Positions 1 to 64,000 of a stretch of 64,000 nucleotides of DNA are shown here, piece by piece. The first letter of the stretch is position 1. Each line of letters starts with the position of its first letter. The position numbers and the translations under genes were made by a program. The notes under the pieces are model-generated. The model ran no database searches. It was not told the origin of the DNA and was given only the letters and a program-made list of their open reading frames with translations. The DNA comes from Rhizobium jaguaris (GTDB lineage Bacteria > Pseudomonadota > Alphaproteobacteria > Rhizobiales > Rhizobiaceae): contig NZ_CP032694.1 of assembly GCF_003627755.1 (NCBI RefSeq), positions 1,665,501-1,729,500 on the forward strand. The letters are read 5' to 3'.

Positions 1-40
1 GCGTCTTGAAGTATTTCGATACGTTTTTGAAGCGGATCAT
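1..40 (-). CDS. ABC transporter ATPase of capsule export, N-terminal fragment (left edge)
   Basis: Only the first 13 codons are inside the window. They read MIRFKNVSKYFKT, the usual opening of KpsT/RkpS-type ATPases that power polysaccharide export. The ATG at 40 lies 14 bases after the stop codon of the KpsE-like gene on the same strand, so the two genes are likely co-transcribed. A GTG at 43 is an alternative start in the same frame. No Walker motif is visible because the gene leaves the window; the family call rests on the N-terminal sequence and the context. Confidence 0.6.
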   Translation of the reverse strand, partial: MIRFKNVSKYFKT

Positions 41-54
41 CACGCATGTCTCAC

Positions 55-1365
55 TTATATCTGATGATCCTGCACGGACGCCCAGATCAATGAGAGGGTT
101 GTCCAGACAACGGCTAGGCCAAGCAATATGATGAGTGGCGTGGTGATCCGGTGAGGAAAGACGGCTTCATCCGGAAGCGTTGGGTTCACGAAAACAGCGA
201 GGTAAAGCGTTTTTCGAAGCGCTTCCGCAAGCACCGCATCGTAGTTCCTCTGCGAAGCCTCATAAAGCCTTTCCGCGATTACCCGGTCCGTATCGAGCCT
301 GGAGTATTCCAGCAGCGCTTTGGCCAGACTCGCATTTTCCGGCCCGGTCAGTTCCGATTTCTTTTTGTCGATCTGAGCATCAAGGCTTTGCAGCGCAAGC
401 GTCAGTTGTTGGTAGGTCGGAGAGCCCTCCGCATGTGACTGCTTCATCACGAAAAGGCGCGTTTCGAATTCGAGCTTCTGCGCAAGGAGTCCCGTCAGCA
501 GCGTGCTGCTGTCCTTGGCCTGCGCCTCTGGACTGAGAAGCCCGGATTGATGCTGAAATTGATTGAGCGCGGTCAAGGTGTCGGCATAGGCCTTCCCGCT
601 TTTTTCGACATCCGCCTGCATGCTTTGCACGATGTCGTTGCGTGCGCGTTGCGAGAGCTCGTTGATCAGCGCTTCGCTCTCCTGGATGATGGCGTTGGAG
701 AGCTTTACGGAATCGTCGGGCGTGAATGCGCGAACCTTCAAAGTGATGATGCCGGAGGAGACATCGATGTAGGCACTGACGTGGTTTTGCCAATAGTCCA
801 GAAATTTCTCGTCTGATTTCGACGAGCGGAATCGAGACAGAAAATCCGCATCTTCCCGCGTGAACATGGATCGATAGTCGAGTTTCTTGCCGATCCGTTT
901 GAGGATCTCCGTCGAGCGAATGAAGCTCGTAACAACGTAAGCATCCTGTGAGGCAGAACGCATATTGAGAAGGCCCGCAGGCCCGCCGCTATTCTCGGAT
1001 CCGCCACTGCCGTCGCCCTTGTCGTCTGAACTGGTGCCGGAGAGGGCGCGAACGGCGAAGCGGGCTTCAGCAACGTACTGATCTGAAGCGATGAAGACGT
1101 AATAGATCAAGCTCGCCAGAAACGGCAGGATGACCATCAGTAAAAAGCTGAGGAGGCGAAGCGGTGGCTTGCCGCCGGACTGGGGCGCGGGTTCCTGCGT
1201 GCCGGGTACCGGTATATATTCGATCTCTTCCAGATCATTGTGCTGGCGCCGTTCGGGCACCCGTCGCCGAAACAATGACGGTAAGAGATGTCGCGCCGGC
1301 TTTACTCGCGGAGACCGCTGATCGATCGCCTCTTCAATGGTTATTTTGGGCATGTCGGCTTGCAT
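55..1365 (-). CDS. capsular polysaccharide export inner-membrane protein, KpsE/RkpR type
   Basis: 436 residues with the architecture of polysaccharide co-polymerase family 3 (KpsE, CtrB, BexC, RkpR). There is a basic, proline-rich cytoplasmic N-terminus, a membrane segment at about 69-93, a long periplasmic part that is predicted to be helical from about 215 to 390, and a second membrane segment at about 408-430 preceded by a proline-containing VNPTLPDEAVFPHR motif. These proteins bridge the inner-membrane ABC exporter and the outer-membrane channel. A Gly/Ser-rich loop at about 112-132 is low complexity. An internal ATG four codons in (MPKITIEE) is an alternative start. The gene overlaps the upstream gene by 32 bases and is followed by the ATPase fragment, so it belongs to a capsule export operon. 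Confidence 0.8.
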   Translation of the reverse strand: MQADMPKITIEEAIDQRSPRVKPARHLLPSLFRRRVPERRQHNDLEEIEYIPVPGTQEPAPQSGGKPPLRLLSFLLMVILPFLASLIYYVFIASDQYVAEARFAVRALSGTSSDDKGDGSGGSENSGGPAGLLNMRSASQDAYVVTSFIRSTEILKRIGKKLDYRSMFTREDADFLSRFRSSKSDEKFLDYWQNHVSAYIDVSSGIITLKVRAFTPDDSVKLSNAIIQESEALINELSQRARNDIVQSMQADVEKSGKAYADTLTALNQFQHQSGLLSPEAQAKDSSTLLTGLLAQKLEFETRLFVMKQSHAEGSPTYQQLTLALQSLDAQIDKKKSELTGPENASLAKALLEYSRLDTDRVIAERLYEASQRNYDAVLAEALRKTLYLAVFVNPTLPDEAVFPHRITTPLIILLGLAVVWTTLSLIWASVQDHQI

Positions 1366-2170
1366 TCGTTTTTAGCAATTCCGGCGCGGTCGGTTTCATC
1401 GCCTCACGCACGTAATGATCAAAAATAAGGTCTTCCTCGAGCATCAGCTCGGCAATATGCAAAGAGCGTAATCTGGTCGCGACGTCCTCCAGGGCGGTGT
1501 GCCGGGAGAGCAACGGAAGCTCGCCTATGGAAATACCGAGCAGCTCACCAATCGCGTCCTGAAAATGAAGGCTGTCGGCATCATGCCCGACAACGGTGAA
1601 ACGTGAGAGCAGCTCGATCGCCGCAGCAATGTCGCCACGCGTGGCGAGTTGCTCCGGGCTGCTGGCGACCAGTTGGCGGGTAACAGGGGACACCAGAACG
1701 TTTCTGACATTCTGCGATGCTTTCTTGAGCGCCGATTTGAGGGACGACTCATTTTCGAGATCGACCTCAGCGAAATGTTCCGCCGCCGGTGCCAGGATGA
1801 TCTTATCCCGGTCGCCAAAGAATGAGATCTGGGTTTTTGCCATCCGCTTCAAAAGAAATATGCGCAGGGCCAATTCATAATAGGGGTCCGTGAGCAGAAC
1901 GATGGCTTTGAATCCCTTGTCGAGAAACTCCTCATAATTCCGCAGCAGCAGGCGCCCGCTGATATAAATCGACTGGATGGCGTTGAGATGAAAGGCCTGG
2001 AGCGCGGTTTCATGGCCGAAACGCTCTACGGACGACAGCTCATATTGAAAATGACGGCCGCAGTGATAATCGAATTTGACCATCGGCAGGAGCTGTGTTT
2101 CCAGGCGCAGGATCTTCAGTGGGACCGGTTGCGACACTTGTGGCCGCCGATAGATCAACACTCCCGACAT
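1334..2170 (-). CDS. hypothetical protein of the capsule cluster, start codon inside a tRNA remnant
   Basis: 278 residues with no motif I recognise. It looks soluble and globular, with no signal peptide and no membrane segment. It overlaps the KpsE-like gene by 32 bases on the same strand, so it was probably recruited to capsule synthesis or transport, but its function cannot be read from the sequence. The first ATG (2170) lies in what would be the variable loop of a truncated tRNA-Val, and the first codons are therefore tRNA sequence. An internal start at Met30 (MVKFDYHCGRHFQYE) is a plausible alternative for the ancestral protein. No clear ribosome binding site precedes the first ATG. Confidence 0.6.
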   Translation of the reverse strand: MSGVLIYRRPQVSQPVPLKILRLETQLLPMVKFDYHCGRHFQYELSSVERFGHETALQAFHLNAIQSIYISGRLLLRNYEEFLDKGFKAIVLLTDPYYELALRIFLLKRMAKTQISFFGDRDKIILAPAAEHFAEVDLENESSLKSALKKASQNVRNVLVSPVTRQLVASSPEQLATRGDIAAAIELLSRFTVVGHDADSLHFQDAIGELLGISIGELPLLSRHTALEDVATRLRSLHIAELMLEEDLIFDHYVREAMKPTAPELLKTNASRHAQNNH

Positions 2171-2213
2171 CCTCGGTGTAAACGAGGCGCTCTACCAACT
2201 GAGCTAATCGCCC
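2161..2213 (-). pseudogene. tRNA-Val(TAC) 5' portion, 3' end missing
   Basis: On the minus strand, from 2213 down, the sequence gives a normal acceptor 5' strand (GGGCGAT), D arm (GCTC/GAGC), anticodon arm (CCTCG/CGAGG) with loop TTTACAC and anticodon TAC, a variable loop and the 5' half of the T stem (GGGAG). After 2161 the TTCGANT T loop, the T-stem partner, the acceptor 3' strand and CCA are absent, and the sequence passes straight into the capsule gene. The following 23 bases match the expected 3' end at only about half the positions. It cannot make a mature tRNA. Confidence 0.75.
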
Positions 2214-2605
2214 GTCATGCAAGCGGGTCATTGGCCCGCCGCGTTCGGTGGCCGTGATCTATGCGGAACGGCAAAAAACCGCAAGAGTGTTTGTGAAGAT
2301 TTTTTGATTTTTTTGATGGCGTCGCTCCGTCAAGTCGATATCGATACTCCGTCCTTTCGCAAAAGCAGCCTGGCTCTGGAGCGTGTATGAGCCGCTTTTG
2401 AAATGCGTGAGACGCGAACCTGCCATGCCAAATCGGCGGAGCCGGAATGTGTCGGCGACGGTCGCGCAAACAATTCGCACTCTGTCATGGATTTGTATTT
2501 AAACCTGCTTGACACCCAAACACGAACCCCGTAGTTAGCCGCTCATCGAACGGCGAGAGGCCGCTTTGATGGATGCGAGAGCATCCGGAATGCTTGAAAT
2601 GAAGT
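2214..2605. other. intergenic stretch between the capsule cluster and tRNA-Asp
   Basis: I see no convincing coding frame in these 392 bases. The left part is T-rich (around 2300-2320). The only element I can support is the promoter at 2509-2537 for the tRNA-Asp genes. The stretch marks the border between the capsule cluster on the minus strand and the core tRNA/nuo region on the plus strand. Confidence 0.6.
2509..2537 (+). promoter_or_regulatory. sigma70-type promoter of the tRNA-Asp genes
   Basis: TTGACA at 2509-2514, a 17-base spacer and TAGTTA at 2532-2537. The predicted start near 2544 lies about 60 bases before the first tRNA-Asp. The -35 element is a perfect consensus. Confidence 0.6.
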
Positions 2606-2682
2606 GCGGGTGTAGCTCAGTCGGTTAGAGTGCCGGCCTGTCACGCCGGAGGTCGCGGGTTCGAGCCCCGTCACTCGCGCCA
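2606..2682 (+). tRNA. tRNA-Asp(GTC), copy 1
   Basis: 77 bases with full cloverleaf pairing: acceptor GCGGGTG/CACTCGC, D arm, anticodon stem CCGGC/GCCGG with loop CTGTCAC (anticodon GTC), T arm GCGGG/CCCGT, discriminator G and encoded CCA (2680-2682). It is identical to the second copy 50 bases downstream. Confidence 0.97.
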
Positions 2683-2732
2683 TTTTAAAGCATAATTGCC
2701 GGATTTCGCATGGCCGATAGGTCAAACGATGC

Positions 2733-2809
2733 GCGGGTGTAGCTCAGTCGGTTAGAGTGCCGGCCTGTCACGCCGGAGGTCGCGGGTTCGAGCCCCGTCA
2801 CTCGCGCCA
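2733..2809 (+). tRNA. tRNA-Asp(GTC), copy 2
   Basis: Same 77-base sequence as copy 1, including anticodon GTC and the encoded CCA at 2807-2809. The two genes are separated by 50 bases and probably share one primary transcript from the promoter at 2509-2537. Confidence 0.97.
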
Positions 2810-3069
2810 TTTGTTTCAAGCCATTACAATCAATCATCAATTTGCTGCGACTGCGAAAACACCGTTCCGCGTTTGCGCGGATTTGTCGCGATATCGTTGC
2901 AGCTTGTTGATAAGCCGTGTTCGGTAGTGCTTGAAACGACATATTCAAAAGGCTTGCGCCCGCGCTCCGGCTGCGCTAACCACGGCTCTGTTGCAACGCT
3001 CTTTCGCTTGGCTTGGGCATTTGCTCAGAGGCGCCACCCCGGCGCCCATGGCAAGCAGGGATGGACATG

Positions 3070-3435
3070 ATGACTGGACTGCTCAGTTCCTATATTCCGA
3101 TAGCGATTTTCATTGGTATTGCCGTGGTGATCGGCCTGGCGTTGTTGATTACGCCGTTTGCCGTCGCCTTCAAGGCGCCTGATTCGGAAAAGCTGTCGGC
3201 TTACGAATGCGGCTTCAACGCATTCGACGACGCCCGCATGAAATTCGACATCCGCTTCTATCTTGTGTCGATTCTCTTCATCATCTTTGACCTGGAAGTC
3301 GCCTTCCTTTTCCCCTGGGCCGTATCCTTCGGTGCGATCGGCTGGTTCGGGTTCTGGTCGATGATGGTGTTCCTGGCGGTGCTGACCATCGGCTTTATCT
3401 ATGAATGGAAGAAGGGAGCGCTCGAATGGGAGTAG
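3070..3435 (+). CDS. nuoA: NADH-quinone oxidoreductase subunit A
   Basis: 121-residue membrane subunit of complex I, which couples NADH oxidation to proton translocation. Three membrane segments are visible, with the family hallmark [14 protein letters not shown] in the loop after the first and the acidic [14 protein letters not shown] segment in the second. It is the first gene of the nuo operon. The start is uncertain among ATGs at 3061, 3067 and 3070; GGG at 3058-3060 sits best before 3067 or 3070, and [10 protein letters not shown] resembles the usual NuoA start. The stop overlaps nuoB by 10 bases. No clear promoter was found in 2810-3060. Confidence 0.93.
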
Positions 3436-4007
3436 CCCAAAGCAACACGACGCTCGTTGCGCCGCAGCCGAAGGGGATCATCGATCCCGCAACCGGCAAG
3501 CCCGTTGGCGGCAATGATCCGTTCTTCGGCGAGATCAACAATGAGCTCGCCGACAAGGGCTTCCTGGTCACCTCGACCGACGAGCTGATCAACTGGGCCC
3601 GTACCGGCTCGCTGATGTGGATGACCTTCGGCCTTGCTTGCTGCGCCGTCGAAATGATGCAGGTTTCCATGCCGCGTTACGACGTAGAGCGCTTCGGTTT
3701 TGCACCGCGTGCCTCGCCGCGCCAGTCTGACGTCATGATCGTCGCCGGCACGCTGACCAACAAGATGGCCCCGGCTCTGCGCAAGGTCTACGACCAGATG
3801 CCGGAACCGCGCTACGTCATCTCGATGGGCTCCTGCGCCAACGGCGGCGGCTACTATCATTACTCCTATTCTGTTGTGCGCGGCTGCGACCGTGTGGTGC
3901 CGATCGACATCTATGTACCGGGCTGTCCTCCCACGGCGGAGGCGCTGCTCTACGGCGTCCTTCTGCTGCAGAAGAAAATCCGGCGCACCGGCACGATCGA
4001 ACGGTAA
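3426..4007 (+). CDS. nuoB: NADH-quinone oxidoreductase subunit B (cluster N2 subunit)
   Basis: 193-residue peripheral-arm subunit that carries the terminal [4Fe-4S] cluster N2, which reduces ubiquinone. The ligands are visible: the tandem Cys72-Cys73 in [10 protein letters not shown], Cys137 in GSCANGGG and Cys167 in [10 protein letters not shown]. The start at 3426 (MGVAQSN) overlaps the end of nuoA, with GAAGGGA a few bases upstream; a longer in-frame start at 3405 would lie deeper in nuoA and is less likely. Confidence 0.95.
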
Positions 4008-4025
4008 GGCAGAGGACAAGGCAAT

Positions 4026-4628
4026 ATGAGTGAAGCCCTGAACGAACTCGCCACCTATCTCACGGAAGTTCGCGGCGCGCTGATTTCGTCGTTCGAGATC
4101 AAGTACGGTGAGCTGAACGTGACGACATCAGCGGCAAACGTGGTCGCGCTGCTGACGTTCCTGCGTGATGATGCCAAATGCGGTTTCGTCAACCTTACGG
4201 ATATTTGCGGCGTCGACTGGCCGCAGCGTCCCGATCGTTTCGATGTCGTCTACCACCTGCTGTCGCCGAAGAAGAATTTGCGCATCCGCGTCAAGGTTCC
4301 GGTCGCCGAAGATCAGCCGGTTCCCTCGGCCTGCAGCGTCTATCCCGGCGCCGATTGGTTCGAGCGCGAAACCTGGGACATGTACGGCGTTCTCTTCACC
4401 GGCCACCCGGATCTGCGCCGCCTTTTGACCGACTACGGCTTCGAAGGCCATCCGCTGCGCAAGGATTTCCCGACCACCGGTTTCGTCGAAGTTCGTTATG
4501 ACGACGCTGCCAAGCGCGTCATCTACGAGCCGGTCGAGCTGAAGCAGGAATTCCGTAACTTCGACTTCTTGTCCCCTTGGGAAGGCACGGATTACGTGCT
4601 GCCGGGCGATGAGAAGGCGAAGGCATAA
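4026..4628 (+). CDS. nuoC: NADH-quinone oxidoreductase subunit C (30 kDa subunit)
   Basis: 200-residue hydrophilic subunit of the complex I connecting module. The 30-kDa signature is at about 113-149, running from [20 protein letters not shown] to GHPLRKDFP. It is separate from nuoD here, as in other alphaproteobacteria, not fused as in enterobacteria. It lies 18 bases after nuoB. Confidence 0.95.
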
Positions 4629-4697
4629 TTTGATGGCGTGTGGCGGGCCTTGAGGCTTGCCATTCTCTGAATATCTGAAAACGCGAGCATCGCCGCC

Positions 4698-5888
4698 ATG
4701 ACAGAACACAACGTTCGCAACTTCAACATCAATTTCGGTCCGCAGCACCCGGCTGCGCACGGCGTTTTGCGTCTTGTCCTCGAATTGGACGGCGAAATTG
4801 TGGAACGCGTCGATCCCCATATCGGCCTGCTGCATCGCGGCACGGAAAAGCTGATCGAGACGAAGACATATCTGCAGGCCGTTCCTTATTTCGACCGCCT
4901 TGATTACGTGGCGCCGATGAACCAGGAACACGCCTATGCGCTGGCTGTCGAAAAGCTCCTCGGCATCGAAATTCCGATCCGTGGCCAGTTGATCCGCGTG
5001 CTCTACTCGGAAATCGGCCGCATCCTTTCGCATCTTCTGAACGTTACGACGCAGGCCATGGACGTCGGTGCGCTGACGCCGCCGCTGTGGGGCTTCGAGG
5101 AGCGTGAAAAGCTGATGGTGTTCTATGAACGCGCATCTGGCTCGCGCATGCATGCCGCTTATGTCCGTCCGGGCGGCGTTCACCAGGATCTGCCGGAAAA
5201 GCTGGTGCAGGATATCGGCGACTGGTGCGATCCCTTCTTGAAAGCGCTCGACGATATCGACGAGCTGCTCACTGGCAACCGCATCTTCAAGCAGCGCAAC
5301 GTCGATATCGGCGTCGTGTCGCTGGAAGACTGCTGGGCATGGGGCTTCTCTGGCGTCATGGTCCGTGGCTCGGGTGCCGCTTGGGACCTGCGTCGCGCGC
5401 AGCCCTATGAATGCTATTCCGATCTCGAATTCGACATTCCGATCGGCAAGAACGGCGACTGCTACGACCGTTACCTGATCCGCATGATCGAGATGCGCCA
5501 GTCTGTCCGCATCATGAAGCAGTGCGTCAACCGCCTGCTCGGCGATGCCAAGACCGGCCCGGTCTCTTCGCTCGACGGCAAGGTCGTGCCGCCGAAGCGC
5601 GGTGAGATGAAGCGTTCGATGGAAGCGTTGATCCACCATTTCAAGCTCTACACTGAAGGGTACCACGTGCCCGCCGGCGAGGTTTATACCGCCGTCGAAG
5701 CGCCGAAGGGCGAGTTCGGCGTCTATCTCGTCTCCGACGGCTCGAACAAGCCGTATCGCTGCAAGATCCGCGCTCCGGGCTATGCGCATCTGCAGGCCAT
5801 GGATTTCATGTGCCGCGGCCATCTGCTTGCCGACGTCGCGGCCGTGCTCGGTTCGCTCGACATCGTGTTCGGTGAGGTGGATCGCTGA
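4698..5888 (+). CDS. nuoD: NADH-quinone oxidoreductase subunit D (49 kDa subunit)
   Basis: 396 residues, the usual length. This subunit forms the quinone-binding pocket together with NuoB and descends from [NiFe]-hydrogenase large subunits. Visible motifs are the N-terminal [13 protein letters not shown] (about 14-26) with the quinone-site His, the 49-kDa signature [14 protein letters not shown] (about 41-54) and the C-terminal DIVFGEVDR. Its TGA shares one base with the ATG of the next gene (TGATG), which implies translational coupling. Confidence 0.96.
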
Positions 5889-6205
5889 TGCAGCTTTGGC
5901 CGGTCCTCGTTGCGGCGCTTCTTGTTGCTTCCGGAGCTTCGGCTCAGCAGGTCGGCAAGACGCAGACGTTGCCCAGCATCACCGTGCAAGGTTCGAATGC
6001 GAAAAGTTCGAATGTTGCCAAGAGTGGAAATACGGCTTCGCAAAGCGCGGTATCGACCATGGGCGATCTCGTGTCACGCGGCTATGAAATAAAGGCCGCT
6101 GTGCCCAACGGCGGCAAATTCGTTGTGTTTATGCAGAAAGACCAGTCGGCCTATGCCTGCGAATTTTCGTCTCTGACGGATACGCGGTGTGGGTCCTTAA
6201 ACTGA
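5888..6205 (+). CDS. small secreted protein encoded inside the nuo operon
   Basis: 105 residues with a clear Sec signal peptide: a hydrophobic core at about 5-15 and cleavage expected after ASA at 17-19. A Ser/Asn-rich linker (about 30-55) leads to a compact C-terminal part (about 56-105) with two cysteines that could form a disulfide. No known domain was recognised. The start overlaps the nuoD stop by one base and nuoE follows after 15 bases, so it is co-expressed with complex I. It might be a periplasmic accessory or simply a passenger; nothing in the sequence decides this. Confidence 0.75.
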   Translation: MQLWPVLVAALLVASGASAQQVGKTQTLPSITVQGSNAKSSNVAKSGNTASQSAVSTMGDLVSRGYEIKAAVPNGGKFVVFMQKDQSAYACEFSSLTDTRCGSLN

Positions 6206-6220
6206 GATAAGGCGTGAAAG

Positions 6221-6928
6221 ATGTCCGTTCGTCGACTAGCCGAAGATCAATTCCAGCCTGCCGCCTTCGCCTTTAACCAGGAGAACGCGGTTTGGGCGGA
6301 AAAGACGATCAAGAAATATCCCGAGGGCCGTCAGCAATCCGCGATCATCCCGCTGATGATGCGGGCGCAAGAGCAGGATGGCTGGGTCACCAAGGCGGCC
6401 ATCGAAAAGATCGCCGATATGCTCGACATGGCCTATATTCGTGCGCTCGAAGTTGCCACCTTCTATACACAGTTCCAACTGCATCCGGTCGGCAGCCGCG
6501 CCCATATCCAGGTGTGTGGCACGACGCCCTGCATGCTGCGCGGCGCCGAGGGCTTGGTGAAGGTCTGCAAGAGCAAGATCGCCGACCACGCGCTGGAACG
6601 CAATGCCGAAGGCACGCTTTCCTGGGAAGAGGTCGAATGTCAGGGCGCCTGCGTCAACGCACCGATGGTTGTTATCGGCAAGGATACCTATGAGGATCTG
6701 ACGCCGGAACGTCTCGAAGAGATCATCGATGCATTTGTCGCAGGCAAGGGCAGCGAAGTCCCGACTGGCCCGCAGATCGATCGCGTTTTCTCTGCACCGG
6801 AAGGTGGTTTGACTTCGCTTCTGGATTCGCCGAAGCCGGCGACGAAGAAGAAGTCCGGTGCTAAGGTTGTCGCCGAAGCGGGGGCGGTGCCATCCGAGCC
6901 AGCGGCTGTCGGCAACAAGGCTGAGTAA
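6221..6928 (+). CDS. nuoE: NADH-quinone oxidoreductase subunit E (24 kDa, [2Fe-2S] N1a)
   Basis: 235 residues. The thioredoxin-like [2Fe-2S] domain has ligands Cys99 and Cys104 (VCGTTPC) and Cys140 and Cys144 (CQGAC). It belongs to the NADH-oxidising module together with NuoF and NuoG. The fold ends near residue 180; a tail of about 55 residues rich in Lys, Ala, Ser and Pro follows, longer than in enterobacterial NuoE and probably disordered. Confidence 0.95.
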
Positions 6929-6938
6929 GAGGTAAGGC

Positions 6939-8243
6939 ATGTTACAGGATCAGGATCGCATCTTTACCAATATCTACGGTCTCAAGGACAAGTCCCTGAA
7001 AGGCGCGATGAGCCGCGGCCATTGGGATGGCACCAAGCAAATCCTCGAAAAGGGCCGGGACTGGATCGTCAACGAGATGAAGGCTTCCGGCCTTCGCGGT
7101 CGTGGTGGCGCAGGCTTCCCGACGGGCCTGAAGTGGTCCTTCATGCCGAAGGAAAGTGATGGCCGTCCGCATTATCTCGTCGTCAACGCCGACGAGTCTG
7201 AGCCGGGCACCTGCAAGGACCGCGATATCATGCGCCACGATCCGCATACGCTGATCGAAGGCTGCGTTATTGCCGGCTTCGCCATGGGCGCCCACACCGC
7301 CTATATCTATGTCCGTGGCGAATACATGCGCGAGCGCGAAGCCCTGCAGGCAGCCATCGACGAGTGCTACGATGCCGGTCTTCTGGGCAAAAACAACAAG
7401 CTCGGCTGGGATTTTGATGTTTTCGTTCATCATGGCGCCGGCGCTTATATCTGCGGCGAAGAAACCGCGCTGCTCGAAAGCCTCGAAGGCAAGAAAGGCC
7501 AGCCGCGTCTGAAGCCGCCGTTCCCGGCCAACATGGGTCTCTACGGCTGCCCGACCACCGTCAACAACGTCGAATCGATCGCCGTTGCGCCAACGATTCT
7601 GCGTCGCGGCGCTGCCTGGTTCTCCTCCTTCGGCCGTCCGAACAATGTCGGCACGAAGCTGTTCATGCTTTCCGGGCACGTCAATCGTCCGTGCACGGTC
7701 GAAGAAACGATGGGCATTACGTTCCGCGAACTGGTCGAGAAGCACGGCGGCGGCATTCGTGGCGGCTGGGACAATCTGCTTGCCGTTATCCCCGGTGGCG
7801 CGTCGTGCCCGGTCGTTCCGGCGGCCGACATCATCGACTGCCCGATGGATTTCGACGGTCTGCGCGAGGTCAAGTCCTCCTTCGGTACGGCGGCTGCGAT
7901 CGTCATGGACAAGTCGACCGACATCATCAAGGCGATCGCCCGCATCTCGGCCTTCTTCAAGCATGAAAGCTGCGGCCAGTGCACGCCGTGCCGCGAAGGC
8001 ACGGGCTGGATGTGGCGCGTGCTGGAACGCATGGCTCGGGGCAATGCGCAGAAGCGCGAAATCGACATGCTGTTCCAGGTGACCAAGCAGATCGAAGGCC
8101 ATACCATCTGTGCGCTCGGCGACGCCGCCGCGTGGCCGGTACAGGGCCTGATCCGCAACTTCCGCCCGGAAATCGAAAAGCGCATCGACCAATATACGGC
8201 CAATGCGACGAGCCACGGTGCGGTGCTGGAAGCGGCCGAGTAA
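6939..8243 (+). CDS. nuoF: NADH-quinone oxidoreductase subunit F (51 kDa, FMN and NADH site)
   Basis: 434 residues. The Rossmann-like FMN/NADH domain shows [10 protein letters not shown] (about 54-63) and [13 protein letters not shown] (about 83-95). The [4Fe-4S] cluster N3 ligands are Cys345, Cys348 and Cys351 ([11 protein letters not shown]) and Cys391 (HTICALGD). It accepts hydride from NADH and passes electrons into the cluster chain. It starts 10 bases after nuoE and ends 6 bases before an accessory gene. Confidence 0.97.
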
Positions 8244-8249
8244 GGAGCG

Positions 8250-8972
8250 ATGATGGCGAAGACCACAGATACCAGGCAGAATAGCGGAGCGGCCGATGCA
8301 TCGGCTGATCTCAGCCGTATTGCCGCGGATATGCTGCGGAATTCGCCTGTTTTGCCGATCCACCCGTTGATGTCGCATCCGGCGGCCGCATTTGCTGCCG
8401 CGACCGCGATTGGGTTCGGCTTCTCGTCGCAGATGGCGGGCGCGTTCTTCGGCGCGCTGCAAGGTGCGGTCGAGGCGACCAACAAGCTCGCTGTCGCGCT
8501 TGACGAGAAGAACAGTGCTTCTGCTGAGCCGAAGCCGGTAGCAAAGAGCGATGGGGCAGGAGAGGTGACGGCGTCGCGCGTTGCCAAGCCGGTCGAAGCA
8601 AAGCCGACGGATGTAAAGAAGACCGAACCAAAGTCCGTCGCGGCGAAAGCTACGCCAGCGAAAGTGCCGGCCAAATCCAGGGCCAAGGCCAAGGTCGTTG
8701 CTGCTGAACCGGTCGCGGCAAAGCCGGCAGCGGTGCCTGTGCGTAGCCGCAAGGCCGCCGCGAGGGCGGATGACCTGAAGCGGATTTCGGGCATCGGTCC
8801 GAAGTTGGAGCAGGTTCTGAACGGGCGCGGCATCCAGCGCTTTGCCGATATCGCTGCCTGGAACGAGGCGGATATCGAGCGGATCGATGCGGAATTCGGT
8901 TTCGATGGCCGTATCAAACGCGACGATTGGGTTGGCCAGGCGAGAGCGCTCCAGCCGAAAGGCCGGAGTTGA
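8250..8972 (+). CDS. helix-hairpin-helix protein between nuoF and nuoG
   Basis: 240 residues in three parts: an N-terminal, apparently helical segment with a hydrophobic stretch (about 20-85, including HPLMSHPAAAFAAATAIGFG), a Lys/Ala/Pro-rich low-complexity linker (about 90-170), and a C-terminal helix-hairpin-helix domain (DDLKRISGIGPKLEQVLNGR and onward, to about 240) of the kind seen next to nuo genes in rhizobia and at the end of some ribosomal L21-type annotations. The ATG at 8250 follows TAAGGAG closely; ATG 8253 is an alternative. Co-transcription with nuoF and nuoG is likely. Its role in complex I or nucleic-acid binding is unknown. Confidence 0.75.
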   Translation: MMAKTTDTRQNSGAADASADLSRIAADMLRNSPVLPIHPLMSHPAAAFAAATAIGFGFSSQMAGAFFGALQGAVEATNKLAVALDEKNSASAEPKPVAKSDGAGEVTASRVAKPVEAKPTDVKKTEPKSVAAKATPAKVPAKSRAKAKVVAAEPVAAKPAAVPVRSRKAAARADDLKRISGIGPKLEQVLNGRGIQRFADIAAWNEADIERIDAEFGFDGRIKRDDWVGQARALQPKGRS

Positions 8973-9032
8973 GAATTTTCTTTGGCCGTGCCTAAGCAGC
9001 CGAAGAGCGTGAACTAAAGCGGTGAGCATGTT

Positions 9033-9167
9033 GTGGGCGCGGCCTGCGATGTTTCAGCCGAGGTGCTGATCTTGTGGGGGCAAGGTTCGGCAAAGGTGAT
9101 TGTGAGCAAGACCGGTGCCACGCGGCTCAAATGCCGTGCCGGTGGCGAGACGGTATTGCGATCATGA
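9033..9167 (+). CDS. possible small protein between the HhH gene and nuoG
   Basis: A 44-codon frame starting with GTG at 9033 and ending at TGA 9165. GGTGAG lies six bases upstream. The frame has rhizobial-looking codon use, and the translation VGAACDVSAEVLILWG looks like a real protein segment. It sits in the 247-base gap before nuoG, where related genomes may carry a small gene. There is no recognised family, and it could be chance; confidence is low. Confidence 0.25.
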   Translation: MGAACDVSAEVLILWGQGSAKVIVSKTGATRLKCRAGGETVLRS

Positions 9168-9219
9168 AATTGTCTGTGGCCAGGTTCGGCGGCAGACGTG
9201 ACATAGGACTGAGTGGACG

Positions 9220-11301
9220 ATGGCAAAACTGAAGATTGACGGTAAAGAGATCGAAGTTCCGGATCACTACACGCTTATCCAGGCGTGCGAGGAAGCCGGC
9301 GCCGAAGTCCCGCGCTTCTGCTTCCATGAACGACTGTCGGTGGCTGGCAATTGCCGCATGTGCCTCGTCGAGGTGAAGGGTGGCCCGCCGAAGCCGCAGG
9401 CCTCCTGCGCCATGGGCGTGCGCGACATCCGCGGCGGCCCGAACGGCGAGCTTCCGGAAGTCTTCACCAACACGCCGATGGTCAAAAAGGCCCGCGAAGG
9501 CGTGATGGAGTTCCTGCTGATCAACCACCCGCTGGATTGCCCGATCTGCGATCAGGGCGGCGAATGCGACCTGCAGGACCAGGCCATGGCCTTCGGCATC
9601 GATAGTTCGCGCTATCAGGAAGACAAGCGCGCCGTCGAAGACAAGTATATCGGCCCGCTCGTCAAGACCGTGATGAACCGCTGCATCCACTGCACGCGCT
9701 GCGTCCGCTTCACGACGGAGGTCGCCGGCATTTCCGAACTCGGCCTGATCGGCCGCGGCGAAGACGCCGAGATCACCACCTATCTCGAGCAGGCGATGAC
9801 CTCCGAGCTGCAGGGCAACGTCGTCGACCTTTGCCCGGTCGGCGCGCTGACCTCGAAGCCCTTCGCCTTCACGGCCCGTCCGTGGGAACTGAACAAGACC
9901 GAATCCATCGACGTCATGGACGCGCTCGGCTCAGCCATCCGCGTCGACACCCGCGGCCGCGAAGTCATGCGCGTCTTGCCGCGCGTCAACGAGCAGATCA
10001 ATGAAGAATGGATCTCCGACAAGACCCGCTTCATCTGGGACGGCCTGAAGACGCAGCGCCTCGACAAGCCCTATGTCCGCAAGGACGGCCGCCTGCAGGC
10101 TTCGACCTGGAGCGATGCCTTCGCCGCCATCAAGTCCGCGGTTGCTGGCACCAGCGGCGACAAGATCGGCGCGATCGCCGGCGACCTCGCTTCTGTCGAA
10201 GAGATGTACGCGCTCTCTGAACTGCTGAAGTCGCTGGGATCGGAAAATCTCGACTGTCGCCAGGACGGGACGGCGCTTGATCCGTCGCTCGGCCGCGCAA
10301 GCTACATCTTCAATCCGGGCATCGAGGGCATCGAAGCTGCCGACGCGCTGCTGATCATCGGCGCCACGCCGCGCTTCGAAGCGGCTGTGTTGAACTCGCG
10401 CATCCGTAAGCGCTGGCGCAAGGGCAAGTTCCCGATCGGCGTGATCGGCGAACATGCCGACCTGCGTTACTCCTACGATTATCTCGGCGCCGGTCCCGAT
10501 ACGCTGGCCGATGTCGTCAGCGGTTCGCACAGCTTTGCCGAGGTTCTGAGGAATGCTGAGAAGCCGATGATCATCATCGGCCAAGGCGCGCTCATCCGCG
10601 AAGACGGTGCCGAGGTGCTGGCGAATGCCGCCAAGCTCGCTGCCGCCGTCGGCGTCGTGAAGGACGACTGGAACGGCTTTGCCGTGCTGCACACCGCGGC
10701 TTCCCGCGTTGGCGGCCTGGACCTCGGCTTCGTGCCGGGCGCAAAGGGCGTCAATGCTGCTGCCATGCTGTCCTCGATGGACGTTCTGTTCCTGCTTGGC
10801 GCCGATGAGCTCGACTTCACCCGCAAGGGCGCGAAGTTCACCGTCTATATCGGCTCGCACGGCGACAATGGCGCGCACAATGCCGACGTGATCCTGCCGG
10901 CCGCCACCTACACCGAAAAGTCGGGCACTTGGGTCAATACCGAAGGCCGCGTCCAGATGGGCAATCGTGCCGGCTTCGCACCGGGCGACGCCCGCGAGGA
11001 CTGGGCCATCATCCGCGCCCTTTCCGACGTGCTTGGCAAGAAGCTTCCCTTTGATTCGTTGAGAGAATTGCGAGCCAAGCTCTATGCTGCTTTCCCGCAT
11101 TTTGCAGGCATCGACGAGATCGCCGAAGGCGATAGCGCCCAAATTGTCGCACTCGCGAAAAAAGCCGGCGCGATGGGTAAATCCGGGTTTGCTTCGCCGA
11201 TCAAAGACTTCTATTTGACGAACCCGATAGCGCGTGCCTCTGCCGTCATGGCGGAGTGCTCGGCATTGGCCCGCAACAATTTCCAGGCTGCGGCAGAGTA
11301 A
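9220..11301 (+). CDS. nuoG: NADH-quinone oxidoreductase subunit G (75 kDa)
   Basis: 693 residues. The N-terminal ferredoxin-like part binds [2Fe-2S] N1b (Cys34, Cys45, Cys48, Cys63). Next come the His-ligated cluster (His103, Cys107, Cys110, Cys116) and a [4Fe-4S] cluster (Cys155, Cys158, Cys161, Cys205). The rest is a molybdopterin-oxidoreductase-like domain that no longer binds cofactor in complex I. The extra N7-cluster motif of some bacteria is not evident. It relays electrons from NuoE/F to NuoI/B. Confidence 0.96.
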   Translation: MAKLKIDGKEIEVPDHYTLIQACEEAGAEVPRFCFHERLSVAGNCRMCLVEVKGGPPKPQASCAMGVRDIRGGPNGELPEVFTNTPMVKKAREGVMEFLLINHPLDCPICDQGGECDLQDQAMAFGIDSSRYQEDKRAVEDKYIGPLVKTVMNRCIHCTRCVRFTTEVAGISELGLIGRGEDAEITTYLEQAMTSELQGNVVDLCPVGALTSKPFAFTARPWELNKTESIDVMDALGSAIRVDTRGREVMRVLPRVNEQINEEWISDKTRFIWDGLKTQRLDKPYVRKDGRLQASTWSDAFAAIKSAVAGTSGDKIGAIAGDLASVEEMYALSELLKSLGSENLDCRQDGTALDPSLGRASYIFNPGIEGIEAADALLIIGATPRFEAAVLNSRIRKRWRKGKFPIGVIGEHADLRYSYDYLGAGPDTLADVVSGSHSFAEVLRNAEKPMIIIGQGALIREDGAEVLANAAKLAAAVGVVKDDWNGFAVLHTAASRVGGLDLGFVPGAKGVNAAAMLSSMDVLFLLGADELDFTRKGAKFTVYIGSHGDNGAHNADVILPAATYTEKSGTWVNTEGRVQMGNRAGFAPGDAREDWAIIRALSDVLGKKLPFDSLRELRAKLYAAFPHFAGIDEIAEGDSAQIVALAKKAGAMGKSGFASPIKDFYLTNPIARASAVMAECSALARNNFQAAAE

Positions 11302-11313
11302 GGGCAAAGGACT

Positions 11314-12357
11314 ATGGATTCATTCGTTTCGACCTATCTTTGGCCGGCGCTGATTATCATCGGTCAGTCCCTGCTGCTCCTGGTCTGCCTGCTGATCTTC
11401 ATCGCCTATATCCTTCTTGCCGACCGCAAGATCTGGGCGGCGGTTCAGCTGCGCCGCGGCCCGAACGTCGTCGGTCCTTTCGGCCTGTTCCAGTCCTTCG
11501 CCGACCTTCTGAAGTTCATGGTCAAGGAGCCGATCATTCCGGCTGGCGCCAACAAGACCGTCTTCCTGCTGGCTCCACTCGTTTCCGTGGTTCTGGCGCT
11601 GTCCACCTGGGCCGTCGTGCCGGTGGCGCATGGCTGGGTCATCGCCGACATCAATGTCGGCATTCTCTACATTCTGGCGATTTCGTCGCTCGAAGTGTAC
11701 GGCATCATCATGGGCGGCTGGGCTTCGAACTCGAAGTATCCGTTCCTTGGCGCGTTGCGTTCTGCCGCGCAGATGGTGTCCTACGAAGTCTCGATCGGCT
11801 TCGTCATCGTCACCGTGCTGCTTTGCGTCGGCTCGCTCAACCTGACCGATATCGTCATGTCACAGCAGACCGGCCTCGGCACCAAGCTCGGCCTGCCTGC
11901 CTCGTTCCTCGATTGGCACTGGCTGTCGCTGTTCCCGATGTTCATCGTGTTCTTCATTTCGGCGCTCGCTGAAACGAACCGTCCGCCCTTCGATCTTCCG
12001 GAAGCGGAATCGGAACTGGTCGCCGGCTTCATGGTGGAATATGGTTCGTCGCCCTACATGATGTTCATGCTCGGCGAATATGCCGCCGTCGTTCTGATGT
12101 GCTCGCTGACCACGATCCTCTTCCTCGGTGGCTGGCTGCCACCGATCGATATCTGGATCCTGAACTGGGTCCCGGGCATCATCTGGTTCCTGCTGAAGTC
12201 GTGCCTCGTCTTCTTCATGTTCGCGATGGTCAAGGCGTTCGTGCCGCGCTACCGCTACGACCAGCTCATGCGCCTCGGCTGGAAGGTCTTCCTGCCGCTG
12301 TCGCTGGCCATGGTCATTATCGTTGCATTCGTGCTGAAGCTGACGGGATGGGCATGA
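11314..12357 (+). CDS. nuoH: NADH-quinone oxidoreductase subunit H
   Basis: 347-residue membrane subunit with about eight hydrophobic segments. The conserved loops [19 protein letters not shown] (about 48-66) and [19 protein letters not shown] (about 219-237) form the quinone channel and carry the acidic residues that link quinone chemistry to proton pumping. It lies 12 bases after nuoG, with AAGGGCAAAGG before the ATG. Confidence 0.96.
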
Positions 12358-12397
12358 TGATGTCGATCCTCGCTTCAAGCAGATTTGGAGGTTGAAG

Positions 12398-12889
12398 ATG
12401 GCCGGAATTTCCAACGCCGTCAGCTCGCTGTTCCTCAAGGAATTCGTCGGCGCATTCTTTCTGTCGATGCGCTATTTCTTCAAGCAGAAGGCGACGATTA
12501 ATTATCCCTTCGAAAAGGGACCGGTCAGCCCGCGCTTCCGCGGCGAACATGCGCTGCGCCGCTATCCGAACGGTGAAGAGCGCTGCATCGCTTGCAAGCT
12601 CTGCGAAGCCATCTGTCCTGCTCAGGCCATCACCATCGAAGCCGGGCCGCGCCGCAATGACGGCACCCGCCGCACGGTGCGCTACGATATCGATATGGTG
12701 AAGTGCATCTATTGCGGCTTCTGCCAGGAGGCATGCCCCGTCGACGCCATCGTCGAAGGGCCGAACTTCGAATTCGCCACCGAAACCCGCGAAGAGCTTT
12801 ACTTCGACAAGGCGCGGCTTCTGGAAAACGGTGACCGCTGGGAACGCGAAATCGCGCGCAACATCGCGATGGACTCGCCGTACCGCTAA
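12398..12889 (+). CDS. nuoI: NADH-quinone oxidoreductase subunit I (two [4Fe-4S] clusters)
   Basis: 163 residues with two ferredoxin motifs: Cys63/66/69 plus Cys73, and Cys103/106/109 plus Cys113, which bind clusters N6a and N6b and hand electrons to N2 in NuoB. The start at 12398 ([10 protein letters not shown]) has GGAG seven bases upstream; an upstream in-frame TTG at 12392 is less likely. An amphipathic N-terminal helix for membrane attachment is visible. Confidence 0.96.
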
Positions 12890-13038
12890 GCGGAATTTTG
12901 AATATGCCGTGACGGGCGGCCGAGATTGTCGCCGTCGCGGTCGAATAGAGACCGGGGCTTTGCCGGACGTTTGTCCAGCAAGTCCCATCGGGCAGGGACA
13001 CTCCCGGCTGCCCGGGGGAAGACGAAAAAGGCACCAAC

Positions 13039-13653
13039 ATGGGTCTGCAGGCTCTTTTTTTCTACATCTTCGCCTTTGTCGCGGTGGCGTCGGCGTTCAT
13101 GGTTATCTCGGCGCGGAATCCGGTCCATTCGGTCCTGTTCCTCATCCTGGTCTTCTTTAATGCGGCCGGCCTCTTCCTCCTGATGGGGGCGGAATTCCTG
13201 GCGATGATCCTGCTGGTCGTCTATGTCGGCGCCGTCGCGGTTCTCTTCCTCTTCGTCGTCATGATGCTCGATATCGACTTCTCCGAGCTCAGGGCAGGCA
13301 TTTTGGAATATGCGCCGATCGGCGCGCTGATCGGCATCATCCTCGCCGCCGAGCTGATCGTCGTCATCGGCGGCAGCGTGATTTCGCCCACGATCGCCAA
13401 GTCGGTCGCCATGCCGATCCCGGCGCTGACAACCCGGACGAACACCGCCGCACTCGGCGACGTGCTCTATACCAACTACGTTTATTTCTTCGAGATCGCC
13501 GGCCTTGTGCTCCTGGTCGCGATGATCGGCGCAATCGTGCTGACGCTGCAACATCGCACGCACGTCAAGCGTCAGAACATTCCCCAACAGGTCGCCCGCA
13601 CGCCCGCGACCGCCGTCGAGGTGGTCAAGGTCAAGCCGGGGCAGGGCGTCTAA
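13039..13653 (+). CDS. nuoJ: NADH-quinone oxidoreductase subunit J
   Basis: 204-residue membrane subunit with five hydrophobic segments. The third contains the conserved [20 protein letters not shown] stretch, which is broken by a pi-bulge in known structures. The polar C-terminal tail (about 180-204) is variable. A 149-base gap separates it from nuoI; GGGGGAAGACGAAAAAGG precedes the ATG. Confidence 0.94.
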
Positions 13654-13684
13654 GGCGAGGCACGAGGGTCAAAGGAACAAGAAT

Positions 13685-13993
13685 ATGGTCATCGGACTTT
13701 CCCACTACCTGACGGTCAGCGCCATCCTTTTCGTGCTCGGCGTCTTCGGCATCTTCCTGAACCGCAAGAACGTCATCATCATCCTGATGTCGATCGAACT
13801 GATCCTGCTTGCGGTCAACATCAACATGGTCGCCTTTTCGTCGTTCCTCAACGATATCGTCGGCCAGGTCTTCGCTCTGTTTATTCTGACTGTCGCCGCT
13901 GCCGAAGCGGCCATCGGTCTTGCAATTCTCGTCGTCTTCTACCGCAACCGCGGCTCCATCGCGGTTGAAGACGTCAACATGATGAAGGGCTGA
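13685..13993 (+). CDS. nuoK: NADH-quinone oxidoreductase subunit K
   Basis: 102 residues, three membrane helices. The conserved buried glutamates are visible in [13 protein letters not shown] (about 34-46) and in [15 protein letters not shown] (about 69-83); both are on the proton path of the antiporter-like module. The family length is exact. Confidence 0.96.
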
Positions 13994-14000
13994 TAAAGCT

Positions 14001-15995
14001 ATGTTTTTATATAAGGCTATCGTCTTTCTTCCCCTGATCGGCGCGATCATCGCCGGCCTGTTCGGCCGCGGGATCGGCGCCAAGGCTTCGGAATATGTCA
14101 CCTGCGGCTTGATGATCATCGCCGCAGTTCTGTCCTGGATCGTTTTCTTTACGGTTGCGCTTGGCCACGCCGATGGCGCGATCAAGGTCGAAGTGCTGCG
14201 CTGGATCCAATCCGGCGGTATCGATGCCTCCTGGACGCTGCGCATCGATACGCTGACCTCGGTGATGCTGATCGTCGTGAACACGGTTTCGACCCTGGTT
14301 CACGTCTACTCGATCGGATACATGCATCACGATCCGCATCGTCCGCGCTTCTTCGCCTATCTCTCGCTCTTCACCTTCGCCATGCTGATGCTGGTGACCT
14401 CCGACAACCTCGCCCAGATGTTCTTCGGCTGGGAAGGCGTCGGTCTGGCCTCCTATCTGCTCATCGGTTTCTGGTTCAAGAAACCGTCGGCGAATGCGGC
14501 TGCGATAAAGGCCTTCATCGTCAACCGTGTTGGCGACTTCGGTTTCGTGCTCGGCATCGCCGGCGTCTTCGTTCTCTTCGGCTCGATCAATTTCGATGTC
14601 ATCTTCGGCAACGCTCAGAGCTTTGCCGCAGGGCAGGGCGGTCAGCCGGGCGATATCGTACTCAACCTCTTCGGCATGCACCTTGATCGTGCGCATGCAC
14701 TGACCGGCGTCTGCCTGCTGCTCTTCATGGGCGCCATGGGCAAGTCGGCGCAGTTCCTGCTGCACACCTGGCTGCCGGACGCCATGGAAGGCCCGACCCC
14801 GGTGTCGGCGCTCATCCATGCCGCGACCATGGTCACCGCCGGTGTCTTCCTTGTCGCCCGCATGTCACCGATCTTTGAACTGTCCCCGGACGCGCTGACT
14901 TTCGTCACCGTCATCGGTGCGATTACCGCCTTCTTCGCGGCGACGGTCGGCCTGGTGCAGAACGACATCAAGCGCGTCATCGCCTATTCGACCTGTTCGC
15001 AGCTCGGCTATATGTTCGTCGCCCTCGGCGTCGGTGCTTATGGCGCGGCCATCTTCCACCTGTTCACGCACGCCTTCTTCAAGGCCCTGCTGTTCCTCGG
15101 CGCCGGTTCAGTCATCCACGCCGTCGACGGCGAGCAGGATATGCGTCACATGGGTGGCTTGCGTACGCACATCAACAAGACCTTCTGGGTTATGGTTATC
15201 GGGACGGTGGCAATCACCGGCGTCGGCATTCCCTTCACCCATTTCGGTTTTGCCGGCTTTATTTCCAAGGATGCGATCATCGAGGCTGCCTATGCTTCCC
15301 ACAGCTCGGTCGCCGGCTTCGCCTTTACGCTCCTGGTCATCGCAGCGCTGTTCACCAGCTTCTATTCCTGGCGCCTGATCTTCATGACCTTCTTCGGCAA
15401 GCCTCGCGCTTCGCACGAGGTCATGCATCACGTGCATGAATCACCGAACGTCATGCTGGTCCCGCTCTACCTGCTGGCGCTCGGGGCTGTCCTCGCCGGC
15501 ATGGTCTTCAGAAGCGATTTCGTTGGCGAGGCCTATGGCGAGTTCTGGAAGACTGCACTGTTCTCATTGCCTACGAACCATATCTTCGAAGAGATGGAAC
15601 ATGTTCCGGCTTGGGTGAGCATGAGCCCGTTCATCGCCATGCTGCTCGGCTTCGTGTTGGCCTGGTACATGTACATCAGGTCGCCGGAAACGCCGCGCGT
15701 CCTCGCGCAGCAGCATCGCGTGCTCTACGAGTTCCTCTTGAACAAGTGGTACTTCGACGAACTCTATGACTTCCTCTTCGTTCGCTCTGCCAAGGCGCTT
15801 GGTCGCTTTCTTTGGCAGAAGGGCGACATCGGGGTCATCGATACGCTCGGCCCGAACGGTGTTGCCGCCCGTGTCGTCGATGTCACCAACCGCGTCGTTC
15901 GCCTGCAGACCGGTTACCTCTATCACTATGCCTTCGCGATGCTGCTCGGCATTGCAGCCCTCGTTACCTGGATGATGCTCGGGAGTTCCCTCTGA
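14001..15995 (+). CDS. nuoL: NADH-quinone oxidoreductase subunit L (antiporter-like)
   Basis: 664-residue Mrp-antiporter-like subunit with about sixteen membrane segments and the long C-terminal lateral helix region. The core motif [20 protein letters not shown] (about 255-274) and the acidic [18 protein letters not shown] segment (about 141-158) are intact. It starts 7 bases after nuoK. Its TGA overlaps the nuoM ATG by one base. Confidence 0.97.
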
Positions 15996-17506
15996 TGACC
16001 GATTGGCCTATTCTTTCAACGGTCACGTTCCTGCCGCTGGTGGGCGTCCTGCTCCTGCTGCTTATGCGGGATGACGGACCCAATGGCCGCCGCAACATCC
16101 TGAACGTATCGCTGCTGACGACGCTCTTCACCTTCGTTGTCTCGCTGTTCGTCTGGATTGGCTTCGACAATGCCAATCCGGGCTTCCAGATGATCGAGAA
16201 GCACGACTGGCTCAACTCCGGCATCAGCTATCATATGGGCGTTGATGGCATCTCCATGCTGTTCGTCATCCTGACGACCTTCCTGATGCCCTTCTGCGTG
16301 CTGGCGAGCTGGCTCTCGGTCGAGAAGCGCCTGAAGGATTACATGATCGCCTTCCTCGCCCTCGAGACGATGATGGTCGGCGTCTTCACGTCGCTGGATA
16401 TCGTGTTGTTCTACGTCTTCTTCGAAGCCGGCCTCATTCCGATGTTCCTGATCATCGGTGTCTGGGGCGGTAGGGATCGCGTCTACGCCAGCTACAAGTT
16501 CTTCCTCTACACGCTGCTTGGCTCGGTGCTGATGCTGCTCGCCATCATGGCAATGTACTGGCAGGCCGGCACGACGGATATCCCGGCGCTGCTCGCCTAC
16601 AAGTTCCCTCCGCAGATGCAGATATGGCTGTGGCTAGCTTTCTTCGCCTCGTTCGCGGTGAAGATGCCGATGTGGCCGGTGCACACCTGGTTGCCTGATG
16701 CGCACGTTCAGGCGCCGACGGCGGGCTCGGTCATCCTGGCCGGTATTCTTCTGAAGCTCGGCGGCTATGGTCTCATCCGCTTCTCGATTGGCATGTTCCC
16801 GAATGCGTCGGAATATTTCGCGCCGCTCGTCTATGCCCTTTCGGTGATCGCTATCATCTACACCTCGCTGGTGGCGATGATGCAGGATGACATGAAGAAG
16901 CTGATCGCCTATTCCTCGGTCGCACATATGGGCTATGTCACCATGGGCATCTTCGCGGCCAACCAGCAGGGCGTGCAGGGCGCGATCTTCCAGATGCTGT
17001 CGCACGGCATCGTCTCGGGCGCGCTCTTCCTTTGCGTCGGCGTGATCTATGACCGCACCCATACCCGTGAGATCGCGGCCTATGGTGGTCTCGTCAACAA
17101 TATGCCGAAATATGCCGTAGCGATGATGGTCTTCACCATGGCGAACGTCGGTCTGCCCGGCACCTCCGGCTTCATCGGTGAATTCCTGACCCTGATCGGC
17201 GTCTTCCGCGCCAACACCTGGGTTGCACTGTTTGCCGCCACTGGCGTCATTCTTTCAGCCGCTTATGCGCTTTGGCTCTACCGCCGCGTCATCTTCGGCG
17301 CGCTGGAAAAGGAAAATCTCAAGAAGCTGCTGGATCTGTCGCCGCGCGAACAGCTCATCCTCTATCCGCTGATCGCGTTGACGATCTTCTTCGGCGTCTA
17401 TCCGGCTCCGATCTTCGATGCGACGGCCGCTTCGGTGGATCTGCTCGTGAACAACTATACCGCAGCCCTGCACGCCGCGCAGAATGTTGCGCTGTCGATG
17501 AATTGA
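15995..17506 (+). CDS. nuoM: NADH-quinone oxidoreductase subunit M (antiporter-like)
   Basis: 503-residue antiporter-like proton-pumping subunit. Visible are the key Glu in [17 protein letters not shown] and the discontinuous-helix motif [20 protein letters not shown]. The start at 15995 ([10 protein letters not shown]) overlaps the nuoL stop by one base (TGATG). A longer upstream frame reading back into nuoL encodes arginine/histidine-rich sequence and is not part of the protein. Confidence 0.96.
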
Positions 17507-17524
17507 TGACGGGACTTATTCGAC

Positions 17525-18967
17525 ATGACTGCTGACACAATTCTTGCAAGCCTGCATCTTTCCATCCCGGAGCTCATCCTCGCGGTCGGTGCGCTTGTGC
17601 TGCTCATGATCGGGGTCTTCGCGGGCGAACGGTCGGGCCCGACCATCACCGGCCTTGCCATCGCCGTTCTCGCGGTGGCCGGTCTCTGGATCATCTTCGT
17701 GCCGGGCGAAGGCCTGGCTTACGGCGGCGCCTATCTCGCCGACGGCTTCTCGCGCTTCATGAAGGTCGTGGCGCTGATCGGCTCGATCGTCGCCATGTTC
17801 ATGAGCATGGGACATGCGCGCGAGCAGCAGCTCGATCGTTTTGAGTTCCCGGTGCTGTTGCTGCTGGCAACCCTCGGCATTCTGCTGATGATCTCGGCCC
17901 ATGACCTGATCTCGCTTTACCTTTCGCTGGAGCTGCAGTCGCTGGCACTTTACGTCGTTGCTGCCATCAATCGCGACAGCATCAAGTCGACGGAAGCTGG
18001 CCTGAAGTATTTCGTGCTCGGCGCGCTGTCCTCGGGCATGCTGCTCTATGGTATGTCGCTGGTCTATGGCTTCACTGGTCACACCACCTTCGACGCCATC
18101 GCTACGGCGCTCACCGCGGAAACCCGCTCGCTCGGTCTCGTTTTCGGCCTGGTTTTCGTTCTCGCAGGCCTGGCCTTCAAGATTTCCGCCGTGCCGTTCC
18201 ACATGTGGACGCCGGATGTCTATGAAGGTGCGCCGACCCCGGTCACCGCCTTCTTTGCCGGTGCCCCGAAGGTTGCGGCCATGGCGATCCTGACCCGTAT
18301 CGTCGTCACCGCTTTCCATCCGGTGCTTGCCGACTGGCAGCAGATCATCGTCTTCATCTCGATTGCTTCGATGTTGCTCGGCTCCTTCGCCGCGATCGGT
18401 CAGCGCAACTTCAAGCGACTGATGGCCTATTCCTCCATTGGTCACATGGGCTATGCGCTGGTCGGTCTCGCTGCCGGCAACAAAACCGGCGTCTCCGGCG
18501 TCATGCTTTACATGGTCATCTACATGGTCATGACCCTCGGCTCCTTCGCCATCATCATGGCGATGCGTCGCAAGGATGGCCGCCAGGTTGAAAACATCGA
18601 CGACCTCGCTGGCCTTTCCGCGACCAATCCGTTCATGGCGGTTGTGCTGACGGCACTGATGTTCTCGCTTGCCGGTATCCCGCCGCTCGCCGGGTTCTTC
18701 GGGAAGTACTTTGTTTTCGTCGCGGCCATTCAGGCTCATCTCTATGCGCTCGCTATCATCGGCGTTCTCGCATCGGTCGTCGGCGCCTACTATTATCTGC
18801 GCGTCATCAAGGTGATGTGGTTCGATGAAGCCAAAGACGAGTTCACCCGCACCGCCGGTTCGCTGCGTCTGGTCTTCGGACTCTCCGGTCTCTTTGTGGT
18901 CGCCTACGTCTTCTTCGGCGGTGCTATCGGCGGTGCGGCCGATCTCGCTGCCGCGACGCTGTTTTGA
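17525..18967 (+). CDS. nuoN: NADH-quinone oxidoreductase subunit N (antiporter-like)
   Basis: 480-residue third antiporter-like subunit. The motif [20 protein letters not shown] and the acidic [17 protein letters not shown] segment are conserved, as are Lys residues within the middle helices. It closes the nuo operon proper; its TGA overlaps the birA ATG by one base. Confidence 0.96.
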
Positions 18968-19737
18968 TGGCGTCTGACATGAACGGCCGGAAGTCGCTCG
19001 CCGACTTCCGGCATGATGCGCTTTCGGAGACTGCGTCCACCAATAGCGAATGCCTGGAGCGGGCGCGGGCAGGCGATGCCGGCAATCTCTGGGTGACGGC
19101 AGGCCGCCAGACGGGCGGCCGCGGGCGCCGCGGGCGTCCATGGGTGTCCGAACGCGGCAACCTCTATGCTTCCCTTCTTCTGATTGATCCGGCTCCCATG
19201 GATCGCCTCGGTTCTCTGCCTCTGGCCGTCGCGGTTGGAGTGCACCAGGCGGTGCGCGGCGTGTTGCCGTTGGCGGCCGAGCCTGTCGAGGTCAAGTGGC
19301 CGAATGACATTCTGATCGGTCGCAAGAAGACCTGCGGCATTCTGATCGAGGGAGAAGCTCTTCCCGACGGCCGTTATGCGCTGGTGATCGGTATCGGCAT
19401 CAACGTTTCCGTCATGCCGGAAAACCCGCTCTATCCAGTCACCTGCCTGCACGAGCACGGCACGACAGTGTCGCCGGAAGAGCTGTTTGCGCATCTTTAT
19501 GCCTCTATGGCCGAGGCGCTCACGATCTGGAACAGTGGCAAAGGCGTCCGCGAGGTAACCGCACGTTGGCGCGAGGTCGCCTGCGGCATCGGTGAAAAGA
19601 TCACTGTAAACCTGCCGGACCGTTCGATTTCCGGCCATTTCGCCGGAATAGATGATAATGGCTTGTTGATGCTCGATACCGGTGACGGCAAGATTTTGCC
19701 GATTGCCGCGGGCGATGTTTTTTTTAATCGTAGGTAG
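18967..19737 (+). CDS. birA: biotin--[acetyl-CoA-carboxylase] ligase (monofunctional)
   Basis: 256 residues. The catalytic domain shows the ATP/biotin loop GRQTGGRGRRGRPW (about 42-55) and VKWPNDILIGRKKTCGILIE (about 114-133), followed by a small SH3-like C-terminal domain. There is no N-terminal winged helix, so it is a ligase without repressor function. The ATG at 18967 overlaps the nuoN stop; a TTG one codon earlier is unlikely. It biotinylates carboxyl-carrier proteins. Its coupling to nuo is positional. Confidence 0.93.
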   Translation: MASDMNGRKSLADFRHDALSETASTNSECLERARAGDAGNLWVTAGRQTGGRGRRGRPWVSERGNLYASLLLIDPAPMDRLGSLPLAVAVGVHQAVRGVLPLAAEPVEVKWPNDILIGRKKTCGILIEGEALPDGRYALVIGIGINVSVMPENPLYPVTCLHEHGTTVSPEELFAHLYASMAEALTIWNSGKGVREVTARWREVACGIGEKITVNLPDRSISGHFAGIDDNGLLMLDTGDGKILPIAAGDVFFNRR

Positions 19738-19746
19738 AAGATAGAT

Positions 19747-21423
19747 ATGGCGAACCAAGACGAACTGGTGTTTCTGCCACTTGGCGGCGTCGGCGAGATC
19801 GGTATGAATCTCGCGCTTTACGGCTATGGCGCGCCGGCACATCGCCAGTGGATCATGGTTGATTGTGGCGTTACCTTTCCTGGGCCGGATCTGCCCGGTG
19901 TCGATCTCGTGCTCCCCGACATCCGCTTTCTCGCCAAGGAGCGCAAGAATCTCAAGGGTATCATCATCACCCATGCGCATGAGGATCATTACGGCGCGCT
20001 GAACGATCTATGGCCCGGCCTGAATGTTCCTGTCTATGCCTCGGCCTTCACCGCCGGCTTGCTGGAAGCCAAGCGCGACTATGAAAAGTCGATGGGCGAG
20101 ATCCCCATTACACCGTTCAAGGCCGGCGATCGTATCAATGTTGGCCCGTTCAGCATCGAAGGCGTGGCCGTCAATCACTCCATTCCCGAACCGATGTCGC
20201 TGATGATCCGCACGCCGGTCGGCAATGTCATCCATACCGGCGACTGGAAGATCGACCACGAACCATCGCTTGGACCGTTGACCGACGAGGCACGTTTCCG
20301 CCAGCTCGGCGACGAAGGCGTGCTGGCGCTGATGTGCGATTCCACCAATGCGTTGCGCGACGGCGTGTCTCCCTCGGAAAAGGATGTTTCGGAAAGCCTG
20401 CGCAAAATCATCGAGGATGCCGAGGGGCGGGTGGCGATCACCACTTTCTCCTCGAATGTCGGCCGTATTCGCACCATTGCCGAAGCCGCCGAGGCGGCGG
20501 GTCGCGAGATATTGCTGCTTGGCAGTTCGCTGAAGCGCGTTGTCGACGTCGCCCGTGACATCGGTATCATGGAGGGCATCAAGCCGTTCATCGCCGAAGA
20601 CGAATATGGCTATATCCCGCGCGACAAGGTCGTCGTCATTCTGACCGGCAGTCAGGGCGAGCCGCGTGCCGCCCTCGCCAAACTCTCGCGCGACGAGATG
20701 CGCAATGTCGCGCTCGCCGCCGGCGATATCGTCGTTTTCTCCTCGCGCGCTATTCCCGGCAATGAGAAGGCGATCCAGGATATTAAGAACGGCCTCACCG
20801 AGCAGGGCGTGCATGTGGTGACGGATGCAGAAGCGCTGGTCCATGTCTCCGGTCATCCTCGCCGCAACGAGCTGCAGAGGATGTATGAATGGACGCGGCC
20901 GAAGGTCGTGGTGCCGGTGCATGGCGAGGCAACGCATCTGACCGCGCACAAGGACCTGGCCGAGCAATCCGGGATCTCCATCGTGCCGCGGGTTCGCAAT
21001 GGCGATATTTTGCGGTTGGCGCCGGGGCCGGTCGAGGTGATTGGCGAGGCGCCGCATGGTCGTATCTTCAAGGACGGCACGCTGATCGGCGATTTCGACG
21101 AGATGGGCATTGGCGAGCGTAAGAAGCTCTCCTATGTCGGCCATGTCGCTGTTAACGTCGTGCTCGACGCCCGCTATGATATCGTCGGCGATCCCGATCT
21201 CGTGCCGATCGGCCTTCCGGCCTATGACGACGAGGGCGAGGAGATGGAGGATACCCTCTTTGACGCCATCGTCGGTGCCATCGAGAGCATTCCACGCGCT
21301 CGCCGCAAGGATATCGACATGCTGCAGGAGGCTGTGCGCCGCGCTGTGCGCGCCACTGCCAACCAGAGCTGGGGCAAGAAACCGGTCGTGACCGTGTTTG
21401 TCACGCGCGTCACCGGGCAATAA
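19747..21423 (+). CDS. rnj: ribonuclease J
   Basis: 558 residues. A metallo-beta-lactamase core with His76, His78, Asp80, His81 (THAHEDHYGAL), a beta-CASP domain, the C-terminal metal His in VSGHPRRNELQRM, and a C-terminal domain. It combines endoribonuclease and 5'-3' exoribonuclease activity in RNA maturation and decay. The ATG lies 9 bases after birA. Confidence 0.93.
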   Translation: MANQDELVFLPLGGVGEIGMNLALYGYGAPAHRQWIMVDCGVTFPGPDLPGVDLVLPDIRFLAKERKNLKGIIITHAHEDHYGALNDLWPGLNVPVYASAFTAGLLEAKRDYEKSMGEIPITPFKAGDRINVGPFSIEGVAVNHSIPEPMSLMIRTPVGNVIHTGDWKIDHEPSLGPLTDEARFRQLGDEGVLALMCDSTNALRDGVSPSEKDVSESLRKIIEDAEGRVAITTFSSNVGRIRTIAEAAEAAGREILLLGSSLKRVVDVARDIGIMEGIKPFIAEDEYGYIPRDKVVVILTGSQGEPRAALAKLSRDEMRNVALAAGDIVVFSSRAIPGNEKAIQDIKNGLTEQGVHVVTDAEALVHVSGHPRRNELQRMYEWTRPKVVVPVHGEATHLTAHKDLAEQSGISIVPRVRNGDILRLAPGPVEVIGEAPHGRIFKDGTLIGDFDEMGIGERKKLSYVGHVAVNVVLDARYDIVGDPDLVPIGLPAYDDEGEEMEDTLFDAIVGAIESIPRARRKDIDMLQEAVRRAVRATANQSWGKKPVVTVFVTRVTGQ

Positions 21424-21462
21424 ATAGGGGTTTCGATCTGATCGAGGAAAAAGGGGACAGCC

Positions 21463-21876
21463 ATGCTCAGGCGCATCAATCACATTGCGATTGCCGTTCC
21501 TGACATCGCTGCTGCTTCTGCCACCTATCGCGATACGCTCGGCGCCAAGGTTTCGGCACCGCAATCCTTACCGGAACACGGCGTCACCGTCGTTTTCGTC
21601 GAATTGCCGAACACGAAAGTCGAGCTGTTGGAACCCCTCGGTGATGCCTCGCCGATATCTGCCTTTCTCGCCAAGAACCCCGACGGCGGCATGCACCATA
21701 TCTGCTACGACGTGGATGATATACTCGCGGCACGCAATCATCTGATTGCGGCCGGTGCCCGCGTACTCGGCAATGGCGAGCCCAAGATCGGCGCTCATGG
21801 CAAGCCGGTGCTCTTCCTGCATCCCAAGGACTTTTTCGGGACTCTCATTGAACTTGAGCAGCGCACAGTCCTTTAA
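21463..21876 (+). CDS. mce: methylmalonyl-CoA epimerase
   Basis: 137 residues of the glyoxalase/VOC fold in two repeats. Metal ligands are visible: His7 (NHIAIAV), His near 73 (GGMHHICYDV) and Glu near 131 (GTLIELEQ). It interconverts (R)- and (S)-methylmalonyl-CoA in propionate and branched-chain catabolism. GAAAAAGGGGACAGCC precedes the ATG. Confidence 0.88.
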   Translation: MLRRINHIAIAVPDIAAASATYRDTLGAKVSAPQSLPEHGVTVVFVELPNTKVELLEPLGDASPISAFLAKNPDGGMHHICYDVDDILAARNHLIAAGARVLGNGEPKIGAHGKPVLFLHPKDFFGTLIELEQRTVL

Positions 21877-22074
21877 ATCGGCGGCGATTTGGCAGAGGCA
21901 CGCGCGCAATCCGGAAATGCTACTGTGACCTTTGCGCGTCTGGCTGGACGCGCGGCGCAGTTGTGTGACATTAGGGCGCTAAGCTGCGCTTTGAAATGGC
22001 GGGGTTTTGGTTCTATAAGCTGATTTAATGAGAAGAGGGCAAGCCGGTTTGCGGCCTGTTTCGAGGGGAGCGTC

Positions 22075-22347
22075 ATGGCCCAGCAGATTTTTTCGACTTG
22101 CGCGGTCTATTTCGTTGTCTGGTGGATTACGCTTTTCGCCGTCCTGCCGTTTGGTTTGCGCACACAAGCCGAAGATAACCATGTCATTCTCGGCACGGTC
22201 GAGAGTGCGCCGACGAAATTTCGTGGCTGGAGGGTGGTGCTGATCACGACGCTGGTATCCGCTGTGATCTACGGCGCGTGGTACGTCAGCTCGCATTATC
22301 TGGGTTTTGGCTTCGACTCGATCCCGCCCATTGTTCCACGCGACTGA
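22075..22347 (+). CDS. DUF1467 family membrane protein
   Basis: 90 residues with two membrane segments (about 8-27 and about 53-75) separated by a polar loop, ending in a short cytoplasmic or periplasmic tail. The WWITLFAVLPFGLRTQ segment is typical of DUF1467. Its function is unknown. GAGGGGAGCGTC lies just upstream of the ATG. The 198 bases between mce and this gene hold no feature I can support. Confidence 0.85.
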   Translation: MAQQIFSTCAVYFVVWWITLFAVLPFGLRTQAEDNHVILGTVESAPTKFRGWRVVLITTLVSAVIYGAWYVSSHYLGFGFDSIPPIVPRD

Positions 22348-22556
22348 TGGCTAAGGTTCATTCCTGAATATTTTTCGCAATTTTCGGATGAAGATCCTGC
22401 GCCCCTGAATAGCCCATAATCCGTCATACCCCTGTCATCTGCCTGAGGCAAAGAGGCTGCGCAACGGCGATCATTCCGTTACGTGAGTTCGCCGTGGCTG
22501 GAGACTGCATTGGAGCCCGTCGGCTGGAAAAACAGGCGATCGGGCGGGGCAGAAAA

Positions 22557-22704
22557 GCAAAAAAAAACAAGGCTGTAAGCCTTGTTTTTAAGTATCGCGT
22601 GATCCTTATCCGTTGCCGGGGCTGCGAACGAGCGCGCCTAAGATCTGATCCTCCCAAGACTTGACCGCGAAACGACAAGAATTTAGCCTTCTTGCCTCTT
22701 TTGT
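22557..22704 (-). ncRNA. predicted trans-encoded sRNA upstream of proS (possibly alpha-r9/Smr9C family)
   Basis: On the minus strand a promoter-like pair ATGACA (22739-22734), 17-base spacer, TAATTT (22716-22711) predicts a start near 22704. A GC-poor perfect hairpin followed by nine Ts (22587-22559) is a strong intrinsic terminator, giving an RNA of about 148 bases with no coding frame. Rhizobia carry a conserved sRNA of about this length, alpha-r9 (Smr9C), which I recall being next to proS; this family assignment is from memory and is not verified. A second possible promoter (CTAAAT at 22686-22681) would give a shorter RNA of about 118 bases. Confidence 0.55.
22559..22589 (-). terminator. 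intrinsic terminator of the sRNA (minus strand)
   Basis: A perfect 10-bp stem AAACAAGGCT/AGCCTTGTTT (22565-22574 with 22578-22587), 3-base loop, followed on the minus strand by nine T residues. On the plus strand the T-run is only five long and interrupted, so the main direction is minus. Confidence 0.85.
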
Positions 22705-22721
22705 GAGCTAAAATTAGCTCA
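22704..22721. promoter_or_regulatory. 18-base dyad TGAGCTAA-AA-TTAGCTCA, possible operator
   Basis: Perfect 8-base inverted arms around two A residues. The dyad covers the predicted -10 element and start point of the minus-strand sRNA, the position expected of a repressor site. It could also form a small hairpin at the RNA 5' end. No regulator is identified. Confidence 0.5.
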
Positions 22722-22782
22722 AAGATTGGGCCTTGTCATCTATTTTTTTGCATTTTTGCTACAGTCGCGCAGAATTTTTCTG

Positions 22783-22811
22783 TTGACAGATTTCGCTCAC
22801 AAATCCTTAGA
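22783..22811 (+). promoter_or_regulatory. sigma70-type promoter of proS
   Basis: TTGACA at 22783-22788, 17-base spacer, CTTAGA at 22806-22811. The predicted start near 22818 leaves a leader of about 178 bases before the proS ATG. Confidence 0.55.
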
Positions 22812-22852
22812 AACGTGCATCTTTTCGAAATTGTAAAAATATATGACGTTGC

Positions 22853-22898
22853 CCCGCATTTGCGGGTGTTCACCCGGTTTGCTCGCGCTAAATGCGGG
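22853..22898 (+). promoter_or_regulatory. structured leader of proS with mutually exclusive stems
   Basis: CCCGCATTT (22853-22861) pairs perfectly with AAATGCGGG (22890-22898), enclosing a GGGTG/CACCC hairpin (22864-22875). The same 5' arm can instead pair locally as CCCGC/GCGGG (22853-22857 with 22862-22866). The long stem is followed by a pyrimidine-rich TTTCTTTCC. This resembles an attenuator or leader switch, but no known riboswitch or T-box motif is recognised. Confidence 0.4.
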
Positions 22899-22995
22899 TT
22901 TCTTTCCTGCGCCGAAGCAGTTATGAACGCCTCCAGCAGTTAATTTTCGAACGATTCCGCTGGATGCGGAACGTCAAACCATCTGGAATCAGCCC

Positions 22996-24318
22996 ATGCG
23001 TCTGTCTCGTTACTTCATGCCCATTCTGAAGGAAAATCCCAAAGAGGCTGAAATTGTTTCTCATCGGCTGATGCTGCGTGCCGGCATGATCCGCCAGCAG
23101 TCTCAGGGCATCTACTCCTGGCTGCCGCTGGGTAAGCGCGTTCTCGACAAGGTCAACAATATCATCCGCGAGGAACAGAACCGTTCCGGCGCCATCGAGC
23201 TGCTGATGCCGACGCTGCAATCGGCTGAGCTCTGGCAGGAAAGCGGCCGCTATGACGCCTATGGCAAGGAGATGCTGCGTATCCAGGACCGTCAGGAGCG
23301 CCCGATGCTCTATGGCCCGACGAATGAGGAGATGGTCACCGACATCTTCCGTTCCTACGTCAAGTCCTACAAGGATTTGCCGTTGAACCTTTATCATATC
23401 CAGTTGAAGTTCCGCGACGAGATCCGTCCGCGCTTTGGCACCATGCGTTCGCGTGAGTTCATGATGAAGGACGCTTATTCCTTCGATCTCACGATGGAAG
23501 GTGCCGTGCACTCCTATAATAAGATGTTCACGGCCTATTTGCGCACTTTCAATCGCCTCGGCCTCAGGGCAATCCCGATGCGCGCTGATACCGGCCCCAT
23601 CGGCGGCAATCTCAGCCATGAATTCATCATCCTTGCCGACACTGGCGAATCGGAAGTCTTCTGTCACAAGGATTTCGTCAATTTCGATATTCCTGCGGAA
23701 GACACGAATTTTGATGATGTCGCAGGGCTGAAGGGCATCTTCGACAAGTGGACGTCGCTTTATGCGGCAACCTCCGAGATGCATGATGAGGCGGCCTTCA
23801 ATGCCATTCCTGAAGGCGAGCGCCTGTCGGCCCGGGGCATCGAAGTCGGCCATATCTTCTATTTCGGAACGAAATATTCCGAGCCGATGGGCGCGAAAGT
23901 GCAGGGTCCTGACGGCAAGGAGTATGCCGTCCACATGGGATCTTACGGTATTGGCCCGACCCGCCTTGTTCCCGCCATCATCGAAGCATCGCATGACGAG
24001 AACGGAATCATCTGGCCGGCTTCGGTCGCGCCCTTTGACGCCGTCGTGATCAACATGAAGGCCGGCGATCAGGCCTGCGACGCCGCTTGCGAAACGGTCT
24101 ATGCAGCGCTTTCGAAGGCCGGCAAGGACGTGCTTCTCGACGACAGGGACGAGCGCGCCGGAACGAAGTTTGCCACCGCCGATCTGATCGGCGTGCCCGT
24201 GCAGATCATCGTCGGGCCACGATCGATCGCGAACGGCGAAGTGGAAGTCAAGGACCGCAAGACGGGTGCCCGCGAGACGATGACTGTCGAAGCGGCGCTC
24301 AATCGGCTGGCAGGCTGA
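22996..24318 (+). CDS. proS: prolyl-tRNA synthetase (short alphaproteobacterial type)
   Basis: 440 residues, the length of ProRS without the editing insertion found in E. coli (about 570). Class II motifs are visible: motif 2 around [26 protein letters not shown] (given here as positions 136-161), motif 3 [16 protein letters not shown] (about 315-330), then the anticodon-binding domain (about 345-440). It charges tRNA-Pro. The start at 22996 ([12 protein letters not shown]) is typical. It heads a cluster with lolC and lolD. Confidence 0.95.
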
Positions 24319-24341
24319 TAAACGATAAGGAAGAGAAGCGA

Positions 24342-25652
24342 ATGGCGGTAAGCGCGGCAGTGGAGCAGCAGGGGAAGGTCCTGAAAACCAGCCCATCATC
24401 GCGTCCGTTCTCCGGCTTCGAACGGCTCGTCGCCTGGCGCTATCTGCGCGCCCGGCGCAAGGAAGCATCGATTTCGGTCATCGCCGGCTTCTCGCTGGTC
24501 GGCATCATGCTCGGCGTCGCGGCTTTGATCATCGTCATGGCCGTCATGAACGGTTTTCGCGCGGAGCTCTTCAAGCAGATCCTCGGCTTTAACGGCCATG
24601 TCGTTGTCCAGCCGGTGGATTCGCCTCTGAATGATTATGCTTCGCTGGCGCAGAGGCTTGCTGCCGTCCCCGGCGTCACCATGGCATTGCCGCTGGTCGA
24701 AGGAGAGACGCTTGCTTCCGGCCGCGGCGGTTCGGGCACTGGCGCACTCGTGAGGGGTATCCGCGCCGAAGACCTCACCAAGCTTAAGACCGTTTCGGAC
24801 CATATCGTCGATGGCGATATGGTTGGCTTTACAGCCGGCCAGGGCGTTATGGTCGGCTCACGTCTGGCCCGGCAACTGGGTCTTACCGTCGGGGATCAGA
24901 TCACGCTCACGGCACCAGACGGCGACGTGACGCCCTTCGGCGTCAATCCGCGGGTCAAAGCCTATGCGATCTCCGGCATCTTCGAAGTCGGCATGTCGGA
25001 ATATGATTCCTCCGTGGTCTTCATGCCGCTGGAGGAATCGCAGCTCTTTTTCAATGCCGAGGGGATCGTCGAGAAGATCGAGCTCTTCGTCAGCAATCCG
25101 GATGATGTCGACGAATTGAGGCCGAAGATCGAGGCGGCGGCGGGGCGGCAGGTCTTTCTGACGGATTGGCGACAGGTCAACGAGACCTTTTTCTCGGCGC
25201 TGCAGGTCGAACGCAACACTATGTTCATGATCCTCACGCTGATCGTCATCGTCGCTGCACTCAACATCATTTCCGGCCTGATCATGTTGGTGAAGGATAA
25301 GGGAAGCGATATCGCCATTTTGCGCACCATGGGCGCGACATCCGGGGCGATCATGCGCATCTTCTTCATGACGGGCGCGGCGATCGGCGTCGTCGGCACG
25401 GTCGCCGGCGTCGCGCTCGGTGTCGTCGTCTGCCTCAACATCGAATCGATCCGCCAGTTCTTCTCCTGGATATCTGGCACGGTGATCTTCAATCCCGAGG
25501 TCTATTTCCTCAGTAAGTTGCCGGCGCAAATGAATCTCGGCGAGACCATCTCGGTGGTCGTGATGGCGCTGACGCTATCCTTCCTCGCCACGATCTTTCC
25601 GGCCTGGCGCGCCTCGCGGCTCGATCCGGTGCAGGCGCTACGGTACGAATAA
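24342..25652 (+). CDS. lolC: lipoprotein-releasing ABC transporter permease, LolC/LolE family
   Basis: 436 residues with the LolCE layout: one membrane segment near 45-68 (SVIAGFSLVGIMLGVAALII), a large periplasmic domain (about 70-285), then three membrane segments and the FtsX-like domain. With LolD it extracts lipoproteins from the inner membrane for transfer to LolA. The start at 24342 (MAVSAAVEQQ) has AAGGAAGAG upstream; longer frames reach back into proS and are spurious. Rhizobia have a single permease that serves both LolC and LolE roles. Confidence 0.92.
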   Translation: MAVSAAVEQQGKVLKTSPSSRPFSGFERLVAWRYLRARRKEASISVIAGFSLVGIMLGVAALIIVMAVMNGFRAELFKQILGFNGHVVVQPVDSPLNDYASLAQRLAAVPGVTMALPLVEGETLASGRGGSGTGALVRGIRAEDLTKLKTVSDHIVDGDMVGFTAGQGVMVGSRLARQLGLTVGDQITLTAPDGDVTPFGVNPRVKAYAISGIFEVGMSEYDSSVVFMPLEESQLFFNAEGIVEKIELFVSNPDDVDELRPKIEAAAGRQVFLTDWRQVNETFFSALQVERNTMFMILTLIVIVAALNIISGLIMLVKDKGSDIAILRTMGATSGAIMRIFFMTGAAIGVVGTVAGVALGVVVCLNIESIRQFFSWISGTVIFNPEVYFLSKLPAQMNLGETISVVVMALTLSFLATIFPAWRASRLDPVQALRYE

Positions 25653-25664
25653 GGAATTCCACAT

Positions 25665-26351
25665 TTGATGAAGCGCAACGTCGTTCTCCAGCTTACGGGC
25701 GTGGAGCGTCATTACGGGCAGGGCGAAACGCGGCTGTCGATCCTGAAGGGCGCCGATTTTGCCTTGAGCAGCGGCGAGATCGTCGCCCTCGTCGCACCCT
25801 CGGGAACGGGGAAATCGACGCTTTTGCACGTGGCAGGTCTGCTGGAGCATCCCGACGGCGGCGAGGTGACGATCAACGGCCATGCCTGTGAGGGATTGTC
25901 CGACGAAAAGCGTACCGCCGTCCGCCGCAGCGAGATCGGCTTCGTCTATCAGTTCCATCATCTGCTGCCGGAGTTTTCGGCGCTGGAAAATATCATGATG
26001 CCGCAGCTGATATCCGGTCTCTCATGGAAGGAGGCGAGCGCCCGTGCCGCCCAGCTCCTCGACTATATGCGCATCGGCCACCGCGCTGACCATCGCCCGG
26101 CTGAGCTTTCCGGCGGCGAACAGCAGCGTGTCGCCATCGCCCGAGCCGTCGCCAACGCCCCGCTGGTGCTTTTGGCCGACGAGCCGACCGGCAACCTCGA
26201 TCCGGATACCGCCCACTATGTCTTTGACGCGCTGGAGGCGCTGGTACGCCAGTCCGGACTTGCGGCGCTGATTGCCACGCACAATCACGACCTCGCCGCT
26301 CGCATGGACCGCCGCGTCACCATCAACGACGGCAAGGTCGTTGAGTTCTGA
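25665..26351 (+). CDS. lolD: lipoprotein-releasing ABC transporter ATP-binding protein
   Basis: 228 residues. Walker [10 protein letters not shown] (43-51), the ABC signature [14 protein letters not shown] and Walker [13 protein letters not shown] are all intact, and the length is typical of LolD/MacB-type ATPases. It starts 12 bases after lolC, its membrane partner. It is convergent with DUF5680, 5 bases between the stops. Confidence 0.95.
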
Positions 26352-26356
26352 CGGCG

Positions 26357-26836
26357 TCAAGGGACAATCAGCCCGCCGCGATAATCCAGCTCATAGGCCT
26401 TACGCTCGTTCACCAGGATGATCTCGTGGCCGATAAAATGATCGCAATCGCCGGTGCTGCGATCGACATAGCGGCCAAGCGGATGGTCGAATTCAAAGCC
26501 GCCAAGAAAGCGTTTCTCATCTAGGTAAAGCCGCATGAGGGCCGCCTTGATAATCATGCCCGTGGCCTTGGCGTCGATCAAATCGGGCTCCGCGATCCGT
26601 CCGAAATAGTTCATTGCCCACACGGGCTCGTCATCGAGCCAGATCAGCTCCTGTCCGGCGAAATCCGTGCCGCCGAAATAGCTGTCGAGATAGCGCCAAC
26701 GGCCGCGGGCATAGCCGATATCATGCGAACCGTTGCAGCAGGACGGAAGAGCTACGCCGTCGCCGACATAGGTTTCGGCTTTGGCGGTGACAATAAAATC
26801 ATTCAGCTCGGCAAGATCCGGCACGGTTCTCTCCAT
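26357..26836 (-). CDS. DUF5680 domain protein
   Basis: 159 residues matching the DUF5680 pattern as I know it: a start with LNDFIVTAKAETYVGDG, SHDIGYARGRWRYLDSYFGG, VWAMNYFGRI, RFLGGFEF and the end YELDYRGGLIVP. The domain occurs alone or attached to XRE-type regulators; no DNA-binding part is present here. No function is known. It is monocistronic. Confidence 0.75.
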   Translation of the reverse strand: MERTVPDLAELNDFIVTAKAETYVGDGVALPSCCNGSHDIGYARGRWRYLDSYFGGTDFAGQELIWLDDEPVWAMNYFGRIAEPDLIDAKATGMIIKAALMRLYLDEKRFLGGFEFDHPLGRYVDRSTGDCDHFIGHEIILVNERKAYELDYRGGLIVP

Positions 26837-26909
26837 CTAGTGATGAGAGGTCAGGATGCCACGCACGCTTCGGCTTGTAAAGAACATATAGTGAACAAAT
26901 GAGCTATTG

Positions 26910-27503
26910 TTACTGGTTTACGCCACAGCCCTTCTGACCGATATCGTCGTTCCAATCCTGGATCTTGATGGTCCTGGCCTCGATCTTGAGTTCCTTGCCG
27001 CCCTTCGTCGCCTTGCCGGTCAGGACATTGTAGTCGCAGGTGAAGCTGCCGTCAGGATTGAGAGTGTCCCGGTAGTCATAGGTGTAGCCGGCAACGACGA
27101 AGGCGTTGTTCCTGAAGGCGAGGGTGAGCGTCTGATGCCAGCGATCGCGACCGATTGCATCGTTCTGTGAGGTAACCGCGATCGAGCCATTGGGCAGTGC
27201 CGCGATCGACGGCTCCTGACCGACGATGCCGCCGGGCTCGGCGCTGCCCCATATCTTGTCAGGTGCGGCGGCCGCCAGCTTGAGCAACGAATGTTCTTTG
27301 TCGAGGAGATAAATATAGATGCCGATCGTATTGTCGGCCTGGTCGTTCGGAGGCGCTAACGCCAGCAATGCAAGGTCCGGCTTGCCGTCCTTGTTCCAGT
27401 CGCCGATTGCGGCGTCGATGATGCGGTCTGGCGCGATCATATCTTCGGCCTGAGCCGCTGATGTAACCGAAAGCAGAATGAGAGCGCAGGCAAGTGACGT
27501 CAT
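26910..27503 (-). CDS. secreted protein with a calcium-loop-like repeat
   Basis: 197 residues. A signal peptide (MTSLACALILLSVTSAAQA, cleavage near 19) is followed by DAAIGDWNKDGKPDLALLAL, a DxNxDGxxD loop like those of FG-GAP/VCBS repeats. The remainder has two cysteines near the C-terminus (about 173 and 194). The start at 27503 has GGAGAG six bases upstream; the longer upstream frame is not supported. A periplasmic or extracellular location is inferred; the function is unknown. Confidence 0.7.
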   Translation of the reverse strand: MTSLACALILLSVTSAAQAEDMIAPDRIIDAAIGDWNKDGKPDLALLALAPPNDQADNTIGIYIYLLDKEHSLLKLAAAAPDKIWGSAEPGGIVGQEPSIAALPNGSIAVTSQNDAIGRDRWHQTLTLAFRNNAFVVAGYTYDYRDTLNPDGSFTCDYNVLTGKATKGGKELKIEARTIKIQDWNDDIGQKGCGVNQ

Positions 27504-27587
27504 CGTGATCTCTCCGTTCGCGTTTTCATAGCTTAGGGTTGTGCCTTCCGTCCATCGACATACTCCAAACAACGACGATGAAAATTA

Positions 27588-27617
27588 TTGATGCAGCTAT
27601 TGACTCTCGAACATAAA
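27588..27617 (+). promoter_or_regulatory. promoter of the LexA-controlled micropeptide gene
   Basis: TTGATG at 27588-27593, 18-base spacer, CATAAA at 27612-27617. The -10 element lies inside the LexA box, so bound LexA would block RNA polymerase. TTGACT at 27600-27605 has no good -10 partner. Confidence 0.45.
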
Positions 27618-27623
27618 TAGAAC
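27609..27623 (+). promoter_or_regulatory. LexA (SOS) box, GAAC-N7-GAAC
   Basis: GAACATAAATAGAAC matches the direct-repeat LexA site of alphaproteobacteria exactly. It lies 33 bases before the ATG of the 28-codon gene at 27657 and 105 bases from the divergent secreted-protein gene. The nearest supported promoter reads toward the micropeptide. Confidence 0.75.
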
Positions 27624-27656
27624 AAAAAAGAAACATAACGAGTAAGGAGCGCGTAA

Positions 27657-27743
27657 ATGACCGATATCATTCGAGACGTTGCAGCATTCACCTCCATCGT
27701 CATGTTTGTTGCCAGCTTTTCCCTCATCATGATGGCGATGTGA
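27657..27743 (+). CDS. 28-residue single-span membrane peptide under LexA control (SidA-like candidate)
   Basis: ATG at 27657, TGA at 27741. AAGGAG lies nine bases upstream of the ATG (27643-27648), an excellent ribosome binding site. The peptide has a short polar start (MTDIIRD) and then one hydrophobic segment (about residues 9-28, VAAFTSIVMFVASFSLIMMA). A LexA box overlaps its promoter. Caulobacter SidA, an SOS-induced division inhibitor, is a 29-residue inner-membrane protein regulated the same way; the likeness here is in size, topology and control, not proven homology. The next gene, dnaE, starts 114 bases later. Confidence 0.65.
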   Translation: MTDIIRDVAAFTSIVMFVASFSLIMMAM

Positions 27744-27857
27744 ATTTTGTCCCCATGAGCGTTGCGATGCGCTCGTGATTCATGAGGTCAACTTCTGGAC
27801 TTTATCGTCCGCTATGCCGACAATGCAGCCGATTCATTTGGGCATGCGGAAGGGCAT

Positions 27858-31354
<3,497 letters not shown>

Positions 31355-31358
<4 letters not shown>

Positions 31359-32617
31359 CCTCGTTTTCCCAACGCGCCGCGATTGGTGATGGTAATGAAA
31401 TCGGTCTGGTCGCCGGTTTCCGGGCCGATGCCGGTGTCGGAAATCGTCAGCGATGAGCCGGCCGTCAGCAGATCCTCGATCTTGCGCCTGACGTCATTGG
31501 GTATCGTGATACGGTCGAGCGCGCGGTCGGCAGCGTCAGGCGATTCCGCTTGCGCCTCGCTGGTGATGTCGAGCCGCTTCTTCGTATCCTTGGAAAGATC
31601 GTCTTCCAGTGTCACGCCAAACCAGTCCGCCTTGCCATTCACTTTGTCGATCGTGTGGGCGGTAAAGAAATGCGTGCCGAGCGCTTCCTGCGGCTCGGCG
31701 ATGATGGCGGGCGCTTCGAACAACGGCTTGAAGTTCTGCCGAACCATGATTTCGCCGTTCGGCGGCTCGCCTTTGCCAGCGACATCGTAGACGGCCTTCA
31801 TCAGCGGCGGGCTGACTAGTCCGCCCGATGTCGTGATGTTATGCGCCTTCTTGAAGTCCTCGATCGCCTGCACCGTCGCCGGTCCAAGCATGCCGTCCGG
31901 TGTACCGGTCGCAAAACCCATGCCGTTCAGCAGACCCTGCAGGTCGCGGACATTTTCGCGCAGACCCCGGCGGGTGATGAGGATGCCGAGCGGTGCCGGA
32001 TCGATGGGCGCCGCCTGTGCAGCTTGCGGCATGGGCAGGGCAGCGACATCGTTGGTGGCGACCTGCACCGGCTGTGCCTGCGGCAGAAAGGCTGTCGTCG
32101 GCCGCAGTTCAAGATCGGAAAACAGAACAGAGGCGGGGACAGCCTCGGGCTGGAACAGCATGGCATGTTCGAAGGGCTGCGGCACCAGCGGCTGGTCGGC
32201 GATGACGACGTGCACGCCGCGCTCCGTCATCTGGTAGAGCATCTTGGCGAAAGCCTTGGGCATGCGCACGCAGCCGTGCGAGGCAGGATAATTCGGTACC
32301 GAATTGGATTCATGCAGTGCGATGCCGGACCAGGTCAGCCGCTGCATGAAGGGCATCGGCGACGCAGAATAGAGATTGGACTCGTGATAGACCTCCTTCT
32401 CCAGAATGGAGAAGATTCCGCTTGGCGTCGCATGGCCGCGTTTGCCGGTCGAAACCTTCGATGTCGCCACCACCTTATCGCCGTCATAGACCGCAAGCGA
32501 TTGCCGGTCCTTCGACACGACGATCTGCAATGTGCGGGTATCTTCCGCGCCGAAGGCAGGATGAATGAGGGCTGTGGCCGACAACAAGCCAAGTCCGAAA
32601 AGAAAACGCGACTTCAT
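31355..32617 (-). CDS. L,D-transpeptidase with peptidoglycan-binding domain
   Basis: 420 residues. Signal peptide (about 1-23, cleavage after FGA), a YkuD catalytic domain with the active-site motif ASHGCVRMP (Cys116), a proline/alanine-rich linker and a peptidoglycan-binding domain of the PG_binding_1 type (about 225-285). It cross-links peptidoglycan or anchors proteins to it, as in polar-growing Rhizobiales. The start at 32617 (MKSRFLFG) gives the signal peptide; a much longer frame upstream is arginine-rich non-coding translation. Confidence 0.88.
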
Positions 32618-32817
32618 ATACACATACCAAAACGCAATACTCGTATCGCCGCAAGTTAGACTTCGAAGTTTAAGGAAGACTTGAAAGCAAGCCGTCCACG
32701 CAAATTGCTTTTTCGTCGCTTCATCCGGCAAAGGCCTGCCCAATAGGCGCAATTGCGACAGGATGTATTTTATGTATATCTTAAATTGCAGGATGGGGAA
32801 CCGGGCGGGCGTTCGAC

Positions 32818-34548
32818 ATGCATGTGGACGTGATCGAAAAGCAGGAAGATCTGCAAGGGCTGAAAGGCAACTGGGATCGGATCTATGAGATCGACCCGGA
32901 AGCGCAGTGTTTCTTGTCCTGGACCTGGATATCGAGCTGGTTTGCCTCGCGTTCTCTGCCTTGGATCGTATTGGCGGCGAGGGAAGACGCCGATGGCGCC
33001 TATGTGGCCTTCTTCCCGATCCAGCTCGGCACCGGACTCGACCGGGGCAAGGGCTTCTACAATACCATCGTCTTGGGCGGCTCCTATTTCGCCTCCTATA
33101 CCGGCATTCTCTGCGATCCCGCCTTCGCCGATGCCGTCGTCCCAGCATTTGCCGATTGCATTCGCTCCTTTCATTGGAGCAGCCTGCATCTCGACGATAT
33201 CGATCGGTCATCCCTTCGGATCGGGTCTTTCCTCGAGCATTTTCCGACGGCTGACTTTGTCGGCGACAGGGTCAAGCGTCCCGCGCAGATTTCGGACGCG
33301 GCCGAGAGGATCGATCCGGAAATCCATGTCCATGTGACGCTGCCGGCGGATTTCGACTCGTTCCTTCGCGACAAATTGCATTGGCGGGCGCGGCGCAATA
33401 TCCGTCATTGCCTGCGTAAGTTGGAAGGCTCGGCATTCCGGGTGACTCATGGCAACGCCGAAACCATCGAGGCGGATCTGGCGACGCTGCTGAGCCTTTG
33501 GGAGAAGCAATGGGGACGGCGCAATCCTGGCTATACGCGCTATGTTCTCGACAACTCGCAGTCCGTTCTGCCGGATTGCTTGGGCAGCGGCAGTCTTTTT
33601 CTGCCGATCGTCTGGCATAACCGAGTGCCGATAGCGGCCTCCGCCGTCCTTCTCGATCGCCCTAGAAAGAGTTTGCTCTGTTTCCTGAGTGCGCGTGATG
33701 TCTCGGTCCGAGATCTGTCTCCAGGCTTGATGGTGCATGCCTATACGATCCGATGGGCGATAGAGAGCGGCTTTCGAATCTACGATCTCGGTCCTGGCAA
33801 TTATGAGCACAAGTATATTTTCGGCTCCGTTAGCCGGCGCATCGAGCGCTTTCGGATCGATACAAGGACGGGGCGGAATCTCGGCGAACGGCTGGACCCG
33901 CATTGTCTGCCGTTCGTGATTGCCCGCATCAAAAGCCTGTATTCAGCCAGCGATCTGACCAATGCTGAGATCGGCTGCCGACAGGTTCTCGCGATCGAGC
34001 CGATGCATCAGGAGGCTTTGGCGCTCTATCGCGAAATCGTGGCGTCGCGAATACTTTGGCAGGCAATCTCGCCGGACGAAACGACGAATATCAGCTCGGA
34101 CGATCAAGAAGTCGTCGGCCGCGCCGAGGCGGAAAAGCAATGCCGCGCCACCATCGCCGAAAACCCGGGAGACTTCGATGCGGCGCATCGGCTGAGCATA
34201 CTTCTGATGCTGCGGGGCGAGGCCAGGGAGGCGGAAGCCGAGATTGAACGGGCATTGGAGCTTCGTCCCGACTCCGCCGCGGCCCATTGCACGTATGGCA
34301 ACCTTCTCGCCGCGGTCAGGGATTTCGAAGGCGCCATCGTCCGTTATGATCAAGCGATCGCTCTCGAGCCAAATCATGCGATTGCCTATAACAATAAGGG
34401 AAACGTGCTGCGCCGCCTGGGGCGCTCAGACGAGGCGCTGGCGAGCTATGAAAAGGCGATTGCGATCAGGCCGGACTACGAACAGGCGCGCGCCAATCGG
34501 GCGGCACTTTTCGATGAAGAGACGGACATGCTGCCGGCGGCAGTTTAG
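32818..34548 (+). CDS. CelD/BcsL-type acyltransferase fused to TPR repeats
   Basis: 576 residues. The N-terminal half (about 1-365) resembles the CelD/BcsL acetyltransferase family (GNAT-like double domain), with [30 protein letters not shown] and the late [19 protein letters not shown]. The C-terminal part (about 370-570) holds tetratricopeptide repeats, for example [23 protein letters not shown]. Such acyltransferases modify polysaccharide or its precursors, so a link with cell-surface glycans is plausible but inferred. It is divergent from the L,D-transpeptidase (200 bases) and convergent with dinB (4-base overlap). Confidence 0.75.
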
Positions 34549-35834
34549 CTCTCGCGTTTACCGCCGAATGTGTAGCCGGTTTCGACTGTCTTGTTGCCGA
34601 ATTTTTCCCTGAGCTTATCCATCGCCGCTTCCGCAGCGGCCCGGCGGGTCGCCTGTTCGTCAACCAGATCGGGAGGGTCGGCGCGGGCAGCGTCGCAGAG
34701 GTCGGTGACCCCGATGCCGATCAGGCGGAACTTGGTGCCGTCGGTTTCATGTTCGAGCAATCGCAAGCCGGTGCGGAAAATCCGATCGGCAAGCTGGGTC
34801 GGGTCTTCCAGCCGGCGGTTGCGGGTGCGGCTTTTGAAATCCGCCGTTTTCAGCTTCAACACGACGGTCTTCCCGGCAATGCCGCTGCGCTTCAGGCGGC
34901 GCGATACCTTCTCCGAGAGATCGCGCAGGATCGGCACCAGATCGTCATGGCGGGAAATGTCGTCGAAGAAGGTCGTCTCCGACGATACGCTCTTTGCGGC
35001 TTCGTTCGGATGCACCGTGCGATCATCGATGCCGCGCGACAGGCGGAAGAGCCGCTGGCCAATGACGCCGTAGCGGCGCATCAGATCGCCTTCCTCCATC
35101 GTCTGCAATTGGCCGATGGTGCGGATGCCATCGCCTTCCAGCGTCGTCGCAAAGGCCTTGCCGACGCCCCAGATGGTGGTCACCGAACGCGGTTCCAGAA
35201 ACGACACGGCCTCCTGCCGCCCGATGACCGAAAAGCCGCGCGGTTTCTGCAGGTCGGAAGCAACCTTGGCGAGGAACTTGCAATAGGAAAGGCCGACCGA
35301 AATGGTGATGCCGATCTCGCTTTCGATGCGCTTGGCGAATTTTGCCAGAATGCGAGCCGGCGGATCATGGTGCAGGCGCTGTGTGCCCTCAAGCTCCAGA
35401 AAGGCCTCGTCGATGGAAAGGGGCTGCACCAGAGGTGTCAACTCCTGCATCAGCGCCCGCACTTCGCGGCCGACGCGGACATATTTTTCCATATTCGGGC
35501 GGATGACGACCGCCTGCGGACAGGCCTCCAGCGCCTTGAACATCGGCATGGCCGAGCGGACGCCGTGAATGCGGGCGATATAGCAGGCGGTCGACACGAC
35601 GCCGCGCTTGCCGCCTCCGATGATGACCGGCTTGTCGGCCAGTTCCGGATTGTCGCGCTTCTCGATCGAGGCATAGAAGGCATCGCAATCGATGTGCGCC
35701 AGTGTCAGGCCGTAGAGTTCGCGATGATAGACAAGGCGCGGACTGCCACAAGCCCGGCAACGCGTGCGCTCGGCCGATTGCTCGCTCAAGCAATCGCGGC
35801 AAAAACCGGAAACTTTATAGGGCGCGCTGATCAT
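34545..35834 (-). CDS. dinB: DNA polymerase IV (Y family) with N-terminal zinc-ribbon
   Basis: 429 residues. An N-terminal CxxC-N10-CxxC zinc-ribbon-like segment (Cys12, Cys15, Cys26, Cys29) precedes the Y-family core. The catalytic [19 protein letters not shown] (metal ligand Asp49) and SIDEAFLEL are intact, then the thumb and little-finger domains. It performs error-prone bypass synthesis. The start at 35834 ([11 protein letters not shown]) lies directly after the LexA box; a longer frame would read through that box. No strong ribosome binding site is visible. Confidence 0.92.
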
Positions 35835-35841
35835 AAAAATA

Positions 35842-35856
35842 GAACAAAAATTGAAC
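35842..35856 (-). promoter_or_regulatory. LexA (SOS) box of dinB
   Basis: GTTC-N7-GTTC on the minus strand (GAACAAAAATTGAAC on the plus). It sits between a promoter (TTGAGA 35891-35886, 17-base spacer, TAAGGT 35868-35863) and the dinB start at 35834. A GNAT gene diverges from the same region. Confidence 0.8.
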
Positions 35857-35913
35857 ATCGCTACCTTATGTTTTAAGCTCGTGAGTCTCAAGACGGAAAA
35901 CAGCTGGGAGGAG

Positions 35914-36495
35914 ATGTTGGAAGAATTGAAAGCGCTGCCGTTGACGCCGAGTCGCTGGGACGATTTCGAGACGCTCTTCGGACCGAGCGGCGCCTGCTAC
36001 GGCTGCTGGTGTACCCATTTCCGCATTCCGACATCCGACCGCAAAACCATGGATGGCGAGGCGAAGAAAGAATTCATGCAGGCTCGCGTCGCCGCCGGCT
36101 CGCCGCCGGGCCTTCTCGGCTATGTCGGCGAGCGTCCCGTCGCCTGGACGCAGGTCGGCCCTCGATCGGAACTGCCGCAGTGGAATTCTCCGAAAACCGT
36201 ATCGCGGCCGCTCGAACTCGGGGATGCCGAGGACAACTCGGTCTGGGCTGTGAGCTGTTTTTTCATGAATTCGCGTGACCGCGGCAAGGGATATAGCCAT
36301 CGCATGCTGTCGGAAGCGGTGAATTTTGCCAAAGCCTCCGGCGCACGCATTCTGGAAGGCTGTCCGATCGAGCGGACGAAGCAGTCGAAATCCGTCGGCC
36401 TCTATGTCGGTTCGCTGCGCATATTCGAGGCAGCCGGATTTTCCGAAGTCGCAAAACGAAAGGACGGGCGCCCTTTGATGCGCCTCTTTCTCTGA
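35914..36495 (+). CDS. GNAT-family N-acetyltransferase
   Basis: 193 residues from the chosen ATG. The fold is seen in [32 protein letters not shown], the acetyl-CoA-binding turn [14 protein letters not shown] (about 117-130) and the end [17 protein letters not shown]. The cysteine-rich GACYGCWC pattern occurs in a GNAT subfamily of unknown substrate. The start is uncertain: GTG 35881 and TTG 35851 are in frame upstream, and no position has a perfect ribosome binding site. It shares the dinB intergenic region, so LexA could affect it. Confidence 0.75.
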
Positions 36496-36512
36496 TGCCG
36501 GCTCGGGGGAAC

Positions 36513-37160
36513 TCAGCCGGTGATATGGGCATGGATCAACGGCGCCGCCTGAGCCCAGTCGTTCGCCTGGGGAATATCGGCCGCGGCAGCCGGCGCCATG
36601 CGATGGACGATCGAATCCGGCTTCAAGTTGATGAGAAGGCAGCTTGCGACATGGTCGCGGACCGAATGCAGATTGTGCGCCATATCGTCGATGAAGGCGA
36701 CGGGCAGGGTGCGCTCGCCGTGCAGTGCCTGCACGATTGGCCCCTTCGCCTGCAGCGAGGCGAGCAGCGGATAGGCGAGGCCAAGTCTGTCGAGAAGGCG
36801 ACGGCGCTGCGCCCAGAATTGCGGCGGCATGGCGGTGAGGAAGACGATGTCGGCGTCCTTGGAGAAGCCACCGAGAGTATCGACAACCCGATCGAAGGGT
36901 GTCTGCCACTGCTCCTGCGCTTCGAAAAAGGCGTCGATCAGGCGACGGACCTCCTGTTCTTCCAGCGCCTCGCCGCTTGCCTTGGAAATGACGTTGCCGG
37001 TCAGCCGGAAGGAACGCGGCAGGAATTCATGGCCTTCACCGTCCAGAAAGACCAGGAAAGGAGCGAAGAAGTGCAGCACGACATCATCGACGTCGCAGAC
37101 GATCAGCGGCCGGTCTCCGAGGCGGATATGCGATGTGTCCAGTTCGATTGCAGTGTCCAT
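36513..37160 (-). CDS. HAD-like protein
   Basis: 215 residues. The N-terminal VCDVDDVVLHFFAPFLVFLD fits HAD motif I (DxDDxV), VFLTAMPPQF fits motif II (T), and AFIDDMAHNL fits motif IV (DD). It is likely a small phosphatase or a phosphate-binding protein; the substrate is unknown. The start at 37160 lies two bases after the stop of DUF3572, so the two form an operon. Confidence 0.65.
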   Translation of the reverse strand: MDTAIELDTSHIRLGDRPLIVCDVDDVVLHFFAPFLVFLDGEGHEFLPRSFRLTGNVISKASGEALEEQEVRRLIDAFFEAQEQWQTPFDRVVDTLGGFSKDADIVFLTAMPPQFWAQRRRLLDRLGLAYPLLASLQAKGPIVQALHGERTLPVAFIDDMAHNLHSVRDHVASCLLINLKPDSIVHRMAPAAAADIPQANDWAQAAPLIHAHITG

Positions 37161-37162
37161 CG

Positions 37163-37471
37163 TCAATATTCACCAGAGGAAAGACCGGGCGGCGAGAAAT
37201 GCGCCGAAGCGGCGGCAACCGTTTCGGGCGCGATGCCGCTTGCCTGGCAGAATGCAAGCAATGTCGGCTCGTGGTTCATCAGGAAATCCAGCATACCTGC
37301 AAGAAAAGCGGGCTGGTTGATGGCGTTGCGCACTTGCGCCGCTTCGACGCCGGTCAGGGCCAGGAAGCGGCCGAACATATCCGGCTCATTGGCCAGCCAG
37401 CCAAGTACGGCGATCGCAGTTTCCTGCGGATCGGCCGCTGCCTTCTTCGGGTTCTTGAAGTTGCTTTGCAT
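37163..37471 (-). CDS. DUF3572 family protein
   Basis: 102 residues, helical, matching DUF3572 as I know it (ETAIAVLGWLANEPDMFGRF and FLAGMLDFLMNHEPTLLAF). Function unknown. It diverges from divK and is followed at 2 bases by the HAD-like gene. Confidence 0.8.
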   Translation of the reverse strand: MQSNFKNPKKAAADPQETAIAVLGWLANEPDMFGRFLALTGVEAAQVRNAINQPAFLAGMLDFLMNHEPTLLAFCQASGIAPETVAAASAHFSPPGLSSGEY

Positions 37472-37602
37472 TTTGAGCGGTAAATTACCTTTTTTTCAAC
37501 CAAATGCCGCTAGCATCGGGTTCAAGTATTTCTGGAATCGATTTCTCGCGACGTTATATTTTCATAGAATGGATGCAATACCGGATGCAGGGACAGCTCT
37601 CC

Positions 37603-37974
37603 ATGCCTAAGCAGGTGATGATTGTAGAAGACAACGAGCTCAATATGAAGCTCTTTCGCGATCTGATCGAGGCGTCCGGCTACACGACGATCCAGACCAG
37701 AAATGGCATGGAAGCACTTGATCTTGCTCGAAAACATCGCCCGGACCTGATCCTCATGGACATCCAGCTTCCGGAAGTCTCCGGGCTCGAGGTGACGAAG
37801 TGGCTGAAGGAAGACGATGATTTGCACGTCATTCCGGTGATCGCGGTGACAGCCTTTGCGATGAAGGGCGACGAGGAGCGTATCCGTCAAGGCGGCTGCG
37901 AGGCCTATGTCTCCAAGCCGATCTCTGTCCCGAAATTCATCGAGACGATTAAGACTTATTTGGGCGACGCTTGA
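37603..37974 (+). CDS. divK: single-domain response regulator DivK
   Basis: 123 residues, a receiver domain with no output domain. The acidic pocket is Glu9-Asp10, the phospho-acceptor is Asp53 ([12 protein letters not shown]) and the conserved Lys is near 105 (YVSKP). In alphaproteobacteria it acts in the PleC/DivJ-CtrA cell-cycle circuit. The start [12 protein letters not shown] at 37603 is the family start; an upstream frame extension is not supported. pleD follows after 16 bases. Confidence 0.93.
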
Positions 37975-37990
37975 GCGCGGGGAAAGACTG

Positions 37991-39364
37991 ATGACCGCGC
38001 GCATCCTAGTGGTTGACGATGTTCCCGCGAATGTGAAGCTACTCGAAGCGCGGTTGCTGGCCGAGTATTTCGACGTGCTGACCGCGGAGGATGGCTTGAA
38101 GGCGCTCGCTATCTGCGAGAGCACCCAGGTCGATCTCATCCTGCTCGACATCATGATGCCTGGCATGGACGGCTTTGAAGTCTGTGAACGGCTGAAGTCC
38201 GATCCACGTACCACCCATATTCCCGTAGTCATGGTCACAGCGCTCGATCAACCGGCCGACCGCGTGCGTGGCCTGAAAGCCGGCGCCGACGATTTTCTGA
38301 CCAAGCCGGTAAACGACCTTCAGCTCATTTCGCGGGTCAAGAGCCTACTGCGCCTGAAGACGCTCAGCGATGAGCTGCGCATGCGCAACGAGACGGCCCG
38401 CAACTTCGGCATCGACGACTTGCTGCGCTTGGGCGATGGTCGCGTCGACGAGGACGGCCATGTGTTGCTGGTCGACGGCCGCGCCAATTCGCAGGAGCGT
38501 ATCATCCGCGCCCTGAAACCGATTGCAGAGGTGACGGTGACGTCCGATCCGCAGGCCGCCCTGGTCGAAGCTGCGGAAAAGCCGTTCGAGCTCGTCATCG
38601 TCAACTCGAATTTCGATGATTACGACCCGCTAAGGCTTTGCTCGCAGCTCCGCTCGCTGGAGCGGACGCGCTTCCTGCCGGTGCTGCTGGTGACCGATCA
38701 AGGGGCTGACGAGATGATCGTCCGGGCGCTCGATCTTGGCGTCAACGACTATATTGTCCGCCCTCTCGATCCGAACGAGCTGGTTGCCCGCTGCCTGACG
38801 CAGATCCGCCGCAAGCGATACAACGACCGGCTGCGGGCGAGTGTGCAACACACGATCGAGCTTGCTGTCACCGACGCGCTCACCGGCCTCAACAACAGGC
38901 GCTATCTCGACAATCACCTGAAGATTCTCTTCAACCGCTCTCTGACGCGCGGACGGCCGCTCTCCGTGTTGATCACCGATATCGACCGCTTCAAACAGGT
39001 GAACGACACCTATGGCCACGATGCAGGTGATGAAGTGCTAAGGGAGTTTGCCGCCCGTATTCGCTCTGCCGTACGCGGCGCGGATCTGGCCTGCCGCTAT
39101 GGCGGCGAGGAATTCGTGGTGGTTATGCCGGATACGTCCCCCGAGGTTTCCGCCGCTGTTGCCGAGCGCCTGCGCGCTGCGGTGGAGACCATGCCCTTCA
39201 CGCTGCGGGAGTTGGGGGTCGCGCTCGATGTCACCGCCTCCTTCGGTATTGCGTCTCGTTTGGAGACGGTCGAAACACCCGAGCAGCTGATGAAATATGC
39301 CGATCGCGCCCTGTATCAGGCCAAAAACGCGGGCCGCAACCGTGTTGTCGCGGCAGCCGCCTGA
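37991..39364 (+). CDS. pleD: response regulator diguanylate cyclase PleD
   Basis: 457 residues. Two receiver domains (phospho-acceptor Asp53 in the first, the second degenerate) and a GGDEF domain with an active GGEEF at about 371-375. RGAD five residues before it is an intact RxxD inhibitory site, so c-di-GMP feedback is expected. It controls polar development in alphaproteobacteria. It is co-transcribed with divK and ends in a terminator at 39387. Confidence 0.95.
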   Translation: MTARILVVDDVPANVKLLEARLLAEYFDVLTAEDGLKALAICESTQVDLILLDIMMPGMDGFEVCERLKSDPRTTHIPVVMVTALDQPADRVRGLKAGADDFLTKPVNDLQLISRVKSLLRLKTLSDELRMRNETARNFGIDDLLRLGDGRVDEDGHVLLVDGRANSQERIIRALKPIAEVTVTSDPQAALVEAAEKPFELVIVNSNFDDYDPLRLCSQLRSLERTRFLPVLLVTDQGADEMIVRALDLGVNDYIVRPLDPNELVARCLTQIRRKRYNDRLRASVQHTIELAVTDALTGLNNRRYLDNHLKILFNRSLTRGRPLSVLITDIDRFKQVNDTYGHDAGDEVLREFAARIRSAVRGADLACRYGGEEFVVVMPDTSPEVSAAVAERLRAAVETMPFTLRELGVALDVTASFGIASRLETVETPEQLMKYADRALYQAKNAGRNRVVAAAA

Positions 39365-39386
39365 TCGAAACGATCCGACCCTGTTT

Positions 39387-39416
39387 AAAGCCCCTTCAAT
39401 ATCCAGGGGCTTTTCT
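39387..39416 (+). terminator. intrinsic terminator after pleD
   Basis: An 8-bp stem AAAGCCCC/GGGGCTTT (39387-39394 with 39406-39413), 11-base loop, then TTTT-C-T. It closes the divK-pleD operon. Confidence 0.8.
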
Positions 39417-39857
39417 GAGTTATAAACAGGGATTAACAAATTTTAATCTTTGTTCCACAGCCATGTGCACGCCGATTTCCACGCGAGAATAGGCTTTATA
39501 ATCGGGTCAACAAATTCGCATAAATACTTGCTATATTGACAGAAATACGATGCCTATTGCGAATATTCTGCAATAGAATCGTCCGGTAAGAAGTTGAATC
39601 AGTAAAAAACTATGAGTATATGATGTATATCATAATTTTCATTATGGTGTGCAAATGCGCTCAAATATCTGTAGTGAGAGTTTGCTAGGAAAGCGGTAAT
39701 TATCTCTTCATTTTTGAAGTGTACTCGCTTTTTGATTGTTATTTTTTCAGGCAACGGAACTGAATGAAAACGCGAATTTTAACCATTCGGCCAAACGAAG
39801 ATTTTTTATCATTAAGAATTTGTTGATTTTCTTCCGATTTCGCGCAAATTTAGTTTC
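39417..39857. other. AT-rich intergenic stretch without genes
   Basis: About 440 bases, clearly more AT-rich than the flanking genes. There is no coding frame I would support. A dyad TATGAT-GTAT-ATCATA lies at 39619-39634. The right end holds the probable promoter of the RNA at 39858. The base composition suggests a regulatory region or decayed foreign DNA. Confidence 0.5.
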
Positions 39858-40038
39858 ATACAAGGATAGCCCGCAAGGGCGTGAAGATACCCCATGATGC
39901 TCAGGTCCGCCGCATCTCCTGGGTCGTGGGGTCGGTCGGCTGGCAGGCAATTTCAAGCGGTTCCTCGTGCCGTTTTGCAGGCTAGCCGGCCCCCAGCTTA
40001 AAACGCCGCCTTCCAACGGAAGAGCGGCGTTTTTCTTT
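39858..40038 (+). ncRNA. predicted structured sRNA between pleD and rpmG
   Basis: About 180 bases, GC-rich against the AT-rich upstream. Helices are visible: GCCC/GGGC with a GCAA loop (39869-39880), a long stem closed by ACCCCA/TGGGGT (39889-39932, with inner CAGG/CCTG), and a second long stem GGTCGGCTGGC/GCTAGCCGGCC near 39931-39992, followed by a strong terminator. No gene is downstream in this direction, so it is not a leader. The promoter is uncertain (TTGATT at 39823 with a weak -10). I do not recognise a family. Confidence 0.55.
40000..40038 (+). terminator. intrinsic terminator of the predicted sRNA
   Basis: Stem AAAACGCCGC (40000-40009) with GCGGCGTTTT (40024-40033), extended inward by CTTCC/GGAAG around loop AAC, then a T-rich tail to 40038. 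Confidence 0.85.
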
Positions 40039-40125
40039 GTCATTTAATATCAGAAAGTTGCATTTTAGCTTTTGCTGTTTTTTCTGTACCTTCATAAGGT
40101 TTTGCACAGAAAAAAGAATGCGGCC
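40039..40125. repeat. imperfect inverted repeat between sRNA and rpmG terminators
   Basis: TTTTTTCTGT (40078-40087) pairs perfectly with ACAGAAAAAA (40106-40115), enclosing an ACCTT/AAGGT hairpin. It lies between two convergent terminators and may serve as an extra bidirectional terminator. Confidence 0.45.
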
Positions 40126-40162
40126 AAAAGAAAAAGGCGCTAACCTTCCGGTTGCGCCCTTT
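40126..40162 (-). terminator. intrinsic terminator of rpmG
   Basis: On the minus strand GGCGC/GCGCC plus AACC/GGTT around a TTCC-type loop (40136-40158), followed by a T-rich tail read from 40135 down to 40126. Confidence 0.75.
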
Positions 40163-40184
40163 TGTAATCAGAAGTTTAGGAAAC

Positions 40185-40352
40185 TTACTTGATCTTCGTT
40201 TCCTTGAATTCGACGTGCTTCTTAGCAACCGGGTCGTACTTCGTCTTGGTCATCTTGTCCGTCATCGTGCGGCTGTTCTTCGTCGTGACGTAGAAGAAAC
40301 CGGTGTCGGCCGTCGACAGCAGCTTGATCTTGATGGTGGTAGCTTTGGCCAT
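40185..40352 (-). CDS. rpmG: 50S ribosomal protein L33
   Basis: 55 residues. It begins [20 protein letters not shown] and ends [12 protein letters not shown], the classic L33 pattern ([14 protein letters not shown] within). It has no zinc cysteines, the C-minus form. It was found by direct reading, since it is short. It lies at the downstream end of the minus-strand cluster, 96 bases after the MFS gene, with its own terminator. Confidence 0.95.
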
Positions 40353-40448
40353 GGTCGTCCTGCCTTTAAGAAAAATGAAAGCCGTGGACGGCCAGTGCGG
40401 AGGTCCACGGCAAATTCTGGCGCGAAACTACAAATCGCGCCCGAAAAG

Positions 40449-41633
40449 TCAACCCCTGCTGCCCATGAAAAGCACCCGTATCGCCGAAAGCAGGACATAA
40501 AGCCCAAAGAAAAAGGCGATTGCCCAGGCAAAACCGCTGGGGTTGGCAATATCCATGGCAGTACCGATCGCCGGCGGGCCGAGGACCATGCCAACTGCAT
40601 AACAGAAAACGAAAGCGGCATTGGCCGCCACAAGATCCGCGCCCGTCAGCCGCGTTCCGAGGTGGCTCAGGCCCACCGTATACATGCCGGAGACGCAACC
40701 GCCCCAGAACAGCAGGATAACCGCCAGAAGTATCCAATTCGAGGCAAGCGAGGGCAATAGGAGCGCGCCGATCAGGCCGATGGCTGCCATGATCGACAGT
40801 AGCGTCCGCTTGTCGCGCAGGTGGTCGGCAAGCAGCCCCAGGGGGATCTGAAAGACAAAGTTGCCGACGCCCATCACGGTCAGCAGAAGTGCGGCCTGTG
40901 ATTCGTTGAAGCCCAGACGAGTCGCATAGCTGGTGAACAGCGATCCCCCGCCGACGGTCACGGCGCCGAACACGAAGACGGCAGCCGTGGCCGTCGGTAC
41001 CAGGAAGACGTAACGGATGAAGTGCAGTTCCGGCTTTTCGTCGACGATGGGACTCTCGTTGCGGGCGATGAAAATCGGAATCGTCGCCGCCAGAATGATG
41101 CAGGCGCCGATGATGAAGGGCATCAGCCCCTCGCTGCCGACCAGCGAGAAAAGCAGGGGCCCGGCCGCGAAGCCGAGCGAGAAAACTGTGGAATAGAGGC
41201 CGAGAACGAAGCCGCGCTTGGAGGGCGGGGAGGCGGCATTGATCCAGAATTCCGACAGGATGAAGAGGGTGGTGGTGGACCCGTGGAAGATCAGGCGCAG
41301 CGGAAACCAGAGCAGCAGGCTTTCGGCGTAATAGAACCCGAGCGAGCTCAGCGCGGAGAGCACGACGGCCCAGATCATCGTCTGCACGACACCAAATCGG
41401 TGGGCAAGCTTGGTGGTGATCAGCGCCGCTATCATTGCGGCGATCCCCATCATCGCCGTATTGAGCCCGATCAGGCTCGAGGGAATGCCGCGTTTTTCCA
41501 GGATGATGCTGAGAAGCGGAAGGCCAAGGCCGATAGCGATGCCGACAGCGGAAACGGACGAAATGGCGGCGACGAGCGAAGGCCAATGAATTTCTTCGAC
41601 TTGGCCGGCCTTGCCGTTCGTCGGTTCAAACAT
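40449..41633 (-). CDS. MFS transporter
   Basis: 394 residues with twelve hydrophobic segments. GVVQT and RFG after helix 2, a long central loop near 190-210 and GLLADHLRDKRTLL after helix 8 fit the major facilitator pattern of small efflux proteins of the YcaD type. The substrate is unknown. The start at 41633 (MFEPTNGKAG) has AAGGA upstream; the longer frame is not supported. Confidence 0.85.
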   Translation of the reverse strand: MFEPTNGKAGQVEEIHWPSLVAAISSVSAVGIAIGLGLPLLSIILEKRGIPSSLIGLNTAMMGIAAMIAALITTKLAHRFGVVQTMIWAVVLSALSSLGFYYAESLLLWFPLRLIFHGSTTTLFILSEFWINAASPPSKRGFVLGLYSTVFSLGFAAGPLLFSLVGSEGLMPFIIGACIILAATIPIFIARNESPIVDEKPELHFIRYVFLVPTATAAVFVFGAVTVGGGSLFTSYATRLGFNESQAALLLTVMGVGNFVFQIPLGLLADHLRDKRTLLSIMAAIGLIGALLLPSLASNWILLAVILLFWGGCVSGMYTVGLSHLGTRLTGADLVAANAAFVFCYAVGMVLGPPAIGTAMDIANPSGFAWAIAFFFGLYVLLSAIRVLFMGSRG

Positions 41634-41643
41634 GAATTGATCC

Positions 41644-41967
41644 TTAGAGCATGTGGCGAACGAATCGTTCGCAACGCAGAAGATAGAAAGGCACGGCTCG
41701 GCCAAATCCAGGTGACGGGTCGGCTTTCATGGGATCGATCACATCCTCCGGAATGATCCTCTCGACGCCCGGCATGTTCAGACAAGAAATGCCGCCAATG
41801 TCAAGCCATTGGAGTTCAAGCAATTCCCGCGAATCACGAATATATGGTGGATCGATGCCGGTTCTGTCCGAAGGGAGTAATGGGGCACGCCGGCACCCGC
41901 CAGCCGGCAAGGCTGGTGATATCCGTTCGAGCACATCGTTCACGAGCGGCCGTTCCTCTGATCCCAT
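41644..41967 (-). pseudogene. Nudix hydrolase remnant (internal deletion)
   Basis: The frame encodes 107 residues. Its last 65 (from SRELLELQWLDIGGISCLNM to GRAVPFYLLRCERFVRHML) match the C-terminal end of a rhizobial Nudix protein that normally has about 220 residues and follows DUF983. The Nudix box (GX5EX7REUXEEXGU) and most of the fold are missing. The first 40 residues look like the native N-terminus overlapping DUF983 by 28 bases. The likely event is a large in-frame internal deletion; the product should be inactive. Confidence 0.55.
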
Positions 41968-42395
41968 TCTTCCGGACTGTCGTCATGGCCGCCGAAGCCA
42001 TGCATCCGTAGGGCCCATTGCAGGCCGATGACGCCGCCCTTGATCGGTTGGATCACGGCAAGCGCGGTGATCACGGTGATCGGAGCCCATATTGCGAGAT
42101 GCGCCCAGATCGGCAGGTGAAAGACCGTATCGGTCAGCAAATAGCCACCGACGACGACATGGCCGAGCACCAGAACCACCAGATAGGGCGGCAGGTCGTC
42201 GGCACGCTGATGGAACAGCTCCTCGCCGCAGACGGCGCAACGATCGACGGGCTTTAAGAAGGCGCCGAAGAGCTTTCCCGTGCCGCAGTGCGGGCAGCGG
42301 TTCAGCAGGCCGCGGACAATCGAGCGCCCGAGCGGGCGTTCTGCCTCGTCGGGGCCGCCATAGCGGGTCATGGGATCGGGCGGGCTGCTCGTCAT
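41940..42395 (-). CDS. DUF983 family membrane protein
   Basis: 151 residues. A zinc-ribbon-like N-terminus (CPHCGTGKLF and CAVCGEEL) is followed by two membrane segments (about 70-92 and 97-117). It matches DUF983. The start at 42395 suits AGGAAGG at eight bases; an ATG at 42401 is in frame. It lies between rnr and the Nudix remnant. Confidence 0.85.
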   Translation of the reverse strand: MTSSPPDPMTRYGGPDEAERPLGRSIVRGLLNRCPHCGTGKLFGAFLKPVDRCAVCGEELFHQRADDLPPYLVVLVLGHVVVGGYLLTDTVFHLPIWAHLAIWAPITVITALAVIQPIKGGVIGLQWALRMHGFGGHDDSPEEWDQRNGRS

Positions 42396-42425
42396 GAACA
42401 TTTCCTTCCTGCCGGCAGCCGCCGT

Positions 42426-44804
42426 TTATCGGCGCCCGCGCGGCGGCCTTGTTCCCGGCGCTTTGCGTGCCGGGGTCTTATTGCGTCGCGTCGCCTTGTG
42501 GAAGGAGCGCACCGCCGTGGGCATGTCGCGGCCATCGCTGAGCATTTCGAAGCGCAAAGCACCGGCAAGCGGGATCGCTTCCGCCAGACGCACTGTGACG
42601 CTGTCGCCGAGGCGAAAGCCGAGCCCCGTCTTTTCACCCGTCAACGCCTGATGCGCCTCGTCATAAATGAAATAGTCGGAGCCGAGCGTAGATATAGGGA
42701 TGAAGCCGTCGGCGCCATAGTCGGGCAGGGTGACAAAAAGTCCCGATTTGGTGACACCGCCGACACGGGCCTCGAATTCCTCGCCGATGCGTCCGGCGAG
42801 ATGGTGCGCAATCAGCCGGTCGACCGTCTCGCGCTCGGCAGCCATAGCGCGGCGTTCGAAGGTCGAAATTTCAGCAGCGATATCGTCGAGGGTTGCTTCC
42901 TCGTCCGGCGTAATGCCGCCTTCGCCGAAGCCAAGCGAGCCCACGAGCGCGCGATGCACGATCAAATCCGCATAGCGGCGGATCGGCGAGGTGAAATGCG
43001 CGTATTTCATCAGGTTCAGGCCGAAATGCCCAATATTGTCAGGGCTGTAGATCGCCTGGCTCTGTGAGCGCAGCACCATCTCGTTGACCATGGTCTGATG
43101 CGCCGTGCCTTCGGCCTTCGCCAGAATACCGTTGAAGCTGTTGGCCCGGACATTCCCACCCTTGACGAGCGAGATGCCGAGCGTCGCAAGGAATTCGCGC
43201 AGCACTTCCTGCTTGGCAAGCGTCGGGCCGTCGTGGATGCGGTAGATCAGCACCTGGCGCTTCTTTTCCAGCGTTTCGGCAGCGGCGACATTCGCCTGGA
43301 TCATCATTTCTTCGATGAGTTTGTGGGCGTCGAGACGCGGCGGCACGAAGACCCGGTCCACTGTGCCGTCCGGCTTCAGCAGGATCTTGCGTTCAAGCAT
43401 GTCGAGTTCGAGCGGCTGGCGCCGGTCGCGGCCGCGCCTCATGATCTCATAGGCATGCCAAAGCGGCTTGAGGATCGGTTCCAGCATCGGCCCGGTCTTG
43501 TCGTCCGGCTTGCCGTCGATCGCCGCCTGCGCCTGTTGATAGGAGAGTTTGGCGGCACTCTTCATCATGATGCGATGAAAGCTGTGGCCCGCCTTGCGGC
43601 CTTCCTTGGAAAAGACCATCCGCACGGCAAGGGCGGGGCGGTCGACGCCTTCCTTGAGGGAACAGAGATCGTTGGAAATGCGCTCGGGCAGCATCGGCAC
43701 GACGCGATCCGGGAAGTAGACCGAATTGCCGCGTTTCAGCGCCTCGCGATCCAGCGCGGAGCCGGGGCGGACATACCAGGAGACGTCCGCGATCGCGACG
43801 TTGACGATTACGCCGCCGGGATTGTCCGGAGAGGGATCCATTTCAGCGTAGACCGCGTCGTCATGGTCCTTGGCGTCAGCAGGGTCGATGGTGATCAGCG
43901 GCAGGCTGCGCCAATCCTCGCGATGCGACATGGTGGCAGGCTTGGCGGCGTCCGCTTCGGCAATGGCGGCTTGCGGGAAGACATGCGGAATGCCGTGCGC
44001 ATGGATGGCGATCATCGAGATCGCCTTTTCCGAGGCGACGGAGCCGACCACCGACAGCACCTTGGCGCGCGGCAGGCCAAAGCGGCCGAGGCGGGCCACT
44101 TCGACTTCGACCAGATCGCCGTCCTTGGCGTCGCCGGTATAATCCGGATCGATGACCATTTCCTCGCCGCGCCGCTCGATCGGCATCAGCCGCCCACCGC
44201 CGCCCGGCGTTTCGCGGAAGACACCCACGGTCGCGGCCAGACGCTTGTCGATGACCCTGATGATGCGCCCGGAATAGGCCGGACCGCCGCGATCGACAGC
44301 CGGAAAAATCTTGGCGAGGATGCGGTCGCCCATGCCGGCGACGGGTGCCTTGCCCTTGCCGTTGCGGCCGGCGGGCGAGGAGGATTGCTTGATCAGCACG
44401 GCCGGTGCCACACCGTTTTCCTCCGGCCATTCGGTGGGACGGCCGATCAGTTCGCCGTCCTTGTCGCGCGTGGTGATGTCGAGGACGGCGATCGGCGGTA
44501 GTGCCCCGGGGCGGATGAGCGACTTGCGGCTCTTCTGCACCATGCCGTCTTCTTCAAGCTCACGCAGGAGGTTCTTGAGCGCGACACGGCTCTCGCCCTT
44601 CAATCCGAAGGCCTTGGCAAGCTCCCGCTTGGAAGCCTGCTGAGGGTGCTCGGCGATGAAGCGCAGAATGACTTCGCGCGGCGGCAGCACGCCGTGGACG
44701 ATCGCCATCATCGGTTCCTGATTGCCGCTGTTTTTCGTCGCGCGGCCAGCCTTGCCGGGGCGTCGCTCCGACGATGAAATCCTGCCGCGCGGTTCTCTGC
44801 TCAC
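42426..44804 (-). CDS. rnr: ribonuclease R
   Basis: 792 residues. N-terminal winged-helix and cold-shock parts, the RNB catalytic domain with its acidic cluster in DPADAKDHDDAVY (metal-binding Asp residues), and a C-terminal S1 domain (about 690-770, GEEFEARVGGVTKSGLFVTL) and basic tail. It degrades structured RNA 3' to 5'. The start is GTG 44804, overlapping the topA stop by four bases (GTGA). Confidence 0.94.
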   Translation of the reverse strand: MSREPRGRISSSERRPGKAGRATKNSGNQEPMMAIVHGVLPPREVILRFIAEHPQQASKRELAKAFGLKGESRVALKNLLRELEEDGMVQKSRKSLIRPGALPPIAVLDITTRDKDGELIGRPTEWPEENGVAPAVLIKQSSSPAGRNGKGKAPVAGMGDRILAKIFPAVDRGGPAYSGRIIRVIDKRLAATVGVFRETPGGGGRLMPIERRGEEMVIDPDYTGDAKDGDLVEVEVARLGRFGLPRAKVLSVVGSVASEKAISMIAIHAHGIPHVFPQAAIAEADAAKPATMSHREDWRSLPLITIDPADAKDHDDAVYAEMDPSPDNPGGVIVNVAIADVSWYVRPGSALDREALKRGNSVYFPDRVVPMLPERISNDLCSLKEGVDRPALAVRMVFSKEGRKAGHSFHRIMMKSAAKLSYQQAQAAIDGKPDDKTGPMLEPILKPLWHAYEIMRRGRDRRQPLELDMLERKILLKPDGTVDRVFVPPRLDAHKLIEEMMIQANVAAAETLEKKRQVLIYRIHDGPTLAKQEVLREFLATLGISLVKGGNVRANSFNGILAKAEGTAHQTMVNEMVLRSQSQAIYSPDNIGHFGLNLMKYAHFTSPIRRYADLIVHRALVGSLGFGEGGITPDEEATLDDIAAEISTFERRAMAAERETVDRLIAHHLAGRIGEEFEARVGGVTKSGLFVTLPDYGADGFIPISTLGSDYFIYDEAHQALTGEKTGLGFRLGDSVTVRLAEAIPLAGALRFEMLSDGRDMPTAVRSFHKATRRNKTPARKAPGTRPPRGRR

Positions 44805-47479
44805 TCTGCGCTCTTCTTCGTTGTCTTGGCCGTTTTCGCCTTGGCGGGAGCCTTTGTAGCCGTCTTGGCCTTTGGCTTGGCCGCAGTCTTCGTCGTCTTG
44901 CTGGCGGCAGCCGCGGTCTTGGCCTTTGCCGGCTTCGCGCCACCGGATTTGCCGGCCTTTGCAGCGATCAGCGCCAGGGCTTCTTCAACCGTGATCGCCT
45001 GCGGATCCGTACCCTTCGGCAGGGTCGCATTGACCTTGCCCCAATTGACGTAGGGTCCGTATTTGCCGTCACGAACAGTAATCGTGCCGCCGCCGTCCGG
45101 ATGTTCGCCGAGATCCTTCAATGCTGCTGGCGTGCCGCCGCGTGCTCCGCCGCCGGCGGCCTTGCTCTGCTTTTCAGCCAGAACGGTTACGGCGCGGTTG
45201 AGGCCGACGGTGAAAACATCCTCGACCGTCTCGAGATTGGCATAGCTGCCGTCATGCAGCAGGAACGGCCCGTAGCGGCCGATGCCGGACGAAATCATCT
45301 TGCCGCTTTCCGGATGTTTGCCAATATCGCGCGGAAGCGAGATCAGCGCCATGGCCTTTTCATAGTCGATATCCTCGGGCTTCCAACCCTTCGGCAGCGA
45401 GGCGCGCTTGGCTTCCTTGCCGTCGCCGCGCTGGATATAGGGCCCGAAGCGACCGGAACGCAGCGTCAGCTCCTCGCCGGTTACCGGATCGGTGCCGAGT
45501 GCCTTCGGTTCGTTCAAGCCGGTGGCTTCGGCCTCTGTGCCGCCTTCCGAGGAAAGCTGGCGCGTGTAGTTGCATTCCGGATAGTTCGAGCAGCCGATGA
45601 AGGCGCCGTATTTGCCGAGTTTCAGCGACAGGTTGCCCGTGCCGCAGACCTGGCAGATACGCGGGTCGCCGCCGTCTTCCCGCTTCGGGAAGACCAGCGG
45701 TGCGAGCGCTTCGTTCAGCGCGTCGAGGACATTGGTGACGCGCAGCTCCTTCGTATCCTCGATCTGGGCAAAGAAATCGCGCCAGAAGTCGCGCAGCACG
45801 TCCTTCCAGTTCAATTCGCCGGCGGAGATGCGATCGAGCTTCTCCTCGAGATCGGCAGTGAAGTCGTATTCGACGTATTTCGTGAAGAAGCTTTCGAGGA
45901 AGGCCGTGACGAGCCGGCCCTTGGCTTGCGGCACCAGCTTGCGCTTGTCGATCGTCACATAGTCGCGGTCGCGCAGCGTCGCCAGTGTTGCCGCATAGGT
46001 CGACGGGCGGCCGATGCCGAGCTCTTCCATCTTCTTGATCAGCGATGCTTCCGAATAACGCGGCGGCGGCTCGGTGAAGTGCTGGGTCGAATTGATCTTC
46101 TGCTTGGCGAGGTTTTCGCGCGCATTGATCTCCGGCAGGCGGCCATCCTCGTCGTCTGCATCGTCGCTCTGCTCGCCGTCTTCCTTCTGGTCGGTGTAGG
46201 CGGCGATGAAGCCATCGAAGCGGATCACCGACCCGACAGCGCGCAGACCGGCCTTCTGGCCGGCATTATCAGCCAGGATCTCGACGGTGGTCCGCTCGAT
46301 CTCGGCCGAGGCCATCTGGCTGGCAATGCCGCGCTTCCAGATGAGGTCATAGAGCCTGATCTGATCGGCATCGAGGAAGTTGCGGACGCGATCCGGCGAG
46401 CGATCGAAATCGGTCGGACGTATCGCCTCGTGCGCCTCTTGAGCGTTCTTCGCCTTGGTCGAATAGAAGCGTGCCTTTTCCGGCAGATAGCGATTGCCGA
46501 ACTGATCGGCGATCGAGCGCCGTGCCGCGTCGATCGCTTCCGGCGCCATCTGCACACCGTCCGTACGCATATAGGTGATGAGACCGACGGTCTCGCCGCC
46601 AATATCGACGCCTTCATAGAGCTTCTGCGCGATCTGCATCGTGCGGGATGCCGAGAAGCCGAGCTTGGAGGAGGCGGCCTGCTGCAGAGTGGACGTGGTG
46701 AAAGGCGGGCTCGGATTGCGCTTGACCGGCTTTGCCTCGACCGTATCGACGACGTAAGCCGCGCCTTCCAGCAGCGCCTTCAGCTTGCCGGCGTCTTCGC
46801 CATTACCGATCGAGCGCGGCTGCAGGCGCTTGCCGTTGGCCGCGACGAGCCGCGCTTCGAATTCGTCACCGCGCGGTGTCTTCAGGATCGCCGAGAGATT
46901 CCAGTATTCTTCGGAGATGAAACGTTCGATCTCCGACTCGCGGTCGCAGACGAGGCGCAAGGCCACTGACTGCACGCGGCCGGCCGAGCGGGCACCCGGC
47001 AGCTTGCGCCACAGCACCGGCGACAGATTGAAGCCGACGAGATAGTCGAGGGCGCGGCGAGCAAGATAGGCGTCGACCAGCGGCACGTCGATGTCGCGCG
47101 GCTCGGCCATCGCATCGAGCACTGCCTTCTTGGTGATGGCATTGAAGACGACGCGCTTCACCGGCTTGCCGTTGATGACGCGCTTCTTGTTCAAGAGGTC
47201 GAGCACGTGCCAGGAAATCGCTTCGCCTTCGCGATCCGGGTCGGTCGCGAGAATCAGGCCGTCGGAGGATTTCACCGCGTCGGCGATGTCCTTCATGCGC
47301 TTTTGCGAAGCGCCATCGACTTCCCAGAGCATCTCGAAATCTTGATCCGGCAGCACCGAACCGTCTTTGGCGGGCAGGTCACGCACATGGCCGAAGGAAG
47401 CAAGAACCTTATATCCGGGTCCCAGATATTTGTTGATTGTCTTGGCCTTGGCAGGCGATTCCACCACTACAACGTTCAT
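44801..47479 (-). CDS. topA: DNA topoisomerase I
   Basis: 892 residues. Toprim domain VVVVESPAKAKTINKYLG at the start, the active-site region GLITYMRTDG, a C-terminal zinc-binding segment (CQVCGTGN and CSNYPECNY) and repeated topoisomerase C-terminal domains, ending in a Lys/Ala-rich tail. It relaxes negative supercoils. ATGs at 47479 and 47482 are both possible. The YjhX homologue at 61431 belongs to a family whose E. coli member inhibits TopA. Confidence 0.95.
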   Translation of the reverse strand: MNVVVVESPAKAKTINKYLGPGYKVLASFGHVRDLPAKDGSVLPDQDFEMLWEVDGASQKRMKDIADAVKSSDGLILATDPDREGEAISWHVLDLLNKKRVINGKPVKRVVFNAITKKAVLDAMAEPRDIDVPLVDAYLARRALDYLVGFNLSPVLWRKLPGARSAGRVQSVALRLVCDRESEIERFISEEYWNLSAILKTPRGDEFEARLVAANGKRLQPRSIGNGEDAGKLKALLEGAAYVVDTVEAKPVKRNPSPPFTTSTLQQAASSKLGFSASRTMQIAQKLYEGVDIGGETVGLITYMRTDGVQMAPEAIDAARRSIADQFGNRYLPEKARFYSTKAKNAQEAHEAIRPTDFDRSPDRVRNFLDADQIRLYDLIWKRGIASQMASAEIERTTVEILADNAGQKAGLRAVGSVIRFDGFIAAYTDQKEDGEQSDDADDEDGRLPEINARENLAKQKINSTQHFTEPPPRYSEASLIKKMEELGIGRPSTYAATLATLRDRDYVTIDKRKLVPQAKGRLVTAFLESFFTKYVEYDFTADLEEKLDRISAGELNWKDVLRDFWRDFFAQIEDTKELRVTNVLDALNEALAPLVFPKREDGGDPRICQVCGTGNLSLKLGKYGAFIGCSNYPECNYTRQLSSEGGTEAEATGLNEPKALGTDPVTGEELTLRSGRFGPYIQRGDGKEAKRASLPKGWKPEDIDYEKAMALISLPRDIGKHPESGKMISSGIGRYGPFLLHDGSYANLETVEDVFTVGLNRAVTVLAEKQSKAAGGGARGGTPAALKDLGEHPDGGGTITVRDGKYGPYVNWGKVNATLPKGTDPQAITVEEALALIAAKAGKSGGAKPAKAKTAAAASKTTKTAAKPKAKTATKAPAKAKTAKTTKKSAE

Positions 47480-47719
47480 CATAAATCTCTGAATACGAGG
47501 TCGCGCCGGAAAAAGGCGCAGGAGAGACCGGGTATTTTAGTCTCCCCGGCCTTCCGACATGGACAGGGAATTCGTCGCGGTCAAGAGGCGAAGTCGAATT
47601 TTGCGGTCGGCGCTGCGATACGATCCTTGTTGGATGACATCAATGCTACAATCCTGAATAAACGTTTTCGCATGCCCCCTGCGGTTGCTGCCATCATATC
47701 GGGATGGTCCGCGACACTT

Positions 47720-48871
47720 TCAATCCAGCATCGAAATCGACACCAGTCCGCCGGGGTGCCGATGCAACCGGCCGGCCATGTCCAGTTCGAGAAGCACGGA
47801 ATGGACGGAGGATACCGATAGGCCGGTGTGCCGAATGATATCATCGATCTCAACCGGCGTCGGCCCGAGCGCATCGATGATCTGCCAGCGGTCGGTATCA
47901 TCCGGTGGCACCGACAGCGGTTTGCCGCTCCTTTCTGCCGGTGCTTCGGCAAGCTGCGGGCGGAAAAGATCGGGCTCAGCCAGCGGCCTCAGCGCCTCGA
48001 TGACGTCATCAGGACTGGTCACGATCATCGCGCCGTCTTTCAGCAATCCATTGGTGCCCTCGCAGCGCGGATCGAGCGGCGAACCGGGTACGGCGAACAC
48101 CAACCGGCCGAACTCGCCGGCAAGCCGCGCGGTGATCAGCGAGCCGGAGCGCGTTGCCGCCTCGACCACGACGACGCCAAGCGAGATGCCCGATATCAGC
48201 CGGTTGCGGCGCGGGAAATCGCGCGCCCGTGGCTCCCAGCCGAAAGGCATTTCGCTGACGGCAAGACCGTTGCGGTCCCATATCTCATTCAGCAGGCCGA
48301 CATTCTCGGGCGGATAGGGCTGGTCGAGCCCGCCGGCCATGGCGGCGATCGTGCCGGTTTCCAGGCTGGCGCGGTGTGCCGCCGTATCGATCCCGCGGGC
48401 AAGGCCGGAGACGACAGCATAACCGGCCTGGCCGCAAGCGCGGGCGATCATCGCGGTGAACTTGGCGCCACTGATCGAAGCATTGCGCGAACCGACGATG
48501 CCGATTGCAGGCCGGGTCGCTGCCGGCAGACTGCCCTTGACGGCCAAAAGCGGCGGCGCGCCGTCGATCTGTCTCAGCGCCTGCGGATAGTCTGGTTCAC
48601 CGATGCCGACGAAGCGGGCGCCGAAACGATGCGCGGTTTCCAGTTCACGCAGCGCATCCTGCTCGCTGGCGATGCGGATCGCCCGCGTCGAGCCGCCGCG
48701 CTGCGAAAGTTCCGGCAAGGCGGCGAGTGCGGCTTCGGCTGAGCCGTAATGACGAATGAGGTCGCGAAAGGTGGAGGGGCCGACATTGTCGGAACGGATC
48801 AGGCGGAGCCAGGCGATTCTTTGTTTTTCGGTCAGCGCGATTCCGGTTAGTCCTGCGCTGCCTGTTGCCAT
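47720..48871 (-). CDS. dprA: DNA-processing protein DprA
   Basis: 383 residues. A Rossmann-like core binding single-stranded DNA (GIVGSRNASISG, SGLARGIDTAAHRASL, RNRLISGIS), preceded by a SAM-like part and followed by a winged-helix domain (about 315-383). It loads RecA on incoming DNA. The ATG overlaps the plsY stop by one base (TAATG). The 240 bases downstream to topA hold no feature I can support. Confidence 0.92.
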   Translation of the reverse strand: MATGSAGLTGIALTEKQRIAWLRLIRSDNVGPSTFRDLIRHYGSAEAALAALPELSQRGGSTRAIRIASEQDALRELETAHRFGARFVGIGEPDYPQALRQIDGAPPLLAVKGSLPAATRPAIGIVGSRNASISGAKFTAMIARACGQAGYAVVSGLARGIDTAAHRASLETGTIAAMAGGLDQPYPPENVGLLNEIWDRNGLAVSEMPFGWEPRARDFPRRNRLISGISLGVVVVEAATRSGSLITARLAGEFGRLVFAVPGSPLDPRCEGTNGLLKDGAMIVTSPDDVIEALRPLAEPDLFRPQLAEAPAERSGKPLSVPPDDTDRWQIIDALGPTPVEIDDIIRHTGLSVSSVHSVLLELDMAGRLHRHPGGLVSISMLD

Positions 48872-49488
48872 TACCCCTTCGCTCCGATCTTGCTTTCATT
48901 GCCGGCGGTCAGCCGGATAATATTGGCTTTGTGCTTGTACCAGCAGATGATGGTCATCACAGCCATGGCCGCGGCAATCTTGTCGGCACCCAATATCCAT
49001 AATGCAACCGGAATGACAAGGGTTGCAACCAGTGCGGAGAGCGAGGAATAGCGGGTGGTGAAGGCAATGGCCAGCCAGACGATGGCGAAGATCAAGGCCA
49101 TCAACGGCGCGAGACCCAGGAGAATACCCAGATAGGTCGCAACGCCCTTGCCGCCCTTGAAGCCGATCCAGACCGGGAAGATGTGACCGATGAAGGCCGC
49201 AAAGCCGGCGAGCACGCCCGCATCCTCACCAAAGAAATGCGAAACGACCAGCACGACAGCCGTCCCCTTGAAGGCATCGAGCAGGAGCGTTGCCGCCGCC
49301 AACGGCTTGTTGCCAGTGCGCAGCACATTGGTTGCGCCGATATTGCCGGAGCCGATCTTGCGGACATCGCCGAGACCGGCCATGCGCGTTAGAACCAGGC
49401 CGAAGGGGATGGAGCCGAGCAGGTAGCCGATGACAATAGCTGCGAGCGCCGTCGGCAGGGTCAACTGCCATGTCCAGAAATCCGCCAT
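48871..49488 (-). CDS. plsY: glycerol-3-phosphate acyltransferase PlsY
   Basis: 205 residues with about five membrane segments. The loops [16 protein letters not shown] and [13 protein letters not shown] are the PlsY signature. It transfers acyl from acyl phosphate to glycerol 3-phosphate in phospholipid synthesis. It is coupled to dprA by a one-base overlap and follows pyrC by 32 bases. Confidence 0.94.
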
Positions 49489-49520
49489 TACTTTTTGTTC
49501 CCCCTAAGTCCCATCTTTGC

Positions 49521-50810
49521 CTAGAGACCGTGAACCAGCTCGCCCGCGACATAGGTCGCGACCGCTCTCCCGGTCATTCGCGCATCTTCGAATGGTGTAT
49601 TCTTCGAGCGCGAAAGAAGCATGTCTTTGGCGACAAGCCAAGGCTCATCGAGATCGATCAAAGCGATATCCGCTTTGGCACCGGGCTTTAGCGTCCCGGC
49701 ATCGAGACCGAAGATCTGCGCCGGCCGTGTCGACAGGGCGTCGATCAGCCTCATCAGGCTCACTTCGCCACTGTGATGCAGGCGAAGTGCGGCGGCGAGC
49801 AGTGTTTCCAGACCGACCGCGCCGTCCTCAGCCTCTCCGAAAGGCAGGCGCTTGGCATCCACATCCTGCGGGTCGTGCGAGGAAACGATGATGTCGATGG
49901 TGCCGTCTGCAAGCGCCTCGATCATGGCCGTGCGGTCATCTTCGGAGCGCAGCGGCGGATAGAGCTTGAAGAAAGTGCGGTATTCGCCGATGTCGTTTTC
50001 GTTGAGGGCCAGATTGTTGATCGAGATGCCGCAGGTGACCTTTGCGCCGCGCGTGCGGGCGACGCGGATGGCCTCAGCCGATTCAGGCACCGAGATCATC
50101 GCCGCGTGATAGTGGCTGCGGGTCAGCGCCGCGATCCTGAGATCGCGCTCGAGCGGGATGAGCTCGGCTTCCTTCGGAATGCCCGACAGCCCAAGCCAGC
50201 TCGCGAGCAGCCCCTCGTGCATGACGCCATTGGCGCCAAGATATTTGTCTCGGGTCTCGCAGGAGACAACCGCGCCGAATTCGCGCGCATAGGTCATGAT
50301 GCGGCGCAGGATCTGCGTGTCGTGGACGCCGGAATGCGCGTCGGTGAAGACCACGGCACCGGCTTCCCTGAGGAGGCCGATTTCCGTCATCTCCTCGCCG
50401 GCGAGGCCTTTGGTGATCGCCGCTGCCGGATAGACGTTGACAACGGCCGTGTCGCGCGCCGTCTTTTTCACGAACTCGACCAGCGCTATGTCGTCGATGA
50501 CAGGATCGGTATCCGGCATCATGATGAACGAGGTAACGCCGCCCGCCGCAGCCGCGCGGCTCGCCGAAGCGATGGTCTCGCGATGTTCGCCGCCGGGCTC
50601 TCCGACATGGACGCGGGCGTCGACGAGGCCCGGTACGGCGACGAGCCCGGTGCAATCCCGTACCTTCGTCACCTTCGGCGCTGCATGACCCGCCACATCC
50701 TTGCCGGCGGCCAGGATGACGCCGTTTTCGACGATGATCGTGCCGACCTCGTCGAGATTGCGTGAGGGATCGATGATCCGGACATTCTGGAGGACGATCG
50801 AGTTGCTCAT
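49521..50810 (-). CDS. pyrC: dihydroorotase-like pseudoenzyme (PyrX/PyrC'), likely partner of PyrB
   Basis: 429 residues of the type-I dihydroorotase family. The metal and catalytic sites are altered: the DxHxH motif reads [10 protein letters not shown] (first His is Arg), the HCED-type segment reads SCETRDKY, the HxxHxS site reads YHAAMIS, the TPHHL site reads SINNL and the catalytic TDHAPH reads SSHDPQ. Such inactive PyrC homologues, for example in Pseudomonas, are structural partners of aspartate carbamoyltransferase. Its ATG overlaps the pyrB stop by four bases, which supports that role. A true dihydroorotase should be elsewhere in the genome. Confidence 0.85.
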
Positions 50811-51763
50811 GCGCCAGTTCCCTCGGTGCGCGGCCCCTGGTTTTGTGAGATCAGTAGCGCCTCCATGACCGCCATGCGCACCGCGACACCCATTTCGACC
50901 TGTTCGGCGATGACGCTTTGCGGGCCGTCGGCCACTTCGGAGGCAATCTCGACGCCGCGGTTCATCGGACCGGGATGCATGACCAGCGCATCCTCCTTGG
51001 CCGCCTTCAGCGTCTCCGCATCGAGCCCATAGAAATGAAAGTATTCGCGCACTGACGGCACGAAGGCACCGGACATGCGCTCGCGCTGCAGCCGCAGCAT
51101 CATCACTACGTCGGCGTCCTTCAGCCCTTCCTTCATCGAATGGAAGACTTCGACGCCCATGTCGGCGATCCCGGCGGGCAGCAGCGTGGCGGGTGCGACG
51201 ACGCGAACCCGGGCACCCATGGCGTTCAGCAGCAGGATATTTGAGCGTGCGACGCGCGAATGCAGCACATCGCCGCAGATCGCGACAATGATGCGTGAAA
51301 GCTTGCCCTTGGCACGGCGGATGGTCAGCGCGTCGAGCAGTGCCTGCGTCGGATGCTCGTGCTGGCCGTCACCTGCATTGACGACGGAGCAGGAAACCTT
51401 TTGCGCCAGGAGCGAGGCGGCACCTGCGCTGGAATGGCGGATGACAAGGACATCCGGCCGCATGGCATTCAGCGTCATCGCCGTGTCGATCAGCGTTTCG
51501 CCTTTTTTTACGGAGGAATTGCCGACCGACATGTTCATGACGTCGGCGCCGAGCCGCTTGCCGGCAAGCTCGAATGAGGCCTGTGTGCGGGTCGAAGCTT
51601 CGAAAAAGAGATTGATCTGTGTCAAGCCGCGAAGCGTCGATGTCTTCTTTTCGCGCTGGCGGCTGATCTTCACCGCCTCGTCGGCCTTGTCGAGAAGATA
51701 GGTGATATCTTGTTCGGTGAGGCCCTTGATGCCGATGAGGTGGCGGTGGGGAAAGAAGACCAT
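50807..51763 (-). CDS. pyrB: aspartate carbamoyltransferase catalytic subunit
   Basis: 318 residues. The carbamoyl-phosphate loop [20 protein letters not shown] (about 54-73), the [12 protein letters not shown] segment and the late [11 protein letters not shown] are intact. It makes carbamoyl aspartate in pyrimidine synthesis. It heads the minus-strand cluster pyrB-pyrX-plsY-dprA. It is divergent from the acyl-CoA dehydrogenase by 185 bases, which hold no recognised site. Confidence 0.95.
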
Positions 51764-51948
51764 AAAGCTGCCCTCCGGATTTCGTCAGGGGGTCTATAAA
51801 GAGGGAGTGCCTCAGGGGCAAGCGCGGGCTTTCGTCACGCCCGTTTGTTCCCCATGCAATTTCGCCCGAATCTCGCTACAGCAGCTATGCTGTTGGGAGA
51901 CGAAACTTCCAGTTTCCTTTTGCAACCCTCTTGTTCTACAAGCGATCC

Positions 51949-53607
51949 ATGACCCAACCGACCCGGACTGAAGACACATTTGCCGAACTGAACCAGCCGA
52001 GCCTCTGGACCGGCATCAATGCCTATCGGTCCGATCCGCTGATCGTCGATTTGACGTCCGGTCTGCCGCGCTCGACGCGTGAAGATCTGGAGCAGATGGG
52101 CCGCTACGTCACTTCGCACGAAGCGCAGGAACTGGCGCGCATGGCGAACCAGGGTGTGCCGCAGCTGCGCACGCATGGCCCGCGCGGCGAACGGCTGGAT
52201 GTGGTCGAGTTTCATCCGGCCTGGCATGCGCTGATGCGCCGCTCCATGTCGTCGGGTCTGCACTCCTCGATCTGGGATCCTCAGGCCGACCCGGAAGCTA
52301 AAGGCCAGTCGCACAAAGTTCGCGCCGCGCGCTTTTATCTGACGGCACAGTTGGAATGCGGCCATCTCTGCCCGCTGACCATGACCAGCGCCTCGGTCGC
52401 AGCAATGATGGCGTCTCCGGCGGTGCAGAAGGATTGGGCGCCGAAGATTCTGTCGCGCAAATATGATTCGTCCAACAAACCGGCCATGCAGAAGAGCGCC
52501 GTCACCATCGGCATGGGCATGACGGAAAAGCAGGGCGGCACGGATGTGCGCGCCAACAAGACGACTGCCGACAAGGTCAGCGACGGCATCTACCGGCTCT
52601 CGGGCCATAAATGGTTCATGTCGGCGCCGATGAGCGACGCCTTCATCATGCTGGCGCAGACCAAGGACGGCATGGGGTGTTTCCTGGTGCCGCGGCTGCT
52701 CGAAGACGGCTCCGCCAATGGCCTGCAGTTTCAGCGGCTGAAGGACAAGCTCGGCAATCGCTCGAATGCGTCATCCGAAGTCGAATTCAGCGATACATTC
52801 GGCTTCCTGCTCGGCGCCCCCGACGGCGGTATTCGCACTATTCTCGACATGGTGACACTGACGCGCCTCGACTGCGCGCTGGCGTCCGCCGGTATCATGC
52901 GCGCATCGCTGGCCGAAGCTGTGCACCATGCCCGGGGCCGCAGCGTTTTCGGCAAGATGCTGGTTCATCAGCCGATCATGACGCGCGTGCTTGCCGACAT
53001 GGCGCTTGATGTCGCCGCCGCGACCGCACTCGCCTTCCGCCTGGCGGAAGCCTTCGACAAGGCGAGCAGCAGCAGTGAAGATGCCGCTTACGCCCGCGTC
53101 ATGACTCCGGTCGCCAAATATTGGTGCTGCAAGATCGCGCCCGCGCTTATCTACGAGGCGATGGAGTGCATCGGCGGCAGCGGCTATATCGAGGAGCGTC
53201 CGATCGCCCGCCACTATCGTGAAGCCCCCGTCAATGCGATCTGGGAAGGCTCCGGCAACGTGATGGCGCTCGACGTGCTGCGCGTTCTGAACCGGGGCAG
53301 AGACCTGTTCGAAACCGTCTTCGCCGGCCTTGCCCGCGATCTCGGTCCGGCCGGCAAGAAGACCATCGACGTTCTGCGCGCCGCCATGGCGCTTTGCCAG
53401 CAGGACGAGGGGGCGGCCCGTCTGCTGATCGAGCAGATGGCACTCGCCGCCGGCGCCGCCGAACTCTATCGCCTGGGTGCGGGTAAGATCGCCGATGCCT
53501 TCATCGAAACCCGTCTGGCGGGCGGCTGGCGCGCCACCTACGGCATGCTGGATGCCCGCTTCGATGCGAGCTACATCGTGGATCTGCTCTACCCGCCGGC
53601 GACTTGA
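51949..53607 (+). CDS. acyl-CoA dehydrogenase, AidB-like
   Basis: 552 residues, the length of the AidB subfamily (E. coli AidB about 541). The flavin/acyl segments GMGMTEKQGGTDVRANKT and HKWFMSAP, and the late AIWEGSGNVMALDVLRVL are typical of AidB. AidB belongs to the adaptive response to alkylation damage, but its substrate is unclear. The start at 51949 (MTQPTRTEDT) is preferred over an ATG six codons upstream. Confidence 0.85.
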   Translation: MTQPTRTEDTFAELNQPSLWTGINAYRSDPLIVDLTSGLPRSTREDLEQMGRYVTSHEAQELARMANQGVPQLRTHGPRGERLDVVEFHPAWHALMRRSMSSGLHSSIWDPQADPEAKGQSHKVRAARFYLTAQLECGHLCPLTMTSASVAAMMASPAVQKDWAPKILSRKYDSSNKPAMQKSAVTIGMGMTEKQGGTDVRANKTTADKVSDGIYRLSGHKWFMSAPMSDAFIMLAQTKDGMGCFLVPRLLEDGSANGLQFQRLKDKLGNRSNASSEVEFSDTFGFLLGAPDGGIRTILDMVTLTRLDCALASAGIMRASLAEAVHHARGRSVFGKMLVHQPIMTRVLADMALDVAAATALAFRLAEAFDKASSSSEDAAYARVMTPVAKYWCCKIAPALIYEAMECIGGSGYIEERPIARHYREAPVNAIWEGSGNVMALDVLRVLNRGRDLFETVFAGLARDLGPAGKKTIDVLRAAMALCQQDEGAARLLIEQMALAAGAAELYRLGAGKIADAFIETRLAGGWRATYGMLDARFDASYIVDLLYPPAT

Positions 53608-53653
53608 AACTGTCGTTCAACGGAGACATCGGGTTCGCGATGGCATCTATGGT

Positions 53654-53689
53654 TGATGTGATACCAATAATTATTATATATTGGTATCA
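53654..53689 (+). promoter_or_regulatory. parD promoter with an 11-bp operator dyad
   Basis: A promoter TTGATG (53654-53659), 17-base spacer, TATATT (53677-53682) is overlapped by perfect inverted arms TGATACCAATA (53659-53669) and TATTGGTATCA (53679-53689), separated by nine bases. This arrangement is what ParD-type autorepressors bind. AAGGAG (53692-53697) and ATG follow. Confidence 0.75.
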
Positions 53690-53703
53690 GCAAGGAGTTG
53701 CCT

Positions 53704-53949
53704 ATGGCCCGCAACACATCTATTTCGCTCGGTGAGCATTTCAACGCCTTCATCGATGCGCAAGTGCAGACGGGTCGATACGGCTCCGCCAGCGATGTCG
53801 TCCGGGCCGGGTTGCGCCTGCTGGAAGAACACGAGGCGAAGGTCAAGGTTCTTCAGAACGCACTGATCGCGGGGGGAGAATCCGGGAAACCGGCTCCCTT
53901 CGACAACGCCGCATTCCTGAAGCGGATGCGAGCGGCATATGGCGAGTAA
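53704..53949 (+). CDS. parD: type II antitoxin, ParD family
   Basis: 81 residues. A ribbon-helix-helix DNA-binding N-terminus (NTSISLGEHFNAFIDAQVQTG, given here as about residues 4-24) with GSASDVVRAGLRLLEEHE, then a flexible toxin-binding tail (to 81). It begins six bases after AAGGAG. It likely represses its own operon through the dyad upstream. It overlaps the broken parE gene by 11 bases. Confidence 0.9.
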   Translation: MARNTSISLGEHFNAFIDAQVQTGRYGSASDVVRAGLRLLEEHEAKVKVLQNALIAGGESGKPAPFDNAAFLKRMRAAYGE

Positions 53950-54213
53950 GTCCGGTAGGTATAGCCTATCGCCGCTTGCGGAGAGTGATCTCGAAGAAAT
54001 CTGGCGCTATAGGCGGAAGCCTACCATGCCGATATCATTGATGCCTTTGAGGGACTGGCCTCGGGTCTCAAAGCCGGTCGTCGCGCTGACATCCGTGAGG
54101 GTTATTTTAAATACTCCGTCGGTTCCCACCTAATCTATTATCGGCAGCAGGATTCCGAGATCGCCATTATTCGTATATTGCATCAGCGAATGGACGTGAG
54201 CCCTCATCTTTGA
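53939..54213 (+). pseudogene. parE: parE toxin gene broken by a short internal deletion
   Basis: The start reads MASKSGRYSLSPLAESDLEE and IWRY, a normal ParE opening, then shifts frame at 54011. From 54016 another frame gives the rest of ParE, from EAYHADIIDAFEGLASGLK to HQRMDVSPHL, ending at TGA 54211. Compared with the family pattern about ten residues (TAxxWSxxQA) are missing between the two parts; five bases remain, so about 25 bases were lost. The product would stop early after 64 residues and lack the core. Confidence 0.8.
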
Positions 54214-54281
54214 CGTGTTCTTTGGTCTAGGCTTTTTTATCCTGCGAACATGATATTCCGGACCTATCGTAGAGGCTCCTT

Positions 54282-54899
54282 ATGATCAACATCCGCCCCG
54301 TCCAACCCGATGACACCGATCAGCTCTATGTCATCTCCCTGGTTACCGGCGATGCTGGCAAGGATGCGACGGCGCTTCACCGTGATGGCCGGTTGATCGG
54401 GCACATCTATTCCGTGCCTTACGCCACGCTTCATCCCGAGATGGCCTTCGTCGCCCAAGATGACGAGGGCGTCTGCGGCTATATCGTAGGCGTCTTCGAT
54501 ACCGTTGCTTTCGAGCAGCGCCTGGAGCGCGAGTGGTGGCCGAATCTGCGTTTGGTGTATGCCGATCCCGCGGGCGATCCCGAACTTTGGGATGCCGACC
54601 AGCGCCGGATATCGCAGATCCACCATCCGAAGCGAACACCCGCAGCTCTCACCGATCCGTTCCCGGCGCATATTCACATGAATCTTCTGCCGCGCACGCA
54701 GGGGCAGGGCATCGGCAGCGCGCTTCTGGAAAAATGGCTATCCAACGCCCGCGCCCACGGCCTTAAAGGCGTGCATCTTGGGGCAAATGTCGGCAACCAC
54801 AACGGGGTGCGCTTCTGGGCATCGCGGGGTTTCTCCCGGCTGGAACTGCCGCCGGGATTGGCCTCCGAAAGCACCGTCTGGTTCGGCCAATCTCTCTAA
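54282..54899 (+). CDS. GNAT-family N-acetyltransferase
   Basis: 205 residues: INIRPVQPDDTDQLYVIS start, HIHMNLLPRTQGQGIGSALLE acetyl-CoA loop (given as about 131-151) and GVHLGANVGNHNGVRFWASRGF near the end. The likeness is to GNAT domains annotated next to beta-N-acetylglucosaminidases. The substrate is unknown. GAGGCTCCTT precedes the ATG. Confidence 0.8.
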   Translation: MINIRPVQPDDTDQLYVISLVTGDAGKDATALHRDGRLIGHIYSVPYATLHPEMAFVAQDDEGVCGYIVGVFDTVAFEQRLEREWWPNLRLVYADPAGDPELWDADQRRISQIHHPKRTPAALTDPFPAHIHMNLLPRTQGQGIGSALLEKWLSNARAHGLKGVHLGANVGNHNGVRFWASRGFSRLELPPGLASESTVWFGQSL

Positions 54900-55002
54900 T
54901 CTGTGGATTCCACGGTTTTAAATGTATCGAAGCTCATCGCGTCGTTGTTCACTTGTACGCGGCTTGTTATTCACCGGCTGGTGACAGGTTGGAGCCGACA
55001 CG

Positions 55003-55662
55003 ATGCCGAGCGCAAACGCCGTTCTGAAAAACTCGATCGAAACGCCGGCAGAGCCGGCGAAGCGGGTGCGTAACCGCGCCGCGACCGAGCAGGCGATCCT
55101 GGATGCCGCGAAGCGGCTGTTGGCGGAGGAGGGGTTCCAGAATTTCGGCATCAACGCCGTCGCGCGCGGCGCCGGCTGCGACAAGCAACTGATCTATCGC
55201 TACTATGGTGGCCTCGATGGCCTGGTGGAGGCGATCGGCACCGATCTCGGAAGCTGGGTGAAGGACCGCATCCCCGACGATACGGGCGGCATGTTCCTGT
55301 TGACCTATGGCGACCTGATGGAGCGGCTGGCCCTGCTTTTCCTCGACGCATTGCGCGCCGACCCGCTGATGCGCCGGATCGTCGCCTGGGAGGTGTCCGA
55401 GAATACCGAGCAGGTGCGGCGGCTGTCGGAAGCCCGCTCGAAAGCGCTTGCCGGTTGGATCGAGCGCATGCGCGGCTCGCTGACGCCACCGAAGGGGATC
55501 GACACGATCGGTGTCAATGCCATGATCTTCGCCGCCATTCAGCATCTCGTTCTCTCGGCGGCCGTCAGCGGCCAATGCGCCGGTCTTGCTCTGAAAACGC
55601 CAAAGGATTGGGAGAAGGCGGCCATAGCGTTGAAGCGGATCGTACGCGGCGTTTACGGCTGA
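55003..55662 (+). CDS. TetR-family transcriptional regulator
   Basis: 219 residues. The helix-turn-helix domain is at about 22-72 (ATEQAILDAAKRLLAEEGF and GAGCDKQLIYRYYGGLDGLVEAIG), followed by a ligand-binding helical domain. The target is unknown; the neighbours do not suggest one. It has a ribosome binding region GGTTGGAG upstream. Confidence 0.88.
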   Translation: MPSANAVLKNSIETPAEPAKRVRNRAATEQAILDAAKRLLAEEGFQNFGINAVARGAGCDKQLIYRYYGGLDGLVEAIGTDLGSWVKDRIPDDTGGMFLLTYGDLMERLALLFLDALRADPLMRRIVAWEVSENTEQVRRLSEARSKALAGWIERMRGSLTPPKGIDTIGVNAMIFAAIQHLVLSAAVSGQCAGLALKTPKDWEKAAIALKRIVRGVYG

Positions 55663-55791
55663 CGGTGCAGCCGCGCGGGAGATATCCACAATTCCACCCG
55701 GCCGTTAACCTTAACAATTGGTTTACATTGCGCCGCATCGGTTAACTCGCCACTGTGCGAAAAGAGATTGTTAACCACCAAGCGTGCAGCC

Positions 55792-55965
55792 ATGGGGTCC
55801 AGACCCGCAAAAATCGCGTTTCTTATCGCGGCGATGATGTTCTTCGCCGTTCTGGCACTAGATATAACGGTGCCGGCACTGGTGTTGAGTGCCATGGCAC
55901 TGTCGAACTGGCTGGTCCTTTCGGCTGAAGCGACGCAATACCAGCGTCGAAGGGGAACCGCATGA
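55792..55965 (+). CDS. small membrane protein coupled to the DUF6105-like gene
   Basis: 57 residues with two closely spaced hydrophobic segments (about 7-25 and 27-45) and a basic tail. Its TGA overlaps the next ATG by four bases (ATGA), implying coupling. The start at ATG 55792 is chosen; a TTG eight codons upstream is possible. No family was recognised. Confidence 0.6.
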   Translation: MGSRPAKIAFLIAAMMFFAVLALDITVPALVLSAMALSNWLVLSAEATQYQRRRGTA

Positions 55966-56288
55966 AGTGGTTGCTGATATTCTGGGCCGCGCCGGTCTCG
56001 TTTCTCGGGGCTTGGTACTACCTGTCATACTACGACATGAGTTTCGGCATCTTCATGTTCACGCGGCAAATGCACGATCTCGTCTTCCAAATCTATGGAA
56101 AGATCCTCGGCATCCCGCCCGAAACCATTCCGCCGCTTGTCGCCCGTGCCATCGCCTTCGACACTCTGTTGGTCTTCAGCCTCCTCGGCTTTCGCAAGCG
56201 CGCCGTTGTCCTGGCCTGGTGGATGCGCCGTCAGGTCTCGGGAAAGACCGTCCTGCCGAGAGCCGAAAGCCTGTCTAAAGCCCCTTGA
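55962..56288 (+). CDS. DUF6105-like small membrane protein
   Basis: 108 residues: a membrane segment at the N-terminus ([20 protein letters not shown]), a conserved [18 protein letters not shown] stretch and a second membrane segment (about 62-80). I assign DUF6105 from memory of the pattern. Its 3' end overlaps the convergent ruvX gene by 58 bases. Function unknown. Confidence 0.6.
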
Positions 56289-56719
56289 AGAATGAAGCTT
56301 GCGGCGGCCGAGTCGATACGCTCGGCACGCTTGGCGCGTGAGACGTCCATTTCCAAAAGCGCCCGTTCGGCCGCGACAGTCGACAGACGCTCATCCCAGA
56401 AGACGAAGGGCAGGGCGGTCTTGTCGGCCATGCTGCGCACAAAGGCCCGTGTCGCCTGCACGCGGGGGCCTGCCGAACCGTCCATGTTCATCGGAAGGCC
56501 GATCACGAAAGCCGCGACTTTTTCCTTCTCAGCGAAGGCGAGCAGCACCTGGGCATCCTGAGTGAACTTCACCCGTTTGATCACCGGGCGCGGCGTGGCG
56601 AACCGCCGGCCAAGATCGGACATGGCAAGCCCGATCGTCTTTGTGCCGAGATCGAGCCCAGCGATCGGCTGGCCGGGCAGGAGCATAACGGCGAGGTCTT
56701 CGATGGTCAGCGTCGTCAT
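56231..56719 (-). CDS. ruvX: Holliday junction resolvase-like protein RuvX (YqgF)
   Basis: 162 residues of the RNase H-like fold. [15 protein letters not shown] (metal-binding Asp), [15 protein letters not shown] and [16 protein letters not shown] are the family marks, with [11 protein letters not shown] near the end. It takes part in 16S rRNA 5'-end processing or junction resolution. The start at 56719 (MTTLTIEDL) is chosen. It overlaps the convergent gene by 58 bases at its 3' end. Confidence 0.88.
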
Positions 56720-56837
56720 CAGGCTCTCATCCCCGTCAAAACAAATTGAAGTCCGCACTGCTTTTCTTTGTGGCGGTTTCGGATATGTCCTAAGACACCA
56801 GTCTTGCATTAGAAATCAAGTATTAAGGAGAAAATCC

Positions 56838-57548
56838 ATGAAGATCACTTGGCTCGGCCATGCCGCTTTTCGTATCGAAACGGCCAAGGCCAAAATCCTT
56901 ATCGATCCTTTCCTGAGCTATAATCCGTCCTTTGCGGGCGCCGGGCTCAATATCAAGGATGTCACCGCCGGCATCACCCATATCCTGCTGACCCACGGCC
57001 ACGCCGATCATGTCGGCGACACCATTCAGATTGCCAAGGACACCGGCGCCGTCGTTCTCGCCAATGCCGATCTTGGCGCCTGGCTCAGCAGCAAGGGCGT
57101 CGAGAAGGTGGAAATGGGCAATACCGGCGGCACGGTCCCCCTGGGCAGCTTCTCGGCGACCTTCACCAATGCGCTGCACTCCTCTGCCCAACTGACCGAG
57201 GACGGAGTTTCGCATTCGCTCGGCAACCCGAACGGCCTGATGCTGCATTTCGACGACGAGCCGACGCTGTTCCACATGGGCGATACGGACATCTTCTCCG
57301 ACATGGGTTTGATCAACGAACTGCACCAGCCGGACATCGGCATCGTGCCGATCGGTGACCGCTTTACCATGGGCGGCGCCGTTGCCGCACTCGCCTGCCA
57401 GCGCTTCTTCAACTTCAAGACCGCCATTCCCTGCCACTACGGCACTTTCCCGATCATCGACCACACACCGGAAAAGTTCATCGCCGGTCTGGAAGGCTCG
57501 AAGACGGCGGTGGCGGCACCGAAGGCGGGCGGCAGCGTTTCGGCGTAA
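56838..57548 (+). CDS. metal-dependent hydrolase, UPF0173 family
   Basis: 236 residues of the metallo-beta-lactamase fold. [14 protein letters not shown] start, the metal motif [11 protein letters not shown], then [11 protein letters not shown] and [14 protein letters not shown] lies upstream of the ATG at 56838. A longer frame upstream overlaps ruvX antisense and is spurious. Substrate unknown. Confidence 0.9.
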
Positions 57549-57641
57549 CAAAAGTACGTTGCGCGCGGCGGACATGGCCTTTATAGCGGGTAGGAAAAAT
57601 ACCGACCTGCGCTGCAGGTAGAACCTACCTCGGAGAATTCC

Positions 57642-57929
57642 ATGTCCGTCGATCTTGCCACCGTGAAACGCGTCGCCCATCTTGCCCGCATCGCCGTCAG
57701 CGATAACGAGGCCGAGCGGATGATGGGCGAACTGAACGGCATCCTGGGCTTCGTCGAGCAGCTTTCCGAAGTGAATGTTGATGGTGTCGAGGCCATGACC
57801 TCCGTCACGCCGATGGCGATGAAGAAGCGAACAGATAACGTCACCGACGGCAGCAAGGCCTCCGACATCGTCGCCAATGCCCCGAATACCGACCAGAATT
57901 TCTTCCTGGTTCCGAAAGTCGTTGAATAA
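57642..57929 (+). CDS. gatC: Asp/Glu-tRNA amidotransferase subunit C
   Basis: 95 residues, the usual length; it stabilises GatA/Gat[21 protein letters not shown] and [13 protein letters not shown] are typical. gatA starts 57 bases later. Confidence 0.94.
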
Positions 57930-57986
57930 CGGCCGCACGAGCCTGTTCCGACCCCATTGCCCTCATTAGACCTGAAGCGAAACAAG

Positions 57987-59468
57987 ATGAGTGAACTGAC
58001 CAGCCTGACAATCGCCGAAGCTCGCGACAAATTGCGCGCCAAGGATATCACCGCCACCGAACTGACCGAGGCCTATCTTTCGGCGATCGAGGCGGCCAAT
58101 GCTCAGTTCAATGCCTATGTGAAGGTGACGCCGCAAAAGGCGCTTGAAATGGCCAAGGTGTCGGACGTCCGCCTTGCAGAAGGCAAAGCCGGTGCGCTGG
58201 AAGGCATTCCGCTCGGCATTAAGGACTTGTTCGGCACCGAAGGCATTCATACCCAGGCCTGCAGCCACATTCTGGACGGTTTCGAGCCGCACTACGAGTC
58301 GACCGTCACGCAGAACCTTTGGAACGACGGCGCCGTCATGCTGGGCAAGCTCAACATGGATGAGTTCGCCATGGGGTCCTCCAACGAGACGTCCTATTAT
58401 GGCCCGGTGATCAATCCCTGGCGCGCTGCCGGCTCCAACCAGCAACTCGTTCCCGGTGGCTCTTCGGGCGGTTCGGCCGCTGCAGTCGCTGCGCATCTCT
58501 GCGCCGGCGCCACCGCCACCGACACCGGTGGTTCCATTCGCCAGCCTGCGGCCTTCACCGGCACGGTCGGCATCAAGCCGACCTACGGCCGCTGCTCTCG
58601 CTGGGGCGTGGTCGCCTTCGCCTCCTCGCTCGACCAGGCCGGTCCGATCGCCCGCGACGTCCGCGACGCCGCCATCCTGCTGAAGTCGATGGCCGGCGTC
58701 GACGCCAAGGATACGACCTCTGTCGATCTGCCGGTGCCGGATTACGAAGCCTCGCTCGGCCAGTCGCTGAAGGGTATGAAGATCGGTATCCCGAACGAAT
58801 ATCGTGTCGACGGCATGCCGGACGAGATCGAGACCCTTTGGCAGCAGGGCATCGCCTGGCTGAAGGATGCGGGCGCCGAGATCGTCAACATCTCGCTGCC
58901 GCACACGAAATATGCCCTTCCGGCCTATTACATCGTCGCGCCCGCTGAAGCCTCGTCGAACCTCGCGCGTTACGACGGCGTGCGCTACGGCCTGCGCGTC
59001 GATGGTAAAGATATCGTCGACATGTACGAGAAGACGCGTGCTGCCGGCTTTGGCCAGGAAGTCAAGCGCCGCATCATGATCGGCACCTACGTGCTTTCCG
59101 CCGGCTATTACGACGCTTACTATCTGCGCGCCCAGAAGGTTCGCACGCTGATCAAGCGCGATTTCGAACTCGCCTTCCACGCCGGCGTCGACGCCATCCT
59201 GACGCCCGCCACGCCGTCTTCGGCTTTCGGCATCGCCGACGAGAACCTCGCTTCCGATCCGGTGAAGATGTACCTCAACGACATCTTCACGGTGACGGTA
59301 AACATGGCCGGTCTCCCCGGCATTGCGGTCCCCGCCGGCCTCGACCCTAGGGGCCTGCCGCTCGGCCTCCAGCTCATCGGCAAGCCGTTCGACGAGGAAA
59401 CGCTGTTCAAGACCGCACATGTCATTGAGCAGGCCGCAGGCAAGTTCACGCCGGCGAAGTGGTGGTAA
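57987..59468 (+). CDS. gatA: Asp/Glu-tRNA amidotransferase subunit A
   Basis: 493 residues of the amidase-signature family. The catalytic Lys is in [14 protein letters not shown] and the Ser-cisSer pair in [17 protein letters not shown] and [12 protein letters not shown]. It supplies ammonia for converting Glu-tRNA-Gln to Gln-tRNA-Gln. The start at 57987 ([12 protein letters not shown]) is chosen. Its stop codon lies in the loop of a hairpin (59457-59477). Confidence 0.95.
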
Positions 59469-59483
59469 ACACCACTTTCTTCT
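59457..59483 (+). terminator. hairpin over the gatA stop codon, weak terminator
   Basis: AAGTGGTG (59457-59464) pairs with CACCACTT (59470-59477); the TAA (59466-59468) is in the loop and TCTTCT follows. A second stem CGCCGAT/ATCGGCG lies at 59490-59509. Both may end gatCA transcription. Confidence 0.5.
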
Positions 59484-59584
59484 GACCGTCGCCGATCGAG
59501 CAATCGGCGCGGCCCTTCCAGAACAAGTTGCACAACAATAATTCGTGTTAAAATTGCAACAACACGCCTGCATAGATGTGCGCC

Positions 59585-59608
59585 ATCGTTTCTTTATCTT
59601 GAAACGAT
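59585..59608 (+). promoter_or_regulatory. perfect 8+8 bp dyad over the cassette promoter
   Basis: ATCGTTTC (59585-59592) and GAAACGAT (59601-59608) are perfect inverted arms with an eight-base spacer. The right arm overlaps the -35 element TTGAAA (59599-59604). It is a likely operator for the tRNA-like/slipin cassette. Confidence 0.55.
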
Positions 59609-59627
59609 TCTAAACTGGAGCTATACG
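59599..59627 (+). promoter_or_regulatory. sigma70-type promoter of the tRNA-like/slipin cassette
   Basis: TTGAAA (59599-59604), 17-base spacer, TATACG (59622-59627). The predicted start near 59634 leaves about 110 bases before the first tRNA-like sequence; that leader contains ATACG/CGTAT (59711-59725) and GGAG/CTCC pairings. Confidence 0.55.
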
Positions 59628-59744
59628 CGCCTTCCCGGTCGTCGTGCCGATGCGAGCGTTGATGGTTGGAGTTCCAAAGCTCCTCCCGTGCAGACGGTTT
59701 ACTGTTCTGTATACGAATGCCGTATCGGAAGACGGAAGGCTTGT

Positions 59745-59818
59745 TGGAGTATAGCTCAATGGTAGAGCACCGGACGTTCGTCCGGAGGTTGTGGGTTCGA
59801 ATCCCGCTACCCCCGCCA
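59745..59818 (+). ncRNA. tRNA-like RNA 1 (near-perfect tRNA without a usable anticodon)
   Basis: The cloverleaf is recognisable: D arm GCTC/GAGC (59754-59768), anticodon stem CCGGA/TCCGG (59770-59785), T arm GTGGG-TTCGAAT-CCCGC (59791-59807), discriminator G and CCA (59816-59818). But the acceptor TGGAGTA against TACCCCC has mismatches at pairs 1 and 4, and the anticodon loop has only six bases (CGTTCG), which can also close to a six-pair stem with a GTTC loop. No anticodon with U33 can be assigned. It is not a standard translation tRNA. Confidence 0.7.
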
Positions 59819-59893
59819 AATGGATAGCTCAGTTGGTAGAGCATCAGATTTTTAATCTGATTGTCGAAGGTTCGAATCCTTTTCCAATCGCTG
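59818..59893 (+). ncRNA. tRNA-like RNA 2 (Lys-TTT-like, mismatched acceptor, no CCA)
   Basis: D arm GCTC/GAGC (59827-59842), anticodon stem TCAGA/TCTGA (59844-59860) with loop TTTTTAA (anticodon TTT), T arm GAAGG-TTCGAAT-CCTTT (59866-59882). The acceptor AAATGGA against TCCAATC is mismatched at pairs 1 and 3, and CTG follows the discriminator position where CCA is expected. Its first acceptor base is the last A of the CCA of tRNA-like 1, so the two are fused without a spacer. A functional tRNA-Lys is unlikely. Confidence 0.7.
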
Positions 59894-60225
59894 ATCGAAA
59901 GGTCGGCACCAGCCCGCGAAGCTGTTTACCAATGACGGTCCGGGGACCGGAATGCGCAAGGCCGGAAATCCGGGGACCTAACGGTCTTTCGGGCGGATGG
60001 CCGGGGCGCCAGGGTGACGAGCCAGATCGGCGTTGAAGATTGCGCCGTGTCCCGGCCAGCAAGGAGGAATTCCCTCCGAAGCCGCCGGGATACCGCGTGA
60101 TCCGCTCTTCGCAAATCCGCCCGTCGTCACTGCCACCGGTCTCCGGATCTCGATGACCGGCCATGAAACGAAGCACGAAAGGAACATCGGTCTATGACGT
60201 AGCGCATGCCGAAGGAGTAAGAACA
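59894..60225 (+). other. GC-rich structured leader between the tRNA-like RNAs and slipin
   Basis: 332 bases without a supported coding frame. Many short self-complementary elements are visible, for example GGTCC/GGACC and CCGGA/TCCGG near 59935-59985, and AGGAGG/CCTCC near 60061-60077. It may be the 5' leader of slipin or part of a larger structured RNA. No family was recognised. Confidence 0.45.
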
Positions 60226-61371
60226 ATGATGATATTTCTCGACAAGATCTTGGGACGCAAGCGCGTCCTCGTAAAGGAAAACGAACGTCTGGTTGCCCTG
60301 CACAAGGGCACGATCCTGGGTATTTTCGGACCGGGTCAGCAAGTACTGCCGAACCGACGCAACAGCCTTGACGTTTTTCGCTACGATCTGACCAGCCCGG
60401 TTTTCGCATCGGTCTACGAGAAGGCGTTGTTCGAAAAGCTCCCGGAGGTTGCCGAGTATCACCTGACCGTGTTCCGTACCGGCGTCGGCGAGGTTGCCGT
60501 TATCGAGCGCGACGGCGCAATTTACGCGATTCTCGGCCCGAGCCAGAAGCTCGCGGTCTGGACGGAGGCAGGTCCGTGGAAAGAAATGCGCGTCGATACC
60601 GCGCAGGAACTTGCCGTCGACCCGGTCCTAGCGCGACGCCTTGTTCTGGCGCGGAAGCTGGAGTTCCTTGTGAACCACGCCGTGCTGGAAGGGCAGGTGG
60701 GTTTGCTGTTCGTTGACGGCACATATGTGCGGACCCTTGAGCCGGGCATGCATGCCTTCTGGAATGTCGGCAAGGCCCTGCAGGTCAAGATCGTGGACCT
60801 GAAGCGTCAGTCGCTCGATGTCGCAGGACAGGAGCTCTTGACCAAGGACCGCGTGACGATCCGCGTCAACATTTCCGCGGATTACCGCGTGGTCGATCCG
60901 GTCAAGGCCGTCGGCTCCGTCAAGGACTTCGCGGATACGCTCTATCGTGCACTGCAGCTGGCGTTTCGCCGGACGCTCGGCACGATGACGCTGGATCAGA
61001 TCCTGGAGCGCCGCGTCTCCATCAATGCCGAAGCGGCCGAAAAGGTGCGCGAGGACATGATGGCGATCGGTGTGGAAATCGCAGATATCGAGCTCAAGGA
61101 TGTAATCCTGCCGGGCGATATGCGTGAGATATTGAACCAGGTGGTTGCCGCCGAGAAGCAGGCTGAGGCCAACGTCATCCGCCGCCGTGAGGAAACGAAT
61201 GCAACGCGTTCGTTGCTCAACACGGCCAAGGTTATGGCGGAGCATCCGGTCATGCTGCGCTTGAAGGAGCTTGAAGCTCTGGAAGCCATTGCTGGCAAGG
61301 TGGATAACTTGACGATCCACAACGGCACCAGCGGCTTGATGAACGACCTCGTCAAGCTTCGCGACATCTGA
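60226..61371 (+). CDS. slipin-family (SPFH/Band 7) protein
   Basis: 381 residues. The N-terminal part (about 1-160) has no membrane segment: MMIFLDKILGRKRVLVKENE and onward. The SPFH domain starts around VDGTYVRTLEPGMHAFWNVG (about 163-182) and continues through QSLDVAGQELLTKDRVTIRV. A charged helical segment (about 305-345, AAEKQAEANVIRRREETNAT) is typical of oligomerising Band-7 proteins. The start at 60226 has AAGGAG eight bases upstream. Slipins without membrane anchor, to my knowledge, occur in bacterial RNA-repair operons; the two tRNA-like RNAs upstream fit, but RtcB is not in this window. Confidence 0.85.
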   Translation: MMIFLDKILGRKRVLVKENERLVALHKGTILGIFGPGQQVLPNRRNSLDVFRYDLTSPVFASVYEKALFEKLPEVAEYHLTVFRTGVGEVAVIERDGAIYAILGPSQKLAVWTEAGPWKEMRVDTAQELAVDPVLARRLVLARKLEFLVNHAVLEGQVGLLFVDGTYVRTLEPGMHAFWNVGKALQVKIVDLKRQSLDVAGQELLTKDRVTIRVNISADYRVVDPVKAVGSVKDFADTLYRALQLAFRRTLGTMTLDQILERRVSINAEAAEKVREDMMAIGVEIADIELKDVILPGDMREILNQVVAAEKQAEANVIRRREETNATRSLLNTAKVMAEHPVMLRLKELEALEAIAGKVDNLTIHNGTSGLMNDLVKLRDI

Positions 61372-61382
61372 TCGCTGAATAC

Positions 61383-61424
61383 AAAAGAGACCGCCCTGGA
61401 TATCCCGGGCGGTCTCGCTCTTTT
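61383..61424. terminator. bidirectional terminator between slipin and yjhX
   Basis: A perfect 10-bp stem GAGACCGCCC/GGGCGGTCTC (61387-61396 with 61407-61416), flanked by AAAA on the left and TTTT on the right. It serves both convergent genes. Confidence 0.88.
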
Positions 61425-61430
61425 GCGATC

Positions 61431-61688
61431 CTACCTATTATCCAACTGCGCCCTGACCAATCCCAATCCCCGCTCGGTGATCCGATAAGGACTCCCTCCG
61501 GAGGATTTGATGGCTTTCAGGCGTTTGAGTTTGCGGAAGAGATCGAGGCCGAAGCCGGGATAGAGCCAACCGTCGCGTGTGAAGCAACTGACTGCCTCGA
61601 TCTTTTTATTTTCAGAACGGTTGATTTCGATGCGCCCGCCCTGGGCAAGCAGATGCAGGATGCGCTGTTCAGCGCGGGAAATATCCAT
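61431..61688 (-). CDS. yjhX: YjhX (TopAI) family protein, UPF0386
   Basis: 85 residues, the exact family length. MDISRAEQRILHLLAQGGRI, VSCFTRDGWLYPGFGLDLF and the strongly conserved end YRITERGLGLVRAQLDNR are diagnostic. E. coli YjhX inhibits DNA topoisomerase I and is neutralised by the GNAT-type YjhQ. Here it is encoded alone on this strand; a GNAT gene lies divergently 286 bases away. The start at 61688 is chosen over an ATG 19 codons upstream because it matches the family length. Confidence 0.88.
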   Translation of the reverse strand: MDISRAEQRILHLLAQGGRIEINRSENKKIEAVSCFTRDGWLYPGFGLDLFRKLKRLKAIKSSGGSPYRITERGLGLVRAQLDNR

Positions 61689-61974
61689 GGTTTTCAAGAT
61701 CCGGAAAGCGCCGTTAGGCGCAACAAAACGATCCGACATTCCCACCAGGGAAGTCGGGGCTTCGTTTCGGGCCCTGCGCGCAAGAAAGACTTGCGGGCGG
61801 GGCCTTTACCGGGTCTGTGAAGAGGTAAACATGTGCCATACCTAGAACAGGTTGTACCCGGCGGTCAAGTTTCACCCTTGTTAAACATGGGCAGCCTTCC
61901 AGCGCCTGTTTGCTATTTGGCCGCTGGAAAAAGCCCTTTTCCGGTGTTTTACTGCTGAAAACGGCGGGGGCCCG

Positions 61975-62484
61975 ATGATCCATATTCGCAATGCGCACGA
62001 GGGAGAGACGGAGATATTGGTCAATATCGGCCTGCGGTCGTGGCAGACGGCCATGGGGTCGATCGGCGGCACGGATGCGCTGCTCGAAAGTGCCAGCGAA
62101 GCCTTCTCGAATTTCACTCGCAGCGCCTGGCTGACGATTACGGTCGTGGAGCTGAATGGAGTGGTTGCCGGTTGGGCGGCGCGCGAGGCGTTGGACGAGA
62201 ATATTTCCGATTTCTGGATCGATCCCGATCATCTGCGGCAGGGACTTGGTTCGGCACTGCTGGCGCAGATCGAGAAGGATGTTCTGGAGCAGGGGCTGGA
62301 GAAGATCGCGGTGCAGACTCACGCCGGCAACACCGGCGCGATCGAATTCTTCAAGGCGCATGGTTATGCCATCCATTGGCTCTCCGTCGACTATTCTCCG
62401 AAGCTCGATCGCGACGTGCCGACGGTCGGGCTTTCGAAAGTGCTGGTCGACAGCGGCGACGGGACATATGGCAACGGCATATAG
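61975..62484 (+). CDS. GNAT-family N-acetyltransferase upstream of gatB
   Basis: 169 residues. IRNAHEGETEILVNIGLRSW start, the acetyl-CoA loop DPDHLRQGLGSALLAQIEKD (about 83-102) and GNTGAIEFFKAHGYAIHWL. Substrate unknown. It precedes gatB by 87 bases. Its proximity to yjhX raises the question of a YjhQ-like antitoxin role, but it may simply be the GNAT gene usually found next to gatB. Confidence 0.85.
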   Translation: MIHIRNAHEGETEILVNIGLRSWQTAMGSIGGTDALLESASEAFSNFTRSAWLTITVVELNGVVAGWAAREALDENISDFWIDPDHLRQGLGSALLAQIEKDVLEQGLEKIAVQTHAGNTGAIEFFKAHGYAIHWLSVDYSPKLDRDVPTVGLSKVLVDSGDGTYGNGI

Positions 62485-62571
62485 CGCCTGCGCGGTGCTG
62501 AAAGTCTTGCGCCGCTTCGCCAATTGCTCTACCTCACAAAGTTCAGAAGAACAGCATTTCAAGAGCCTCTC

Positions 62572-64000
62572 ATGACCATTGTCGACGTCCGCACGCCAGA
62601 TCCGAAGCGTTTTATTCCCGGTGCCACCGGTGACTGGGAGGTTATTGTCGGGATGGAAGTCCATGCCCAGGTGTTGAGCAAATCTAAGCTCTTCTCCGGT
62701 GCCTCGACCGAGTTCGGCAAGCCGCAGAATTCCAACGTTTCGCTGGTCGATGCCGCCATGCCCGGCATGCTGCCCGTCATCAATGAGGAATGCGTCAAGC
62801 AGGCGGTGCGCACTGGCCTCGGCCTGAAGGCTCAGATCAACAAGCGCTCGGTTTTTGACCGCAAGAACTATTTCTATCCCGACCTGCCGCAGGGCTATCA
62901 GATCTCGCAGTACAAGGATCCGATCGTCGGCGAGGGTAAGATCGTCATTTCGCTCGGTCCGGATCGCCAGGGTCAGTTCGAGGACATCGAGATCGGCATC
63001 GAGCGTCTGCACCTGGAGCAGGACGCCGGCAAGTCGATGCACGATCAGCACGCCACCATGTCCTATGTCGACCTCAATCGCTCGGGCGTGGCGCTGATGG
63101 AAATCGTCTCCAAGCCGGATATGCGCTCGTCGGACGAGGCCAAGGCCTATATGACCAAGCTGCGCTCGATCGTGCGTTATCTCGGTACCTGCGACGGTAA
63201 CATGGACGAAGGCTCCATGCGCGCGGACGTCAACGTCTCCGTGCGTCGTCCGGGTGGAGAATTCGGCACGCGCTGCGAGATCAAGAACGTCAACTCCATC
63301 CGCTTCATCGGCCAGGCGATCGAATATGAAGCGCGCCGTCAGATCGCAATCCTGGAGGACGGCGGCACGATCGACCAGGAAACCCGCCTGTTCGATCCGA
63401 ACAAGGGCGAGACCCGCTCCATGCGCACCAAGGAAGATGCGCATGACTACCGCTATTTCCCCGATCCGGACCTGCTGCCGCTCGAATTCGACGACGCATT
63501 CATTGATGCCTTGAGAGCCAACCTGACGGAACTGCCCGACGACAAGAAGGAGCGTTTCGTTCGCGAGCTTGGCCTGTCGATCTATGACGCTTCCGTGCTC
63601 GTCTCGGAAAAGGCGATTGCCGATTATTTCGAAACGGTCGCCGCTGGCCGTGACGGCAAGATGGCGGCAAACTGGGTGATCAACGATCTCTTGGGCGCCT
63701 TGAACAGGACCGGCAAGACCATCGAGGAGACTCCGGTTTCGCCTGCCCAGCTTGGCGCCATCATCGACCTCATCAAGGCCGAAACCATATCCGGCAAGAT
63801 CGCCAAGGACCTGTTCGAAATCGTGCTCACCGAAGGTGGTGATCCCTCAGAGATTGTCGAGGCCCGTGGCATGAAGCAGGTCACCGACACCGGCGCCATC
63901 GAGAAGGCCGTCGACGAGATCATCGCCGCCAATCCCGATCAGGTCGCCAAGGTCAAGGCCAAGCCGACGCTTGCCGGCTGGTTCGTCGGCCAGGTGATGA
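62572..64000 (+). CDS. gatB: Asp/Glu-tRNA amidotransferase subunit B, cut by the right edge
   Basis: The frame opens at ATG 62572 ([20 protein letters not shown]) and is still open at the window end after 476 residues; the full protein is about 500. Visible marks are [50 protein letters not shown] and the C-terminal YqeY-like tail (about 330 onward). It binds the misacylated tRNA and phosphorylates the side chain. It is separated from gatC and gatA by about 3.1 kb. Confidence 0.95.

Follow-up and report, generated by a model that had tools for sequence, protein, structure and literature searches.

A conserved cassette of tandem tRNA-like RNAs and a slipin gene in Rhizobium jaguaris, a ligase-free branch of a known RNA-repair module

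A slipin cassette between gatA and gatB

The interval between gatA and gatB in R. jaguaris contains a slipin gene that is preceded by two tandem tRNA-like RNAs and several other structured elements. We analyzed a stretch of 64,000 nucleotides (the window) in which an earlier note, made from the letters alone, had placed a cassette between these two genes. The cassette is there, and it is real and conserved; the interval also holds a YjhX-like gene and a GNAT gene. From the promoter to slipin, every part of the cassette lies in the same direction, on the forward strand of the window. One promoter would drive RNA domain A, the two tRNA-like RNAs (TL1 and TL2), a small hairpin, RNA domain B, and slipin as a single transcript.

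The cassette begins with a sigma70-like promoter, read from the sequence (TTGAAA-N17-TATACG, 59599-59627). By eye, this promoter is present almost letter for letter in the closest relatives (loci L021-L024) and the resemblance is weaker in the remaining loci, and we accept the promoter that the earlier note had proposed, though a generic promoter scan of the window did not list it. The note's operator-like dyad, ATCGTTTC/GAAACGAT (59585-59608), is present in the window but is not conserved, and we rejected it as an operator because L021-L024 do not have the left arm. A different operator-like region, composed of GTTGCACAAC (59527-59536) and GTGTT..AACAC around TTGCAAC (59545-59565), lies upstream of the promoter.

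Dyads of the type GTTGC..GCAAC were found in 15 of 37 loci compared to 1.3 expected from shuffles that keep base composition only, a descriptive number because the pattern was chosen after viewing the sequences. These palindromes sit at -140 to -219 from TL1, further upstream than the dyad at 59585. The 37 loci are the 40 loci of the alphaproteobacterial clade minus L071 (only 70 nt of upstream sequence) and L091 and L096 (RNA identical to that of L023 and L025). Some of the named loci may come from the same genomes as those that carry G handles below, and the genome samples overlap.

The slipin gene (60226-61371) encodes a protein of 381 amino acids. The protein matches Pfam Band_7 (2.4e-31), and this match, sequence identity, and the tree place it in the slipin subfamily. 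Its hydropathy over 19 residues peaks at 1.33 (a value of 1.6 is exceeded in 5 of 48 homologs), so there is no transmembrane-like segment, in agreement with the slipin without a membrane anchor described before. Among solved structures, the best sequence matches were to stomatin, followed by QmcA and HflK. A profile comparison of its two halves indicated an N-terminal SPFH-like repeat (91% probability, 36 columns); known relatives of the SPFH fold build rings and cages. In the protein search, at least 7794 candidates, among the 8000 that were scored, had E values of 1e-40 or better; 120 were listed.

The cassette ends with an intrinsic terminator (61385-61424; -24.9 kcal/mol, z = -5.6) followed by GCTCTTTT, as strong as the earlier note had claimed. 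A simple terminator scan omits this site because its loop limit is 8; on the same strand between TL2 and slipin, that scan found no terminator-like site.

Conserved bodies and variable loops in the RNA elements

Neither TL1 (59745-59818) nor TL2 (59818-59891) looks able to translate, judging from their sequences. The two overlap by one base, both are called by ARAGORN, and both score above the gathering cut-off of 29 for the Rfam tRNA model (51.4 bits for TL1 and 64.4 bits for TL2), consistent with the two fused, imperfect cloverleaves proposed earlier. TL1 has an encoded CCA, a 6-nt anticodon loop (CGTTCG), and 5 of 7 acceptor pairs. TL2 has a 7-nt loop resembling that of Lys-UUU, 5 of 7 acceptor pairs, and no CCA. 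The parse agrees with the earlier description in its six-base loop, mismatched acceptors, and absence of CCA from one of the RNAs, and neither molecule combines a 7-bp acceptor, a 7-nt loop, and CCA, as an ordinary tRNA would.

The tRNA-like RNAs are conserved throughout the alphaproteobacterial clade. At least one was found 5' of slipin in 39 of 39 readable loci, contrary to the case that the earlier note had named as fatal to its reading, a slipin without the RNAs in all relatives. Three loci (L028, L029, and L065) have a single tRNA-like RNA by ARAGORN and our parser, indicating that the pair is not indispensable. The tandem pair covaries very strongly, with 133 double changes compared to 29 in shuffles, and both sides had changed in 25 of 37 base pairs. 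Scores from the pair model (R2) do not by themselves prove a special pair, because ordinary single tRNAs also reach approximately 60 bits with this model, and an ordinary tandem pair in L086 reaches 99 bits.

The two tRNA-like RNAs differ in which end they mostly keep. We parsed both in 31 distinct loci, the 37 above without L028, L029, L031, L064, L065, and L108, where two tRNA-like RNAs were not parsed. The parser was written after viewing the sequences and favors paired stems and loops near 7 nt, so these numbers are descriptive. TL1 had at least 6 of 7 acceptor pairs in 23 loci and an encoded CCA in 25. Its anticodon loop was 7 nt in only 15 loci and 3-6 nt in 16, with 27 different loops among the 31. 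TL2 had CCA in none of the 31 loci and at most 5 of 7 acceptor pairs in 29, and a loop of 7 nt in 29. Those 29 loops all had Y32 and R37, and 22 had T33; the seven without T33 indicate that some TL2 RNAs are imperfect mimics. There were 18 different TL2 anticodons in the 29 loci. Both RNAs keep full tRNA D and T arms. Among pairs of loci with bodies that are at most 5 bases apart (pairs that are not independent), the TL1 loop differed in 52 of 53 and the TL2 loop in 18 of 21. This variability could reflect relaxed constraint, above all in TL1.

Domain A (59626-59744), a structured RNA of two hairpins 5' of the tRNA-like RNAs, went unmentioned in the earlier note. Covariation (94.8% of cells; 67 double-change cells compared to 20.7 in shuffles, 0/500) was determined from an alignment (A2) of 32 rows, the 37 loci without L028, L029, L031, L065, and L106, and the fold z was -4.1. 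In a covariance search, the domain A model matched 16 of 297 Rhizobiaceae genomes, and all 16 are slipin carriers. The 16 matches are all on the slipin strand, 431-591 nt 5' of slipin, and every match to domain A was beside a slipin gene (16 of 16 and 6 of 6). These many-genome searches applied tighter filters, at the cost of weak matches, and the slipin carriers G1162, G1110, G1126, G1142, and G1176 may or may not fall within the 297 genomes.

The region between TL2 and slipin is also structured. A small hairpin directly 3' of TL2 (59890-59907; -10.4 kcal/mol, z = -3.6) has visible counterparts in relatives (by eye). Domain B (59937-60149) is closed by a long-range helix between GGTCCGGGGACCGG (59937-59950) and CCGGTCTCCGGATC (60136-60149). 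In an alignment of 30 rows (the 37 loci without L028, L029, L031, L065, L072, L106, and L108), 391 of 417 cells of this helix were paired, with 13 double-change cells compared to 3.4 in shuffles (0/2000). The region 59930-60155 had a fold z of -5.0, confirming the structured leader of the earlier note.

A very short open reading frame lies just upstream of slipin, also without mention in the earlier note. It has two codons and a stop (ATG ACG TAG, 60194-60202), preceded by a Shine-Dalgarno-like GAAAGGA (60177-60183). A Shine-Dalgarno sequence with an open reading frame of one to four codons preceded slipin in 33 of 37 loci compared to 1.9 expected from dinucleotide shuffles, and the frame had exactly two codons in 29 of the 37; these counts are descriptive since the pattern was written after viewing the sequences. 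In most clade loci slipin follows directly on domain B and the mini-ORF, and a hairpin around the mini-ORF was viewed by eye only, in 19 loci. In 19 distant loci the pattern was found in none (0.4 expected). Distant loci keep tRNA-like RNAs even though they do not have the mini-ORF.

Relationship to RNA-repair systems

The slipin family is linked to RNA ligation outside of the alphaproteobacteria. Burroughs and Aravind (2016) reportedly described RNA-repair modules in which SPFH/Band-7 (slipin) genes are found with tRNA-like RNA. In non-alphaproteobacterial relatives, slipin had rtcB no more than 4 kb away in all 14 genomes, supporting the connection to RNA repair made in the earlier note, and these RtcB-linked slipins align to that of the window at 36-45% identity. 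ARAGORN called tRNA-like RNAs at 12 of these 14 loci. Domain A was in place in 7 (5 of them with E of 0.04 or better) and was not found in the other 7. Gene clusters with Pfam-confirmed representatives, obtained with a crude ORF caller, placed RtcR at 8 and RtcA at 5 of the 14 loci, and RtcR, RtcA, and RlaP were confirmed together at one.

The ligase is missing from most alphaproteobacterial carriers that were searched. Profile searches found no RtcB, RtcA, or RtcR in the genome of the window; the control of this RtcB search registered in 9 of 14. Among 29 alphaproteobacterial carriers (18 further Rhizobiaceae carriers lie outside these counts), RtcB was absent from 18, including the window's genome; in the window's clade it was absent from 14 of 22. 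RtcA was found in none of the 29 and RtcR in 4. The other 11 of the 29 have RtcB elsewhere in the genome (4 strong and 7 weaker-scoring, with RtcR near RtcB in 4 of the 7), so the ligase may act at a distance in those. We rejected a hidden ATP-grasp RNA ligase in the window's genome because the lone match to RNA_ligase (PF09414) was 22.4 bits, below the cut-off of 27; it lies in an 840-residue frame that we take to be an ATP-dependent DNA ligase.

Based on the presence of rtcB beside slipin in all 14 non-alphaproteobacterial genomes and its absence from the window's genome, we conclude that the cassette is a ligase-free branch of the known slipin/tRNA-like RNA-repair module, the stand-alone version that the earlier note had considered. 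Like that module, it has a gene of the slipin subfamily beside an upstream tRNA-like RNA, and family relatives are near RtcB. Unlike that module, it has no ligase, cyclase (RtcA), or RtcR in the genome, and it has a sigma70-like promoter and a two-codon reading frame before slipin. Carriers are patchy, 21 of 394 Rhizobiaceae genomes. The gatA-gatB site is kept in Rhizobium and Shinella, and outside of this group there was no gatA neighbor.

The cassette also differs from a Ro-associated operon and from slipin loci of Escherichia coli and Citrobacter, which are among the known systems closest to it. According to PMC7790460, the rsr-yrlBA-rtcBA operon encodes a Ro protein and Y RNAs, and so likewise has tRNA-like RNA beside a gene for a scaffold-type protein in an RNA-repair setting; the cassette has slipin rather than Ro, two tandem cloverleaves, and no RtcB or RtcR. 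There is no Ro (TROVE) gene beside the RNA at this locus, where the neighbors are gatA, slipin, and then YjhX and GNAT. We rejected Y RNA membership: the YrlA match at 59784-59845 is sub-threshold (26.4 bits, gathering cut-off 69) and is built from the TL1 T arm and the TL2 D arm.

A slipin-RlaP island in Escherichia coli and an rtcR-slipin-nucleotidyltransferase locus in Citrobacter at rluF-lysC contain the same slipin family, and rtcB is not adjacent. Unlike the cassette, they have a nucleotidyltransferase (RlaP by Pfam in E. coli, putative in Citrobacter) and a TGGCAC site that by eye resembles a sigma54 promoter. Their spacers retain only a T-arm-like stretch (by eye; seven E. coli spacers, from 1621 genomes, were aligned), with no match to the pair model in L110 and 9.6 bits in L117, and no ARAGORN call in L110. 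Slipin can therefore occur without cloverleaves, and E. coli was unusable as a within-species test of anticodon change. One E. coli strain has phage tail genes 3' of the slipin-nucleotidyltransferase pair.

Possible functions of the tRNA-like RNAs

Our preferred reading, put forward tentatively and at somewhat less than an even chance, is that in this ligase-free branch the tRNA-like RNAs take no part in translation and act as baits or sensors for nucleases that cut tRNA, and slipin serves as a scaffold. TL1 would present a CCA-bearing acceptor end together with an abnormal anticodon loop, and TL2 a well-formed anticodon loop that can change, together with a defective acceptor. These RNAs would titrate tRNA-attacking enzymes, anticodon nucleases foremost among them, or be cut by them, and slipin would retain the RNA whether cut or intact. 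An arms race with nucleases that differ in specificity would account for the changes of anticodon, and the mini-ORF would tie synthesis of slipin to the state of translation. There is precedent for this reading in the bait role that has been suggested for YrlA RNA (PMC7790460). Phage tRNAs with altered anticodon loops escape anticodon nucleases (PMC10264068). The anticodon loop is a site of an arms race against tRNases there as well, although the phage tRNAs are proposed to be working tRNAs, unlike TL1 and TL2, which are defective bacterial mimics. In a more specific version, possible but doubtful, tRNA identity would be split between two defective mimics, with TL1 as the acceptor end and the TL2 anticodon triplet rewritten from species to species. 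Each lineage would carry decoys for the tRNA-cutting nucleases that it meets, slipin would gather the baits that have been cut, serving as an alarm or a quarantine, and the two-codon frame would sense ribosome elongation and termination.

It is rather unlikely that the tRNA-like RNAs have no life of their own and are only processing or sensing elements in the leader of the slipin mRNA, where a cut by RNase P, RNase Z, or an anticodon nuclease would release or destroy the message and domain B and the mini-ORF would set its translation. The co-directional parts fit such a leader, as do the contiguity of domain B and the mini-ORF with slipin and the confinement of domain A to slipin loci; the empty terminator scan between TL2 and slipin fits weakly, given that the scan misses the real terminator. 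However, full D and T arms and changeable anticodons exceed the needs of a processing signal, and the distant loci keep the tRNA-like RNAs without having the mini-ORF. Scaffold RNAs in RtcB systems have been proposed to position broken tRNA halves for the ligase, and the architecture of the cassette closely matches that of the RtcB-linked operons. That TL1 and TL2 serve as such guides or templates, for a ligase that is distant or unrecognized in alphaproteobacteria, seems distinctly improbable to us: the RtcB genes elsewhere in 11 of the 29 carriers, some with RtcR nearby, favor it, but RtcB is missing from the other 18 and RtcA from all 29, the PF09414 match in the window's genome is below cut-off, and the anticodon loops seem too variable for one guide.

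Use of TL1 and TL2 as alternative tRNAs for translation during stress, like the Anabaena trn operon and with slipin as an unrelated passenger, is already disfavored, and we consider it very improbable. In Anabaena, one repressor, TrcR, is common to the slipin gene alr0740, rtcB, and a large tRNA operon (PMC10272220), and many of the RNAs analyzed here were called as tRNAs by ARAGORN. However, the short TL1 loops in 16 of 31 loci and the poor acceptors and absent CCA of TL2 are a misfit for decoding or charging, and TL1 and TL2 overlap in the window. We give least credence, next to none, to the idea that they are remnants of tRNA genes used for integration by a mobile element that brought slipin. 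The patchy distribution, the absence of a gatA neighbor outside of Rhizobium and Shinella, and the phage tail genes in the one E. coli strain could be read in its favor, but tRNA-like RNAs are found 5' of slipin across classes, and we found no match in phage records or viral contigs. We rejected an att site on the latter grounds and because the tandem pair covaries, which speaks against tRNA genes in decay; covariation also refutes this origin as a sole explanation.

Because the genome has no known ligase, cyclase, or RtcR, this natural version uncouples slipin and its RNAs from ligation, and a simple deletion could test what they do by themselves. Anticodons that vary while the rest of each mimic is conserved yield a direct prediction, a nuclease specificity that matches the TL2 anticodon, and the conserved two-codon frame, a very small one, may be a new type of translation gauge. 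The absence of the RNA-joining enzyme points to baiting or sensing of damage to the translation machinery more than to its repair, and the two-part bait, if true, would be a ligase-independent defense against tRNA damage.

Two fused tRNA-like RNAs with opposite defects

The cassette between gatA and gatB contained all of the parts that the earlier note had described. In a genome of 8.0 Mb (4 contigs, rated 100% complete), the order from gatA to gatB was a promoter, two fused cloverleaves, a GC-rich leader, and the slipin gene (60226-61371) followed by a strong terminator, then a YjhX-like gene and a GNAT gene. Both cloverleaves, tRNA-like 1 (TL1, 59745-59818) and tRNA-like 2 (TL2, 59818-59891), were over the Rfam tRNA gathering score, and parsing the two RNAs bore out the reported six-base loop of TL1, the missing CCA of TL2, and the acceptor mismatches. 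The operator-like dyad at 59585 was present in the window but was not conserved. Among named genomes with the cassette, those nearest to the window's were Rhizobium. The YjhX_toxin-family gene (PF09857, 61431-61745, on the strand opposite to the cassette) was retained 3' of the cassette in the Rhizobium and Shinella loci at the gatA-gatB site. Other RNAs in the window were two tandem tRNA-Asp (GTC) genes that scored equally in Rfam (2606-2809), a weak minus-strand tRNA-like match (2141-2213, 32.5 bits), and the known alphaproteobacterial sRNAs ar9 (22559-22704) and EcpR1 (39887-39996).

The defects of TL1 and TL2 were opposite in kind. Over 31 distinct loci, TL1 formed six or all seven acceptor pairs in 23 and carried an encoded CCA in 25; its anticodon loop was 7 nt in only 15 loci, otherwise 3-6 nt, with 27 different loop sequences. 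TL2 lacked a CCA in all 31 loci and formed no more than 5 acceptor pairs in 29; its anticodon stem was perfect in all 31 and its anticodon loop was 7 nt in 29. All 29 of these loops had a pyrimidine at 32 and a purine at 37, 22 had T at 33, and there were 18 different anticodons. When we compared locus pairs (which are non-independent) in which the rest of the body was at most 5 bases apart, the TL1 loop differed in 52 of 53 pairs and the TL2 loop in 18 of 21. The tandem pair covaried very strongly, with 97.3% of 1145 cells paired and 133 double-change cells compared to 29.3 in shuffles (0/500).

Flanking RNA domains and a mini-ORF

Two further folded domains flanked the tRNA-likes. Domain A (59626-59744, z -4.1), absent from the earlier note, had hairpins supported by covariation (94.8% of cells, with 67 double-change cells compared to 20.7 in shuffles). 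Domain B (59937-60149, fold z -5.0) was closed by a 14-bp long-range helix that was paired in 391 of 417 cells, with 13 double-change cells compared to 3.4 in shuffles.

Domain A occurred together with the slipin. Its covariance model matched 16 of 297 Rhizobiaceae genomes and 6 of 299 genomes of the phylum sample, and every one of these (16/16 and 6/6) was a slipin carrier. The 16 Rhizobiaceae matches were on the same strand as the slipin, 431-591 nt 5' of it. On 37 loci, the model gave 22 matches, the best 20 directly 5' of the tRNA-likes and the weakest two elsewhere. Among 14 non-alphaproteobacterial RtcB-linked loci, domain A was present in seven (L073, L076, L077, L078, L081, L082, and L085; five at E <= 0.04), and the model had no match in the other seven.

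Just 5' of the slipin gene was a mini-ORF, a Shine-Dalgarno sequence with a frame of 1-4 codons (ATG ACG TAG in the window). Using a pattern set after the sequences had been read, we found it in 33 of 37 clade loci (exactly two codons in 29), where dinucleotide shuffles predict 1.9, and in none of 19 distant loci, with 0.4 expected. Among the loci tested it was confined to the window's clade. A small hairpin often lay over it (folds of 19 loci, judged by eye).

Distribution of the slipin and its RNA-repair neighbors

Close slipins (E <= 1e-35) were uncommon, found in 6 of 385 genomes of the class sample, 23 of 398 of the phylum sample, and 21 of 394 of the Rhizobiaceae sample; these samples overlap and each counts the window's genome. 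Some SPFH match was found in all 61 of the nearest genomes, a close slipin in only 5. A scan of named genomes gave 11 slipin loci, in Rhizobium, Shinella, roseobacters, and metagenome bins.

In the window's clade, for which we analyzed 40 loci, tRNA-likes accompanied the slipin wherever enough upstream sequence was present. Setting aside L071, which has only 70 nt upstream, ARAGORN (normal and relaxed score) found at least one tRNA-like 5' of the slipin in 39 of 39, two of which repeat another locus' RNA. Our parser resolved the full pair in 33 loci, 31 of them distinct, and a single tRNA-like in 5. It recognized neither in L064, where ARAGORN found one and the model of the tandem pair scored 90 bits. 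More distant or degraded loci had at least one in 18 of 22 (ARAGORN), and the RtcB-linked locus L075 had three rather than two. In genome G027, the region from gatA to the YjhX gene held what is left of the slipin C-terminus (71% identity over residues 329-380, with one stop). ARAGORN found no tRNA-likes there, an apparent loss of the cassette from the same site.

Outside the alphaproteobacteria, the slipin was next to RNA-repair genes. RtcB was within 4 kb in 14 of 14 such carriers from the phylum sample and within 1 kb in 13; RtcR-type and RtcA-type clusters, named by Pfam from their L075 members, were in 8 and 5 of the 14 loci (crude ORF caller), and L075 also carried RlaP (Pfam). An SPFH gene, which may or may not be of this slipin family, has been placed within the P. 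aeruginosa rtc locus (PMC13086221, 2026), and in Anabaena a single repressor is common to rtcB, a tRNA operon, and a slipin gene (PMC10272220).

The possible stand-alone version raised in the earlier note, with no ligase adjacent, agreed with our search of the window's whole genome, which found no RtcB. Among 29 alphaproteobacterial carriers searched for RtcB, RtcA, and RtcR (two being metagenome bins assigned by their slipin), RtcB was absent from 18, the window's genome included, and from 14 of 22 in the window's clade. The other 11 had RtcB away from the cassette (4 strong, 7 weaker). RtcA was found in 0 of 29 and RtcR in 4, each close to a weaker RtcB and distant from the cassette as far as contigs show, that of G045 being too short to display neighbors. 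Besides the slipin and gatA-gatB-region genes, no gene family was in at least five alphaproteobacterial loci (L091-L108 left out). In a quick slipin tree with no bootstrap and labels set by hand, a single branch (SH-aLRT 100) separated the window's clade, with 29 rows, from the rest.

An arrangement without adjacent rtcB was also found in enterobacteria. E. coli had slipin with RlaP (Pfam, L110), and its spacer plus slipin were covered by at least 80% in 1621 of 5426 complete genomes. Slipin and a nucleotidyltransferase gene were at rluF/yjbD-lysC in the E. coli loci L110 and L111 and in the Citrobacter record L117, the last as rtcR-slipin-nucleotidyltransferase. Phage tail genes adjoined the pair in L111, and L117 also had a RelE/ParE-type toxin gene.

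Possible roles of the cassette

The anatomy indicates that neither TL1 nor TL2 is an ordinary tRNA and that both are selected as tRNA mimics. The anticodon is the most changeable part, in TL2 inside a kept anticodon-loop frame, a look that would be expected of bait for anticodon-reading enzymes. The tRNA-like part of YrlA has been suggested to be a competitive inhibitor (PMC7790460). Because the genome is without a known ligase, repair by joining is improbable as the main role, and we therefore prefer, tentatively and at somewhat under even confidence, that the RNAs act as bait or sensor and the slipin as scaffold. Ranked second, and rather improbable, is a purely cis-acting leader.

Slipin with tRNA-like RNA in RNA-repair systems is an already known kind, reportedly described by Burroughs and Aravind in 2016. 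In the literature covered, on slipin, SPFH, Band-7, or RlaP with RtcB, tRNA-like RNA, or RNA repair, there was no mention of the tandem pair, the variable anticodons, the flanking domains, the mini-ORF, or a ligase-free branch; most subscription papers were outside this scope, so absence is unproven. The placing of the cassette as a ligase-free form of the slipin/tRNA-like module is much more secure than the mechanism.
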